Source: Siniperca chuatsi
Lineage: Eukaryota; Chordata; Actinopteri; Centrarchiformes; Sinipercidae
Reading direction: 5' to 3'
DNA length: 64,000 nt
Assembly (NCBI RefSeq): GCF_020085105.1
Contig: NC_058055.1
Span: 27,813,372 to 27,877,371 of the forward strand
A program made the position numbers and the translations under genes. Under the pieces are notes generated by a model, which saw only the letters and a program-made list of their open reading frames with translations, ran no database searches and was not told the DNA's origin. Shown in pieces: positions 1-64,000 of the stretch. Position 1 is the stretch's first letter, and each line of letters opens with the position of its first letter.

Positions 1-286
<286 letters not shown>

Positions 287-320
287 ACCCGATCCGGACC
301 CGCTGACACACGAACACAAA

Positions 321-336
321 GGCTCTTTTAAGAGCC
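321..336 (+). terminator. Histone mRNA 3' stem-loop (H4)
   Basis: GGCTCTTTTAAGAGCC: a six-base-pair stem with a four-base loop that matches the SLBP-bound 3' processing signal of replication-dependent histone mRNAs. It lies 35 bp after the H4 stop. A purine-rich stretch follows about 15 bp later, as expected for a U7 snRNA target, but I cannot define that site exactly. Confidence 0.93.
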
Positions 337-690
337 AAACACTTCCTCGAAGAGTTCTTCCTGTTCGCTTTATATTATATTCACTTCAAACAGCGTCAAA
401 TGCACTTACAAGGTTTTAGGTTGGACTCTAATGTGACATCAAGTGTAGAGAAAACAGCAGTTTATAACTAATGCATTAATAGATTACACTAAATTGATCA
501 GTAGTTCAGTGAATTATATTAGCTTACAATAGCCAGCTCATGTAGCATCATAAACATGTGTCATGATTCATGTCATGACTGTGTTAATAGGCCACTTCTG
601 AATATAAAATTACCACCAAATCATCTATCAAACAGGATAATTATCTTTTTATTCTGTAAATCTAACTAATCACATGTATGTTTACACAAG

Positions 691-930
691 ACAGTATTTT
701 TGGTGAAACTTGTTTCAGAGTTGAGTTCATGTTAGTTACACATTTAAACCTTTTTATTTTTTTATTTTAACGTGAGTTTGAGTCACCGATGAAAATAAAA
801 CGTGGTGATTCTGCAGCTTGCAGATCTGTTGTCACGGACCCCTCAGACCTGCATATTCCTCTAAACTTCACCAACTACGGCCAACACACGCACTACCACG
901 TGATTATGTGGTACAAGGAGTGTTCAGTCC
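691..930. other. AT-rich spacer
   Basis: Low-complexity AT-rich sequence followed by about 100 bp of moderate-GC sequence. A 77-codon open frame at 789-1022 runs into a LINE-tail fragment and has no recognisable similarity. I see no gene here. Confidence 0.5.
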
Positions 931-933
931 ACC

Positions 934-975
934 TGGATCAGAATCACGAATACTTTATTGATCCCAGAGGGGAAA
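934..975 (-). mobile_element. Rex1-like LINE 3' tail fragment
   Basis: Short match to the ATACTTTATTGATCCC-type 3' terminus seen in longer form at 3760-4095, 13286-13490 and 29988-30700. The tail motif AGAATCA at the outer end agrees with the CR1-clade 3' repeat. Family name is by resemblance only. Confidence 0.5.
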
Positions 976-1306
976 CTCTTTGTGCCAACAGTGTCTCCAC
1001 AACAGCTGGTTACGTATCGTAACCAATACAGAAATTTTGCAGACCGAGCAGGCCGGTCTACAAGACAAAATGCCTCCGAAACTAAAAGATCTGTTCCAGC
1101 TCATCATCAGCATTGTGTGTGATCTCATAATACCTTATTACCCGACTAGGACACTGCGCTCCCAGGATGCAGTGTTCCTTGAGGTTCCTAGAGTCTCCAA
1201 AAGTAGACTGGGAGCCAGAGCCTTCAGTCATCAAGCTCCTCTTCTGTGGAATCAGATCCCAGTTTGGGTTCGGGAGGCAGACACCATCTCCACATTTAAG
1301 AGCAGG

Positions 1307-1509
1307 ACGGTGTAGTCCCTCGTTCGTCCAGGAGTGTTCTATCGTAGAAAAAGTTTCAGTCGCAGTCATCTGGACACTGTTTTCAGAATCAAGACGTTTC
1401 GGCTCCCATCCGGAAGTCATTCTCAATTGTGAAAAAAAAAATTTCGGTTTCGGTTTCTTGATTCTGAAAACAGTGTCCAGATGACTATGACTGAAACCTT
1501 TTCTACGAT
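1307..1509. mobile_element. Fold-back element inserted in the L2 LINE
   Basis: A 203-bp insert flanked by a perfect 13-bp direct repeat, ATTTAAGAGCAGG, at 1294-1306 and 1510-1522. Its inner part is a long imperfect inverted repeat: left arm about 1342-1405, right arm about 1446-1509, sharing the core TGTTTTCAGAATCAAGA and its complement, with an A-rich centre at 1431-1441. It interrupts the L2 reading frame at FKSR. The 13-bp duplication is longer than is usual for a cut-and-paste MITE. I do not recognise the family. Confidence 0.7.
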
Positions 1510-1801
1510 ATTTAAGAGCAGGCTTAAGACTTTCGTCTTTGATAAAGCTTATAGTTAGGGCTGGCTCAGGTGAGCCCTGAACCATCCCTTAGTTATGCTG
1601 CTGTAGGCCTAGACTGCTGGGAGACTTCCCACGATGCACCTCTTTCCTCTCTCCTTCTCTCCCTCTCCGTCTGTATGCATTTTTATCCCATTACTGCATG
1701 TTATTAACTCGACATCTTCTCTCTCCCGTAGTTCTGTACTTTCTCGTTTCTCTCCTCTCTCCTTCTGTCGCTTTCAGCAAGTATTTCTGCCTCCAGAGCT
1801 G

Positions 1802-1948
1802 CAGAGTCTGGATTTGTGGTTGTGGGCCACCTGCTGCCCCCGTGTTCCTGCAGAGTCTGGATCTGTGGTTGTGGGCCACCTGCTGCCCCCGTGTTCCTGC
1901 AGAGTCTGGATCTGTGGTTGTGGGCCACCTGCTGCCCCCGTGTTCCTG
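1802..1948. repeat. 49-bp minisatellite, 3 copies
   Basis: Three tandem copies of a 49-bp unit starting CAGAGTCTGGATYTGTGGTT at 1802, 1851 and 1900, within the L2 3' UTR. The copies differ by a single T/C change, so the expansion is young. Confidence 0.92.
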
Positions 1949-2376
1949 CTCGACAACTGCTACTACAGTTGTTGTTATTGGCTCTGTTACTAATACTGAC
2001 ATTATTATTCCTACAGCTGTCATTCCTATTATTATTAATTTATTAATATTAATGTTACCACTACCATTATATTTCTTAAGAATTCTAAGTGGCATTGTGC
2101 CTCCTTCTCCCCCAAAACATCTCCCTCTCGCAATAAACCGAACACGGCAGCGGTGGATGGCCGCCCCCCCTGAGTCTGGTTCTGTCCAAGGTTTCTGCCT
2201 CTTAAAGGAAGTTTTTCCTTGCCGCTGTCGCCAAGTGCTTGCTCATGGTGGGATTTGTTGGGTCTCTGTAAATAATATTATAAAGAGTTCGGTCCAGACC
2301 TGATCTGTAGGAAAAGTGAAATGAGATAACTTCTGTTATGAATTGGTGCTATATAAATATAACTGAATTGGGTAAA

Positions 2377-2690
2377 GCTTTGGAAAACCAGATGCGCCAT
2401 GGTTTTACATCAGACTGTCATGGACAGCGACATGGTGGTGAAACAGGTACTGGCTGACCTCCGGAGGAAGAGAACTATTGATAAAAGACCGTCTCGTACC
2501 TGGGACATACTGGACTTTTAATGTGAAGATCTGATTTCTCTGTGCACTTTATTGCTTTGCTCCTCGTGTTGTTAGCAAGCACTTTTATCACTTTGTGTGA
2601 TGTGGACTATCCATGTATAAATATGTATTGAAGTATCTATGTTGTGCTTTTTTGTATTGAACTTGTTGAAACTTAATAAAGATTTATAAA
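2377..2690 (+). mobile_element. Retroelement C-terminal coding fragment with 3' UTR
   Basis: The frame from about 2377 to 2521 encodes WKTRCAMVLHQTV, DMVVKQVLADLRRKRT and WDILDF before a stop. A diverged copy with about 70 percent identity is on the minus strand at 7021-7242. The fragment is followed by a 3' UTR-like stretch ending with GTTGAAACTTAATAAAG near 2680. Repetition and a shared tail point to a LINE, perhaps L1/Tx1-like, but I cannot name it with confidence. Confidence 0.5.
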
Positions 2691-3759
2691 CCTGGGCCAC
2701 AGAGTCTGCCAGGCTGAGAGCGAGGGAAAAGAAAGGCCACACCTCCAACAAGACGAACAACCCAACATCCAGTCAGGCTGCTCCCGAATAGTTTACTATT
2801 ACTACGTATAACGTATATTAATTTCTTCTCAGAGAAATATTGCTTTCCTTGACTTTCATAATCCATAAATGTGAACAGGTAACATGTATCATTACGTCAC
2901 GGCACTTTTCTACTGACAGCAGGTGGCAGCGAAGCTCCAAAACAAAATTATGGGTGACAATCATATAATTTCATCCAACAGGAAGCCCCAAACACACGTT
3001 GTACAAGTGTAGACTGGCCAACGCTAGCAGAACTGTACGTTGACGCATTCATTTTATTTTTCCCCCTCACAAGACTTTCAGGACAGTATTTGGCCAGTTG
3101 GCTGCTTTACACACTGACGATACACTCGTCAATGTAAGAATCAGGTAATTAACTTTGCACATTATGTTGTTTTTACACAGTTGGTACAGACATAGGGTAA
3201 ATGCATCCCCATTATTCAGTTATGGAGAGCAAAGTTATGGTTTTACTTCCCCACTTTTTGTCTTTTTAAAAACAAGATTATCATCATGCAGGTGATTATA
3301 TTTAAGCAGCCTATATCAGTGATCGTTTTGCTATTTCCAGCAACCGACAAAAAACAAATAATAAAAAAGAAAACGCACATTTTTGGACCACAGGTCCAGC
3401 GAATGTTGAATGAACCACTGACTCCAGCCAAACTCTGAATTAGCTAAAAGCAGGATCGCTCGCAAAGAGTCGGCTCTTTAAAGTGTAACGTGGTTACACC
3501 TGCTGGGCCCCGTTGGTTTTATTATTTGGGATGTAGTGGAGGGTAAACTTGCAATCCCAGTTCACCCACCTTTTTCAAATGCAACATAGGGTTTACTCAC
3601 CTTTTTATGAGTTTACCGTTACCTGTTTAACTGTTTAACCAGAGGACATTTATAGTTTCCCCACCTTTTTATTTAACCATTACATCCCCCTGCCAAGTAT
3701 GCATCTATTCCAAGTTCGCTCCAAAACATAACCAGGAGAAATGGGTTAATATTCCCTAT
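2691..3759. other. Intergenic spacer, no gene seen
   Basis: AT-rich sequence with short unrelated open frames. A small perfect hairpin, AAAGAGTCGGCTCTTT, lies near 3460; it resembles a histone stem-loop but has the wrong loop and no upstream histone frame. Confidence 0.5.
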
Positions 3760-4095
3760 TTATTGATATTTATTCATACTTCTATTACTGCTGTGCAATA
3801 TCCACCGTCTCATAATCATCTTGATAAGCTACACTTAACTTGACAGTACTCATTACTGGGGTATTACTTATTACTTATATTATTACATTGTATTACACTG
3901 TACATACTTATTTTAGCATTTATACTTATATCCACTTTGTACTTAATGTATCTGACCTGTATTATAGTGTATTATATTTGTTTGCTTAGTACTTCTCTTC
4001 CTGTACTTCCTAGTACTTCTCTTCCTCTGACAGTGAGCTGCTGTAACGAAAGAGTTTCCCCTCGAGGATCAATAAAGTATTTCTGATTCTGATAT
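3760..4095 (+). mobile_element. Rex1-like LINE 3' UTR and tail
   Basis: Non-coding 3' end of a non-LTR element. From about 3940 it matches in reverse complement the copy at 13286-13490 (CTGACCTGTATTATA, CTTCTCTTCCTG, CAGTGAGCTGCTGTAAC) and ends with GATCAATAAAGTATTTCTG followed by ATTCTGAT. That last octamer fits the CR1-clade 3' repeat pattern. A short local duplication of GTACTTCCTAGTACTTCTC occurs near 4000. Confidence 0.65.
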
Positions 4096-4376
4096 TCAAA
4101 TTATTTGGAAATATTGTGTACATACAGACACCGATGTGTACACATGACATCTATTTCCTGTCTGTCCTTGATCCCTTCCTGAGCTTTCTTCTATTTCCCC
4201 CTGCTAAATTGTTATTGGGTAAAGTGTTTCCTTATCGAGGCTCTGTATAAATGAAATTTAATTGATCTGTCTGAACCAATCAATACATGATCAATAATTT
4301 CCTCACAGTTTCACGTCTGACATTTGAAGCATCTTGTCAGACCACACTGTCAAGTAAAGGACAGATGCTTTGTGTC

Positions 4377-4461
4377 GGCGCATGCTCAGTGTCGAGCACA
4401 AGAACTCAGCCAATCCTGTGCGAGCAACAGCACATTCGAATCTGCATGCGGCGCATATAAA
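4377..4461 (+). promoter_or_regulatory. H2B promoter
   Basis: Block conserved with the promoter of the other H2B gene (9074-9159). In order: GGCGCATGCTCAGT (NRF1-like), CCAAT at 4410-4414, a conserved CGAGCAACAGCACATTCGAA block, an octamer-like ATCTGCAT (one mismatch to the H2B octamer ATTTGCAT), and the TATA box CATATAAA at 4454-4461, about 50 bp before the ATG. Spacer sequences between these blocks differ, so the shared blocks look selected or recently converted. Confidence 0.85.
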
Positions 4462-4511
4462 CAGAGCGTCCGGCGCGCGGAGGGCTCAGCAGTTTCAGGG
4501 AAGACGCAAAC

Positions 4512-4880
4512 ATGCCTGAAACCGTGAAAGCGCCCAAGAAGGGCTCAAAGAAAGCCGTGTCCAAGGCCACCAAGACCGGCAAGAAGAAGAGGAAGACCAG
4601 GAAGGAGAGCTACGCCATCTACGTGTACAAGGTGCTGAAGCAGGTGCACCCCGACACCGGCATCTCCTCCAAGGCCATGGGCATCATGAACTCCTTCGTC
4701 AGCGACATCTTCGAGCGCATCGCCGGCGAAGCCTCCCGCCTGGCTCACTACAACAAGCGCTCCACCATCACCTCCAGGGAGATCCAGACCGCCGTCCGCC
4801 TGCTGCTGCCCGGGGAGCTGGCCAAGCACGCCGTGTCCGAGGGCACCAAGGCCGTCACCAAGTACACCAGCTCCAAGTAG
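4512..4880 (+). CDS. H2B: Histone H2B
   Basis: Core histone H2B, 122 residues, partner of H2A in the nucleosome. The basic N-terminal tail ([20 protein letters not shown], residues 1-20, then [11 protein letters not shown]) leads into the histone fold from about residue 33 ([17 protein letters not shown]) and ends in the C-terminal helix with AVTKYTSSK, which holds the lysine ubiquitinated in vertebrate H2B. The ATG at 4512 is the only reasonable start: TATA box 50 bp upstream and a canonical MPE N-terminus. No intron; TAG stop followed by a histone stem-loop. It differs from the copy at 8644-9015 only in the tail (PET versus PDP; KAT versus KSVT). No H2A partner is adjacent. Confidence 0.97.
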
Positions 4881-4911
4881 ACCCGCTCCGACTACACCAC
4901 CGCAACACAAA

Positions 4912-4927
4912 GGCTCTTTTCAGGGCC
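4912..4927 (+). terminator. Histone mRNA 3' stem-loop (H2B)
   Basis: GGCTCTTTTCAGGGCC, a six-pair stem with one G-T wobble and a TTTC loop, 31 bp after the stop codon. It matches the SLBP stem-loop consensus and is repeated exactly downstream of the second H2B gene. Confidence 0.9.
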
Positions 4928-5099
4928 GCCCACTCACTCACCTGAGAGCCGCTTTCCTGCTGATTGACTTAGTTATTAAACTGGATAATGTCTCTGTCCT
5001 TCATAACTTATATAACTTATTTCATAATAAAACTTTTAATTTAAAAAGCACTTAAAATAAAATGCTTCACAACAAGAGAAATAAAATAAACAGCCAGTC

Positions 5100-5470
5100 C
5101 AGGTAAGATCAGGATGCTTCCAGATCAAGTGTTTTGAGACGAGACAACCTCGGGCAGGTTGTTCCAGAGGCTGTGCCCCCCTTAGTTTGCATCCTGGACT
5201 CAGGAACAGACAGGAGACCCCTGCCCGAAGATCTCAGACAACGTGAAGGTTCATAAGGGATTACAAGGTCTAAAATATAGTCTAGAGCCATGAAGAGCAT
5301 TAAAAGTAATCAATAAGATCTTAAAATCGATCCTGAAACAAACAGGGAGCCTATGTAAAGAGGCTGAACCAGGTGGTCGCACCTCTTGGTCCTGGTTTAC
5401 AGCAGTTCTGTACAGTCTGCAGTCGTGTCAGTTTTTTGGTGATTGTTTCATAAAAGACTGAAAACTCAGG
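5100..5470 (+). repeat. Dispersed teleost repeat
   Basis: Contains phrases I recognise as a common fish interspersed repeat, such as GATCTTAAAATCGATCCTGA and GGTCGCACCTCTTGGTCCTG. The minus-strand 63-codon open frame here is probably a by-product. Family and ends not determined. Confidence 0.5.
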
Positions 5471-5573
5471 TATAAATATTAAAGATCAAACCAATACATT
5501 ACTGCTGATGTACAGTAATACTCGTAGTTGTAAGAGACGATGTAAACTCAGGTCTTCCATCTTAAAAATGTTT

Positions 5574-5645
5574 CTCCCCGTCGGGGAATCGAACCCCGGT
5601 CTTCCGCGTGACAGGCGGAGATACTGTCCACTATACTAACGAGGA
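5574..5645 (-). tRNA. tRNA-Asp (GTC)
   Basis: 72-nt minus-strand gene. Acceptor TCCTCGT pairs with ACGGGGA (one T-G wobble) plus discriminator G; D arm GTAT/GTAT; anticodon loop CTGTCAC with GTC at positions 34-36; T arm with GGTTCGATTCC, which is also the B box. The anticodon stem carries T27-A43 in place of the usual C27-G43, a compensated pair that preserves folding. An A5 run at 5564-5568 gives the Pol III terminator on the minus strand. It is identical in mature sequence to the copy at 7511-7582. Confidence 0.96.
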
Positions 5646-6039
5646 GACATACGTCACTATGTGACGTCCCGTGTATACATATATACTTATATACTCAAAT
5701 ATACTTGCACACAGTCACTATTGTAAAAATATAAATATAAATAAAGCCAGCTGGGGTAGATTTGTTTTATTGTCAATAAATCTGAAGGTATATTTTGAAC
5801 CTGATCATTAATTAATACTACGACTGATTTGAGACTAAGCTACTCTGTGTGAGTTTATTTTCAACAAGAAAAAACAGCAGTTTGACATATTGAGAGCTGA
5901 AAGAGGCCCTCAACTTTCTGCCTTGTTTGAGGACGTGTTAAAGACACAGGCGGACTCATTCTTCTTCTTTCGTGGCAGCTGATAATTAACGCTTTGGACA
6001 ACATCCTCCAATTATCAGAAACGTCAAAAAGAAATAACC
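5646..6039. other. Spacer around tRNA-Asp, no gene seen
   Basis: AT-rich sequence upstream of the tRNA, then ordinary spacer leading into a decayed LINE fragment. No open frame with recognisable content. Confidence 0.45.
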
Positions 6040-6460
6040 CTGGCAAATATTCTTTGACACTGAAAAAGCATTTGACAAGGTCAAATACAGGCTACTGGGC
6101 AACAAACTCCCCAAATCCAACCCAATCCATCATCTCAAGCTTCCTCAATAACCGACAAATCAAAGTGCCCAAGCAGGAGTTCCCCAGGGTGCAGTCTCGG
6201 GGCCACTTCTCTTTCTTTTACACATTGTTGACATCTACTACCCCGCCAAGACACAAAGCACTCAAACTGGCACACCATAGCAGGCATCCAAACTGTCAGA
6301 CAAAGACATCGAGCAATAGCACTGAAATACCTGCGGACGGCAACAAACAACCATGCCCTCGAAGCACAACTCACAGCGGACACTTCAGCTGGCCAAAGTC
6401 CCCCAATAACCGCCCATAACCGATTAATCGAACCTACATACACAGAACAGTACCAAATTT
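6040..6460 (+). mobile_element. Decayed LINE reverse transcriptase fragment
   Basis: In one frame near 6053 the sequence reads FDTEKAFDKVKYRLLG, matching RT block 3 (DxxKAFD). Near 6172 it reads AGVPQGAVSGPLLFLL.IVDI, the GVPQGS..GPLLF block. The downstream FADD catalytic region is not recognisable and several stops interrupt the frame. The TQSTQT-like stretch after the second block suggests an I/Jockey-type element. A relic with no coding function. Confidence 0.7.
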
Positions 6461-7020
6461 GGCTAGTAGTCATTTATATGACTACTAGAGCTGGCCCGCC
6501 GGTATTATACAGCGCATTCACCGCTAATACCACAAATCCCACAATGCTCTGCTGTTGTTTTGGCGCGTCAATCATGACAGGACCCAGAAACGCCCCCTCC
6601 TCTGTGACAGCAGTCATAGCGACCTCGTGCTACAGCTGTCACCGTGCTACCCCTAACCAAAAATGGCGGAAAGAAAGGAAACAGGAGCTTTTTGGACAGG
6701 TGGGAGCTGTGTTTCTGTAAAACTTTGTATGTAACCTGTTGAAACTTAATAAAAAACTTAATATTGTGTGGTAATAAGCGTTGCTTGTTCCATATTCAAT
6801 GTTTAAGCAAAACTTGTTTGGGTCCATTTGTTCAATGTTGGCCAATATATAATCCAGGCTCATGATCGTCTAGTCCTAGCGCCACCAACTGGCATGAATC
6901 AGGGAACTGGCATGAAATTGTACAGAAACACAGCATGAATAATTCAAATTAATTCAAAAACAGGAAAATTACACAAAATACCAAGTGGAAAAAGTGATAA
7001 GTGCACAGTGAGGTGAGAAA
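6461..7020 (+). other. Repeat-derived spacer at centre of histone palindrome
   Basis: Begins with an unclassified GC-richer block (about 6480-6700). GTTGAAACTTAATAAA at 6738 repeats the 3' end of the fragment at 2377-2690, so a second 3' terminus of that element in plus orientation ends here. The remainder is AT-rich with no gene. Confidence 0.4.
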
Positions 7021-7242
7021 TTAAAAGTCCAGTGTGTTCCAGGGGAGTAATTGTCTTTTATCTAAAGTCCTCCTCCTCCTGAGGTCAGTCAGCACATGCT
7101 TTACGACCATTTTGCTGTCAATGACAGTCTGCTGTAAGACCATGGAGCATCTAGTCTTCCAGATCTTCAGACAGACGATGCTGATGACCAGCTTCCTCAC
7201 GGCGCCATGTTTGTTTCTGTTCACGCAATCACGTGACAACAA
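7021..7242 (-). mobile_element. Retroelement C-terminal coding fragment, second copy
   Basis: Minus-strand frame encoding KIWKTRCSMVLQQTV, KMVVKHVLTDLRRRRT and LPWNTLDF before a stop, homologous to 2377-2521 on the plus strand. The shared end and a similar downstream TGCACTT.ATCACTTT stretch show these are two copies of one repeated element. Family not identified; L1/Tx1-like LINE is a guess. Confidence 0.5.
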
Positions 7243-7510
7243 CGTAAGGCGCGTCTTTCATGCTGCCTTCACGGACTGTCGTTTTAATGTCGGTCTATTG
7301 CTGCCTTCGCGGACTGTGAATAAGCCAGCGATAGTTAGATAGATAGATAACCTTAGTCTTAACTAGATATACTTTGAATATGTTTTAGAAAGTCATAAAC
7401 TCCTTCATTCATAAGAACATAAAACAATCATTTAAAGCAGAAATGTTCTGACGCTCCTATATAAAAACGGAAAACTTAAATGTGGCCAAAATTGTGAAAG
7501 AAAATTTGGC
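7243..7510. other. Spacer, no gene seen
   Basis: Contains a short imperfect direct repeat of GCTGCCTTC(A/G)CGGACTGT (about 7261 and 7301) and a TAGATAGATAGATAA microsatellite near 7337. Nothing else recognised. Confidence 0.45.
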
Positions 7511-7582
7511 CTCCCCGTCGGGGAATCGAACCCCGGTCTTCCGCGTGACAGGCGGAGATACTGTCCACTATACTAACGAGGA
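7511..7582 (-). tRNA. tRNA-Asp (GTC), second copy
   Basis: Same 72-nt mature sequence as 5574-5645, including the T27-A43 pair in the anticodon stem. AAAA at 7501-7504 supplies the minus-strand Pol III terminator. Flanks are not similar beyond a few bases on either side. Both copies share one orientation although the histone genes around them are inverted, so the tRNA pair arose independently of the palindrome. Confidence 0.96.
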
Positions 7583-8574
7583 CACGCCGATGGAAAATCG
7601 TACTTATATATATAAAAACATGCATATATATGATATTTTATAATATAGGCAATATAGGCAAATTATCCGATTATGCATATAGCTTCATTAGGCTAGGCAA
7701 TATTTATATAAGTAGCTCAGTATTTGTACAAAATCTACATTTGTGTATCTTTCAACCATTTGCTCCTTCATACCTTGATACTGATGTAACAGTAGATGGG
7801 GTCATGATAACTTTAAAATAACACTGACAACATAAAACAATCCTATAAAGCAGAAATGTTTTGTGGTCTTATTATTATATATTCACTCCACAGCATTTAT
7901 CTGAAAGCAGGCTACTAGTTAATTTAGATTTAGCACCACCGAAAACCCAAATGTGTATTATTTTCCGTGGTAGCAGGCTACTTATGAACCATACTTGGTC
8001 AAATTAAAGATGTGGGTTTGCATACTTTCTTTTTTAATAGCAATAGTTCTATAATATAACATTTAAGATGAAGTATGGGCTTTATTTATTTTCTTACTGC
8101 ATTTGTAAAAAAGCTGTCATGATCCTCACTACAGACTTTAATATGTGTATTGTTCGATCATCACACAGTAATGGATAGAAAAGATTATAGTCATTTAATT
8201 AAGACTATATAAAAGGGGCCTGCAGTATTAGTACATTCCACCTTATTATACTGTATTATGTATACATTATGTTCATGATTTTATATACACACACTTCAAT
8301 ATTTCCCTTTTAAATAGTGCAAGGATACATCATGTTTTCTGTTCACCTACTTTTAATTAACAGTACACATGGTGTTTCTGTGGATGTTCTTAAGTCTGAA
8401 CAGCAGGTGGCGCTGTTAGCTTTAATATAAATAATAGGTATTGTACATAAAAGGGTGCGCAGATGGCATCTTTACCCAGCTACAGTCTCAGCTGTTTCCG
8501 GTGCATTATAGCTGTGCAGCTTGTAAATGTCAGTGAGAAGCTGAAACAGATAAAAACATGGCGGCAGGAAAGCG
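7583..8574. other. AT-rich spacer, no gene seen
   Basis: Short TATATA runs just after the tRNA and mostly AT-rich sequence. The phrase CAGCAGGTGGCGCTGTTAGC near 8401 resembles a CTCF-type core but is too short to call. Confidence 0.45.
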
Positions 8575-8596
8575 GCTCTCAGGTGAGTGAGTGGGC

Positions 8597-8612
8597 GGCC
8601 CTGAAAAGAGCC
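8597..8612 (-). terminator. Histone mRNA 3' stem-loop (second H2B)
   Basis: Minus-strand GGCTCTTTTCAGGGCC, identical to the signal at 4912-4927 and at the same distance from its stop codon. Confidence 0.9.
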
Positions 8613-8643
8613 TTTGTGTTGCGGTGGTGTAGTCGGAGCGGGT

Positions 8644-9015
8644 CTACTTGGAGCTGGTGTACTTGGTGACGGCCTTGGTGCCCTCGGACACGGCGTGCTT
8701 GGCCAGCTCCCCGGGCAGCAGCAGGCGGACGGCGGTCTGGATCTCCCTGGAGGTGATGGTGGAGCGCTTGTTGTAGTGAGCCAGGCGGGAGGCTTCGCCG
8801 GCGATGCGCTCGAAGATGTCGCTGACGAAGGAGTTCATGATGCCCATGGCCTTGGAGGAGATGCCGGTGTCGGGGTGCACCTGCTTCAGCACCTTGTACA
8901 CGTAGATGGCGTAGCTCTCCTTCCTGGTCTTCCTCTTCTTCTTGCCGGTCTTGGTGACGCTCTTAGAGACGGCTTTCTTTGAGCCCTTCTTCGGCGCTTT
9001 CACGGGATCAGGCAT
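8644..9015 (-). CDS. H2B: Histone H2B, second copy
   Basis: Minus-strand intronless H2B of 123 residues. Tail begins [20 protein letters not shown]; from residue 21 onward the protein is identical to the plus-strand H2B, including the fold and the [10 protein letters not shown]-terminus. It carries one more tail residue than its partner (SKSVTKTG versus SKATKTG). The start has the conserved TATA box 59 bp upstream and no alternative in-frame ATG before it. A stem-loop follows the stop. Coding and 3' sequence are near-identical to 4512-4950 in inverted orientation, while the leader is unrelated. Confidence 0.97.
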
Positions 9016-9073
9016 CGTTAGCTTCGTCAGTCCTCACATCAACGAGTGATCCCCGCAGCGCCGAGAAGGTTAA

Positions 9074-9159
9074 TTTATATGCGCCGCGTGCAAATTCGAA
9101 TGTGCTGTTGCTCGCACAGGATTGGCTGATTGTTTTTTAAACGCGACTGAGCATGCGCC
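9074..9159 (-). promoter_or_regulatory. Promoter of second H2B
   Basis: Read on the minus strand: GGCGCATGCTCAGT, CCAAT (9121-9125), CGAGCAACAGCACATTCGAA, an octamer-like ATTTGCAC (one mismatch to ATTTGCAT, at a different base from the other copy), and CATATAAA at 9074-9081. Order and spacing agree with 4377-4461 except for about 7 bp before CCAAT. Confidence 0.85.
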
Positions 9160-9229
9160 GAAACAAAGCAACCGTTAAACATTGAGAGGTGAATGGAGAT
9201 GTGAAGGTCAAACGGTAAAACATAGATTT

Positions 9230-9295
9230 AAGTGTATTAATACTTAAATCTGTACAGTAAAAGTACTAACACACACTCTGTAAAAATACTTACAA
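9230..9295 (+). repeat. Dispersed AGTAAAAGTACT repeat, left piece
   Basis: Left part of a widespread teleost repeat (compare 38209-38320). It stops where the 2.46-kb transposon begins and resumes at 11760. Confidence 0.7.
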
Positions 9296-11759
9296 GGGTC
9301 ATTATAAGAAAACGTGCCATTTCCCACTTTTAATGTTTGATTTTCAAAGTACTGTTTTGAAAATCTTTAAGCCCCTTTTTGGATGAAGTAGATCCTTACC
9401 TCTCAGGGAAATGTGCCGTGCCATCTCAGGCTATCTTATTTTTTATAATTTTTTCATATAACCAACATAAATGTGTGTGTTTGGTCAACCCTGTTACCGA
9501 CATATTAATTACTTTTTGAAAAGGTTTTAAATACATATATAGAACACATCTGATATACTGTGAAAGACAATCCCCCCATTGTTACATTAAGAGTGTTTGT
9601 GAATTGAGAATATTGAAAGTTTTATCTTTTTTTAGTGGATGAATATATTCATTTACAAATGACACTCTCCCAGCATCTTCTGTTTTAAGAAAAATGTATG
9701 GAAACAAAAATAAAACACCTCAATTCAATTTTGAGTGGATTATTAGTCTCCCTTACTAAACATTTACAATTAGTTGGTTACATTTTTATTTTCATTTTTT
9801 AAATGATATTAGAATATTATACAAGTAACAGGGTTGACACATCAGTAACAGGGTTGACAACAGTTACTGTATTGGTTATACCGCTTGTTTGAGTTACAGT
9901 TATGGTTGTAATGGAGTCTTAATTGGACATTCATAAACCTTTAATTCAACATGACTAATTAGCATATTTTGTAGAATGCTCTATTGAGATATTTTAGCAT
10001 AAAAATTATGAAAAATTATGATGATTCTGCGGATGTAAATGTAAATCAATTGTTTTATTAAAACATTAACATTACATTGCAATTAAATGACCAATTGAAC
10101 ATGTTTGGCCTTAACAGAATAAGCAAAAACCACTAACGATCACTTACTAAAGGCCACTATAAAAAAGTATAAAAAACAAAATGCAGATCATAGATCAAGT
10201 GTGTTGTAACATGGAGGAAGTAAACTGGTGAAAAATCTTATGTCTAGAGAAATTGGGTTTCAAGATTAGACACATATCGACATTTCAGAGTGGCCATTTC
10301 CTGATTCTATCCTGAAGGTGAATGGTGATGCAGTGATTTCTTTTGTTAACCATTCCCGCCCAGCAGACAGTCGTTAGTCCTCAACTACGTCCACAACAAC
10401 GTTTTAAGTACTGGCGCTCAGGACCGGAGCAAAAGGAAAAGCTAACTGTTGAACATGTTTGGCCTTAACAGAATAAACAAAAGTCAATGATCACTAATGA
10501 TCACTTAATGTAACATTCCTGTCTGCCTACCCAACAAGTTTTGACCAGATGTCTTTCCGTATTTCTACGTGCCGTGCTTTCTGTGAAGGTTTAACAGTGT
10601 ATCAACAAGAAATCTCTTCTGTTTTTTTACTTTGTTTCGCGTTATTGTCTGTTTTCTCCCAGTGGTGACCCGACTGACATCATCCCGGTCATAGAATGCT
10701 CTGATACTTGATTTTATATGTGTTGGAATGCGGAGCTTTTCTTTCTGAGAGAAAGAAAGTGTATTTCCATCTAAAGTCTTCCACCTTCTTCTTGGAAGAC
10801 CAATGGCACTCTGTCCATATTTCTGCATGCATGTACTTTTTTCAGTCATTTAGAACTAAAGAAAACCCTTGGATGAGAGGCAATATCTTCAAATATGGAA
10901 GTACCAAGTCCAGTTGCCCTTGATTTAATCCTTCTTGGGTATACAACATGGGTAAGACACACAAAAGCATACTTGCGTCAACCCTGTTACCCTGGAATGG
11001 TAACAGGGTTGACGAAAAAGGTTATTGGCGGCCATTACTAGCCATGAGGTATAGGTAATGACACCACATTATGTGCCTTAATGAGAGGCTTAAATGTTGT
11101 TATATATGTAAATTTTTTAAATATGTACAAATAACTTTTTAACGTATGCTTTTCTGGTAACAGGGCTGACACAATGAGCGTGTCCCTGTCTTTCAGACCT
11201 TACATAAACTCAAAGAAAATTCATTAAAAAGAAGAGAACACTTCCTTGTCTTCTACCATCAACTTCATGAAAGGCAGATGATGTCACTTCCTGGAACTGA
11301 TGCAACTTTTGGAACAGTCCATTATCTTTAAAGAGGGGTTTTCATAAAAAGTAACAGGGTTGACGAGAACCTAGGGACCCGACTAAATTGTATTTTTTTT
11401 TATTTTTACACATGTTAAGAATAAAATCCATTCATGACTAATGAACTGACACTTAAGGCTTTATAGAAGTATATGTTTTTTTATGATAGTTTGACTTTTT
11501 GGCCTCGATAGCAAGTAGAAGTAGAAAAATCCTACAGAGGGACAGGCCATTTTCAACATTTCTGCAAGATGCTTTGCACAAAAATGTGATTAAAATCCTT
11601 TAAAAACAAAAGAAACAGAAATTAATTTATTCTTATATTTTGAGACATATTATGGAAACTAAATTATAAAATATTTTATTTGTTTCATGGTTTATTAAGA
11701 TTTACAGAGCTTTTTTTTTCCTGAGGGACACAAAATGGCACGTTTTCGTATAATGACCC
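9296..11759. mobile_element. 2.46-kb TIR DNA transposon, unclassified
   Basis: Terminal inverted repeats of 27 bp with one mismatch: 9296-9322 begins GGGTCATTATAAG and 11733-11759 ends ATAATGACCC. Both sides are flanked by ACAA, a probable 4-bp target duplication. Inside are seven copies of GTAACAGGGTTGAC in either orientation (9484, 9825, 9845, 10977, 11000, 11157 with one mismatch, 11351); such repeated motifs often bind a transposase. A decayed minus-strand coding piece lies at 10565-10849. About 60 bp containing GAACATGTTTGGCCTTAACA is duplicated at about 10097 and 10447. The element splits a dispersed repeat whose two halves rejoin across it. It is not intact, and I cannot assign its superfamily. 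Confidence 0.8.
10565..10849 (-). pseudogene. Remnant coding piece inside the 2.46-kb transposon
   Basis: A 94-codon minus-strand frame with a basic, helical-looking stretch: KLRIPTHIKSSIRAFYDRDD, VSRVTTGRKQTITRNKVKKQ, KRFLVDTLLNLHRKHGT, then a stop. This looks like fish transposon-associated proteins I have seen with a DD.SR..GRK..TR..V..QKR pattern, but I cannot name a domain. Downstream minus-strand sequence is broken by many stops, and no catalytic triad is visible, so the protein is non-functional here. It is the best handle for finding a complete relative. Confidence 0.5.
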
Positions 11760-11824
11760 ACAAGTGTGTGAGTGTAATCAGGAAAAAGTCCTTAAAGTCC
11801 CTGTGGCTGTTGTGCTGTTCAGTA

Positions 11825-11850
<26 letters not shown>
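11760..11850 (+). repeat. Dispersed AGTAAAAGTACT repeat, right piece
   Basis: Continues the repeat interrupted at 9295: GTGTGAGTGTAATCAGGAAA, then TCCCTGTGGCTGTTGTGCTG, matching 38298-38370 in the same order. Confidence 0.7.
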
Positions 11851-12690
<840 letters not shown>

Positions 12691-12699
12691 TCAGCAGCT

Positions 12700-13285
12700 C
12701 CTCCCACAGTATTAACGTCATCTTAAAGTGAAAATTCTTACTTTTGATTGTCTCTTTTTCATATTTAATAACAAAAATAAAAACTAAATCTTATTTTTTT
12801 TATTGTACAGATTATCTGATGTATTTTTTTATTGCTTATGTTTAATCTACTGCCATTAATAATCCACAATTACCTACAATAAACACAACTGTTATTATTT
12901 TTAGTGCATACATTTTTTATTTAGGTAGTTTACCTTGATGAAAATATGGGTTTTTAAGCCGTGAAGCAATAAATTCTAACATTACAGATAAAAGTACATC
13001 TTAAAAAACTTGTGAGAGTTGAGGATTTTTTATTAGTCAGTTTCTAATTCCTTAATTTAAATTTACACACCACAACATTCACAGTCAAACCGTATTTGCT
13101 CCAAATACAGACTAAAATAACAACAGATGACCAGTATCACCACAGAACAAAATGTACAATAACAGCAGCAACGTTGCTGAAATATGCATGAACTGAAACC
13201 AATATAATAAAAGATATTAACAGAAATACAGCCAGACAAAGAGGTAAAAATAAACAAACTATTATAAACAAGTGGGATTAAAAAT
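12700..13285. other. AT-rich spacer, no gene seen
   Basis: Strongly AT-rich with poly-T runs and short open frames of no recognisable content. Confidence 0.5.
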
Positions 13286-13490
13286 ATGTGTATATCAGAA
13301 TCAGAAATACTTTATTGATCCCCGAGGGGAAACCCTTTAGTTACAGCAGCTCACTGTCACATCAGTGCACACAGGAAGAGAAGCACTGAGCAAAAAATAT
13401 AATACAGGTCAGATAAATTACGTACAAGTGGATATAAGTAGTTTAAGTATAAGTGTAAATTACGGAACCGTAAGGAACCGTTTACATGCT
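13286..13490 (-). mobile_element. Rex1-like LINE 3' end
   Basis: Reading on the minus strand it ends GGGGATCAATAAAGTATTTC plus TGATTCTGATA, the same terminus as 3760-4095. Only the 3' UTR remains (about 200 bp), so the copy was strongly 5'-truncated at insertion. Confidence 0.7.
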
Positions 13491-14121
13491 GCTCAGATGT
13501 CTTACTGTGGATTACACGCTGTCGTTCTTTACGTTGCCGTGGAATACAATCAGTTTGATCGATATTATCCAGCTGTTTCCTGACAATCAGAAAGTTCATA
13601 GTTGCTGTTTTGTAGTAACTTCTCTCACATATTGCTGAACACGAGGTGGCAGCAGCAGGTAACACCACGGAGAGCTTCAGGTGTGAGGAGGCCTCTGCAT
13701 TTGGCTGTTTATTTGTGTCAGGTAAAGTATTACCGACTGTTTAATCAATTTAATATTTCCTGTTTAAATATATTTGAATAATAAAGTTTTGTGTTTCATC
13801 CACAGGAAGCCGACAGTCACGCTTGCGAGCGATTGAACAAATAAGTCTTTGGAAAAATCAGAGGACGGCACTCTCACTTTACGTTTGACTTTTTCATGTT
13901 TTAAACCCCAAAACTAAACTCTCACATGCCAAGATTTAAACCTATATTTAACTGGTTTTAATCACCAGTGGAAAACCTTGTGAATTCTTTAATTTGTTTA
14001 GAAAAGTTTGTAAAATCAGACTTTTCTGTGGGACACAAAGCCTCTTATTCTGTCTTTGCTTAAAGAGCCATATTCTAGTTTTGTTGGTCTGCTTGTTTAA
14101 TATTTTAAATATACAAACATG

Positions 14122-14178
<57 letters not shown>

Positions 14179-17100
14179 CTGTACAGCTGCGGTCAGACGT
14201 TTAGCTCAATGCAATTTGTAATATGTGCGTCTTTGTCCTCAGGTTTTGTTGTTTTCAGAAGACACGCAAACATTTTAGAAAAGATACCAATCTTATTTAT
14301 TTATCTGTGACAAAAGATAAACTGCCCTTCACACGTTAACCTTTGGCTGCAACTGTATATTTTTCCTTTACTGATCATACACTGATGTATTTTTATAGTT
14401 TTATCCTGCTGCCATTAATATTACATGAGTCCTTTTTGAAATGCAACAAACAAACAAACTAAATTGAAAACACACCATTAGCGCCTGTGTTTTGTGAAGT
14501 TTAGTTTTTTCTAAAATGCTGGTTTGTTTTCCGTTAATGTCGTTGTGTTTTCTTGTTGTCGTGCTTCTCGGGGGCCAACTTTATTTTCAGCCATCAGTGG
14601 CCACAACAATAGATCTATCTGAGTCCGTGAAAAACAGGCAACCATTTCAGAGGAGCGGCTAGTAAGAATTAGCTTTCCTGAGAAAATGCTAAAGTACATC
14701 TCCACTCACTTGCTAACTTAGATAAGCTAATAAGTGGGTTTTATTCAGAAAACAACTGTACGTCTATAACTTTTACGTAAAGCTTTGATTTCAGTACTTG
14801 TATTAATGAAAACGCACCAAATCCTCACAATTAACATTTCCAAACTTTCACTGAAAATAAAAAAGAAAACAGCAAATTTACCAGCTATCAAGAGCAGCTA
14901 ATGCTACATGCTAACACGTTCTGTAAACACATTTGTAGCTTGTGTGTGTTTGATTAACTCCAGCTTTAAAAGCATTTTCATTTCTAAATTCTTGCGTTAA
15001 AGTGTCAAAGCCTGCTGCGTTGCATCTCAGCTAGCTAGCTACATTTATGCTAAGCTAGCAGAAGAGGAGCTAGCAGCAGTTTATGTTTTGAGTTTGTGGG
15101 GTTAAACTCGACCCCCGTCAGCATTTTTTTTCTTGTCAGGATGAGCGGCAACAGCCAGCGAGGCCATAAAAGGCTTCAGCGTTTACGACCATCATCAAAC
15201 TTTCCATAAAGTGGAGTTTTATGGCCATTAGCTGGTTAATGGTTCACCTGAAGACAGGTGACAGGGGGAAACAGAAACAAGATGGACGCCCAGTTCACAC
15301 ACACAATCCTCCTTATCTCTTCTTTTGAAATGTTCTTTTTCCTTCTTCTCTTATTCTTTGCTCCGTCCATCTTTATCGAAGCTCTTGGACGCCACTGGCA
15401 CGATATATATAACTAATTAAGTTTAATTATATTAATTCAGATTGTATGTGAAATGCATGTGAGCTGATTCAAATGGAGCTAATTTTAAAGTGTTAAAAAA
15501 ATATATATCTTTTTTTCTCTCTGATTACTTTATTTGGATTATTTATTACAAGTGTTCACGCAGTTCGGATCGTATTTATCGTCGCGACACTGGTTCACGC
15601 TGCCATCTTGGCCGGTCCCTGTTGAAAAAGAGACGTTTCGTCGGGTTAAATAAAGGAAAAGAAAGAAAGATGGCCTGATTATCTGGTTCTGCTGATTCTG
15701 TGAGCGATCATTAACCACAGATCGGACCTGCTGGACTTTTTACGGCTGTAAAGTAAAATAATAATTATAAACAGGATGTGATGTTGTGAATATCAACACA
15801 TCACCAGCCAGTGTTTGTTAGTTTATTAATGCTTTAATAAAGTTTGCACTCTGTTTATTATAAATTATTCTATGGATCGTAACACAAACAGTTTTACTGA
15901 TTATTGATGGTGTAATTCTAGTTATTCAAATTTAGAATAAATAAATATAACATATATAATCTCTATTATTAATTATGAAATTATATATGAAATGGATCTT
16001 TTTTTTATTAACATTTTTGTAATTCTTTTCCTCAGGGTGTTTTTGTCCGTTTGTGTTTTGTATTTTATTTAATATTGTTGTTATTATTATAACGGTCAGT
16101 GTTGCTGTTATGTGTTTTAATGTTTTAATGAGCTACCAGATGAAAACACTCCACTTATTTAATAAGTCCATATATGTTCTATAAAATATATATACAGTGC
16201 AAATTTTAAAAAATTATTATTAAAATTATCTTACATTGTTATTTTAAAGTACATTTAAATTTATATTACATTTTAATTGATAAATATGAACTATTGTTAA
16301 AAAAAAAGGCACTAAATAATCAACATTATTCAGACTTTAAGTTATGAGTCAATTAATGATTAATTAATTAATTTCCATCTGTTTATATCTTCAATTCACA
16401 AACAGCCACAGGAAGGTCAAAGCTCAGCGTTATTGGATCTATTAATCTAATTAATACATTGATCTTTCTGATTATTTCTTCGTACTAATACATGTACTGA
16501 ATTTCACCTTACGCTTGCCACATACTGCAGCATTAAATCTTATCACACTTTTATTATGTAAGATTATGCAGCTGTTTAAATGTGTTTCACTTCACGTTGA
16601 ATATTTATTTGATTTACGAGCTTTCTGGGGAATAAACGTGACGCTGAGTTGAAGTTAATCTGAATTTAATAATTGAATGTTGAACAAATAAATTAATAAA
16701 ACTCAATATTGTGTCACAAAAACATGAATTTTCTGAATGAAAGGTAAAATCTGTGACAGGTAACACATTAAATTAATTTTTTTTTTTTTTACTTTTCCAT
16801 CCTGGATTCATTAAAGTGTGTCAGGCTTAGAAAGAAAATGTGTTAGGTTTCATTTGAAGTTTGGAAAACAATGGTTTTATAACTTTAATTTATAGATGCA
16901 AATAAAACAAAATGCTAAAAAAAAAAAAAAAGTGTTACCCTTTTATAGACGCCATCATCACTGTAATAAAAAACAATTGAAACACTTCATGAAGGTAAAA
17001 CTGCTTTAAAAGTTACCCTTTTATTTTAAGTTAAACATGGAAACAGGAATGAAAAGGTTTAATTTCAGAAAACAGAACATATATGACTCTATAGAAAGTT

Positions 17101-17320
17101 TGTTATTGATTAAAAACAGAAGCAGGTGAACCAGTAGCCGCTCACATTATGCGACATCAATATAACATCTATCAAACACTTGAAAACACAAATACTCATG
17201 TGTGTAATGAGAATTATTGTGGCTTTTATGTGATTTTACTGCAGCAGACTAAACTAAATACTCATCAGTGTAAAACAATAAATCTCCCATAAATCCATAA
17301 AGACGCAGATAATTCCTCTT
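13491..17320. other. Gene-poor AT-rich region
   Basis: No supported gene. Contains a TA microsatellite (14126-14178), repeated AGCTAGCTAGC-type words near 15035, many AT-rich low-complexity stretches (15.8-17.0 kb), and two copies of GTTACCCTTTTAT (about 16935 and 17013). Open frames are all under 75 codons and look random. Confidence 0.5.
14126..14178. repeat. (TA)n microsatellite
   Basis: About 26 alternating TA units with one C interruption. Confidence 0.95.
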
Positions 17321-17983
17321 CAGGAGGGCAGGAGAGGGGGGACCAGAGGACGGGCAGGAGGGCAGCGGAGGGGTACCAGAGGACGGGCAGGAGGGCAGCG
17401 GAGGGGGACCAGAGGACGGGCAGGAGGGCAGCGGAGGGGGGACCAGAGGACGGGCAGGATGTGGGACCAGAGGACGGGCAGGAGGGCAGCAGAGGGGGGA
17501 CCAGAGGATGGGCAGGAGAGGGGGACTAGAGGACGGGCAGGAGGGCAGCAGAGGGGGGACCAGAGGATGGGCAGGAGAGGGGGACTAGAGGACGGGCAGG
17601 AGGGCAGCAGAGGGGGGACCAGAGGATGGGCAGGAGAGGGGGGACCAGCGGATGGGCAGGAGAGGGGGACTAGAGGACGGGCAGGAGGGCAGCAGAGGGG
17701 GACCAGAGGATGGGCAGGAGAGGGGGACTAGAGGACGGGCAGGAGAGCAGAGGGGGGACCAGAGGATGGGCAGGAGAGGGGGGACCAGCGGACGGGCAGG
17801 ATGTGGGACCAGAGGACGGGCAGGAGGGGGGACCAGAGGACGGGCAGGAGAGGGGGGACCAGAGGACGGGCAGGAGAGGGGGGACCAGCGGACGGGCAGG
17901 AGGGGGGACCAGAGGACGGGCAGGAGAGGGAACCAGAGGACGGGCAGCAGAGGGGGGACCTGAGGACGGGCAGGACGGCAGGA
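17321..17983. repeat. Purine-rich GC minisatellite
   Basis: Roughly 660 bp of imperfect tandem units built from the core GGGGACCAGAGGACGGGCAG, with variable inserts (GGAGGGCAGCAGAGG, GGAGAGG). The plus strand is almost free of T and rich in G runs of four to six. The long open frames across it in several phases are an effect of the T-poor repeat and should not be taken as genes. Confidence 0.95.
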
Positions 17984-18789
17984 GAGTGCCGAACCTCCCG
18001 AACACGTTAGTGAAACAGACAGAACGTTAATAAAACAACGGATGATAGTGTTTATTTGTTTAAAAACAACTTTGTGGAATAAAACCCAAAGTTATATCTA
18101 ATGCACCACAAGCGTTTGAATGTAAGCTGGCAGGTTTGACCAGAGGCGGAATATAACTACATTTACTCAAGAACTGCCCTTAAAGCAGCTATAACACATG
18201 GTTTTATAATAACAACAGCCAGCGGTAGAAAACCTGACTTGCTGCTTGTTTCTACCCGCTGCTGCTGTGAGAACACGAGCTCATTAGCTTAATGGAGGTA
18301 AACAGCTGGTGGAGCTGATCCTCCAGCCGCTGCCGTTAAAGCATCGCAGAAGAAGAGGACGCGGCGAGATGACGTCATTAAAAGAGCTCCAGTGGAAGCT
18401 CAGACGATGGGAAACCACGTGTTAACGTGAGGAAGGTCACAGCCTCCTCATCGCTCCACACACATCTGATGCTTTCAGCTCTCATTTTTTGTGATAAAAT
18501 TTTTATTGAGATTCAAGTTATGGATTGATAACTAATAACAAAAAATTACACAACATTAAATAAACCAAACAGAGCTAATGGCGACTCCCAGCCAGATCTC
18601 CAGGTCAAAACGTCATCATGTAGTTATAATATAATAAAGTTACTCAAACTCTTGGATTTTACTTAAAGTCCGTGTAAAGCAATAATAAATATGTGTTGTG
18701 GGAAATTTAAATAAGGAGACCGAGCATCCAGGGAATACGCATTGGCGGGACGAAGGCATAGCTAGCTAGCACTGATGCTAATGCGCTCT
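17984..18789. other. Spacer, no gene seen
   Basis: Includes a fragment of a dispersed repeat (ACATTTACTCAAGAACTG near 18160), otherwise unremarkable. Confidence 0.45.
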
Positions 18790-19185
18790 AGTTATTACAT
18801 AGTAAGATTACGAATTAAGAAATACATTTCTAACGTTTATAATGTGTTTTAATTTCTGAATTTCCTTTCTTGTCCAGGAAATAATCGTTTCCTCTATATA
18901 AATATATACCGATCCACTGAGATTTTGAGTACGCGGAGGCCTCCAGCGCAATGCTAGCTTCTTCCCTTTTTGTTGCCGTTAGGCCGGCTAATAAGATACG
19001 TTTTTGATATTGTGATATATTTAGCAAAGACAAGTCATTCAGGAGCAATAACAGTGGGGTTGCATGGCACTTCCCAATCCAAAATCGTTGTCAATAAGGA
19101 GCAAACGACTTTCCAAAAGAGAGAAACATCATTACCAAAGTGGGTAGTGAGCATAACGGTGAGTAATTTTCATTAAAAATCTTTA
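18790..19185 (-). mobile_element. L1/Tx1-like LINE C-terminal remnant
   Basis: A minus-strand frame reads LLLLNDLSLLNISQYQKRIL followed by LAGLTATKR, which matches the C-terminal region of fish L1-type ORF2 proteins (pattern ...LAGLTAAKK...RW). Sequence on both sides is decayed and no RT core is visible. Confidence 0.55.
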
Positions 19186-20640
19186 TGGGAGTGAGGTAGG
19201 TTCGATGATGAGGTTTCAGCGACACAGCTCCAGGTACGATCCCAGTTCGGTGGCTGATTCTCCATCAGGTGTTTTTGGTCCGTACCTGTTATAATACGCA
19301 CTATTAAAATATTCTGTACGATGTTTTCAGCTCTTCGTGCTTCATGTACGTCATCGTTTACTCACTCAGTCTGTTTCTGTTTTTATCCGCGCACCGACTC
19401 TTTACACCTCACACAACAGGAACCACTTTTTTTTTTTACAGATATTTCCGGTGTTTCCATTCAGGTTTGGAAACACACTGACTGGATGAAGTGACGGTGT
19501 GTCGGCGTCTCTGCTGGCGAACCATCAGCCGAACCTGCGGCTACAGACTCTCAGCTCGTTGTTCATCTGTTTATCTGAGAAAAAAAAGTAAAGCACAAGT
19601 ATCTCAAAATTGTTTGAGTAAATGTATTCGGTCACATTTCACAACTGGATATATCGATATGTGTTTGATATGAATTAACTATAAACTAAATAGCTTTAAA
19701 ATATGTGGTTTCTACACGAATGACAACATTAAAATGAATAAAACTTTACTTACTTGTACCTCACTCAGGTATTTCTGGTAAATCCTTGTTGTGCTACTTT
19801 ATACTTCTAATTCACCGCATTTAAAACAGCTCTGCCCCCCCGCAGGTGTTTTCACTTACTCTGATCAGACGTCTAGTCAGTGAGGACATTTTGCTGATAA
19901 AGTAACATCTTCAATGCAGGACTTTTATTGTAATTGAGTATTTTTACGGTGTGGTGTTAGTACTTTCACTTTAGTAAAAGACCTGAATGCTTCCTCCACC
20001 TCTGCTGTAGCACTACTGATGCAGGAAGTGAAGCTGACGTGTCTGCAGCTCGAGGTTAAAATGTCGCTTATGGTGACAGTGAGAAGAGACGGTGTGTTGT
20101 TTTTCCCACCGCTGACCTCTTCGCCAAACATATCTTTAAAAGAAATGATTCATCAGCTCGTCACCGATGGCGTCCTGGTGTTTACCTGCAGCGTTTATGG
20201 ACACTTTCACACACATCCACGCCATAAAGCCATGAGAACCACGACACCTCACCAACTGTACGCTGCTACGTGTGTGTGTGTTTAAAATGATTAACCTTTA
20301 CAGCCCGTTAGCCTCATTTAGCTCTCAGGGCCGTAAACGAGGAGAGTGTTTCTGTCACTCATATCTTCAAAAAACATCGACTGCTCCGGCGGCGACACAG
20401 ATATCGCTGCCGATTAATAGCTGTCTCCTTCTGATTGCAAAGCGAGGAATCAGTTTATAGTTACAAATCAACATTTTTGATTGTCTGACCTACAAAACTC
20501 TCTGCTGGTTGTGTTCGTGACACTATCGGTGTCACAAATCACCTTATTCTTCTAGCTCTTACACTGAAGATGTAAATTTTACATTTAAAACATATAATGA
20601 TTTCATAACATATGATACATCATATTCATGGTGCCTCCAG
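19186..20640. other. Spacer, no gene seen
   Basis: Short open frames only. 19920-20010 carries a degenerate piece of the AGTAAAAG-type dispersed repeat ending GCTTCCTCCACCTCTGCTG. Confidence 0.45.
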
Positions 20641-20649
20641 CACTTTAGT

Positions 20650-20747
20650 TTAGCATGCTAACATGCTAACATGTTAAAACCACCTGCTAAAACATCAGCA
20701 TGTTAGCGTTTTCATTGTGCGCATGTTAGCATGCTGACGTTAGCAGT
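20650..20747. repeat. AGCATGCTAACATG-rich repeat
   Basis: Several overlapping copies of the palindromic word GCATGCTAACATG and its complement (CATGTTAGCATGC) within 100 bp, a pattern common in teleost intergenic DNA. It can form multiple alternative hairpins. Confidence 0.7.
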
Positions 20748-20918
20748 CAGTCCTGTTATAACCACGCTTTGTGTGAAGCACTTGGTTTCTGAGACGTCTT
20801 CCTTAAATGAATTATAATATAATATAATTATTTTTATTATTATCTTCACTCACGTTCTCATCCTCTAACGTTAGCGTTACTTGACGGCATTACTGCCCGC
20901 GCTAGCTTCTCCAAAATG

Positions 20919-21205
20919 GAAAACAACGAGAATAGTGCGAAAATAAAAAGAAAGACAAACTTTCTAAACTGGACAGATGATGAGAATTTATGGGAAGCGC
21001 AAACGCAGAATACAAAGCACATTTGATCCAGCGATAGCAAACACGGACTGACAGCCGGTGTGGCAAGAGGTAACGGACAAAATCAACGCGAGAAAAATCT
21101 TGCTGTTAAACAGAACGTGGATGAAGTTATTAAAAAATATGAAAATATTACTGCGACAGCAATTAAGGAGATATCCAAGCAAGTTTCAGTAAAACAAGAC
21201 AGAGT
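20919..21205 (+). pseudogene. Myb/SANT-like (Harbinger-type) remnant
   Basis: Starts with ATG and a short frame MENNENSAKIKRKTNFLNWT, the region that in Myb/SANT-like proteins of Harbinger transposons begins the first helix. Later segments in shifted frames read VWQEVTDKINAR and NVDEVIKKYENITATAIKEI, which match the second and third helices (pattern W..V...IN....R....V.KKYENIK). Frame changes between the pieces show a dead copy. No nuclease gene is seen nearby. Confidence 0.6.
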
Positions 21206-21210
21206 TATGC

Positions 21211-21250
21211 TAACGTCGGCTAACGTCGGCTAACGTCGGCTAACGTCGGC
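21211..21250. repeat. 10-bp tandem repeat, 4 copies
   Basis: Four exact copies of TAACGTCGGC directly after the Myb-like remnant. Confidence 0.97.
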
Positions 21251-21660
21251 GCTGCAGGAGTTCCTGAAGGTTGCCTGATGTCAAATCTACGCTCTCTAAC
21301 AAGCCGTGCGTCGCAAGTGTCGAGCGGGTTTTCCCTGTCCCGAAAAATCAATCTGGGTATCTCCTCCTCTTCTTCAATCACAATAAAATCATTGTCTTAT
21401 CGTCCTAGAAGCTGAGGGCTTTTATGCAACTCGTTTAGTTAGATCGGTTCCTCCTCTGATCTGTTAAGTTAGTCACAATAATCACTTTCGGTCAATATCT
21501 TCACGACGTATTGTTTTCTTCTGCACAGGTTTGTTGGGAATAATTGTCTCTTTTCTGATTGTGTAATTATTTATGGACCAAAATAAACTTGAATCTAAAC
21601 TTCATGGTCATTTTGGAGGCCGTAGTTTGCGCTGCTGTTGAACTGTGCTGTGTTTTACTG

Positions 21661-21726
21661 AGAGGTGTTCCTAATGTTTTGTCCACCTTCGCTGACTGGG
21701 GTGGACAAAATATTAGGAACACCTCT
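21661..21726. repeat. Long perfect-type hairpin
   Basis: Inverted repeat with 27-bp arms (one mismatch) and a 12-bp loop at 21688-21699. Arms start AGAGGTGTTCCTAATGTTTT. The word AGGTGTTCCTAATATTTTGT is a known recurring phrase in fish genomes, so this is likely the terminal pair of a tiny MITE. Confidence 0.8.
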
Positions 21727-22201
21727 AGTAAATGTAACAGTGACGTTTAGCATCTTTTGTCTTTTTTTTGTTTTGTTTGATCAGTTTGTTTATCTTCTTC
21801 CTCTCTGTTGTTGCTCTCACGTTCTTCCTCTGTCTCCTTCAAACCGCTCTGGTGTCACAATTCACAGGTGCAGTCTGGGTAAACAATGGCAGGAAGCGGG
21901 AGCCAGGAAGAGCCGGGCCAGCCCCCCCCCCCATCATTAGCATGCTTTAGGAGAATTAGCATTTTTAGCATGCGGCGGCTCAGAGGTGCGAGTCTTCCTC
22001 GGCCGTCTCGGGGTTGTGACCTTTGACCTCCGGTGAACACAGGAGTGAAGTAAGACACAGGTTAATGGGGTTGTTAAAATGTCACCGATCTTCACACACA
22101 CACACACACAGATTACAGCAGGCTGACTGTTTCTGTTCAAACAGAGTTACAAACCTCTGGAGCCTCGCTGACTGAAACACAGCAGGCAGCGGCCGCTTTG
22201 A

Positions 22202-22232
<31 letters not shown>

Positions 22233-25005
22233 CTTGAACTTCAGTCGCCACATCGCCGTCACACGTTGACAGGTCGTCATTCGATCAGGGTCCGGACTAA
22301 TCGCTGATGCGTTTCACGCTCTGGTCCAATCGGAAAAACGTGTCTGACGAACTGAAATTAACCGATCAAAGATTAGCTGATCGATCGACAGAAAATCCCA
22401 AAAAATCTAAAATGGCTTCAGCTTCCTAAATGTGAAGATGCGACGATCGTCTTCGTCGTACTTTGAATGTCTTTGGGGTTTTGGACCGTTGGTCAGACAA
22501 AACGAGACATCTGAAGACGTCACTTTGGCCTTTTTTTGCAGTTTTTCGACATTGTCCACACTGTAATTTTACAACGTCGGCCTATTCTGTAAAAGCCCGT
22601 TCTCGCTCCCAGGGCGTCAGATACCGCCGTTTTGTCCCGCCCCCTCGGCGTTGTGTGTGACTTTCTACAGAACAAAAGTTTATTTGAGGATTTTCAGTCA
22701 GGATTTAGCTTACAGTTAAGGCTGGTCAACGTAGGACGCACCCTTTTTCGTGCATAATCCTACGAATGTCCAGCAAACCAGCAACGGGCGTACTTGGACC
22801 TTCATCGTCATGGTAACTAAACACGTGGTTAACGTTGTAAAGCGGCCGTAGTTTGGTCAGGTTTAGGAAAAGCTCACGGTTTACGGTTAAAATAAGCAAG
22901 TTATGTGACGTAAACCCGTAACGTTACGCGGGTTACGTAACTTAAAATAAGTCGTTAACGTTGACTTTTGGTTTCACGCGGGACGCGAACCTGCATGGAC
23001 TCTGATGCTCTTCATGCTCCCTCATCTGACTTGAGTAGCCGTAAACGACGCAAATCATATTTCGAGAGTTTATGAAAGTCGAAAATCACTTCATCTGCAG
23101 TTCGCACCACAGCAACACAGTGGCATGACGTCACGCACGCAAGCTATTGATACTGCTCATGCTGGATTTTTACGAATGTCCAGGGTAGAGGAGGGTCTTC
23201 AGCCAAAACTTTGGGGTTCAGTTACTCTTCAACTAACATTTTCAATGCAGTCAGAGTATTTGTGCTTTCCCTGAACTAAAAGCACTTCTTCCACCACGGC
23301 GGTTGGATCGCAACCTGGAAGTGTAAAACAGTAAGCGTGTGGAGCTACAGAGGCTACATGCTAAGCTGGAAATCAAACCTTACTGAGAAGTGTTTCGCCA
23401 AAAAGTGTTTTGTTCTCGTCTGCTCGTCCTTCTGTGATGTGAGCTTAAAGATCGTAGTATGAAGTCTGGAAATCGTGAGCGCGCTGACGCAAAAAACACA
23501 GAAATGATTCTTTATTTCTGCATTTCAAACTGATTTTCTGCTCCTGTGTTTGCAGCCCTCAGATATAAATCTATAACTTGATTGGGGTCACAATGAGGAC
23601 GCGAGCATCACATAAAACTCTTCACGGAGGTGATGGCGCTCCGTGACTTCCTTTTCCTTTTTCATTGGTTAACTATTGACTGTGTTTAACAGCCTGCAGA
23701 CCAAAGAGGAACGCACAGAGCTGAAACAAACAGAAGGGCGTAGGTTTCAGAATAAAGTCAAACATTTCTACACATTTAAATCCATCGACTTCCTCTTCCT
23801 CTGCATGTTTTCGGGAAAAAAATCAAATATTACATTTATGTAACTAAACTATAAACTATAAGCTATATTTTTAGTTACATTTAAATAAATCTAGCAAATG
23901 AAAAGTTATGGTGAAACTGGCTGCAGCGCTTTCCAAAATAACGGTGATAAACAAATGTGAACTTCTGCTGTGTTTTAAACGCCCTTAAAATCATGTTTAG
24001 CTTTACTTGACAGAGATGATATATGATGGATAACGCTGTGTTTGCATCTTTATCTTCAATTCTTGTGTCTTTTTAGAAGAATATTAACTTACATGCAAGG
24101 AACATGCAAAACTGGTGAGGAACCACGAAACGTTTTTACCTGAAAAATGACTTAAACGATCAAAATAGTCGCCACTCAATTCTCTGTCGACTAATCGTTT
24201 CAGCTGTACTTGTATAAACTGTCGGGAAGATTAATTTATAAGAAAACATCATCTTTTATAACCTTGTGTCATGTGTTTTGTGTGTAAAAATCTGATTTTG
24301 TAAAGAAACTGAAGCTGTCAGATAAATGTAGTGAAGTAAAAAGTCCAATATCTCCCTCTGAGACGTGGAAGCAGAAAGTAGCGTGAGAAGAAAATACTCG
24401 AGTAAAGTACAAGTTCCTCTTTTGTACTTTACTAAAGTAAATGTACTCAGTTACTTTCCACCGCTGCTTAGTACACGTCACGTTTGAGCTCGCATTCTTG
24501 GGAGTTCGAACTCCAGATCTTCAGCTTCACCTTTGTTTTTTAAAAGTCGGCCTCGTTTTACTGAAACAAACGTCGCTGTAACAGTTAGCATGTTAGCTTA
24601 GTGTTAGCGATGGTCGTCGCCGCGTGGGGATGAAGTCAGAACTGCGGGATAATGTTGGTTAGCTTGTTGCATGTCTCTGATTAGCCGTTTACTTCCTGTC
24701 GGACTCCTGCAGACCTGCGCAGATTTTGTTATTTGTGAATTTGATTTCTTGGCACTATAATCTCTGCTAACCTTAGATGGGAAAGCAATGTTAACAGGCT
24801 ACTGTCCCTGAACGGGGGCCTGTAAGTAGGTTAAGTAGGAGTGGCTAATAAAAGGACTCTGTTGGCACTTTAAGTTACTTTTTCTTTTATATTCATGGTT
24901 TTGCGTTCTTTAATATGTTTGAGTTAAGTATGGATGCTGCTGTCCGTCCTGCTGCACTATGAGCTAACAACTTCTGTCGTAATGGCGGGTATGCACGCTC
25001 CACAG
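21727..25005. other. Gene-poor region with dispersed repeats
   Basis: No supported gene. Contains (CA)9 at 22093-22110, (GT)15 at 22202-22231, a repeat-like block near 22850-22980 (GTTTAGGAAAAGCTCACGG, GTTACGCGGGTTACGTAACT), and a dispersed repeat at 24316-24472. Confidence 0.5.
24316..24472 (-). repeat. Dispersed AGTAAAGTACA repeat fragment
   Basis: One end of the repeat seen in full at 38209-38962; ends AGTTACTTTCCACCGCTG, the hallmark terminus of that family. Confidence 0.65.
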
Positions 25006-27702
25006 TAATCACAAATACAGTTGCTTAAAGGAATAATTCAACATTTTGGCAAATATGTATACCTGTATGCTAAATATAAGGCTATCACCAGCAGCCGGCT
25101 AACTTAGCTTAGCATAAAGACTGGAAACAGAGGGAACCAGTAATTACAAATACAGTTGCTTAAAGGAATAATTCAACATTTTGGCAAATATGTAGACCTG
25201 TATGCTAAACATAAGGCTATCACCAGCAGCCGGCTGACTTAGCTTAGCATAAAGACTGGAAACAGAGGGAACCAGTAATCACAAATACAGTTGCTTAAAG
25301 GAATAATTCAACATTTTGGCAAATATGTATACCTGTATGCTAAATATAAGGCTATCACCAGCAGCCGGCTAACTTAGCTTAGCATAAAGACTGGAAACAG
25401 AGGGAAACAGTAATTACAAATACAGTTGCTTAAAGGAATAATTCAACATTTTGGCAAATATGTAGACCTGTATGCTAAACATAAGGCTATCACCAGCAGC
25501 CGGCTGACTTAGCTTAGCATAAAGACTGGAAACAGAGGGAACCAGTAATCACAAATACAGTTGCTTAAAGGAATAATTCAACATTTTGGCAAATATGTAT
25601 ACCTGTATGCTAAATATAAGGCTATCACCAGCAGCCGGCTAACTTAGCTTAGCATAAAGACTGGAAACAGAGGAAACAGTAATTACAAATACAGTTGCTT
25701 AAAGGAATAATTCAACATTTTGGCAAATATGTAGACCTGTATGCTAAACATAAGGCTATCACCAGCAGCCGGCTGACTTAGCTTAGCATAAAGACTGGAA
25801 ACAGAGGGAACCAGTAATCACAAATACAGTTGCTTAAAGGAATAATTCAACATTTTGGCAAATATGTATACCTGTATGCTAAATATAAGGCTATCACCAG
25901 CAGCCGGCTAACTTAGCTTAGCATAAAGACTGGAAACAGAGGAACCAGTAATCACAAATACAGTTGCTTAAAGGAATAATTCAACATTTTGGCAAATATG
26001 TATACCTGTATGCTAAACATAAGGCTATCACCAGCAGCCGGCTGACTTAGCTTAGCATAAAGACTGGAAACAGAGGGAACCAGTAATCACAAATACAGTT
26101 GCTTAAAGGAATAATTCAACATTTTGGCAAATATGTATACCTGTATGCTAAATATAAGGCTATCACCAGCAGCCGGCTAACTTAGCTTAGCATAAAGACT
26201 GGAAACAGAGGGAAACAGTAATTACAAATACAGTTGCTTAAAGGAATAATTCAACATTTTGGCAAATATGTAGACCTGTATGCTAAACATAAGGCTATCA
26301 CCAGCAGCCGGCTGACTTAGCTTAGCATAAAGACTGGAAACAGAGGGAACCAGTAATCACAAATACAGTTGCTTAAAGGAATAATTCAACATTTTGGCAA
26401 ATATGTATACCTGTATGCTAAATATAAGGCTATCACCAGCAGCCGGCTAACTTAGCTTAGCATAAAGACTGGAAACAGAGGGAACCAGTAATTACAAATA
26501 CAGTTGCTTAAAGGAATAATTCAACATTTTGGCAAATATGTAGACCTGTATGCTAAACATAAGGCTATCACCAGCAGCCGGCTGACTTAGCTTAGCATAA
26601 AGACTGGAAACAGAGGGAACCAGTAATCACAAATACAGTTGCTTAAAGGAATAATTCAACATTTTGGCAAATATGTATACCTGTATGCTAAATATAAGGC
26701 TATCACCAGCAGCCGGCTAACTTAGCTTAGCATAAAGACTGGAAACAGAGGGAAACAGTAATTACAAATACAGTTGCTTAAAGGAATAATTCAACATTTT
26801 GGCAAATATGTAGACCTGTATGCTAAACATAAGGCTATCACCAGCAGCCGGCTGACTTAGCTTAGCATAAAGACTGGAAACAGAGGGAACCAGTAATCAC
26901 AAATACAGTTGCTTAAAGGAATAATTCAACATTTTGGCAAATATGTATACCTGTATGCTAAATATAAGGCTATCACCAGCAGCCGGCTAACTTAGCTTAG
27001 CATAAAGACTGGAAACAGAGGGAACCAGTAATCACAAATACAGTTGCTTAAAGGAATAATTCAACATTTTGGCAAATATGTATACCTGTATGCTAAATAT
27101 AAGGCTATCACCAGCAGCCGGCTAACTTAGCTTAGCATAAAGACTGGAAACAGAGGGAAACAGTAATTACAAATACAGTTGCTTAAAGGAATAATTCAAC
27201 ATTTTGGCAAATATGTAGACCTGTATGCTAAACATAAGGCTATCACCAGCAGCCGGCTGACTTAGCTTAGCATAAAGACTGGAAACAGAGGGAACCAGTA
27301 ATCACAAATACAGTTGCTTAAAGGAATAATTCAACATTTTGGCAAATATGTATACCTGTATGCTAAATATAAGGCTATCACCAGCAGCCGGCTAACTTAG
27401 CTTAGCATAAAGACTGGAAACAGAGGAACCAGTAATCACAAATACAGTTGCTTAAAGGAATAATTCAACATTTTGGCAAATATGTATACCTGTATGCTAA
27501 ATATAAGGCTATCACCAGCAGCCGGCTAACTTAGCTTAGCATAAAGACTGGAAACAGAGGGAACCAGTAATCACAAATACAGTTGCTTAAAGGAATAATT
27601 CAACATTTTGGCAAATATGTATACCTGTATGCTAAACATAAGGCTATCACCAGCAGCCGGCTAACTTAGCTTAGCATAAAGACTGGAAACAGAGGGAAAC
27701 AG
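25006..27702. repeat. 135-bp satellite, 20 units, dimeric
   Basis: Twenty tandem units of 135 bp (three units lack one G, giving 2697 bp in all). Each unit runs from TAAT(C/T)ACAAATACAGTTGC to ACTGGAAACAGAGGGAA(A/C)CAG. Two diagnostic types alternate over most of the array: type A has TGTATACC, CTAAATATAAG and GGCTAACTTAG; type B has TGTAGACC, CTAAACATAAG and GGCTGACTTAG. Units 8 and 20 are A/B hybrids and a few A units are adjacent. The unit is one half of a palindromic teleost MITE (see 41868-42240). The last unit runs directly on into more of that MITE (CTAGCCAGCTTGGCTC). Confidence 0.96.
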
Positions 27703-28867
27703 CTAGCCAGCTTGGCTCAGAGACTCCAGGAAGTTACTGGTCCCAGGCAAGAAATAGTCCGGCACATAAAACCCACCGTAAAACAGCAAGTTGTCATTTT
27801 TAGACTTCGGGGTTTTGGGGTTTTTTGGCATTTTGCCTTTATTGACAGTTGTGTTTGCTTTCCACCACATGCTGTAAGTTACCACGTCGATTTCTGGCAA
27901 GAATTAGCCGGGTCAGTGTGCGTTGGTAGGTTTCAGCCGGAGCCTTTCTCACCGACCTGACTGTGCAGTGATTACCACGCTGTTCCCGTGGTAGGCTTTG
28001 CTACCAAAACAAAAAAAAAAGGCGCTGATGTTTACATGTTGAAAAGAAACACACAAACAAACTACATTCGGCTGGAGCACGCAGAGTCTCCTCACGGCGT
28101 GACCAAAGTCGGCGCCGATGGAGACAGGTGCAACCGATTTGTTCTGTTTTCCCCCCAAAATCCGGTGTTTCATCTGAGTTTATTAATTCATACGCACTGT
28201 GTCGTGTTATGAAGGGAATCATGCGACATCACCCATTTTTTTTAAACAGCAAATTTAAATCCTCCACCGCTCTGGAGGCATTAAACAACTTCTCTTTGAT
28301 CTTCTCTCTGGTTCTGATCACATTTATCAGCCACTCAAAGTGTCTCATTAGCTTCAAATATTGGTGTTTTATTTTTCAGAATAACCCGGACTGTTTGAAA
28401 ATGAAGAAAATTTTGACGTGAAGAGTTGCGTTCAAGGTGTATGATGGATTATAAAAACATGATGAATTTAGGTTCGCTTGGGAAAAAGTGTTACAAAATG
28501 CATTTTATCAGAAGGCGTCAGACGTGCGAGCTGATTACAGAACAGAAACACAACTGACCAGCGACGTCTGGGAGGTTTCTGGTGAATGTGAATTACTTAC
28601 TAACGCATCATAACCAATAAACAACAGGGTATTATTACTATTCAGACACAACTGGATCGTCATATTAACACAGGGAGGCGTTACAAGCATCATAGCTCGT
28701 TGTGTTCATAAGGATCGGGGCTAATGATATGCTGATTGACAGCGAGACCAATCGGGTCGTGTGCAAGCCTCACGACCCGAGTGAGCGGACTGATAACGTT
28801 AAACATGTGAACCTTCAGTATGACTGTCAAACTAAACTAAAATGATTACCACATGATCATCATAATA
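27703..28867. other. MITE interior then spacer, no gene seen
   Basis: About the first 200 bp (GGAAGTTACTGGTCCCAGGC, CAGCAAGTTGTCATTTTTAG) appear to be the interior of the same MITE family that built the satellite. The rest is ordinary spacer. Confidence 0.5.
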
Positions 28868-28950
28868 ATAATAAAGTTTATTTATATAGCACTTATCAAA
28901 GACCAGAGATCACAAAGTGCTTTACAAGGAAAAAGATAAACATTCGTGTT
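28868..28950 (-). mobile_element. LINE/SINE 3' tail, L2-like
   Basis: AATAAAGTTTATTTATATAG followed by CACTTATCAAAG and CACAAAGTGCTTTACAA, a recurring 3' terminus of fish L2-related elements in reverse orientation. Only the tail remains. Confidence 0.6.
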
Positions 28951-29599
28951 AACAAATGTATTTTATACATATTTAAATGACGACGAAGAAGAGCGTTCGA
29001 GAGCACCTGGAAAGATAAATGACTGTAAATGTGCTCTGACTGTTAAACAACAATGAGTTTAAAGATGTGTGCAGCTCTGTGTGTTGTGATTCTACAGCCG
29101 GCTGCAGAAGAAGAAGAAGAAGCCTATCTGTGTTTCTTCTGCTGTTGCCAAACATGAACTTGGAGAGGAATCTTGGTTCTGCAATGTCGTGTCGAAACCC
29201 CCGACATTATCACCAGGACGAAGGTTAATGAGGGGGAAAGGTAAGGACACGCACACGCACACACACACACACACACACCTGCAGTTAAACCAGCTTTTTT
29301 TTTTAACTGCAGGTAAAAGCAGGTCAGAGAGTATTCAGAGTGACTGACTTCAACTAATGACACAGTTATTACTGAATCAATGTGAGCTTTATTTCTAAAA
29401 TACGTGTAGAGGTTTCATATATTATTATTATTATTATTATTATTATTCTCTTTGTGTGATTCTTAGGTGCTTTTAAATCTCCTGAGCCTTCGATTGGTTC
29501 GTCGCTCTGCTGCACTCCTGTAGAGTCGCGAAGAGGGAGGCGTTAAGCTCTGAACCGCTCCTCGTTGAACCATCGCCGCTAAAGACGAACGGCTGTGTT
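28951..29599. other. Spacer with microsatellites and a hairpin
   Basis: Contains (CA)n at 29249-29278, a perfect 12-bp-stem hairpin CCTGCAGTTAAA/TTTAACTGCAGG at 29278-29313, and (ATT)n at 29419-29448. No gene seen. Confidence 0.6.
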
Positions 29600-29860
29600 A
29601 GAAAATGTCTGGTTCTTTTCTTTGTCGAAAGCTTCGACGAGCCTGAACCACGACTCCCAGGGTGCATTTCGGCACGAAACATCCAACCACGGAGCTAAAG
29701 AGTCTTGCGGTTTATATTAACTCACGTTCAGACTTCAGAGCAGTTCTGGATTAATTCGGTAACCGTGGCGACGTGTTCTGTTTACAGATTCAACGACGTT
29801 GATTTTGAATTCACCGCGCCGCCGACTGACTTCTTCTCCATGGCAACGGCGCCCGATAGA
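29600..29860 (+). repeat. Dispersed repeat with CTCCCA..GTGCATTTCGGC core, copy 1
   Basis: Shares with 39160-39640 and, inverted, with 53345-53715 the blocks GGTGCATTTCGGCA, CATCCAA, GGATTAATTCGGTAAC and GGCGACGTGTT, and a terminal CATGGCAACGGC. This is the most diverged of the three copies. Confidence 0.7.
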
Positions 29861-29987
29861 TAACCACGAGCAACGCCATAGCAACCGCCCTGAAGCCCTT
29901 AGCAACCACCGCAAAGATTCTAGAATCCTGAAAGCAGCTGATTCCAAAATCACTAAAGGGCGCCTGCAGTTAGTTCACGTGTCTGTA

Positions 29988-30700
29988 ATCAGAATCAGAA
30001 ATACTTTATTGATCCCCGAGGGGAAACTCTTTCGTTACAGCTCATCACTGTCACGTAATTTAAACTGAAAACAGAGAATATTGCACAATTATCTCAAGTA
30101 TTGCAGAGATGTTAATGATCAATGTCCAGTTTAGTGACTTCGGGTCATACAGACTGACACTTAGAGGGAGGAGTTAAAGAGTCTGACGGCCACAGGCAGG
30201 AATGACTTCCTGTGGCGCTCTGTGGTGCATTGTGGGGGGATGAGTCTTTGGCTGAAGGTGCTCCTTTGTTTGACCAGCACGTCATGGAGCGGGTGGGAGA
30301 CGCTGTCCAAGATGGCGTGTAGTTTGGCCAGCATCCTCCTCTCTGACACCACCACCAGAGAGTCCAGCTCCACCCCCACAATGTCGCCGGCCTTACGGAT
30401 CAGTTTGTTGAGCCTCTTAGCGTCCGCTACCCTCAGCCTGCTGCCCTCAACCTGCTGCCCTCAGCCTGCTGCCCTCAGCCTGCTGCCCTCAACCTGCTGC
30501 CCTCAGCCTGCTGCCCTCAACCTGCTGCCCTCAGCCTGCTGCCCTCAACCTGCTGCCCTCAACCAGCTGCCCTCAACCAGCTGCCCTCAGCCTGCTGCCC
30601 TCAACCTGCTGCCCTCAACCTGCTGCCCCAGCATGCAGGATAGCACTGGCCACCACAGACTCATAAAACATCCTTGGGTCTGACGATAATAACAGCGGGG
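29988..30700 (-). mobile_element. Rex1-like LINE, 3' end with RT C-terminus
   Basis: Minus-strand reading gives the C-terminal end of a CR1-clade ORF2: RKAGDIVGVELDSLVVVSER, RMLAKLHAILDSVSHPLHDV, LVKQRSTFSQRLIPPQCTTE, RHRKSFLPVAVRLFNSSL, stop. A short 3' UTR follows and ends at about 29988 with the AATAAAGTATTTCTGATTC tail. The coding end carries an expanded 15-bp repeat (30430-30629). It is the closest relative in the window of 58735-59510. 5'-truncated and non-functional. Confidence 0.75.
30430..30629. repeat. 15-bp VNTR inside LINE coding region
   Basis: About 13-14 tandem copies of CCTGCTGCCCTCA(A/G)C, on the minus strand encoding repeats of GSRLR. Because 15 is a multiple of three the LINE frame is kept. 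The copy at 59397-59440 has only three units. Confidence 0.92.
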
Positions 30701-33248
30701 TGGTTAGGTCACGTGTCTGTAATGACAGCGGGACAGAGGGCTGAACGCTGTAGAGGTTTTTACACAGCAGAGATTACAGATTACAAAAACTGGACAAAAT
30801 GACTTTAGAAGAGACGAAACAAAGTTACGATGACGTAACTGCAGCGCTGGTAAATGTTCATGGGAGCTGTAGTTTTTTTTATCTCTGTTTAAACTTTGCT
30901 AAAATCACTACGGTTTAAATTTCTAACGGCAGCAGCTGTGGTGGAGCTGATTTGTCCGAGAATATAAAAAGTAAACTCCAGGAACACGCTTCATTTGTTC
31001 AGAAAGGCGGATGAAAGAAATTCCCTAACTACACGACCTTCACCTCCGCCCACACAGGACGGTCAGCAGCACCGCCTCCATCGCACACTTCTGCCACAAC
31101 ATCATAGACATCCGGGCAGAGTCTCTCTCAGTGGGATCAGGCTTCACTGCGGCTGCAGAAATCCTCCCTACACCGGTAATAAAACTGCCCTTTTATCAAA
31201 CAGGTCCGCCGTTGTCATTAGCAGCTGTCACGTGACGTCCGTTCCGCACAACTTCATTGGTTGATGCCTTTATTGTTCGCCCCCCCCCGGCATGCAAAGG
31301 CCTTTAGGATGCACACTACTCTTTTCCAAAAAGCTCTTTTCACAGAAACCTTTTCTGTTAAAGCTCCATTTCGTTAGTCAGCACTTTACGTCCATACAGC
31401 ATTTATGACTTCTGGTCCTGGATGTTTCTGAGAAGGCAGAGTATGGTACATCGGCATATCTGACAGAAACTTCCTCGTTCCCACAGCACCTGACGATTAA
31501 GCAAATAAAGAAGAACTGCATTGTGGGAATTATCATCAGCCTAAAGTCGCAAAATATAATTTTCTGACATTTGAGTTTGTTTGTTAAAACTGCAGTTTTG
31601 GAAGGAAAATAAGTGACTTTTTTTTTTTTTTAGAAATGTTACGATTTTAAGTAGTTTTTTTCTGTACATATTATCTGAATGTGATGCCAAAACAGCGCTT
31701 ATTAAGTGTTATTTTTTTCGTTTGTTTAAATATGAATGTGTTTTTATGAGGAAGTGGTGTCAGCAGTGCTTGTAGGGACATTTTATTTACAGTATCGATG
31801 TGATTTATTAGATTGTAATCTTTGGGAAATTCCACAAACATAAATCGTTCAAACTGTCCCCCGAAGTCCTTGAAGCGTTCGCTGAAAGCAGGAACCACAA
31901 AATCACAACGGCAGATGTAATAAAAAGCCCGTGTAGCAATTTGTTTGTACAGTTTTATTTATTTACTTTTATTTATGCTGTAAGACTTCAGAAATAATAC
32001 GATGTAAACAATCAGAAGTTTGTGGCGTTTTTGCAATAAAGTATCAAAACAAACAGACACAGGATTGACATGCTGCTCTCATATTAAAGGCAGTAAAACA
32101 ATAATAAATAACACCGTGACATGTAGTCACTACAATAATATAAACTCCACTTAATTGAAATTGTGCAGCTGATAAGGTGTGTGTTTATCTGATGTAGGTT
32201 AATGGGGCTGATGAGCAACGATCTGTCTGGCTGTAATCACTCCGTTCATAAAACTCCTCGTTTCACCCGAATACACTGCTGCTGGAAAACAACTTAAGAA
32301 TTAAGCTGATTTTTATATTAATATTTATTAGATTGTTTTCATGTCTTTGTTTTGTATTTAAAACTTTTTAACATTTTTTAATTAAGGCAAAATCTTGTAT
32401 AGAATTGTATAGAAAATATTATTTAATGTGCACTTTACCTGAAAGAAGAAGAAGAGGATAAGAGTGCTTTTATATTTGTATTGATATTATATTTTATATT
32501 TGCATTGTTTAATCAGGTGTCATTTTAAAGAATTCCTATACATTTAGTTTGCATTTATTTTATTTATTTTTTAGTGATACAGACCAAACCTCATTAAGAA
32601 TCTGCTGTTTTTTCATTATTTTCTTTCTCTTTACAATTATAAGTAATTTTTTAAATCTATTTTTTGTTCATTTTCTAATTTTATTTTTTATATCCTCACT
32701 GTGAGTTTTTGTGTATTCATTCAGCCCCTTCTGACGAGCTGTAATTCAGAAAAGCTGTGTGAACACATGCGCTCAGTGCCGCAGACCAAACCTCATTAAG
32801 AATGTGCTGCGTTTTACAGAGAGCTGTTTCGGGGGAATACCGGTAGTCCCCGTCATGTCTTCAGTATTATCTGCCCTTTACAGCGCACTACCGTTCCAGC
32901 ACTGCTCCTTTACAACTTCACTGTTTATCCACAATCAATGTGGCCAATACAGGGGCGTATTAGGGGCAGTAAGTATATTGTAAATGAAAGTTTATGGTAA
33001 AATGGCCCATAAACAGGCGGCTGTATAAGTGTGGACGAGCTGCTGCGAGAGACGATTCCCCGAGAGTTTATGGACGCCCGCAAGAGATATTTGCTCACTT
33101 TGTTGTCGTTTCCTTTTATTTGCTCTAATTATTGGCTCTGTTGACAGATGATGTAAACATCTTTGATTGGCTACAAAAACACGTTTTAATGCAACGGAGG
33201 CGAGGCGTGTGACCAAACTACTTACTTACTGTTTAGCCTGCACACCAA
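30701..33248. other. Gene-poor region
   Basis: AT-rich in 31.5-32.7 kb. The phrase GCAGACCAAACCTCATTAAGAA occurs twice (about 32580 and 32780), a local duplication. No gene supported. Confidence 0.5.
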
Positions 33249-33286
33249 TATATATATATGTATATGTATATATATGTGTGTGTGTT

Positions 33287-33330
<44 letters not shown>
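33249..33330. repeat. (TA)n/(TG)n microsatellite
   Basis: Compound array of TA repeats interrupted by TGTGTGTGTG. Confidence 0.95.
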
Positions 33331-33333
<3 letters not shown>

Positions 33334-33511
33334 ACATGCGTCCAGCCTGAGGCCTGACGGATTTGTTCGGGGTCGTCACTGTGGTGTCGTGCTGTCAACC
33401 ATTTTGTTTTGGAGATGAAATGTGTCCTGAAATGGCCGCCGCCCGTGACAGATCGTCAAGCTGTCGTTGGTGTTTGGAGGAGTTTCTTCGCACACATACA
33501 CTGACTGTTTG

Positions 33512-33513
<2 letters not shown>

Positions 33514-33548
<35 letters not shown>

Positions 33549-33735
33549 CACGGTCTTGTATCCCAGTGGGGACTGTAACCTGAATGCACACTAACCCGTG
33601 GGGACACAAACTGAGGTCCCCACAGGTGGAGACGGCTTGGTTTTAGGGTCCAGGTTATTAGGTTAAGGTTCGGGTGAGGGGCTATTGAAGGCATTATGTC
33701 AATGACTGTTCCCCACGGGGATAGTGAAACAAACA
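33514..33735. repeat. (GT)n plus teleost GGGGAC repeat
   Basis: (GT)16 at 33514-33546 followed by CAGTGGGGACTGTAACC, GTGGGGACACAAACTGAGGT, TTGGTTTTAGGGTCCAGGTT and CCCCACGGGGATAGTGAAAC. This phrase order, next to a GT array, is a familiar interspersed repeat in teleosts. Confidence 0.65.
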
Positions 33736-36700
33736 TGTGTGTGTGTCTTGTTTCCAGGAAGGACAGACTGATAAAAAAAGCAGATATTGATACTGTCAGT
33801 ATTGATAACGACTTTTCATTTCTCAGTGACTAATAACTGTTGATGTCCGTGAGGAAAAAAAGATGAAATATTAGAGGCGATAATTATTACTCATAATAAT
33901 CACGAGATACTCTGACTTCATAGGTTACATAAGTTCAGTGGGAGTGAGATGATCCCTATTTTCCAGGTTTGCAGCGACGTCCTTGACATCCTGCTCTTTA
34001 CTGGCCTCTGATTGGCTGCCAGCTGAACATTTGACCTCAGTGATAACAGCCGAGGAAGTTGTTCCTCATTAACACAGAGCAGAGCCACCAGACCTCAGTC
34101 ATAAAAACACTCACTTTATGTTTCCCACTGAGCAGTTTTACACTCGTTTTCCCTTTTTAAGTGTCAAAAGACGTCAAACTTTTTCTCACCGTGGATCGAC
34201 TCACCTCTGTATTTTGTAGTATTATTAAAAAGATCCCGTTTTGTATAATTTACGGGCTTTGCGCTAATGAAATTATATCTCGTGGAAATGAAGCAGGAAG
34301 CGGAAACGGCACGTAACAGCAGATATCCGCGAAAGTAAAACTGTACTTCAGGTGGTCTTATTTACTGACGCGGTCCTGGTCAGCCTCATCTGTTGCAACA
34401 AGAAGGCGGATAAGAATTACTAAATAGTGATTTGTCAACACATTTTTGCATAAAAAAAAGAAATTGCATAAAAAATTGTGAAGTTAGCATTTTAAAAAAG
34501 TAACGTTAGCATAAAATTCCTGCTGTTTGACTGCTGCACAGACTCATTCTGGTTATTATATTAGTAACATTTGCATGTATCAAAATCCTGACGTTTCCTC
34601 AGAATAAGCCAGACACTGTGTATATAGTCGTAGCAGATGACTGCAGTGTAAACAGGCAAAGCTCAAAGATTTAATAAGTGTTATTGATCAGCAACGCAGG
34701 GTCGTAAAGAGCTGATCAGCTGTTGGACTTGACTCTGAAAATTCAGCGTAACAACATGAAGCATTTTTCATCCAGAGCCATCATTCTGCAGCTCTGTCAG
34801 CGAGTCCCACACCGAAACTCAGAGCACACGTCAAACCGATCACCAAAGTATTGATCACCTGACAAGCGTTTGCACTCTTCATTAAACAGCCGTAATCACA
34901 CTGTCAGACCTTAAAACGAGCGTTTCTTCCTGCAGCTTTAGTGCAATCGCTGGAGCTAACAGCTAATTCTGCACTCCGAGCCAACCGGGAATTATCCTAA
35001 TAAACATTTTCCTACTTTTGTGATTCGTGCAGTTGATCTTTTCCTAAACCGTCAGTCGCTGTGAAACTCCTCGACAACGTAACGTTGGCTTCTGCATAGT
35101 GTTTCCTAGCTTTTTATTTGATGTGATTTTCTTAATGCGTAGAAGGTGATGACTGAGATAATACAGAATATTACAGCGAGCTTAAAAGACAGAACAAGAC
35201 GCATTAAGTCTTTCTCTGCGCACCTTGTGCTGCTGTGGTCTTTACATTAATCTGACAAGTTCAGTTCAGACAGAAATGTTTCAGGTCCGACCTCGTAAGA
35301 TTGCCATCGTGATTTATGTAAAGCGACTCGGACGTTTATTCGGACATGAGATCGACATGTCATCAGGTTAAAGAGGAGTCTGAAAGGGGCTTTATCATTT
35401 CGCTTTTACGTTTGCTTTTACTCAACCTTTGTTTTGTGGAGGCAGATTTTAGTGTCAAGCTCAGTTTTTCTTACTTGCATAACAAACCTAATAAAACATC
35501 TCTGTGGCACGACAGCCTAATGTCTGTATCTCCGCGTGTCCAAACTCCGGCGGTGAATCCTCTGGCTGTCGTCCATCACTGCTATCAGAGCTCATCACGC
35601 CTCCTCAACAAACATATCTGCGTCTCTGTGGTGAAACCATTTTTACTGCATCCACCCCCCAATAAACTTTATGGTGGTGAAGAGGCAGCGACCGAGCTGC
35701 TCCGCTCTCATTACGCTCTGTTTACCCAAAAATGAGACACAAGCACAGCCGTTGCTACTCACAACGTGGATCCACACTCTCTGTGTCCTTATTTTGTTTG
35801 ATGTGTAAATGTATATTTCCTCTTTAAGAAGACAAGTTTTTACTTTTCTAATCTTTGTAAGCTCTATAGATCTGGAGACTTATGAGACGTACTGATTAAA
35901 ACCTTAAGGTTGGCATATAGCAACTCATTTAATTGAGTTGGAGCTGTTTACTGTACATTGCCAAACAACATAAATCTGTTTTTCAGAATCCTTTAAATAT
36001 TAACATTTTGTTTGAATGCACACAAAATTGATGAGAAAAATGCACTCAGTCTGGTTGAAAATGTTTAAACTTCAGTGAAACATTTACAGTGTAAGACTTG
36101 TGACTAATGAGACACAGTCGAGCCAGAAAGTCGTACAGCGAAATTCATCTAAATATCTGATTATTATTATTATCTGAACTCTAAATATTTGATTGACCAC
36201 TCACCAGTTGGTGAACAACCGCATCTAGTGAGCTAATGGCTAACATGCTATTGCTCGTCAGTCACTCTCTGAGTTCCTTTGTATTTTCTCTGTATTTACT
36301 CCCCCCTGACATTTTGTTCATCATTTAATTTAATGAAGAGGTACCGACGAGCGGGAAAAAGCTCTCTGAACTAGCTAACCTACCGCCTGCCACTTAGCAA
36401 GCTCGTTAGCTTTACAACATTCAGAATTCGGGCCACCGCGTTGAAAAGTGGAAGCTACCAAAGCTTTGCTAACGTTAGAAGTGATTCCCACTGTAAGTTA
36501 CTTTTTGTTCATGTTTTTTAATATATATATTCACACAACTTAACATTTCTCCTTTTGGTATTTACAATATTGACAGGAAGTGCAACAGTCAAAGCAAAAA
36601 CAGAATATAATGATTTCTTAGAAAAACTGAATTTTAATTTCAGTTTGACAGTGGAGGGTCTAATGATCACATTTGTGATTTGTGACATTGGGCTGTATGA

Positions 36701-37529
36701 ATAAAATTGACTTTATGAACCTCTGACACAGTTTGTGTCCTAGTTTTGTTAGATTTGTTTATGATTATGGGCACATTGCCATCGTTCCTGTTTATCTAAC
36801 ATATCACAGCTTATCAAGAGTGAATCAGGTGCAGTTGGGAGTGTCTGCTAGCTCTACTGAACTATATAAGTGAAGATGGTTGTTGACTTCTCCTCTTGTA
36901 AACTCTACTTTATCCTTCTTAAAACTGTACCTCAGCTGAACTCCTGTTGCCATTGTTGCACTCAGACTTTAGTCGGACTGCTGTGACCAAAACAAAAGAA
37001 AGAAATCAAACCATAAAGTTTACATTTGGCTGCTTTGCACAAGGGAATATGTTTGGTTTCAGAACCAAACCTCTTAAAATCATATTTACTTTCCTTTATG
37101 ATAAATAATGTTTTGCATCTTTACCACAAACAGGCAAATTTACAGATTTGACTGACGCTTCAGTCTAGCGTCTTTTTTAGGAGATTATTAACTGCTAATA
37201 AAAATATTAATCTATATATTTTTCTTTACCCAAAATAATGCAGAGAAGCTTGAAGTCCTTTTTTCAGTCCTGATTAGTGCCTGCATTCTTCCTCTCGAGT
37301 TGGATTCCTCAACAAGCTCCAGCAAGAAGATAGGGCAAACTATCGATAGCCTGAGAGGCAAAACCCAGGGCACTTGCTGCACCACTCACTGCTGCCCTTT
37401 ACGCCTAATTCTCCCAGCGGGGATTCAGACCGAAAACAGCGCAGGGGGCTGCATTGGTGGTGGCGTGTTGTTTAAGATATAAAAAATAAATTTAAAACAT
37501 TACGCCCTCGACTAAACACACCCAAAGGA
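33736..37529. other. Gene-poor region
   Basis: The longest non-repetitive open frame is 129 codons at 35346-35735 (+). It begins MRSTCHQVKEESERGFIISL, has a hydrophobic stretch at about residues 16-32, and resembles nothing I know. Its base composition is like the flanks, and I saw no splice-linked partner. The rest is AT-rich spacer. Confidence 0.4.
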
Positions 37530-37690
37530 ACCCCACACGACATGTGGAGTTCCTCAAGGCTCAATCCTTGGGCCTCTTTTTATTTAACATTTACGTTTAT
37601 TTTTCCATTAGGCCAAATTATGCAAAACCTTAATATTAACTATCGACACCCAAACTGAAACAGACATACTGTTGGTTGTTTTCTTTAAGT
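37530..37690 (+). mobile_element. L2-clade RT fragment
   Basis: One frame reads CGVPQGSILGPL and a shifted one LLFNIYV, the GVPQGSILGPLLF block of L2 reverse transcriptases; IRPNYAK-like sequence follows where L2 elements have the segment before the YADD motif. No catalytic YADD is recognisable. Short dead fragment. Confidence 0.65.
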
Positions 37691-38208
37691 TTTACGTTCT
37701 TTTAATGGAGGTTTTGACGGCTGGCGCTGTGTTACAGGTTTAAAACAGCATCTGCTTAAGGCCTCAAGTTCAAGATGGCGGTCTGAACAACTCACACACA
37801 CACACACACACACACACACTGCTGATAGTCACTATCAGTGTTAAGATAGAGACTGTTGTTGGAGGCAAAATGGACCCAGGACAAAGGTAAGAGTGAGGAC
37901 ACATGAACACACACCCACACTGTAGCAGATAGCAGGATCCTGTGGTCTGTTTGCCCAGTGTTCCTCTTCGCCCTTTGGACGCCACGCCTCAACTGCTGCA
38001 TCACATGTGCGTGTGTGTGCGTGGAGGCGTCTTGTCTTTCATTCGCTGTTTCTTTCAGCCCATCTTTCTGCTTTTCTCTCAGCGACTTGTTGCTGCTTTG
38101 TTTGTCTCTTTGTGATATCTTCACTTGTTTAAAAAGCCCCTTGCAAAGTGTGTTACAGCGATTTTACCTGTTGGTCTCATGTCTGAGCAAGAGCCCGAGT
38201 CAACAGAG
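37691..38208. other. Spacer with (CA)n
   Basis: (CA)14 at 37792-37819; otherwise no gene or named repeat. Confidence 0.5.
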
Positions 38209-38962
38209 GTGGAGGAAGTATTCAGATCCTTTACTTCAGTAAAAGTACTAACACACACTGTAAAAACGTCCTGCATTGAAAATGTAACTGCAGTGAAAGT
38301 GTGAGAGTGTGATCAGGAAAAAGCCCTTAAAGCATTAAAGCAGTGCAGCGTCCCTGTGGCTGCTGTGCTGTTATATATTCTATCATCAGGTTATTATTCC
38401 TCGTGCATTAATGTAAAGCAGGATGTTGCTGCTGCAGCTGGTGGAGCTGGAGCTCATGTTGAACCGGTTTGTATCGGACTGCAGCTGATGATGCTTTTCA
38501 TTCTGGATCCATCTGCCGATTCTTTTCTCCGTCGATCCGTCGATCCGTCGATCGGTTTGGAAAACTGGTGAAAACGGTGAGAAACGCCGTCACGACGACC
38601 CAGAGCCCAAAGCGACGCCTTCACCGTGTCGTCGTGTCCGACCGACAGTCCGAAGCTCGACGTTATTAACAAACATCACAGTTATTACAGTCGTTCAGAG
38701 GAAAAGCAGCAGATCTGCACATCTGAGGAGCTGCAGCCAGGAAGGGATTTACAGGAAAAACTATGAAAATAGTTGCAAAATTAATTTTCTGTCACTCGAC
38801 TAATTGATTAATCTAGAAATCGTTTAGCAGCTGTCAGATAATTGTAATGCAGTAAAAAGTTCCAGTACTCTGAAATGTAGTGAACTAGAAGCTGAAAGTA
38901 TAAAATGGAAATACTCAAGTAAAGTACAAGAACCTTCAGTTTGTACTTAAGTACAACTCTGC
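38209..38962. repeat. Dispersed AGTAAAAGTACT repeat, fullest copy
   Basis: Begins GGTGGAGGAAGTATTCAGAT and ends with AGTACAAGAACC..TTGTACTTAAGTACAA. Both ends carry AGTAAAAG/ACTTAAGTA words in opposite orientation, consistent with a non-autonomous element having degenerate terminal inverted repeats. Other copies or fragments in this window: 9230-9295/11760-11850, 24316-24472, 47805-48040, 48128-48540, 52668-52800, 56360-56720, 57239-57715. Confidence 0.7.
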
Positions 38963-39159
38963 CTGTTGGTCTGACAGATAAAAACTACCCGTTGAACCTC
39001 CGTCTTACAATAAAGCCTTTTGGTTTTAATAAACTGTAAAACATCATACAGGAATTTAGTGGAATCAACTCATCTTTTATCATTAACTTAATGCAAATAC
39101 ATACGTTTTATTCATTTCAAGTTCATCCAACTTAAAATGTTTTCATTTTCAGACCATTT

Positions 39160-39640
39160 CAGAACTTAAACTACAAGAAGCCTGTGGACATAAAAACTTC
39201 CTGGGAGACGTTAACTACAACTCCCAAGGTGCATTTCGGCAAGAAGCATCCAATCGCAGACCTTCAAATTCTGCTGCGTGCACCGCTAACAGAAGCTAAA
39301 GATTACAGTGTTGCTAAAAACTGATTTTACAGTCCGCAGCTTAAATCAGTTCACTCTTAGATTCTTGGTTAATTTTAGATTAATTCAGTAACTACGGCGA
39401 CGTGTTTTGTTCATAAATTCAACAGCGAATTTTGAATTCACTCCCGCTCTGATTCACACCTCTGAATGGCTTCTTTTCCATGGGAACGGCAGCTGAGGCT
39501 CATGGGTATTGTAGTATTTAGAGCCGTCCACCAAGCTGAGGGACAAAACCTGATTTCTTAGAAACAAATTTGAATAATTAAAACTGGAGGTGAGAACATA
39601 AACCTGTGTGATCGTTACAGAGAGTCCTGAGTTTCTATGT
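39160..39640 (+). repeat. Dispersed repeat with ACTACAACTCCCA motif, copy 2
   Basis: Homologous to 53345-53715 in inverted orientation over its whole length. Inner ends carry ACTACAACTCCCAAGGTGC (39214) and the complement of ACTACAATACCCATGAG (39499-39515). The first resembles the ZNF143 (SBS) motif ACTACAAYTCCCAGMATGC. True element ends not determined. Confidence 0.75.
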
Positions 39641-40556
39641 TCAGTAACATTCGTTTAAAGAAATATCTGAAAGGGGAAAAACACTTTGTTATTCGCAGGT
39701 TTGTCCTCAGGAGTTTCGGGTTAGTGTTGTTTAATGTTCTGCAGCCACAGAGGATCGTATACATAAGCATGCTGGGATTCTGTCACTGGATTTTATTGTC
39801 CTCTATGGGTCGAGAAAACATTTCTTAATAAAGCAGGATCTATGTTTTCTTAAATGCATCATCATCAAGCAAAAAAAAACAAACATCTGAAAACAGGATT
39901 TACCCTGAAAATCCCAATCCCAATTTTTAAGTAGCTTTAGAGTTAAAAAACAAAACAAAACACGTTATCCACACTGTCTGACAGTATCTTATACAAGTAT
40001 ATTCTGCGTCTGCTTGCTGCAGCTCTTCGTTGAAATATTCAAACCCAAGACATATTTTTATGGCTGCATCATTCCATCAAATGGAAATATTCAACATGTC
40101 TTGTGCATCGTTTTGGTATCTTTTGGCACTTTGGGATCTCTGCTAGTATTTCGAATAAAGTTCTGTGAGTTTGAAGAAAGTTTGGACAAACAACATGACT
40201 CTGCGGTGATGTACCCGGCGGTGGATCTGGCAGGAGCGAAGAGCCGAACCGGGGTTCGGGAGAGTGATAAAAGTCCTGCGGTTTCGTTTCGCCTGTCGAC
40301 ATCCCAGCAAGCAAACATCTAATCACAATCTGTTATTATCTGCAACAACAGTCTGACGGGAGAAGAAGTACTGTTGCTGGTGAGATCACCCATCTGCATT
40401 TTCTCAAATTTTTCAACGAGCTTTGGCTTGAAGAGGGCAGGCAGGACGGCGGCAAGCGGCAGGATGTGACGCCAAAAGTTTTTCAGTTCGTAGGGGAGAA
40501 TCTTTTAGTCCGTATCCCCGACATCAGCGTCCAACGAAGCACCTTCCTCCTCCTCC
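39641..40556. other. cdx1 downstream flank / 3' UTR region
   Basis: Follows the cdx1 stop on the minus strand, so part must be its 3' UTR; no clear minus-strand AATAAA close to the stop lets me place the end. 40060-40110 shares GAAATATT..ACATGTCTT-type words in inverted orientation with about 43580-43615. Confidence 0.45.
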
Positions 40557-40814
40557 TCAGTACTCCTCTTTGATGTTCAAAGGCATGGAGGAAGGGGACA
40601 CCAGCCCGTTGCTGCCGCTGCTGCTCGTCACCATGGCGACGCTGCTCCCGCCATTTCCGTGGAGGCCGCCGCCTCCTCCTCCTCCTCCTCCTCCTCCGCT
40701 GCCGTTGGTGCCGGCGGGAGGGGTGGGTGTGGTGGTGGAGGAGGCCGGCTGCTGGAGCTTCTTCTTGTTGATCTTGCGCTCCTTTGCCCGGCGGTTCTGG
40801 AACCAGATCTTCAC
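40557..40814 (-). CDS. cdx1: Caudal-type homeobox protein, exon 3 (homeodomain end, C-terminus)
   Basis: Third coding exon, residues 213-297. It opens with [19 protein letters not shown], homeodomain positions 45-60, including the DNA-contact residues Gln50 and Asn51 and the WF core. The intron lies between homeodomain positions 44 and 45, the classical place for caudal genes. After the homeodomain come a Thr/Pro stretch, a run of 11 glycines (about 252-262) encoded by GGC/GGA-type repeats, a Ser-rich segment and the conserved acidic end LNIKEEY. Acceptor CTGCTGCAG/GTGAAG is clear. Cdx proteins are nuclear regulators of Hox genes and intestinal identity. Confidence 0.93.
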
Positions 40815-41262
40815 CTGCAGCAGAAGAAGAGGTGTTTTTATTTCTATTCATACAAAATTATGTGAATACCGACATCGTGCTTTTACAGGAACCAGATATC
40901 TGCATGATTCAGGAAAACAAGTCAAACTTTTTAACATCTTTTTAAAGGACCGTATTAGTGTTTTTACATACAATTACATTTACTGTAAACAAAGTTAGTT
41001 TCTCCTCAATCAGAGGCTTGTTGGAGGAGCATGCTAACATTAGCTAATTAGCAGTAAACACAAAAATACATAAGTAAATTTTCTGCTGCATAAAAAAGAA
41101 CATGAAAGCAGCGTCAAAGGTTAAATTCAATAATAATAACATCCGGTTTGACTACATTTAAGTTATGCGTCATCATATGAAATCCGATAAAAGTGCAGTA
41201 AAATCGTTCCAACGGTCTGATCAACACGAGATTTTATATCAGCTTTGTTTGTGTCGGTGTAC

Positions 41263-41411
41263 CTGTCTCTCCGACAGGCCGAGTGCTGTGGCGAGCTCCG
41301 CCTTCCTCCTGATGGTGATGTATTTGCTGTAGTGAAACTCTTTCTCCAGCTCCAGCCGCTGGTGGTCGGTGTACACCACCCGGTACTTGTCTTTAGTCCG
41401 CGTCTTTCCGT
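41263..41411 (-). CDS. cdx1: Caudal-type homeobox protein, exon 2 (homeodomain start)
   Basis: 149-nt exon, residues 163-212 (first codon shared with exon 1). Encodes [40 protein letters not shown] and [10 protein letters not shown], i.e. the caudal linker and homeodomain positions 1-44 (homeodomain about residues 169-228). The acceptor TTTTACAG and donor CAG/GTACAC fit, and phases join exon 1 (phase 1) and exon 3 (phase 0) into one 894-nt frame. KTRTKDK and the C-terminal tail favour Cdx1 over Cdx4; the choice of cdx1a or cdx1b is open. Confidence 0.95.
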
Positions 41412-41867
41412 CTGTAAAACACAGAAACACAACCGGGTTAACAAAAAACTGTCACGCTTAAAGCTGAAATCTGAATTTTATTCGCAGGTTGCTGCCCCCT
41501 GCAGGTGACTGACATGTTCACTGTAAAATTAAAGAGTCAAAGATCAAAGATTTTGTACAAGAAGATCAGTTTTCTCAGTTTTGTCCAGTCTGAGAAAATA
41601 ATCCCGATGATGTCATAGTGATGTCAGATCAGAGTAATCTCAGTTTGGATAACTTGTAGATGAAGAAAACGAAGAAAATGTATAAATGAAAGTCTGAGTT
41701 ACGAACTGGAGGTGTGGAGTTTGAAAGACGTGGTTGTTTAACAGGCAGGGAGGCTTTAATTAAAGACACTGTCAAGTTGCATTGTGGGAAATGTAGGATC
41801 CAGTCAGGGTATCTCTCACAAGTCCAACAGCTTCATAGAAGCGACATAGCCTACTAAATCTTTCTGC

Positions 41868-42240
41868 CAAGAGCTCGACATTTTGAAAATGCAGAGAATT
41901 AGATGTTCAGATTAACTCTCATGTCTGTACGTTTAAAATGAAACTACAGCCAGTAGCTGGTTAGCCTAGCTTAGCACAAAGACTGGAAACATGGGGAAAC
42001 AGCTAGCCTGGCTCTGTCCAAAGGTGACAGAATCCACCTACCAGCACCTCTTAAAACAAACTTTTGTGCCAGAGCCAGGCTAGCTGTTTCCCCCTGTTTC
42101 CAGTCTTTGTGCTAAGCTAAGCTAACCAGCTACTGGCTGTAGTTTCATTTTAAACTGACAGACATGACAGTGGTATCAATCTCCTCATCGAAGCAAGAAA
42201 GCGAGTAAGAGTTTTTCCCAAAATATCCAACAATTCCTTT
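41868..42240. mobile_element. Palindromic MITE, near-complete
   Basis: Long inverted repeat: left arm about 41868-42022, right arm about 42066-42240. Shared blocks (with complements) are CTACAGCCAGTAGCTGGTTA, GCTTAGCACAAAGACTGGAA, GGGGAAACAGCTAGCCTGGC. The right end finishes CCAACAATTCCTTTAA; the left end looks slightly truncated. The arm is the same sequence that forms the 135-bp satellite unit at 25006-27702. Confidence 0.85.
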
Positions 42241-43728
42241 AACACATTATATCTCGTTTGTTTAATCTGTATAAAAACTGAAATGTAAAACGAACTATTT
42301 TTGGTCTGGAACTATTTCTTTGCTTGGCCAGCGACTTCTCTGAGATGAGGATACACCCGTGAGTTTGGCAAAGTGATATTGGGTACATTTTCCCAAATTT
42401 AATAAAGTGCAAGACAAAGCCGCTAACGTTAGCCTAAACTCTGATATAGCATTTAGTAGCATCCAATGGGACTAATCCATTCTCTATTTTGTTCTTTTGG
42501 TTTTGGAAAGGCTAAAAAAAAAAAAAAAAAGACACAATCCTCCAAAATCTGAGTAGCCTATCACTCTTACTGGAGTCCCATGATTAAAGACAAAGGCGCT
42601 AATGTTAGCCTAAACTCTGATATAGCATTTTGTAGTATTAAGAATCAGCTCCCTGGAACAAAGTGGGAGTTCCAGTGTCGAACTGTGGCCTGAAACCCCA
42701 CAAAATAATGGAGTTAGCTAATGATACGCTAACTCTTTGCCTTGGAAGTAATGCTAGGTTGCTACTGTGGGCAGTAAGCTAGTTAGCCAGGCCTGCTAAC
42801 ATTAGCAGCGTATGTTACAGCAGACAAACAAACTGTTGAATCCATTATTTACAATTTTGGTTTTGGAAAGACTAAGAAAAATCCTCCAAACTCTTTATAA
42901 ACGGAATAGTTTATCACTATCTTTCAATGGCTCACAATGAAAACACAGTTTAGTAACTACAGTGATATCTGATATTATTTTGCTAATCATTGTGACTTTG
43001 CTTCATGCCCCACCTTTAAAATCACACCTGTCACATCATTTTTTTAGTATTGATAAGTTTTTCTTTACTGAGAGGTGTCAGGAGATCCAGTGCGATTTTT
43101 ATTTTTTCATTCAGTCTGTTAATTTTGAAGCTTCGGGAAGCCTAACACTTCCTTGTTTAGTGATTCCACTTCAACAGCACAAAATCACACCAACCGTTAG
43201 TATGTAAAAACGTGAATGAAGCGTATTAAAGTCGTAGTATTTTATATTATGTGTTATAAACTGCTCGCATAAAGTGACGTCAGTGCCGGACAGACTGATG
43301 GAGCTGTGTGTTCTCACCCGGGTCCTGTATTCAAATGGACAACCTGCCTCGGCTGGATTTGCATAAACTGAACCATATCTGCTTTTATTCATTTATGGAC
43401 TCAGTGTTCATGAGTTACTGTTAAACCTGTCAGAGGGTCAGCTGTTAAAACTGAATGAACGAGCTGTACAAATGACCATCAAGCCATTCAGCTTTATTTA
43501 ACTTACAGGAACCTCGCTGTCTTTCAAACATACCGAATGTCACGCGGGTGAATTTTTGGGGAAGCGTGTCCAAAATCGCGCGCAAAGACATCTGGGATAT
43601 TTCCATTTGATGAAATGGTAGTCTTTGGTTTTAATATTTTGAGTTGACGGAGAATATTTATGATGCTGTCAGACAGCGAGGAATAAGAAGGTTTTAAAGC
43701 TACTTAAAGGGAAACAAAAGGGGGGAAC

Positions 43729-43927
43729 TTAAAGAGAAACTAAACCACTTTTTCCAGCTGAAAACCAATGTATGTGGGTATTTAGTAGTGTTGTTGACAT
43801 TTCAGTCCAAAGTCTATGTATAAATATGCATAGCGACTGGTTGAAACTCGGCTGTTGCAATTGAATTTTGCTATTGGCTGATCTGGAGGCAGCTTTCGTT
43901 ACCAACCAAGGTTTAGTTTCTCTTTAA
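43729..43927. mobile_element. 199-bp MITE with TTAA ends (piggyBac-like)
   Basis: Perfect 18-bp inverted termini: TTAAAGAGAAACTAAACC at 43729-43746 and its complement at 43910-43927. The outermost TTAA on each side can be the target duplication, which would make the element AGAGAAAC...GTTTCTCT, as expected for piggyBac-type (or Kolobok-type) non-autonomous elements. No coding capacity. Confidence 0.78.
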
Positions 43928-45647
43928 TGTTAAGGTTTTAATACATCAGCAGCCCAAAAGCTTGTACATGAATTATTCTGTTTGAAGTATCAAACATGTG
44001 TCGAATCTGAAGGATAATCATGTATCTGGTTTTCTACCTCTGTGTCCTGATGTGACGTCACTTCGGCTAAAAGTTCAGAGGAGCCGCTGAACACAGCTGA
44101 CCGTAACGAATTAACGCCGCGGGGAAAATGTCGCTTTAAATATTCCAAAACCAACTAAAAAGCTGTCTCTATGAAAACGCAGGGACGCGGCGTTCGGTAG
44201 TGAGAACGAGGCTGCAGGTTATCTGAACATCCAGGTGCGTTTAGACAGAATTTACATTTACACAGGTGTTTCCGCTCCCTCGCGGCTTTGTTTTCAGCAA
44301 GAAAACTAACATTAGGACAACACTACGCTAGCACTAACGCTAACTGCAGCTGTGGAGCGCTGTAGGTTTTAATAGCGTCCCTACACTGTACTGTACTCTT
44401 TGATTGGATTCAAATGTCATTTTAACATATATATATATATATATGTCGCTTCATGCACCTGCAGCGTTGCGACACTTGTTCTCGTACGCTTCTCCTTGAT
44501 GTTCTGTGGCTGGATTGGAGCTCACTTATATTTCGCTTTGGACAAAAGCCAAGTGAATAAATGTAAATGTAAACAACAACCTGTGCAGCTGCAAACGTCT
44601 CAGCCACCCTTGGAGGCATTTTTCTGTCGCTACGCTTCGCCGGGGAACTAAGCCGCCGCTTAGCAAAGCACAGATTGTCTGTAACCAGACTATAAACCCT
44701 GTCTATCCCAAGAATATTAGAAGATTCTGCGTTTCTCAGTGATTTCTTCCCACAACATCTGTGCATGGCTACCACTGTATGGTTCCGGTTAGACATTGTG
44801 GTTGTGGACTACGGTTAGGGTGAAGTTAGTGTTGGTTGAGGTTATAAAAGTTACAGTTGAAACATTAACCATCGGACGGTGACGGTGACACAGAGTTGGA
44901 CGTGCCACTCGTCCGTCCACCAGCCCGACCTTCACTCCATATAAAAGGCACACTACGTCAAACGTTGGCACTGAGCTTTAATCAAGAGCTACAGATTTGT
45001 CCGGTACGAACGCAGAGTTACCAGCAGCCAAAACTGGGTAAAAAAAAAACTGCCTTGAAACAGAAACCGAAAGAAAAATCTGACTATAATATAATAGAAG
45101 AAGTCACGACGAACTGATCTGACGGGAAACTTGTTCTTATTTAACTATAAAAACATTTCACAGTGTATGATTTACACCAGAAAGGTACATTTTACACACA
45201 GAGACGGTTGAGTTAAAGTTAATTAAAAGGCCTTCAGCTCTCTTTAACACGCTCTGATTCAATATTAACACTAAACACACAACGGTTAAATAAGTGATGT
45301 GCCTCCTCTTTAAACACACACGCCGTCTGTCCTCTAATCGGTCACCGGGGCGAATTACAACTCAAACATTTTAGTTTCGGGGGGGGGGACGGACATCTGT
45401 CTGAACTGTCGAGTTTCTGCTCCATTTGTCAGAAAGTAAAAACCAACAGTTTGATTCTCTGCAGATACGGAGCTGAGAGAGACGAGACGCTAATGAAGGA
45501 ACGTGAATCAAAAAGCTCTTCAGTCTGTCTGAGAGAGGGAGGGGTTTACTCTGCACATGCACTGTAACAACAGCACACACGCTGAAGCACAGTGTTTCAC
45601 TTGCTACAAGCTAATTCAAACCTTTTTTTGTATTTTTTAATCTTTGG

Positions 45648-45712
45648 ACAGAGCCACGCTAGCAGTCCCCCCCCCCGTTTCCAGTCTTTACGCTAAGCTA
45701 AGCTAACCCTGT
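45648..45712. mobile_element. Fragment of the palindromic MITE
   Basis: TTGGACAGAGCCACGCTAGC then a C-run and GTTTCCAGTCTTTACGCTAA, GCTAAGCTAACC: one arm of the family at 41868-42240. Confidence 0.75.
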
Positions 45713-47804
45713 CCCGATTCAAACTGCCGTCGCTCATCTCTAACTCTTTTCAGACATGAAATCTGTAACGTTGCTGCTTCGGCTGTCTGTTAAAATGGCG
45801 TTAACGTTCCTCGCGGCTTCATTCAGACATTTACGGAAAGAGCTGCGCAAAGGCGACATTTGACAGATTGAGTTGAAAAGTGATGGAGAGACGGAAACCG
45901 ACGCATGTGTGAGAGGAAATAAAACACAGTTCCCAAAACTGTTGAACTTTTCCTCTGAAACGAAGCAACTCACTGCTTGTGAGCTGCTGTCTACGAGCAG
46001 GGCTGTAGCCAGGATTTTAAAAATACTGAGGTCCGCGTACCGATAGCCACCCAAAAATGTTTTCTTTGTATTAATTTAACTGTTAAATATATTGTTTTCT
46101 GTAAATTCTCTATGCACGATTGCCTAAATGCTGTCTCAAAGCATTCCCTGTGGAAAAAAACTACAAAATCCCTTAATTTTACTGTCTGCTGTTGTCCTAA
46201 AACTGTCAAGATTAACAATTTATACCCTAAAAACATCAGAATCAGCCTTTAAAAACCCACAATGTTCCCTGAAAAGTCCCTGAAACTACACTGAGGACTC
46301 ACAGTATGAGCTGGGAAACCAAAGAGTGACTTTTAGAGGCCTGAAGAGGTAAAACTACAGTAATTCAAGAGGAAAAAAAACTAATATTATGGGAATATTT
46401 AAAAGAATAAATATAATTTTCACTCATGAATGTTTTTTATAGCTTTTCTTTCCTGTTAACTGGAGGTTGCTGTGATTAACGAGAAGTCAATAATTATGAC
46501 GGGGAAACTGATCTTCCTGAAAGATATCGGATTTGGCAAACAAACGTGTCAGTCAAAGTCTGTATTCGAGGTAACGCTAATCGCTCTGGTGCTATATTGG
46601 AATAGTATTTTTAACCCTCACATGACCAACTCTGCAGCCATAAAACCATCTTGTTCCCTCATATCTCTAAAGTCCATCTCATGTGATGTAAACGCGGCAA
46701 TAGTTTGCAGCAGAGAAGAAGTTTACTTATTAATTTAACTTAAGTTACTTAAGTTTGATTATCGAGTGAATTGTTGCTGTTCCACCGAGGGATCAGAGGA
46801 GCTGGAAAACATTACAGTAAATTACATTTGGCTACTTACAGAAATAAATCGGTAAATACACGATTTAAAATTTTACCACCAGAATTTTCTCTGTGGCGTC
46901 GTGGAGATATCCGTCTACAGTACTCACACACTTTACTTAAAGTACCAATGCCACAATGTACAAAACACTCTGCTGCAAGTAAAATCCCGCATTTACAAGG
47001 TGAAGGAAGTATCGTCCGCTTCACGAAGTTAAAGCGGCTAACGGGGATCTTTCGTGATGTGTTGACTCTGGCGCCCCCCTGTGGACAAACGCAGCAGTGT
47101 TTCCACTTCCTCTTCCTGTCGTAAAGATGTGAAAGAAAGATTTTTAAACAGAGCTGTTTGCAGGATGCACAGCGATGACGTGATGTATCAGTTTGTGTCA
47201 GATTAATAACTGTAATATGACGACGGTGAAACAAAGTAAACTTACGGTACTAAAACTTTATAAGTAATAGTAATTTTGTTGAGAAAGCTCCCTTCGTAAT
47301 GTTACGTCTTTATAATAATAAGCCAACAAGATACAGCTCGGTAGCAAGGCCAGTAAAAAATGTTAGAAGCCATTTGTGTTACAGTGATGTCCGCCATGAC
47401 AGCCTGGTAAAACAGACATATTACATACCTGTCTATCTGAATGAGCGACTCGTGTTTTTGCCCCCTTTTTGCTGGTATATCGCTAATATAACGTCAAAAA
47501 ATCAAATTCTCTGAAGGAAAAAAAACTCCTCCTGCTTCCTTTTCACTGGTTTAACGTACGACTCGCCGCGAAAAATGCTAACAGGCTCTTCCGGTCCGCG
47601 TGCCGCGAATCGTTTCGCCTGATGTCGCGGGGAAAGAATAAGAATAAGAATAAGAATAAGAATAACTCTCCGGAAACAGCCGATGTTCTCGCTGACGGTG
47701 TCGTTTGCATATGTAGACCACGCAGAGGCATCGGTATTAAACTGAGACTGTTTCATAACCAGTAAAAAAAATTAAAAATAAAAACTCCTTGTAGCTGCTT
47801 TAAA

Positions 47805-48040
47805 GTATCAGCAGTAAAAGTACACGAGTATTATCGTCCTCATGCAGTAAAAGTGCTGGTTGTGCAGTAAAACGTCTCCTGCGACTGATGTTGTTAATAC
47901 TGATGCATCAGTGTTGGAGCTGACTACATCCGTCAGGTAAACGTGGTGGAGTAGAAGTAAAAAGCATCTGAAAATGTGAAGTACAAGTATCTCAAAATTG
48001 TACTTAAGTAAATGTATGTAGTTACTTTCCACCTCTGTCT
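47805..48040. repeat. Dispersed AGTAAAAG repeat copy (intron 1)
   Basis: AGTAAAAGTACACGAG, GCAGTAAAACGTCTCCTGC, GAAGTACAAGTATCTCAAAA and the terminus AGTTACTTTCCACCTCTG. Both ends present. Confidence 0.65.
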
Positions 48041-48127
48041 ATCGAAATAATTGCTTTTTTAATTGATTAATCGATTTGTCGTTACAGCTGTAAGATAAGA
48101 CGGATGTGCGGCCCTGCATGGCTGCAC

Positions 48128-48540
48128 CCAGCGGCGGAAAGTAACTGAGTACAGTTTGAGGTACTTGTACTTCACGTGAGTATTTCCATTTTCTGCTGCT
48201 TTCTGCTTTTCTCGGAGAGAAATATCGCACTTTTCCCTCCACTGTATTTAACTTAAGTAAAACTCCAGCTACTTTGCAGATTCACATTAACGATACAAAA
48301 TATTATCAAGGAATAGATGATGATGTATTGTTGTAGATTAAAATAAAACTTTATTGATCCCTCCCTGACCCAGCAGAATATAAAGTCATTAAAAAAAAAG
48401 AGCTCACAGCATTAAAGCAACGAACACATCAATACTTATACTCCAGTAATATAACATGTATTAATCTGAAATTAGTATATTTTAATACTAATAATAAATA
48501 CTTTTACTTAAGTGAGTATTTCTACACTGAAGTTTTTGGG
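48128..48540. repeat. Dispersed AGTAAAAG repeat copy, reverse (intron 1)
   Basis: Begins GCGGCGGAAAGTAACTGAGT and contains GAGGTACTTGTACTTCACGT; inverted relative to the preceding copy. The two copies are less than 100 bp apart, so the pair could form a large hairpin. Confidence 0.65.
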
Positions 48541-48879
48541 GTTTTTTATTTTTTATTTTTACTGAAGTGCTTCTCTGGCTGCACCTTGTGGGATCAAATC
48601 CAGGTGACGCAAATTCAAGTGTCACACACGCGCACGCGCGCGCGCACACACACACACACACACACTCAGGTCACACTTCACACTTCAAAGTGGGAACTGT
48701 CTTGTAAACTCTTGTCTTCTCCGCCCAGAGACAAGCAGGAGGACAAAGGCCGAGCTCAGCCGCCCGGAGTCACATCCAGCGGGGGGCATTTACATCACAA
48801 CGGCTTCAAACCGGCTTCAAACCGGATTCACACGTCTGATCCGCCACAGGCCGGTGGGAATATTTCACCTCCAGGGAAA

Positions 48880-48882
<3 letters not shown>

Positions 48883-48937
<55 letters not shown>
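48883..48937. repeat. (TA)n microsatellite
   Basis: About 27 uninterrupted TA units in cdx1 intron 1. Confidence 0.97.
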
Positions 48938-48940
<3 letters not shown>

Positions 48941-49471
48941 ATTGATCGGCAGGTTTGAAGATAAATAACGATTGATGAAGCTCACAGTTGCACGCGCAGG
49001 ATGAAGCAAGTGGCGTCAAAAAAAACACACACACATTTGCATCAAAGAGCTTTTAAAATCTGCACAACACAATAAAAACCTCTGACATCAGACCAGATGA
49101 AGAAAACTCAATATAAAATAAAATAAAACAGCTGTTTTTATTATTATTATTATTATTATTGTTATTAGTGTTATTTCCGGATCAGATGTAGAAGATGTCA
49201 CAAGTGAACTTCAGCTGCAGACACGTGCGGGACATTTGAGTATCAGTCTGCTATCGGCCTCATATTAAAATGTGAAACTGTCCGTTTGGGACGCGCAGAG
49301 ACGCGCGCGCTGCCTGAAAAGCCTTTGATGTTAAACGTCGGAGCGCGTTCCGGGTGATTTTTAAAGTGATTTGAAGCGCGAGCTGTGTGATGTTGTTAAA
49401 TATCTCAGAGTTAAATGTGAATGAGGGACGTGTGTGTGTGTGTGTGTGTGCGTGTGTGACCCGGGTCTTAC

Positions 49472-49958
49472 TGGGGTTGGTGGGCTGCGCGGAGCTGCGG
49501 CGGATCCAGTCGTACGGGTTCCTCCTCTGCGGGGATCCGGGGGACAGCTGCCCCGCAGACGCGTTTAGGGACGCGGGCATCAGCGCAGGCGGCTGTCCGG
49601 GGAACTCCAGGGGGCTGAACCCCAGGCTGGGACCCACCGTGCCGGACGCCGCTGGAGGCCCCCCGGCTGCAGCGGCGTAGTGGTGGGGCGACCAGTCGTC
49701 CCGTGTGGGCGGAGGTGGAGGCGGGTAGGCCGGGCTCCAGCCGCCGGCGCCCGGCCCGGCCTGCTGGACCGGGTGCACCTCGTTGTTGATGCCGTGGTGG
49801 TGGTGGTGGTGGTGGTAGCTGGCGAAGTCCGAGTACTGCGGCGGGGCGGGCACCGCGAAGTTCTGCGGGCTGAGGCTGAGCCCCGGGTGGCGGGACACCG
49901 GGGTCTGGTGCGGGTACATTGCCGGGTCCTTATCCAGCTGCAGGTAACTCACGTACAT
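49472..49958 (-). CDS. cdx1: Caudal-type homeobox protein, exon 1 (N-terminus)
   Basis: 487-nt exon, residues 1-162 plus one base. Starts [16 protein letters not shown], the caudal N-terminal activation motif (family MYVSYLLDKD, here with one extra Gln), then [12 protein letters not shown] and [11 protein letters not shown] typical of Cdx1/Cdx2. A run of seven histidines (49-55) and a run of six prolines (79-84) follow, then [12 protein letters not shown]. The PBX-interacting hexapeptide NPYDWI is at 147-152. The donor CCCCA/GTAAGA is strong. The ATG at 49956-49958 is fixed by the family N-terminus. The exon is a GC-rich island in AT-rich surroundings. Confidence 0.94.
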
Positions 49959-50068
49959 CTTTCCAGGTGAGGGGACGCCCTCAGCATACTGCGGATCCAG
50001 CCTGCCTCTCTGCCCCCCTCTCTCTCACCTGAGCTGGGCCTGCAGGTAAAGTGAGCTTCGCTGAGTGT

Positions 50069-50108
<40 letters not shown>

Positions 50109-50430
50109 CACCTCTCTACCTGCCCGCACCTCCACCTGTTCTCCGTCTGCGTGCGGTTTCTCCATCAGCTGCCTGTTAAAAGCTGCTGCAGTCACATGGG
50201 TGCTTTTATTGCCCCCCCTCAGTTTTTTCAGCTCTATTCAAAGACTTTATTGGCATGAACCTCTCTCTCTCTCTCTTGTTCCTCCTTACTTCATCCTCCT
50301 CATCCTCAGCCATCACAAAACATAACCCACCGCTGAATTAAAGTAAAGGTTAAAGCAGGTCACCCCCTCCACCCTCCACCCCCACCCCCACCCCCCCTCT
50401 ATCGGCCTCCATTTGCATCACAGTCCGCTG
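49959..50430 (-). promoter_or_regulatory. cdx1 5' flank / presumed promoter
   Basis: Upstream on the minus strand. Contains a (TC)n/(GA)n tract at 50070-50107, two CDX-like CAATAAA words (complements TTTATTG near 50205 and 50244) and an octamer ATTTGCAT at 50411-50418. No clear TATA box. The promoter role is by position. Confidence 0.5.

Positions 50431-52593
<2,163 letters not shown>

Positions 52594-52635
<42 letters not shown>
52594..52635. repeat. (CA)n microsatellite
   Basis: About 20 CA units directly beside the DR5-like site. Confidence 0.97.
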
Positions 52636-52636
<1 letters not shown>

Positions 52637-52642
52637 GCGGGG

Positions 52643-52659
52643 AGGTCACCTGAAGGTCG
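52643..52659 (+). promoter_or_regulatory. DR5 retinoid response element-like site
   Basis: AGGTCACCTGAAGGTCG: two half-sites (AGGTCA, AGGTCG) as a direct repeat spaced by five bases, about 2.7 kb upstream of the cdx1 start. RAR/RXR binds DR5 elements, and Cdx1 is a known retinoic-acid target in mouse. One mismatch in the second half-site; function not shown. Confidence 0.4.
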
Positions 52660-52667
52660 GCTTTCTG

Positions 52668-52810
52668 AACTGAAAGTAAAAAGACACAGAAGTACTTCAG
52701 TAAAAGTAGAAATACTCTGTTCTGCATTCGAAACTTTAGTACAAAAGTGTTAGCATCAAAATACACACTGAAAGTAAAAGTACTCATCCTGCAGAATGAC
52801 CCATTTCAGA

Positions 52811-52849
<39 letters not shown>
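52668..52849. repeat. Dispersed AGTAAAAG repeat copy plus (TA)n
   Basis: GAAGTACTTCAGTAAAAGTA and GAAAGTAAAAGTACTCATCC at 52668-52800, followed by (TA)18 at 52814-52849. Confidence 0.7.
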
Positions 52850-52854
<5 letters not shown>

Positions 52855-53344
52855 AGTAAAATTATGTGTTCGTGGGTGACTGGTTAATGTATAATAATGC
52901 ATCGTCATTTATTAGTTGTTTATATTTTAAATTAATAATCTGTTTCTGCGCGAGGACTCACAGGTGGAGTTTCAAAAAGGAGGTTTTATTCACCTGAAAC
53001 GAAACAGAACTACACAAAGAAACAAACTGTAGCAGTTGGTGGAAATGAACGATTAAACAAAAAAATATATAACAAACAACATATATTCTGAAGAAATGAG
53101 CAAAATCTCTGAAGTAGAAATCCAAACCAAACTAACTTCATGTTTTATCTGTTCTATTTGCTCATTTCATGCTTTTTTATCTTATGTTACATTATTTTAT
53201 TCTGTTTCATTCTCTGTCCTGATTTTATTTCGTCGAAGTTATTCTGCTGAATTGTTTTATCTTGATTTTTTGGATTTAAAGAGAAGCGCTTTATAAATAT
53301 ATATTTTTAGATGTATTGATTTGTTTGTTCTTATTCCCATTTCA

Positions 53345-53715
53345 AACGTTTCTGTAAACTCTCCTGGACGATCGTACGTGTTTATGTTCTGACCGCCACT
53401 TTGAATTATTTACACTTTGTTTGTGAGAGATCAGGTTTGCGTGCACCGCGCTAAACACTACAATACCCATGAGCCCCAGCTGCGGTTTCCATGGAGAAGA
53501 AGAATCAGAGCTGTAGCGAGATAAAAACTCTTCATCGTTGAATTTCTGAACAAAACACGTTGCTGAATTCATCCAAAAGTGACTCCGAATCCAAACGGAG
53601 ATGAATTACTCAGTCGCAGAATTTTAAGCTCTGCGATTGGATGTCTCTTGCCGAAATGCACCTTGGGAGTTGTAGTTGCTGCTTCTGTTTTTATGTCCAC
53701 ATGCTTCTTGTACCT
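53345..53715 (-). repeat. Dispersed repeat with ACTACAACTCCCA motif, copy 3
   Basis: Reverse-complement homologue of 39160-39640: CACTACAATACCCATGAGCC at 53456, CCATGGAGAAGAAGAATCAGA, and the complement of ACTACAACTCCCAAGGTGC at 53658-53676, then TTTTTATGTCCACATGCTTC. Confidence 0.75.
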
Positions 53716-55236
53716 TTGACTTATTGTTTTTTTATCAAAGAAGCAGATGTTTTCTAACGCAGTCGTTCGTCCTTTGTTGTGATGATTCAAACTCCCGAAA
53801 TAAAACGTAAAAACTAAATATGAAAGTGTTTCCTGTTGCCTGAGGTGTGAAACGTTGGTGTGTGGATGAAACCAGAAGCAGACGGAGTGAATAACTGCTG
53901 ACGGCCACGAAGCCTGAAGAGCTGAGAGCATCGGCTGTGTGTGGAGCGATGAGGAGGCTGGAGCCTTCCTCACGTGAACACATGAAACGTCACGTTTCCA
54001 TCATGTTTCCCATCGTCTGAGCTCTTTTAATGGCGTCCTCTCGCTGCGTCCTCTTCTTCTGCGACGCTTTAACGGCAGCTGGCTGGAGGATCGGCTCCAC
54101 CAGCTGTTATTGAACGTGTTGGACGGCAGACGTTTAGACAGAAACATTAAATAACATTAGAGACGGACGTGTAGCTCTCTACTGTCGTACTGTAGCTTCT
54201 GCTCCTCTACATGTTCATTTGCATGTAAAAGTACGCAGCAGCTGCAGTTTGACGTGTCGCGAGTCAACAGCTTTAAAAGAAGTCTTTCAGGAACTTTAGT
54301 CATCTGGAAACCTGCGGCGGCTCGTCTCCTGAGGGTTTCGTTTGCTGAGCGAGCGATACGGAGCGCCTTTTGACCTCTGGGAAGGTTTCTTATCAGCTCA
54401 GCTCGCAGCAGTTTTTATTTCATTTCACATGAATGCCTTCACCTGCTTTAACACGCTTGAACTCTTCCTGGATCATGTCCACATTTGTGACGTCTTTAAG
54501 GCCTGATCACTTGCAAAAGCACCAGAGACCACTTTTCAAGACCACAATTTGCAGCCATTTTTCTGCCGACAAAACCGGATGTCTTTTAGCGAGGCGTCGG
54601 GTATTTTAGCCCAAATCATGATCTTTTCCTAACCCTTACCAAACCGACCACGTAGTCCCTCTGCTTCCTGTGGAAACTTTGGAAAGAATATGTACGGTAG
54701 TCAATGGCGAGAAACAAAAAATGTTTGTATCCTGTTTGAACTGTGACACGAATTACACACGTTTTTCAATTTAAAAGATAATTTTGCACGTAAAGAAAGT
54801 CGCAGTTTGTAAGTATAAGACTCTGAAAATACGTAATTAGAAAGACTTCACACCCGAAAGTCTCGCCACGAGCCGCTGAAGCTACGACGCTTGTGTGTTT
54901 CGTACATGGATGTATAAAGTGCCGGATTTAGTCAAACGAGCAACGGGATAAAAGGACCAGGAGTCGCTGGATGAAACACATCAGGTGAGCTAACGTTACA
55001 AGGGACGGCCATGTTGGTGCTGGTGACGTATGTTGTGCGAGCGAGAGATGAAGTTCACTGAGCGGTTTCACATAAAACTAAATGGTACTAAGACAAACTG
55101 CGACTTTCTCGACTTGCAAAACTATCTTTTAAATCGACAAACATCATGTGTGTAATTCATGGCACAATTCAAACGGGATCAAAAAATGATTTGTCTCTCG
55201 CCGTTGACTACCGGAAGGGGAGGGACTCCGCCTCTC
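53716..55236. other. Intergenic spacer, no gene seen
   Basis: Moderate GC, short open frames. The stretch 53980-54120 resembles 18300-18430 in inverted orientation (TCGCTGCGTCCTCTTCTTCT, CACCAGCTGTTATTGA-type words), a further dispersed repeat. Confidence 0.5.
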
Positions 55237-55950
55237 TGTTTGAAACGTACAGATGAAACGTTTGAAACGTACAGATGAAACGTTTGAAACGTACAGATGA
55301 AACGTTTGAAACGTAAAGATGAAACGTTTGAAACGTACAGATGAAACGTTTGAAATGTAAAGATGAAACGTTTGAAACGTAAAGATGAAACGTTTGAAAC
55401 GTAAAGATGAAACGTTTGAAACGTACAGATGAAACGTTTGAAACGTACAGATGAAACGTTTGAAATGTAAAGATGAAACGTTTGAAACGTACAGATGAAA
55501 CGTTTGAAACGTAAAGATGAAACGTTTGAAACGCGATACAGATGAAACGTTTGAAACGCGATAATGAAACGTTTGAAACGTAAAGATGAAACGTTTGAAA
55601 CGTAAAGATGAAACGTTTGAAACGTACAGATGAAACGTTTGAAACGTACAGATGAAACGTTTGAAATGTAAAGATGAAACGCTTGAAACGTACAGATGAA
55701 ACGTTTGAAACGTGATGAAACGTTTGAAACGTAAAGATGAAACGCTTGAAACGTAAAGATGAAACGCTTGAAACGCATACAGATGAAAACGCGTTTGAAA
55801 CGTACAGATGAAACGTTTGAAATGTAAAGATGAAACGTTTGAAACGTACAGATGAAACGTTTGAAACGTAAAGATGAAACGTTTGAAACGTACAGATGAA
55901 ACGTTTGAAACGTACAGATGAAACGTTTGAAACGTACAGATGAAACGTAT
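55237..55950. repeat. 22-bp minisatellite, about 32 units
   Basis: Tandem units GATGAAACGTTTGAAACGTA plus CA or AA, 22 bp each, with occasional indels and CGCG variants. Minus-strand frames of 264 and 288 codons pass through it because the unit has no stop on that strand in any phase; they repeat a 22-residue peptide and are not evidence of a gene. Confidence 0.96.
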
Positions 55951-56076
55951 CCGTGGTTTGCAGAAACGTACAATTGCTACATTATTCTGGCGATTTGGTC
56001 GCATAATCATGACGTTGTGTCCTTTACTGTCTTATCTTCGATGTTCAATACCAGAATCTTAAGAGAATATCGCGTA

Positions 56077-56123
<47 letters not shown>

Positions 56124-57196
56124 AGATGAAAGACGTGCAGAGGAGAAGGTGCTTTTCAGCCCTGAGTACAGTCTGCAGGTCTTCCTCTCAGACTGCAGAA
56201 TGAAAATGAAACTCAACAAACAGCATTTAATACTTTTTTTGTTTGTTTGTTTTCAGAGATATTTCTGGAGCTGCCTGATCACCACACAACATATTTTATT
56301 TTTTTTCCAGCTGTGAGCAGCTCCTCCAGTTTCGAACACACTACATACTAAAAACCAGTGGTGGAGACTAACTGAGTACATTTACCCAAGTACTGTAACT
56401 GTACTTGTATTAATTAAAATGAGCTCCACCTTCAGCAGCTGCAACATTAAAGTAATGAACACATTAATGCATCAATAATTATAATCCAATAATGTAATAT
56501 ATGTATAATGAAATGGGCCTACTTTTACTATTATGACACTTTAAGTATATTCTGATGCTAATACTTTTGCATTTTTACTTACCTATTATGCTTTCCCTTA
56601 TTTTCTGTCATGTTACAATGTCGGATGTTCATATTAAACGTGGCCAAAGTTTCAAATAATGAGGTAAACAAATGTAAAAGTAAAAGTAATCCCTGTGAGC
56701 AGAAAGCTCAGGCTTCAGACTGCTAGCTTATAATTATGAATACTAGCTTTCCAACGTATTTTTCTACTTTCGTGTTGAGCTGACGTCAGCTGGGCACGGA
56801 TGTCCTCATACGGTCATCTGCACGCCCACGGATCTGTCTCAGTTATTCGCCACTCTGCTCGAGGCGCTTTCTCCAGCGCTGCCGCGGCGCTAAAACAAAA
56901 TGCGGAGAAGTGTCTGGCTTTGCGAAAACTACTCTGCTCGAGATCGCTCTTCAAGTTTTTGGAGTTTGATCAGCTTGTCTCGCAGAAAGTGCTTTTTCAG
57001 TTGTGAAGGAAAGTTAGTTAGGTTCTTGATGGACAGATGGCTTTACTTGTTGCTAAAGTAACCGCTAACTACTGCTAAGGTAGTTAGCAGTAATATAGCT
57101 CAGTTAGCCGTGCAGCTAGCAGGCCCATTAGATAACTTAGCTGACTGGGAGCTCGGAGCCCGGGCCTGAAAACCTCCAAAGCTCCTGAGCCAGTAG

Positions 57197-57232
<36 letters not shown>

Positions 57233-57238
57233 TTTACC
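55951..57238. other. Intergenic spacer with repeats
   Basis: (AAT)15 at 56077-56121; dispersed AGTAAAAG repeat at 56360-56720; a 68-codon frame at 56800-57006 of unknown meaning; (TA)12(GA)6 at 57197-57231. Confidence 0.55.
56360..56720. repeat. Dispersed AGTAAAAG repeat copy
   Basis: GTGGTGGAGACTAACTGAGT, ACATTTACCCAAGTACTGTA and CTCCACCTTCAGCAGCTGCA, also found at 57239-57715. Confidence 0.65.
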
Positions 57239-57715
57239 TGTGGTGGAATGTAACTTTTACTCAAGTACTGTACTTAACTACACATTTGAGGTACTTCTAC
57301 TTTACTTGAGTCTTTTCTTTTCATGCCACTTTCTACTTGTACTCCGCTACATCTCAGAGGGAAATATTTTTATTTTATTTTTATGGATTAAGCTACCCAG
57401 CAGTATATAAAATAATCAAAATAAGCTCCACCTTCAGCAGCTGCAACATTAAAGTGATGAACACATTAATGCATCAATAACTATAATCCAAAAATATAAT
57501 GTTGTTCTGAAATGGGCCGTTCAAATGAGTACTTTTACTTAAGTAACATTTTCAGTTTCATTGCAGGACCTTTACTTATAACAGAGTATTTTCACAGTGT
57601 GGTATTAGTACATTTCATTATTTTTTTATTAGTTGTATATATTTTTATTATATATTTATAAGTAGCTAGTAACTAAAGCTGAAGTAAAAGATATGAATAG
57701 TGCTTCCTCCACCGC
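57239..57715. repeat. Dispersed AGTAAAAG repeat copy, near-complete
   Basis: Begins TGTGGTGGAATGTAACTTTT and ends AGTGCTTCCTCCACCGCTGG; the two ends are inverted relatives. Interior shares CTCCACCTTCAGCAGCTGCA and TGAACACATTAATGCATCAA with 56360-56720. Confidence 0.7.
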
Positions 57716-57766
57716 TGGTTTTTAGTGTTTTTATTATGGGTGTTGTGATCTCGGATCTGCTGATAA

Positions 57767-57776
57767 TCTCGCGAGA
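57767..57776. promoter_or_regulatory. TCTCGCGAGA promoter element (taf9)
   Basis: A perfect palindromic TCTCGCGAGA 94 bp upstream of the taf9 ATG. This CGCG element is bound by BANP (and reported for ZBTB33) and drives TATA-less CpG-island promoters of essential genes. No TATA box is evident here. The position immediately upstream of exon 1 supports a core promoter role. Confidence 0.8.
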
Positions 57777-57869
57777 TGTTACGCGCTGACCAGCAGGCGT
57801 CGCGCTACAGTTGTTTCTGTGAGCTGAAACAGTAGAAGAAGAAGTGACGGCGCTGCGGGGAAAATCAAA

Positions 57870-57905
57870 ATGTCCGCTCCGAAAACCATCCCGAAAGATG
57901 CTCAG
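57870..57905 (+). CDS. taf9: TAF9, exon 1 (N-terminus)
   Basis: First coding exon, 12 codons, MSAPKTIPKDAQ, ending in phase 0 at CAG/GTAATG. Human TAF9 begins with a slightly longer tail and then SPKSMPKDAQ, so the start fits the family. The ATG follows a purine-rich leader with AAAATCAAA just before it and is the first ATG after the CGCG element. TAF9 is the H3-like histone-fold partner of TAF6 in TFIID and SAGA, acting in the nucleus at Pol II promoters. Confidence 0.9.
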
Positions 57906-60550
57906 GTAATGTCATTTAAAGCAGAGTTTTTAAGCGTGTATTTGTCATTAAGCTGCGATTTGAATTAACCCTCGTTGTGGTTTTGTTTAAATGCCACAGT
58001 TAACATCAACAACTGATGCATTTGTGCGCGTTTCTCTTAACCCGCAAACGTTAGCTAGCTTGTCAGCTAACGTTAGCGCCGGATTACCGTTCACTACAAT
58101 AGCCACCAGCTAGCGCGTTAGCCTAGCCGGTAGCCGGTGGATAAGAGCCGTTGGGATGTAAACACGAGCGACTTGTTTTGCAGAGTTTCCTAATTATTGT
58201 GTCTTATATTGACTGACGCTGGATTTTTATTAACATTAACGGTCATTTTGAGCTCGCTTTGCCGGAGTGTTTAACGCCGAAACGCCGCGAATTGGCTGCA
58301 GAGAGGGAACGTTAAATAGTAGGTGTCACGGTAAAATTGGTAACCGAGTTTAAAACAAACCTGCAAACTTCTCGTTTACGTGTTTTTTTTCACGGTTTAC
58401 AGCGAGTTGGTGTATAAACATGCTGCTGTTCGCAACACACACTAACTTTAAATGGCCAAAAGTAAGCGAAAACATCAGTTCTCACACACATTCAGGTCAT
58501 TGATTATTTCATTGATTATAGATTTACAGTTATTTTTTTTTTTTTAGTCCATGAAATGTCAACAAATCCGAGGTTACCGTCCATTCAGTTTATCATATAA
58601 AACAGCAGAAAGAAAGTTTCAAGCAAAAATACTTTAAAAAAAAGTTTGATTATCAAAATAGTTATTTTTCTGTCAATCAATTAATAGATTAATTGACAAA
58701 TCGTGACAGCTCTTGTACAAATAAACATGTAATAAACAGCAGCTCACTGTCACGTCAGCGCACACAGGAAGAGAAGTACTAAGCAAAAAAATATAATACA
58801 CTATAATACAGGTCAGATTAAGTAAGTACAACGTGGGTATAAGTATAAAATTATAATAAGTGTGAAGTACAAAGTGGGTTTACTGGTTGATGATAGTACA
58901 GTATAATACAATGTAATAATATAAGTAATAAGCAGAGGTGCATGTACTGTCGAGAGTAATAGAGGTATATAATATCAATATCAATAAATAGGAAAAACTA
59001 ACATTGGAAAACTAATATTGCACGGGAGTATTAAACACAGAATATTACACAATTATGTCAAGTATTGCAGTGATGTTAATGATCAATGTCCAGTTTAGTG
59101 ACTTCGGGTCATACAGACTGACACTTAGAGGGAGGAGTTAAAGAGTCTGATGGCCACAGGCAGGAAGGACTTCCTGTGGCGCTCTGTGGTGCATTGTGGG
59201 GAGATGAGTCTTCCGCTGAAGGTGCTCCTTTGCTTGACCAGCACGTCATGGAGCGGGTGGGAGACGCTGTCCAAGATGGCGTGTAGTTTACCCAGCATCC
59301 TCCTCTCTGACACCACCGCCAGAGAGTCCAGCTCCACCCCCACAATGTCACCGGCCTTACGGATCAGTTTGTTGAGTCTGTTGGCGTCCGCTACCCTCAG
59401 CCTGCTGCCCTCAGCCTGCTGCCCTCAGCCTGCTGCCCCAGCATGCAACAGCATACAGGACAGCACCGGCCACCACAGACTCATAAAACATCCTCAGCAT
59501 CGTCCGGCAGATGTTGGAGGACCTCAGCCTCCTCAGGAAACAGAGGCAAATAGAACAAAGCATAGAAAAGTAGCACTAAAGGAAGAAATAAAAAGAAAAA
59601 CTAAAATATATTTACAAGATATACAGTTGCGTATATACACACAAAGAATATGTGCAATATCAGTGTAATATGCAAATTATAGTGCAAAGTCCAAAGCACC
59701 GACATAACAGGACAGCTCAATGTAAATGCAGTAAAATGTATCTGTGAAATGTAATATAGTCCTCAGGGTAGGAGAGGTGAGGTTAGGAGGTCGCTCACTA
59801 ATGATGCAGTGTCATTAATGATTATTTTTGTTATTTATGTGTTGAGTGAATTTTTCGATTTAATTAATTAGTCTATAAAATACCTGAAAATTGTGAAAAG
59901 TGAACATTTCCACCAGTTTCCCAGAGCTGGTGTCCTCAGATTGCTTTTCTGTCCAAAACCCAAAACGTGTATATAATCTAAAAGATCCGTATTTTGTCAA
60001 AATATAAGGTTCATATTCTGTCGATAAATGGATCGACTCATTGTTTATGTTGTGTAATTGTTTTGCAAAAATCTGTAGTTCAAATTAATGATTCAGAGCC
60101 AACTGAGATTAAAAACAGGCTCATTGAAGTCATCGAGTGTTCGTTTGGTTTATAAAATAGTTTAAAAGTGCTCGTTACAAGTTTCGGATGAGTCCAAAAC
60201 CCACAAAATATTGGATTTACAAAGTTACAAATCAGCAAATCCTCACATTTGAGAGACTGGGACCTGCGAGTGTTTGGCTGTTTTATTTGGTAAATGACCG
60301 AAACGAATGATTAAATATCAGAATTGTTGCCAATTAATTTTCAAATCAGCGAATCTTTTCAGCACGACGACGTGACGCAAAACAGTTTCCCCCGAACATC
60401 AGTTTTATTAGTTTCCATGTGATTTTTTGCAAACATCTACGTCAGAATATAAATCAGTATTAGAAGAAACAATCCCATTAAGATTATTATATTGATATAT
60501 CTACCGTGCTGTCGTTATGCCGTCTGATGGGTCGTAACTGTGTCGTGCAG
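57906..60550 (+). other. taf9 intron 1 (2.65 kb)
   Basis: Contains a Rex1-like LINE at 58735-59510 in opposite orientation and AT-rich spacer. No other gene. Confidence 0.85.
58735..59510 (-). mobile_element. Rex1-like LINE fragment in taf9 intron 1
   Basis: Minus-strand frame reads LRVADANRLNKLIRKAGDIV, GVELDSLAVVSERRMLGKLH, AILDSVSHPLHDVLVKQRST, FSGRLISPQCTTERHRKSFL, PVAIRLFNSSL, then a 3' UTR. Near-identical to the copy at 29988-30700 in the shared part but with only three units of the 15-bp repeat (59397-59440) and without the terminal AATAAAGTATTTCTG tail. A few residues farther upstream (MLRMFYESVVAGAVLYAVAC) are also preserved. Confidence 0.78.
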
Positions 60551-60632
60551 GTGATGATCCAGATCCTGAAGGACATGGGGATCACCGAGTACGAGCCCCG
60601 AGTCATCAACCAGATGTTGGAGTTCACCTACA
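60551..60632 (+). CDS. taf9: TAF9, exon 2 (histone fold, first half)
   Basis: 82-nt exon after [26 protein letters not shown] then QMLEFTY plus one base, ending ACA/GTAAGT. The string [20 protein letters not shown] is identical to human TAF9 and covers helix 1 and the start of helix 2 of the histone fold. Confidence 0.97.
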
Positions 60633-62841
60633 GTAAGTCGACGGCACTGTGTTTACATGTTTGTCGCGTCTGAGCAGTACAGAAGCCTGCGATGGACACA
60701 AAGATGGATGGCTGCAAATTCAGACGCAACTCGGTTTAGTCTCTGTTGACCTCTAGTGGCGCCGCGTTATTCCACTGACCTGCAGGTGGCGGTAACAACG
60801 AAACAAGAAACGCAGCAACGCGCCAACAAAGGCAGAGAAGAAGAAGGTAGTAAACATGGATTTAAGATAAAGATCAGCCTTGCTGATGTTTTACGAGGAG
60901 GGAAACGTTTTGGCGCGTTAACGTCGGGTTCAGTCTGTTAAAATGGTCGCTGTGTCGGATTAGTCGTGAATTCGTTGGTCCCCGACCAATCACAGCTCTC
61001 TGTCTTTTCACGACCTGCGTGATGTCATCGGGAAAGAGGTGCTTCTTAACGTTTCGACCAGCATTAAGCGAGCCCGATGACGGGTCGTCCGCCATCGGCT
61101 CGGCTAGCGTACGCTGCAAGTGGTTTCCTCTTTTGTCGTGCGCGTCGAGAGCGTGTTTTCGATAATCGTCACTCCCTTTAAAAGAAAACGAACCCCCTGA
61201 TTGGCCTTTGCAGGGAATCGCCGGCAGACTGTACAAAACATACAGTCGCCGTTTCCACCCAGGAGCTTTGTTGCTTCCACGAGAGCAGAAAGCCGCTCTT
61301 TTCTTTTCGTAGCCTCGTACGTTTCTTTTGCGGTAAGTACGACAACGTGCGGTAAATAGTGCCGCGCTCTTAGACAGATGTGGAGGCGGAGTAACGCAAG
61401 GTGTGCTTCGTCCGGTGCTGAGCGCACGCAGTTAAAGCCTCCGCTCATATGAAGTTATAACAGCATGTGCGACGGATCGGTGACAGGATGGAAGACCGCG
61501 TATGACTCCGATCGGCCTGCGTAAGCTTTTACTGGCCGCGGGCCGTCGGTTGTGTCGGACCCTGCGCTCGTGAGGCGTCGGCGGTCGTCCACGATGATAC
61601 ACTACACGCGATGAAACCGTCAGTTGTCAGGTCGGGCTGATATCGTGCAGTCTGAACCCTGCGTCGTGAACAAACAACGCCGGGTTCAGCTTTAAGTTCT
61701 GGCTGACGCTCAAAACTGGAGCAGGCTTTGCGCTAAATGAACATTTAGCATTATTGTACGTACGCGATTTTAGTGTTTATGTATTTATTGTCGTTTTTAA
61801 TGGCTAATTTAACGTCTGGCCAAGGGACAACAGCTGAAAATTAGCCTTTTGGCTAACACGGGGACTTCGATCACTGTACGTGGGGAAAGAATACAATTGT
61901 CAGTTGAGCAAAGAGGAAAGATGCACCCCTCTGAACTGTGACTACACAAAGATCTGTTTTCACTTTGGCCAACGTGAAATTAAATCTGCTTTAATTAAGG
62001 GGGTGAATACTTTGTATAGGCACTGTGTGGTTTTAGCCAACAGCAATGATTTCTCACGTTGACAGTATTTTCATTCAACTTTAAAAACATTAGTGTTCAA
62101 GCCCTTGTGGTGGGGTAGGGTAGAGTTTCTATCTATTTACTCTATAAATGCAATGATGATGAACGTTTGAAGTTGGGACTTAGAAGCTGCAGAGAAGTTC
62201 CCGTTGGTGTCTTTTAGCAGCCATAAAAATCTTCCTGAATTTCAAGTAAGCAACCAGAGTCAAATTGATCAAAGTTACAGCAACAAAGTTACTATATGAA
62301 CATAAATTTGTCAATGTTGGCGATGTACACTTAGTGCAGACTATTATCCCTAGCAAAGTGTTGATGTATTCATCTTTCCTTGCAGTAAGCCATTACTTCT
62401 GATTCTTTTTACTCCAGTATGAGTAAATATAGATAAAATACTGCAGCCCCGCTGCTGCCCAGCTCTTTCGAAACAAAACGTTGAATTAGCAAAAGAAAAA
62501 AAAAAACTCACAGGAAAATAAATATTTAGAACAAATCACGTGCAAAAAATAGACATTTTTCATTATTATAATCAATCAAAAAGTCCCGTTGAATCTTTGA
62601 ATTCGATGAATCGTCACTCTGCTGGTTTGAGACGCTGTGGGATGAATGTGACGCTCTTATAGATAAAACTTATAAAACTGTTGCTGACGTGAGACTTTGT
62701 GAAATAATTGTCTTTGATCATAAAGTTGCAACATTTGACATTTGAGAACTTTGTCAAAAAACCCGTCTTTGTTAAATAAAAGAAGCGAAACATGATTTGT
62801 GTTTAGGGTCAACGTCACTCAGCTGCTGTTTCTGTTCACAG
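60633..62841 (+). other. taf9 intron 2 (2.21 kb)
   Basis: Mostly unassigned sequence with short open frames. A Tc1/mariner-type end lies near 61998-62025. Branch and acceptor region ends TTTCTGTTCACAG. Confidence 0.8.
61998..62025. mobile_element. Isolated DNA-transposon terminus (Tc1-like)
   Basis: GGGGGTGAATACTTTGTATA then GGCACTG: the complement reads CAGTGCCTATACAAAGTATTC, a terminal phrase shared by many fish Tc1-like elements. No partner end found nearby. Confidence 0.45.
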
Positions 62842-62978
62842 GATATGTGACGACCATCATCGAGGACGCCAAAATCTACGCCACGCACGCCAAGAAGTCC
62901 AGCGTGGACGCAGACGACATCAAACTGGCCATCCAGTGCCGCATGGACCAGTCGTTCACCTCGCCGCCGCCTCGAGAC
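62842..62978 (+). CDS. taf9: TAF9, exon 3 (histone fold, second half)
   Basis: 137-nt exon. The first two bases complete an Arg codon; then [45 protein letters not shown] and the donor GTAAGC. It covers helix 2 end, helix 3 and the conserved linker [10 protein letters not shown] that in human continues FLLDIARQRN. That continuation (exon 4 onward) is not in the window, so 85 residues of an expected 250 or so are seen. Confidence 0.97.
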
Positions 62979-64000
62979 GTAAGCCTCCGCCGACCTCGCG
63001 TTACTGTCGTCCTCAGCGCCTTTACTGCGGCTCCGCTGCGTTTACGCTCGCTCTGCAGCACGAAGCGCACGTGTGGATGTGTATAAATGGCTGCAAGCAA
63101 TCTGCTTTTTCTAAATAAGGAGAAAGGAACAAACGTCCGCCTCAGACTTGATCATTCTCTTTCGAACCAAGAAAGAAAACGCTAAAGCAGTGTTTGATTT
63201 TACACTGGAGTTTCTTTTAGAGTATTGGCGTTCTACATCACGACACGAGTTGAAGGGAACAAAGACCACAGGTGGAGCCAGATCGAAGAACTTAATAAAA
63301 ACTAAACTAGCTAACGAGGCGCAGCACGAATCTACACTTAGAAAAGAAACACGTGCGGGGAAAGAAAACTCGCGTGAAACCTGGTCCTTCTCCCAATAAC
63401 TGAGCGCTAACTGAAGATCTCTAGAGTTGACTCACAGAAGCTTTATTCTTATTTATTTTATGATCACAACGTTGTCAGACAAATAAATATAAATACAGAC
63501 TAATGGCAGCAAAAGATCGCCATCTTGAAGAGCACGTAACTGTAGTAGCCGCTGTTACACAGGAATATGGAGCTAAAGTTCGCTAACATTTAGCTGCTGG
63601 TCACCAACCAGATAAGGCTGCGGCAGCTAAACGCGAGTGCGTCGAGTAGAGCAGTGGTGTGTTTTATTGCTCATGAATTCAGTTTTTCATTTGGGGAAAA
63701 AAGGAGGAAAGTGCCGCCGCAAAGCGTCTGCAACCACATCTGATGAGCTGCAAACGCGGTGCGGGGCCGCGACCAACGATTCGCTTCGTTATCGATTCGT
63801 TTGCAGGGGATTTTCTTGATTGACCGATAACCGTTCGGTCTGTAAAACTTAAGAAAGCGGTGAGAAATTCGTCTAGTTTGGCAACAAACCAAGAGATATT
63901 CAATCTATTATAACGTAAGACGAGGAAAAGCAGCCACTTCTCCAGTAGTTTCAGATTTTTCTGTCGATCGACTAATTGATGAATCAACAGACCGTCGCAG
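62979..64000 (+). other. taf9 intron 3, 5' part
   Basis: Runs to the right edge. No further TAF9 exon is recognisable and no other gene is seen; open frames are under 105 codons and unfamiliar. The end (TTTCTGTCGATCGACTAATT) is part of a common teleost repeat word. Confidence 0.7.

Follow-up and report, generated by a model that had tools for sequence, protein, structure and literature searches.

The Sola superfamily was reportedly described by Bao et al. in 2009. In the part of PMC10741241 that characterizes them, Sola elements have a DDD transposase, 4-bp duplications, terminal inverted repeats (TIRs) of 11–1124 bp and a length of mostly 2–9 kb. A table in PMC4746887 records Sola as present in zebrafish, medaka and stickleback and absent in tetraodon (three of four teleost genomes), and the relevant part of PMC3627910 gives AT-rich targets of the AWWT type for amoebozoan Sola2 families. 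An element in the window, by which we mean the whole 64-kb stretch of DNA analysed, resembles the description in that part of PMC10741241 at several points: its one copy is flanked by a 4-bp duplication, ACAA/ACAA; its relatives carry a DDD triad, the window copy itself being without the catalytic core; and its 27-bp TIR and its length of 2.46 kb, the latter that of a deleted copy, both lie within the published range. ACAA is not AWWT, but AWWT is a preference and not a defining rule. Because it was compared with Sola by description and not by transposase sequence, the element is not filed here as a proven Sola member. As a whole, it is best explained as one copy of a cut-and-paste DNA transposon, non-autonomous and with an internal deletion, a reading that we regard as very probable.

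A sequence-only reading had already proposed a DNA transposon with 27-bp TIRs carrying one mismatch and with ACAA flanking both ends. All of this was borne out, the transposon by its ends, by the repeat on either side of them and by the transposase remnant that it contains:

9292..9295: left target-site duplication, ACAA
9296-11759: the element, 2.46 kb
9296..9322, plus strand: left TIR, 27 bp, starting GGGTCATTATA
11733..11759, minus strand: right TIR
11760..11763: right target-site duplication, ACAA

The two TIRs were identical at 26/27 positions, and the match stopped sharply at position 27. As a null model, 100 first-order Markov simulations of region 9096-11959 were run with 13-mer seeding; no simulated inverted pair reached 26/27 (0/100), the best having 24. 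The element termini were GGG..CCC, and the chance of two random 4-mers from the window agreeing, as the ACAA flanks of this one copy do, is about 0.005. Both the ends and the 4-bp duplication are based on one DNA copy. Allowing up to two mismatches, the 11-bp tip GGGTCATTATA was not commoner than chance in the whole window (13 seen versus 15.8 expected); its exact matches in the window were those at the two element ends only. The full 27-bp end gave 0 matches in viral contigs, a collection not meant for fish DNA, in which a zero says little.

The interior contains the following remains of a transposase gene, together with an internal duplication:

10095..10507: internal duplication, 10095-10146 and 10449-10507, 83% alike, around ~300 bp of unassigned sequence
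10527..10577, minus strand: end of the transposase gene that codes for the C terminus (ARHVEIRKDIWSKLVG, then a stop), in a different frame from the upstream piece
10565-10849, minus strand: reading frame of 94 aa (P0001)
10577..10828, minus strand: N-terminal piece of the transposase, with 81/84 residues shared with P0020 (its residues 167-250)

The minus-strand frame at 10565-10849, described in the earlier reading as decayed, does exist with its 94 aa and is related to real proteins; the reading frame is indeed broken, and beyond decay there is a deletion that removed the catalytic core. In tblastn searches with relatives, the N-terminal piece broke after LHRK (10577) and the C-terminal end started at the same base in another frame. 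This C-terminal piece was identical to P0015 at 12/15 residues (689-703 of 704), and a glycine and a stop come after the 15-residue match. Its E value taken alone was 0.038, but a chance match is unlikely because the piece lies at the junction and on the same strand. A profile of 820 positions matched the window at positions 211-296 and then at 784-814 with a negative score; judged from this alignment, the window copy lacks about 490 profile positions, among them those of all three catalytic acids. Residues 1-166 of P0020 were not found upstream of the N-terminal piece, whether by tblastn of relatives or with the 820-position profile. Of the gene, the window copy has kept the C-terminal end and, from the N-terminal part, 84 codons; with the catalytic core lost, any movement could only be in trans. 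None of the short plus-strand frames tested in 10095-10507 matched Pfam, and the duplicated 51–59 bp around ~300 bp may be filler from repair.

The sequence-only reading had suggested the 94-residue peptide as a protein query, which led to longer relatives and to a DDE/D-type fold predicted on one of them, P0015. P0001 itself matched four short proteins at E ≤ 1. When one of these, P0003, was used as a region query, 25/171 candidates were obtained at E ≤ 0.01 (303–818 aa); the organisms on 13 rows of this query were 11 fish, one mussel and one spider. P0020, matched to the window piece above, is an unnamed protein of 606 aa. A profile of nine sequences matched 712/6,513 candidate proteins at E ≤ 0.01, and the organisms named among the best 120 of the 712 were fishes, bivalves, limpets (Patella), a chiton (Liolophura), a sea star and a spider. 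Two of these best 120 rows bear the label of a bacterial MAG (Sedimenticola); their contigs are shorter than 6 kb, and the rows presumably represent host contamination. Protein names among the listed relatives were uncharacterized, hypothetical or unnamed, nothing more specific. At cut-off, Pfam gave no match for 17 family members and NCBIfam none for 6; one further listed relative has a precomputed domain, PF01602, that looks unrelated. Five catalytic-motif strings of the family had no occurrence in the literature searched. Searches of viral contigs gave 64 pattern-matching stretches with transposase alignment A1 and 19 with P0001, and prokaryote contigs gave 69 with alignment A3; 0 were confirmed in each case, in collections not meant for fish DNA. 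In a tree of the core of 83 sequences, P0020 grouped with eight others (support 0.988), four of which carry an organism name, all four being fishes.

In the AlphaFold model of P0015 (pLDDT 89.5), an integrase-like RNase H core is followed by a Tudor/SH3-like barrel. The model placed the acids Asp-369, Asp-452 and Asp-494 (D369/D452/D494), kept in 83/83, 82/83 and 83/83 relatives, respectively, with E485 as an alternative third acid. Relatives are predicted to have the RNase H fold of DDE/D transposases, with the three acids in order, in agreement with the proposal that the 94-aa peptide comes from such a transposase. A cysteine-rich block in the parent transposase may bind metal. The predicted RNase H topology and the order of the three acids are shared with retroviral integrase, IstA and Mos1, whereas identity in the aligned parts is ~6–14% and the N-terminal region is a different one. 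Retroviral integrase has a C-terminal SH3-like domain, which the barrel after the core of the P0015 model recalls. P0020 and its fish relatives belong to the same transposase family as the window copy, with 81/84 identity over the kept residues; P0020 reads through the DDD core and ends before the family's C-terminal barrel, whereas the window copy is without the core. A Tudor domain at the C terminus has been described for an integrating element of Ectocarpus, namely the LTR retrotransposon Gypsy-10_Ec32 (PMC12477816, 2025), which its authors, in the part concerned, call the first reported transposable element with a Tudor domain to their knowledge. The likeness lies in the C-terminal Tudor domain of an integrating element, but Gypsy-10_Ec32 as presented there is an LTR retrotransposon, and the Tudor likeness in the transposase family is by predicted fold only.

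Seven copies of a 14-mer, in both orientations and one with a mismatch, had been reported inside the element, and all seven were recovered:

9484..9497, minus strand: site 1
9825..9838, plus strand: site 2; forms a direct pair with site 3, the two starts being 20 bp apart
9845..9858, plus strand: site 3
10977..10990, minus strand: site 4; forms an inverted pair with site 5
11000..11013, plus strand: site 5
11157..11170, plus strand: site 6, one mismatch
11351..11364, plus strand: site 7

At up to two mismatches, GTAACAGGGTTGAC had 7 matches in 64 kb (6 exact, 1 with one mismatch), all inside the element, a number reached in 0/100 dinucleotide shuffles (mean 0.46); at exactly three mismatches there were 2 further matches, both outside. 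The start distances from the left end are 188, 529, 549, 1681, 1704, 1861 and 2055 bp, and sites 4 and 5 are part of an inverted repeat whose 19-bp arms are separated by 7 bp. The edges of the 14-bp block were sharp, 13 positions being conserved in 7/7 sites and one in 6/7. The base before the 14-mer was a purine in 7/7 sites, and a weak A-rich trail followed at +2, +3 and +4 (A in 4/7, 5/7 and 6/7). Since the flanks are unconserved beyond the purine and this trail, the 14-mers are discrete motifs and not parts of a longer repeat. The single 14-mer was met in at least 120 stretches of viral contigs; each of the 80 loci listed had one match, the pattern expected by chance. Paired 14-mers 0–30 bp apart numbered 0 in viral contigs (direct and inverted) and in prokaryote contigs (direct), zeros that say little in collections not meant for fish DNA.

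A role of the 14-mers as candidate transposase binding sites is plausible and would fit their discreteness and clustering. It is possible, if somewhat doubtful, that they serve a host factor in transcription or silencing instead: they begin 188–769 bp away from the closer end, further inside than the majority of subterminal transposase sites, and four of the seven are on the upstream side of the transposase remnant. Yet they flank the coding remnant on both sides and, with up to two mismatches allowed, have no further match in the 64 kb, so that an element-specific protein fits better. That the inverted repeat arose by chance and encloses unrelated fragments, with no mobile element involved, is extremely improbable; a single copy was read, which favours this view, but the 26/27 ends (0/100 simulations), the 4-bp flanking repeat and the transposase remnant inside speak against it. 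For the transposon, a scheme can be built on what the analysis observed, i.e. the ends, the flanking repeat, the sites, the homology and the deletion. The parent element would have coded, on its minus strand, a transposase of ~700–800 aa with a helical N terminus, a cysteine-rich block, an RNase H-type DDD core and a C-terminal Tudor/SH3-like barrel, as predicted on relatives. The window copy retains both ends and the noncoding flanks with the seven 14-bp sites. The transposase of an intact copy would bind the ends and the internal 14-mers, pair the ends, cut the element out and join it to the target with a 4-bp stagger, leaving ACAA/ACAA. We infer mobilization in trans by an intact relative's transposase, a 4-bp stagger as a family rule, and the role of the 14-mers.

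Several catalogued superfamilies were compared by the ends and targets given in the pertinent parts of published descriptions. Academ duplications are of 3–4 bp. In the iMITEdb entry, Academ has a 3-bp duplication, versus 4 bp at the element. piggyBac, with a TTAA target and CC..GG termini, was rejected against ACAA and GGG..CCC here. Kolobok has a TTAA-specific duplication (PMC9587614) versus ACAA, although its RR..YY termini are compatible with GGG..CCC. Ginger was rejected on its TG..CA termini and TIR of 40–270 bp, versus GGG..CCC and 27 bp, although its 4–6 bp duplication is compatible with 4 bp. Chapaev (CMC) has CAC..GTG termini (PMC4079192) versus GGG..CCC, although its 3–4 bp duplication is likewise compatible.

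The transposase belongs to a large animal family, left unnamed by public databases, that probably lies in or next to the described Sola group. Sola or a sister of Sola has about an even chance of being its superfamily, an unnamed superfamily is rather unlikely, and another catalogued one, such as Academ, less likely still. The rival view, also rather unlikely, holds that the family is a superfamily of its own, never formally named though common in animals, or one like Academ, and not Sola. It is favoured by the missing Pfam (17 members) and NCBIfam (6 members) matches at cut-off, the uninformative names listed and the motif strings not found in the literature searched. In the part of PMC10294476 on molluscs, moreover, profile-based Sola and Academ matches are confined to bivalves, with five gastropods and one chiton included, whereas our family has members in limpets (Patella) and in a chiton (Liolophura). 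That survey, however, covered 39 genomes under its own filters, and Patella goes unmentioned in its main text; the DDD triad, 4-bp duplication and 27-bp TIR together fit Sola as described in the cited part of PMC10741241, and Sola is recorded in three of the four teleost genomes tabulated in PMC4746887. Of the earlier suggestion of a poorly described superfamily, what stands is a family without a name among the proteins listed and without a Pfam or NCBIfam match at cut-off for the members tested; against it, a DDD triad with a 4-bp duplication is the description of Sola, which occurs in teleosts. Quite unlikely is an unnamed animal-wide superfamily that combines the DDD core and 4-bp stagger with a Tudor-type reader steering integration by chromatin state and with 14-bp arrays acting as a transpososome enhancer.

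An orphan 94-aa peptide is now tied to a large transposase family (712 profile matches), for whose tested members there is no Pfam or NCBIfam model. The family now has a single set of ends and a single target duplication to its name, as well as candidate binding sites and a fold predicted with confidence; alignment A3 is usable as a profile by annotators. The predicted Tudor-like barrel makes chromatin-guided integration a testable idea. The element is flanked by an H2B gene (8644-9033, minus strand) and an H4 gene (12258-12626, minus strand), a histone-cluster location that would fit such targeting, if true; one insertion by histone genes says nothing about target preference.

The histone-like frames were recognized by eye from translations and comprise, besides the H2B-like frame at 8644-9033 (minus strand) and the H4-like frame at 12258-12626 (minus strand), a further H2B-like frame at 4461-4880 (plus strand). 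Among the histone genes there are also two tRNA-Asp(gtc) genes, at 5573-5646 and 7511-7582 (both minus strand), whose Rfam scores are equal. Tandem repeats elsewhere in the window include a satellite at 25003-27702 (135-bp unit, 20 copies, 96% matches) and a 22-bp unit in 32 copies at 55238-55948, where three minus-strand frames are open. Two related frames, 30165-30683 and 59129-59668 (REELKSL..TGR..DFLWRSVVHCG), each contain a 14-bp minisatellite, GCTGCCCTCAACCT / GCTGCCCTCAGCCT, in 14.5 and 4.1 copies; they may represent a single dispersed repeat, present twice, whose minisatellite is expanding. A frame at 49260-50024 (minus strand), recognized by eye, is like an exon of a caudal-type (CDX) homeobox gene.
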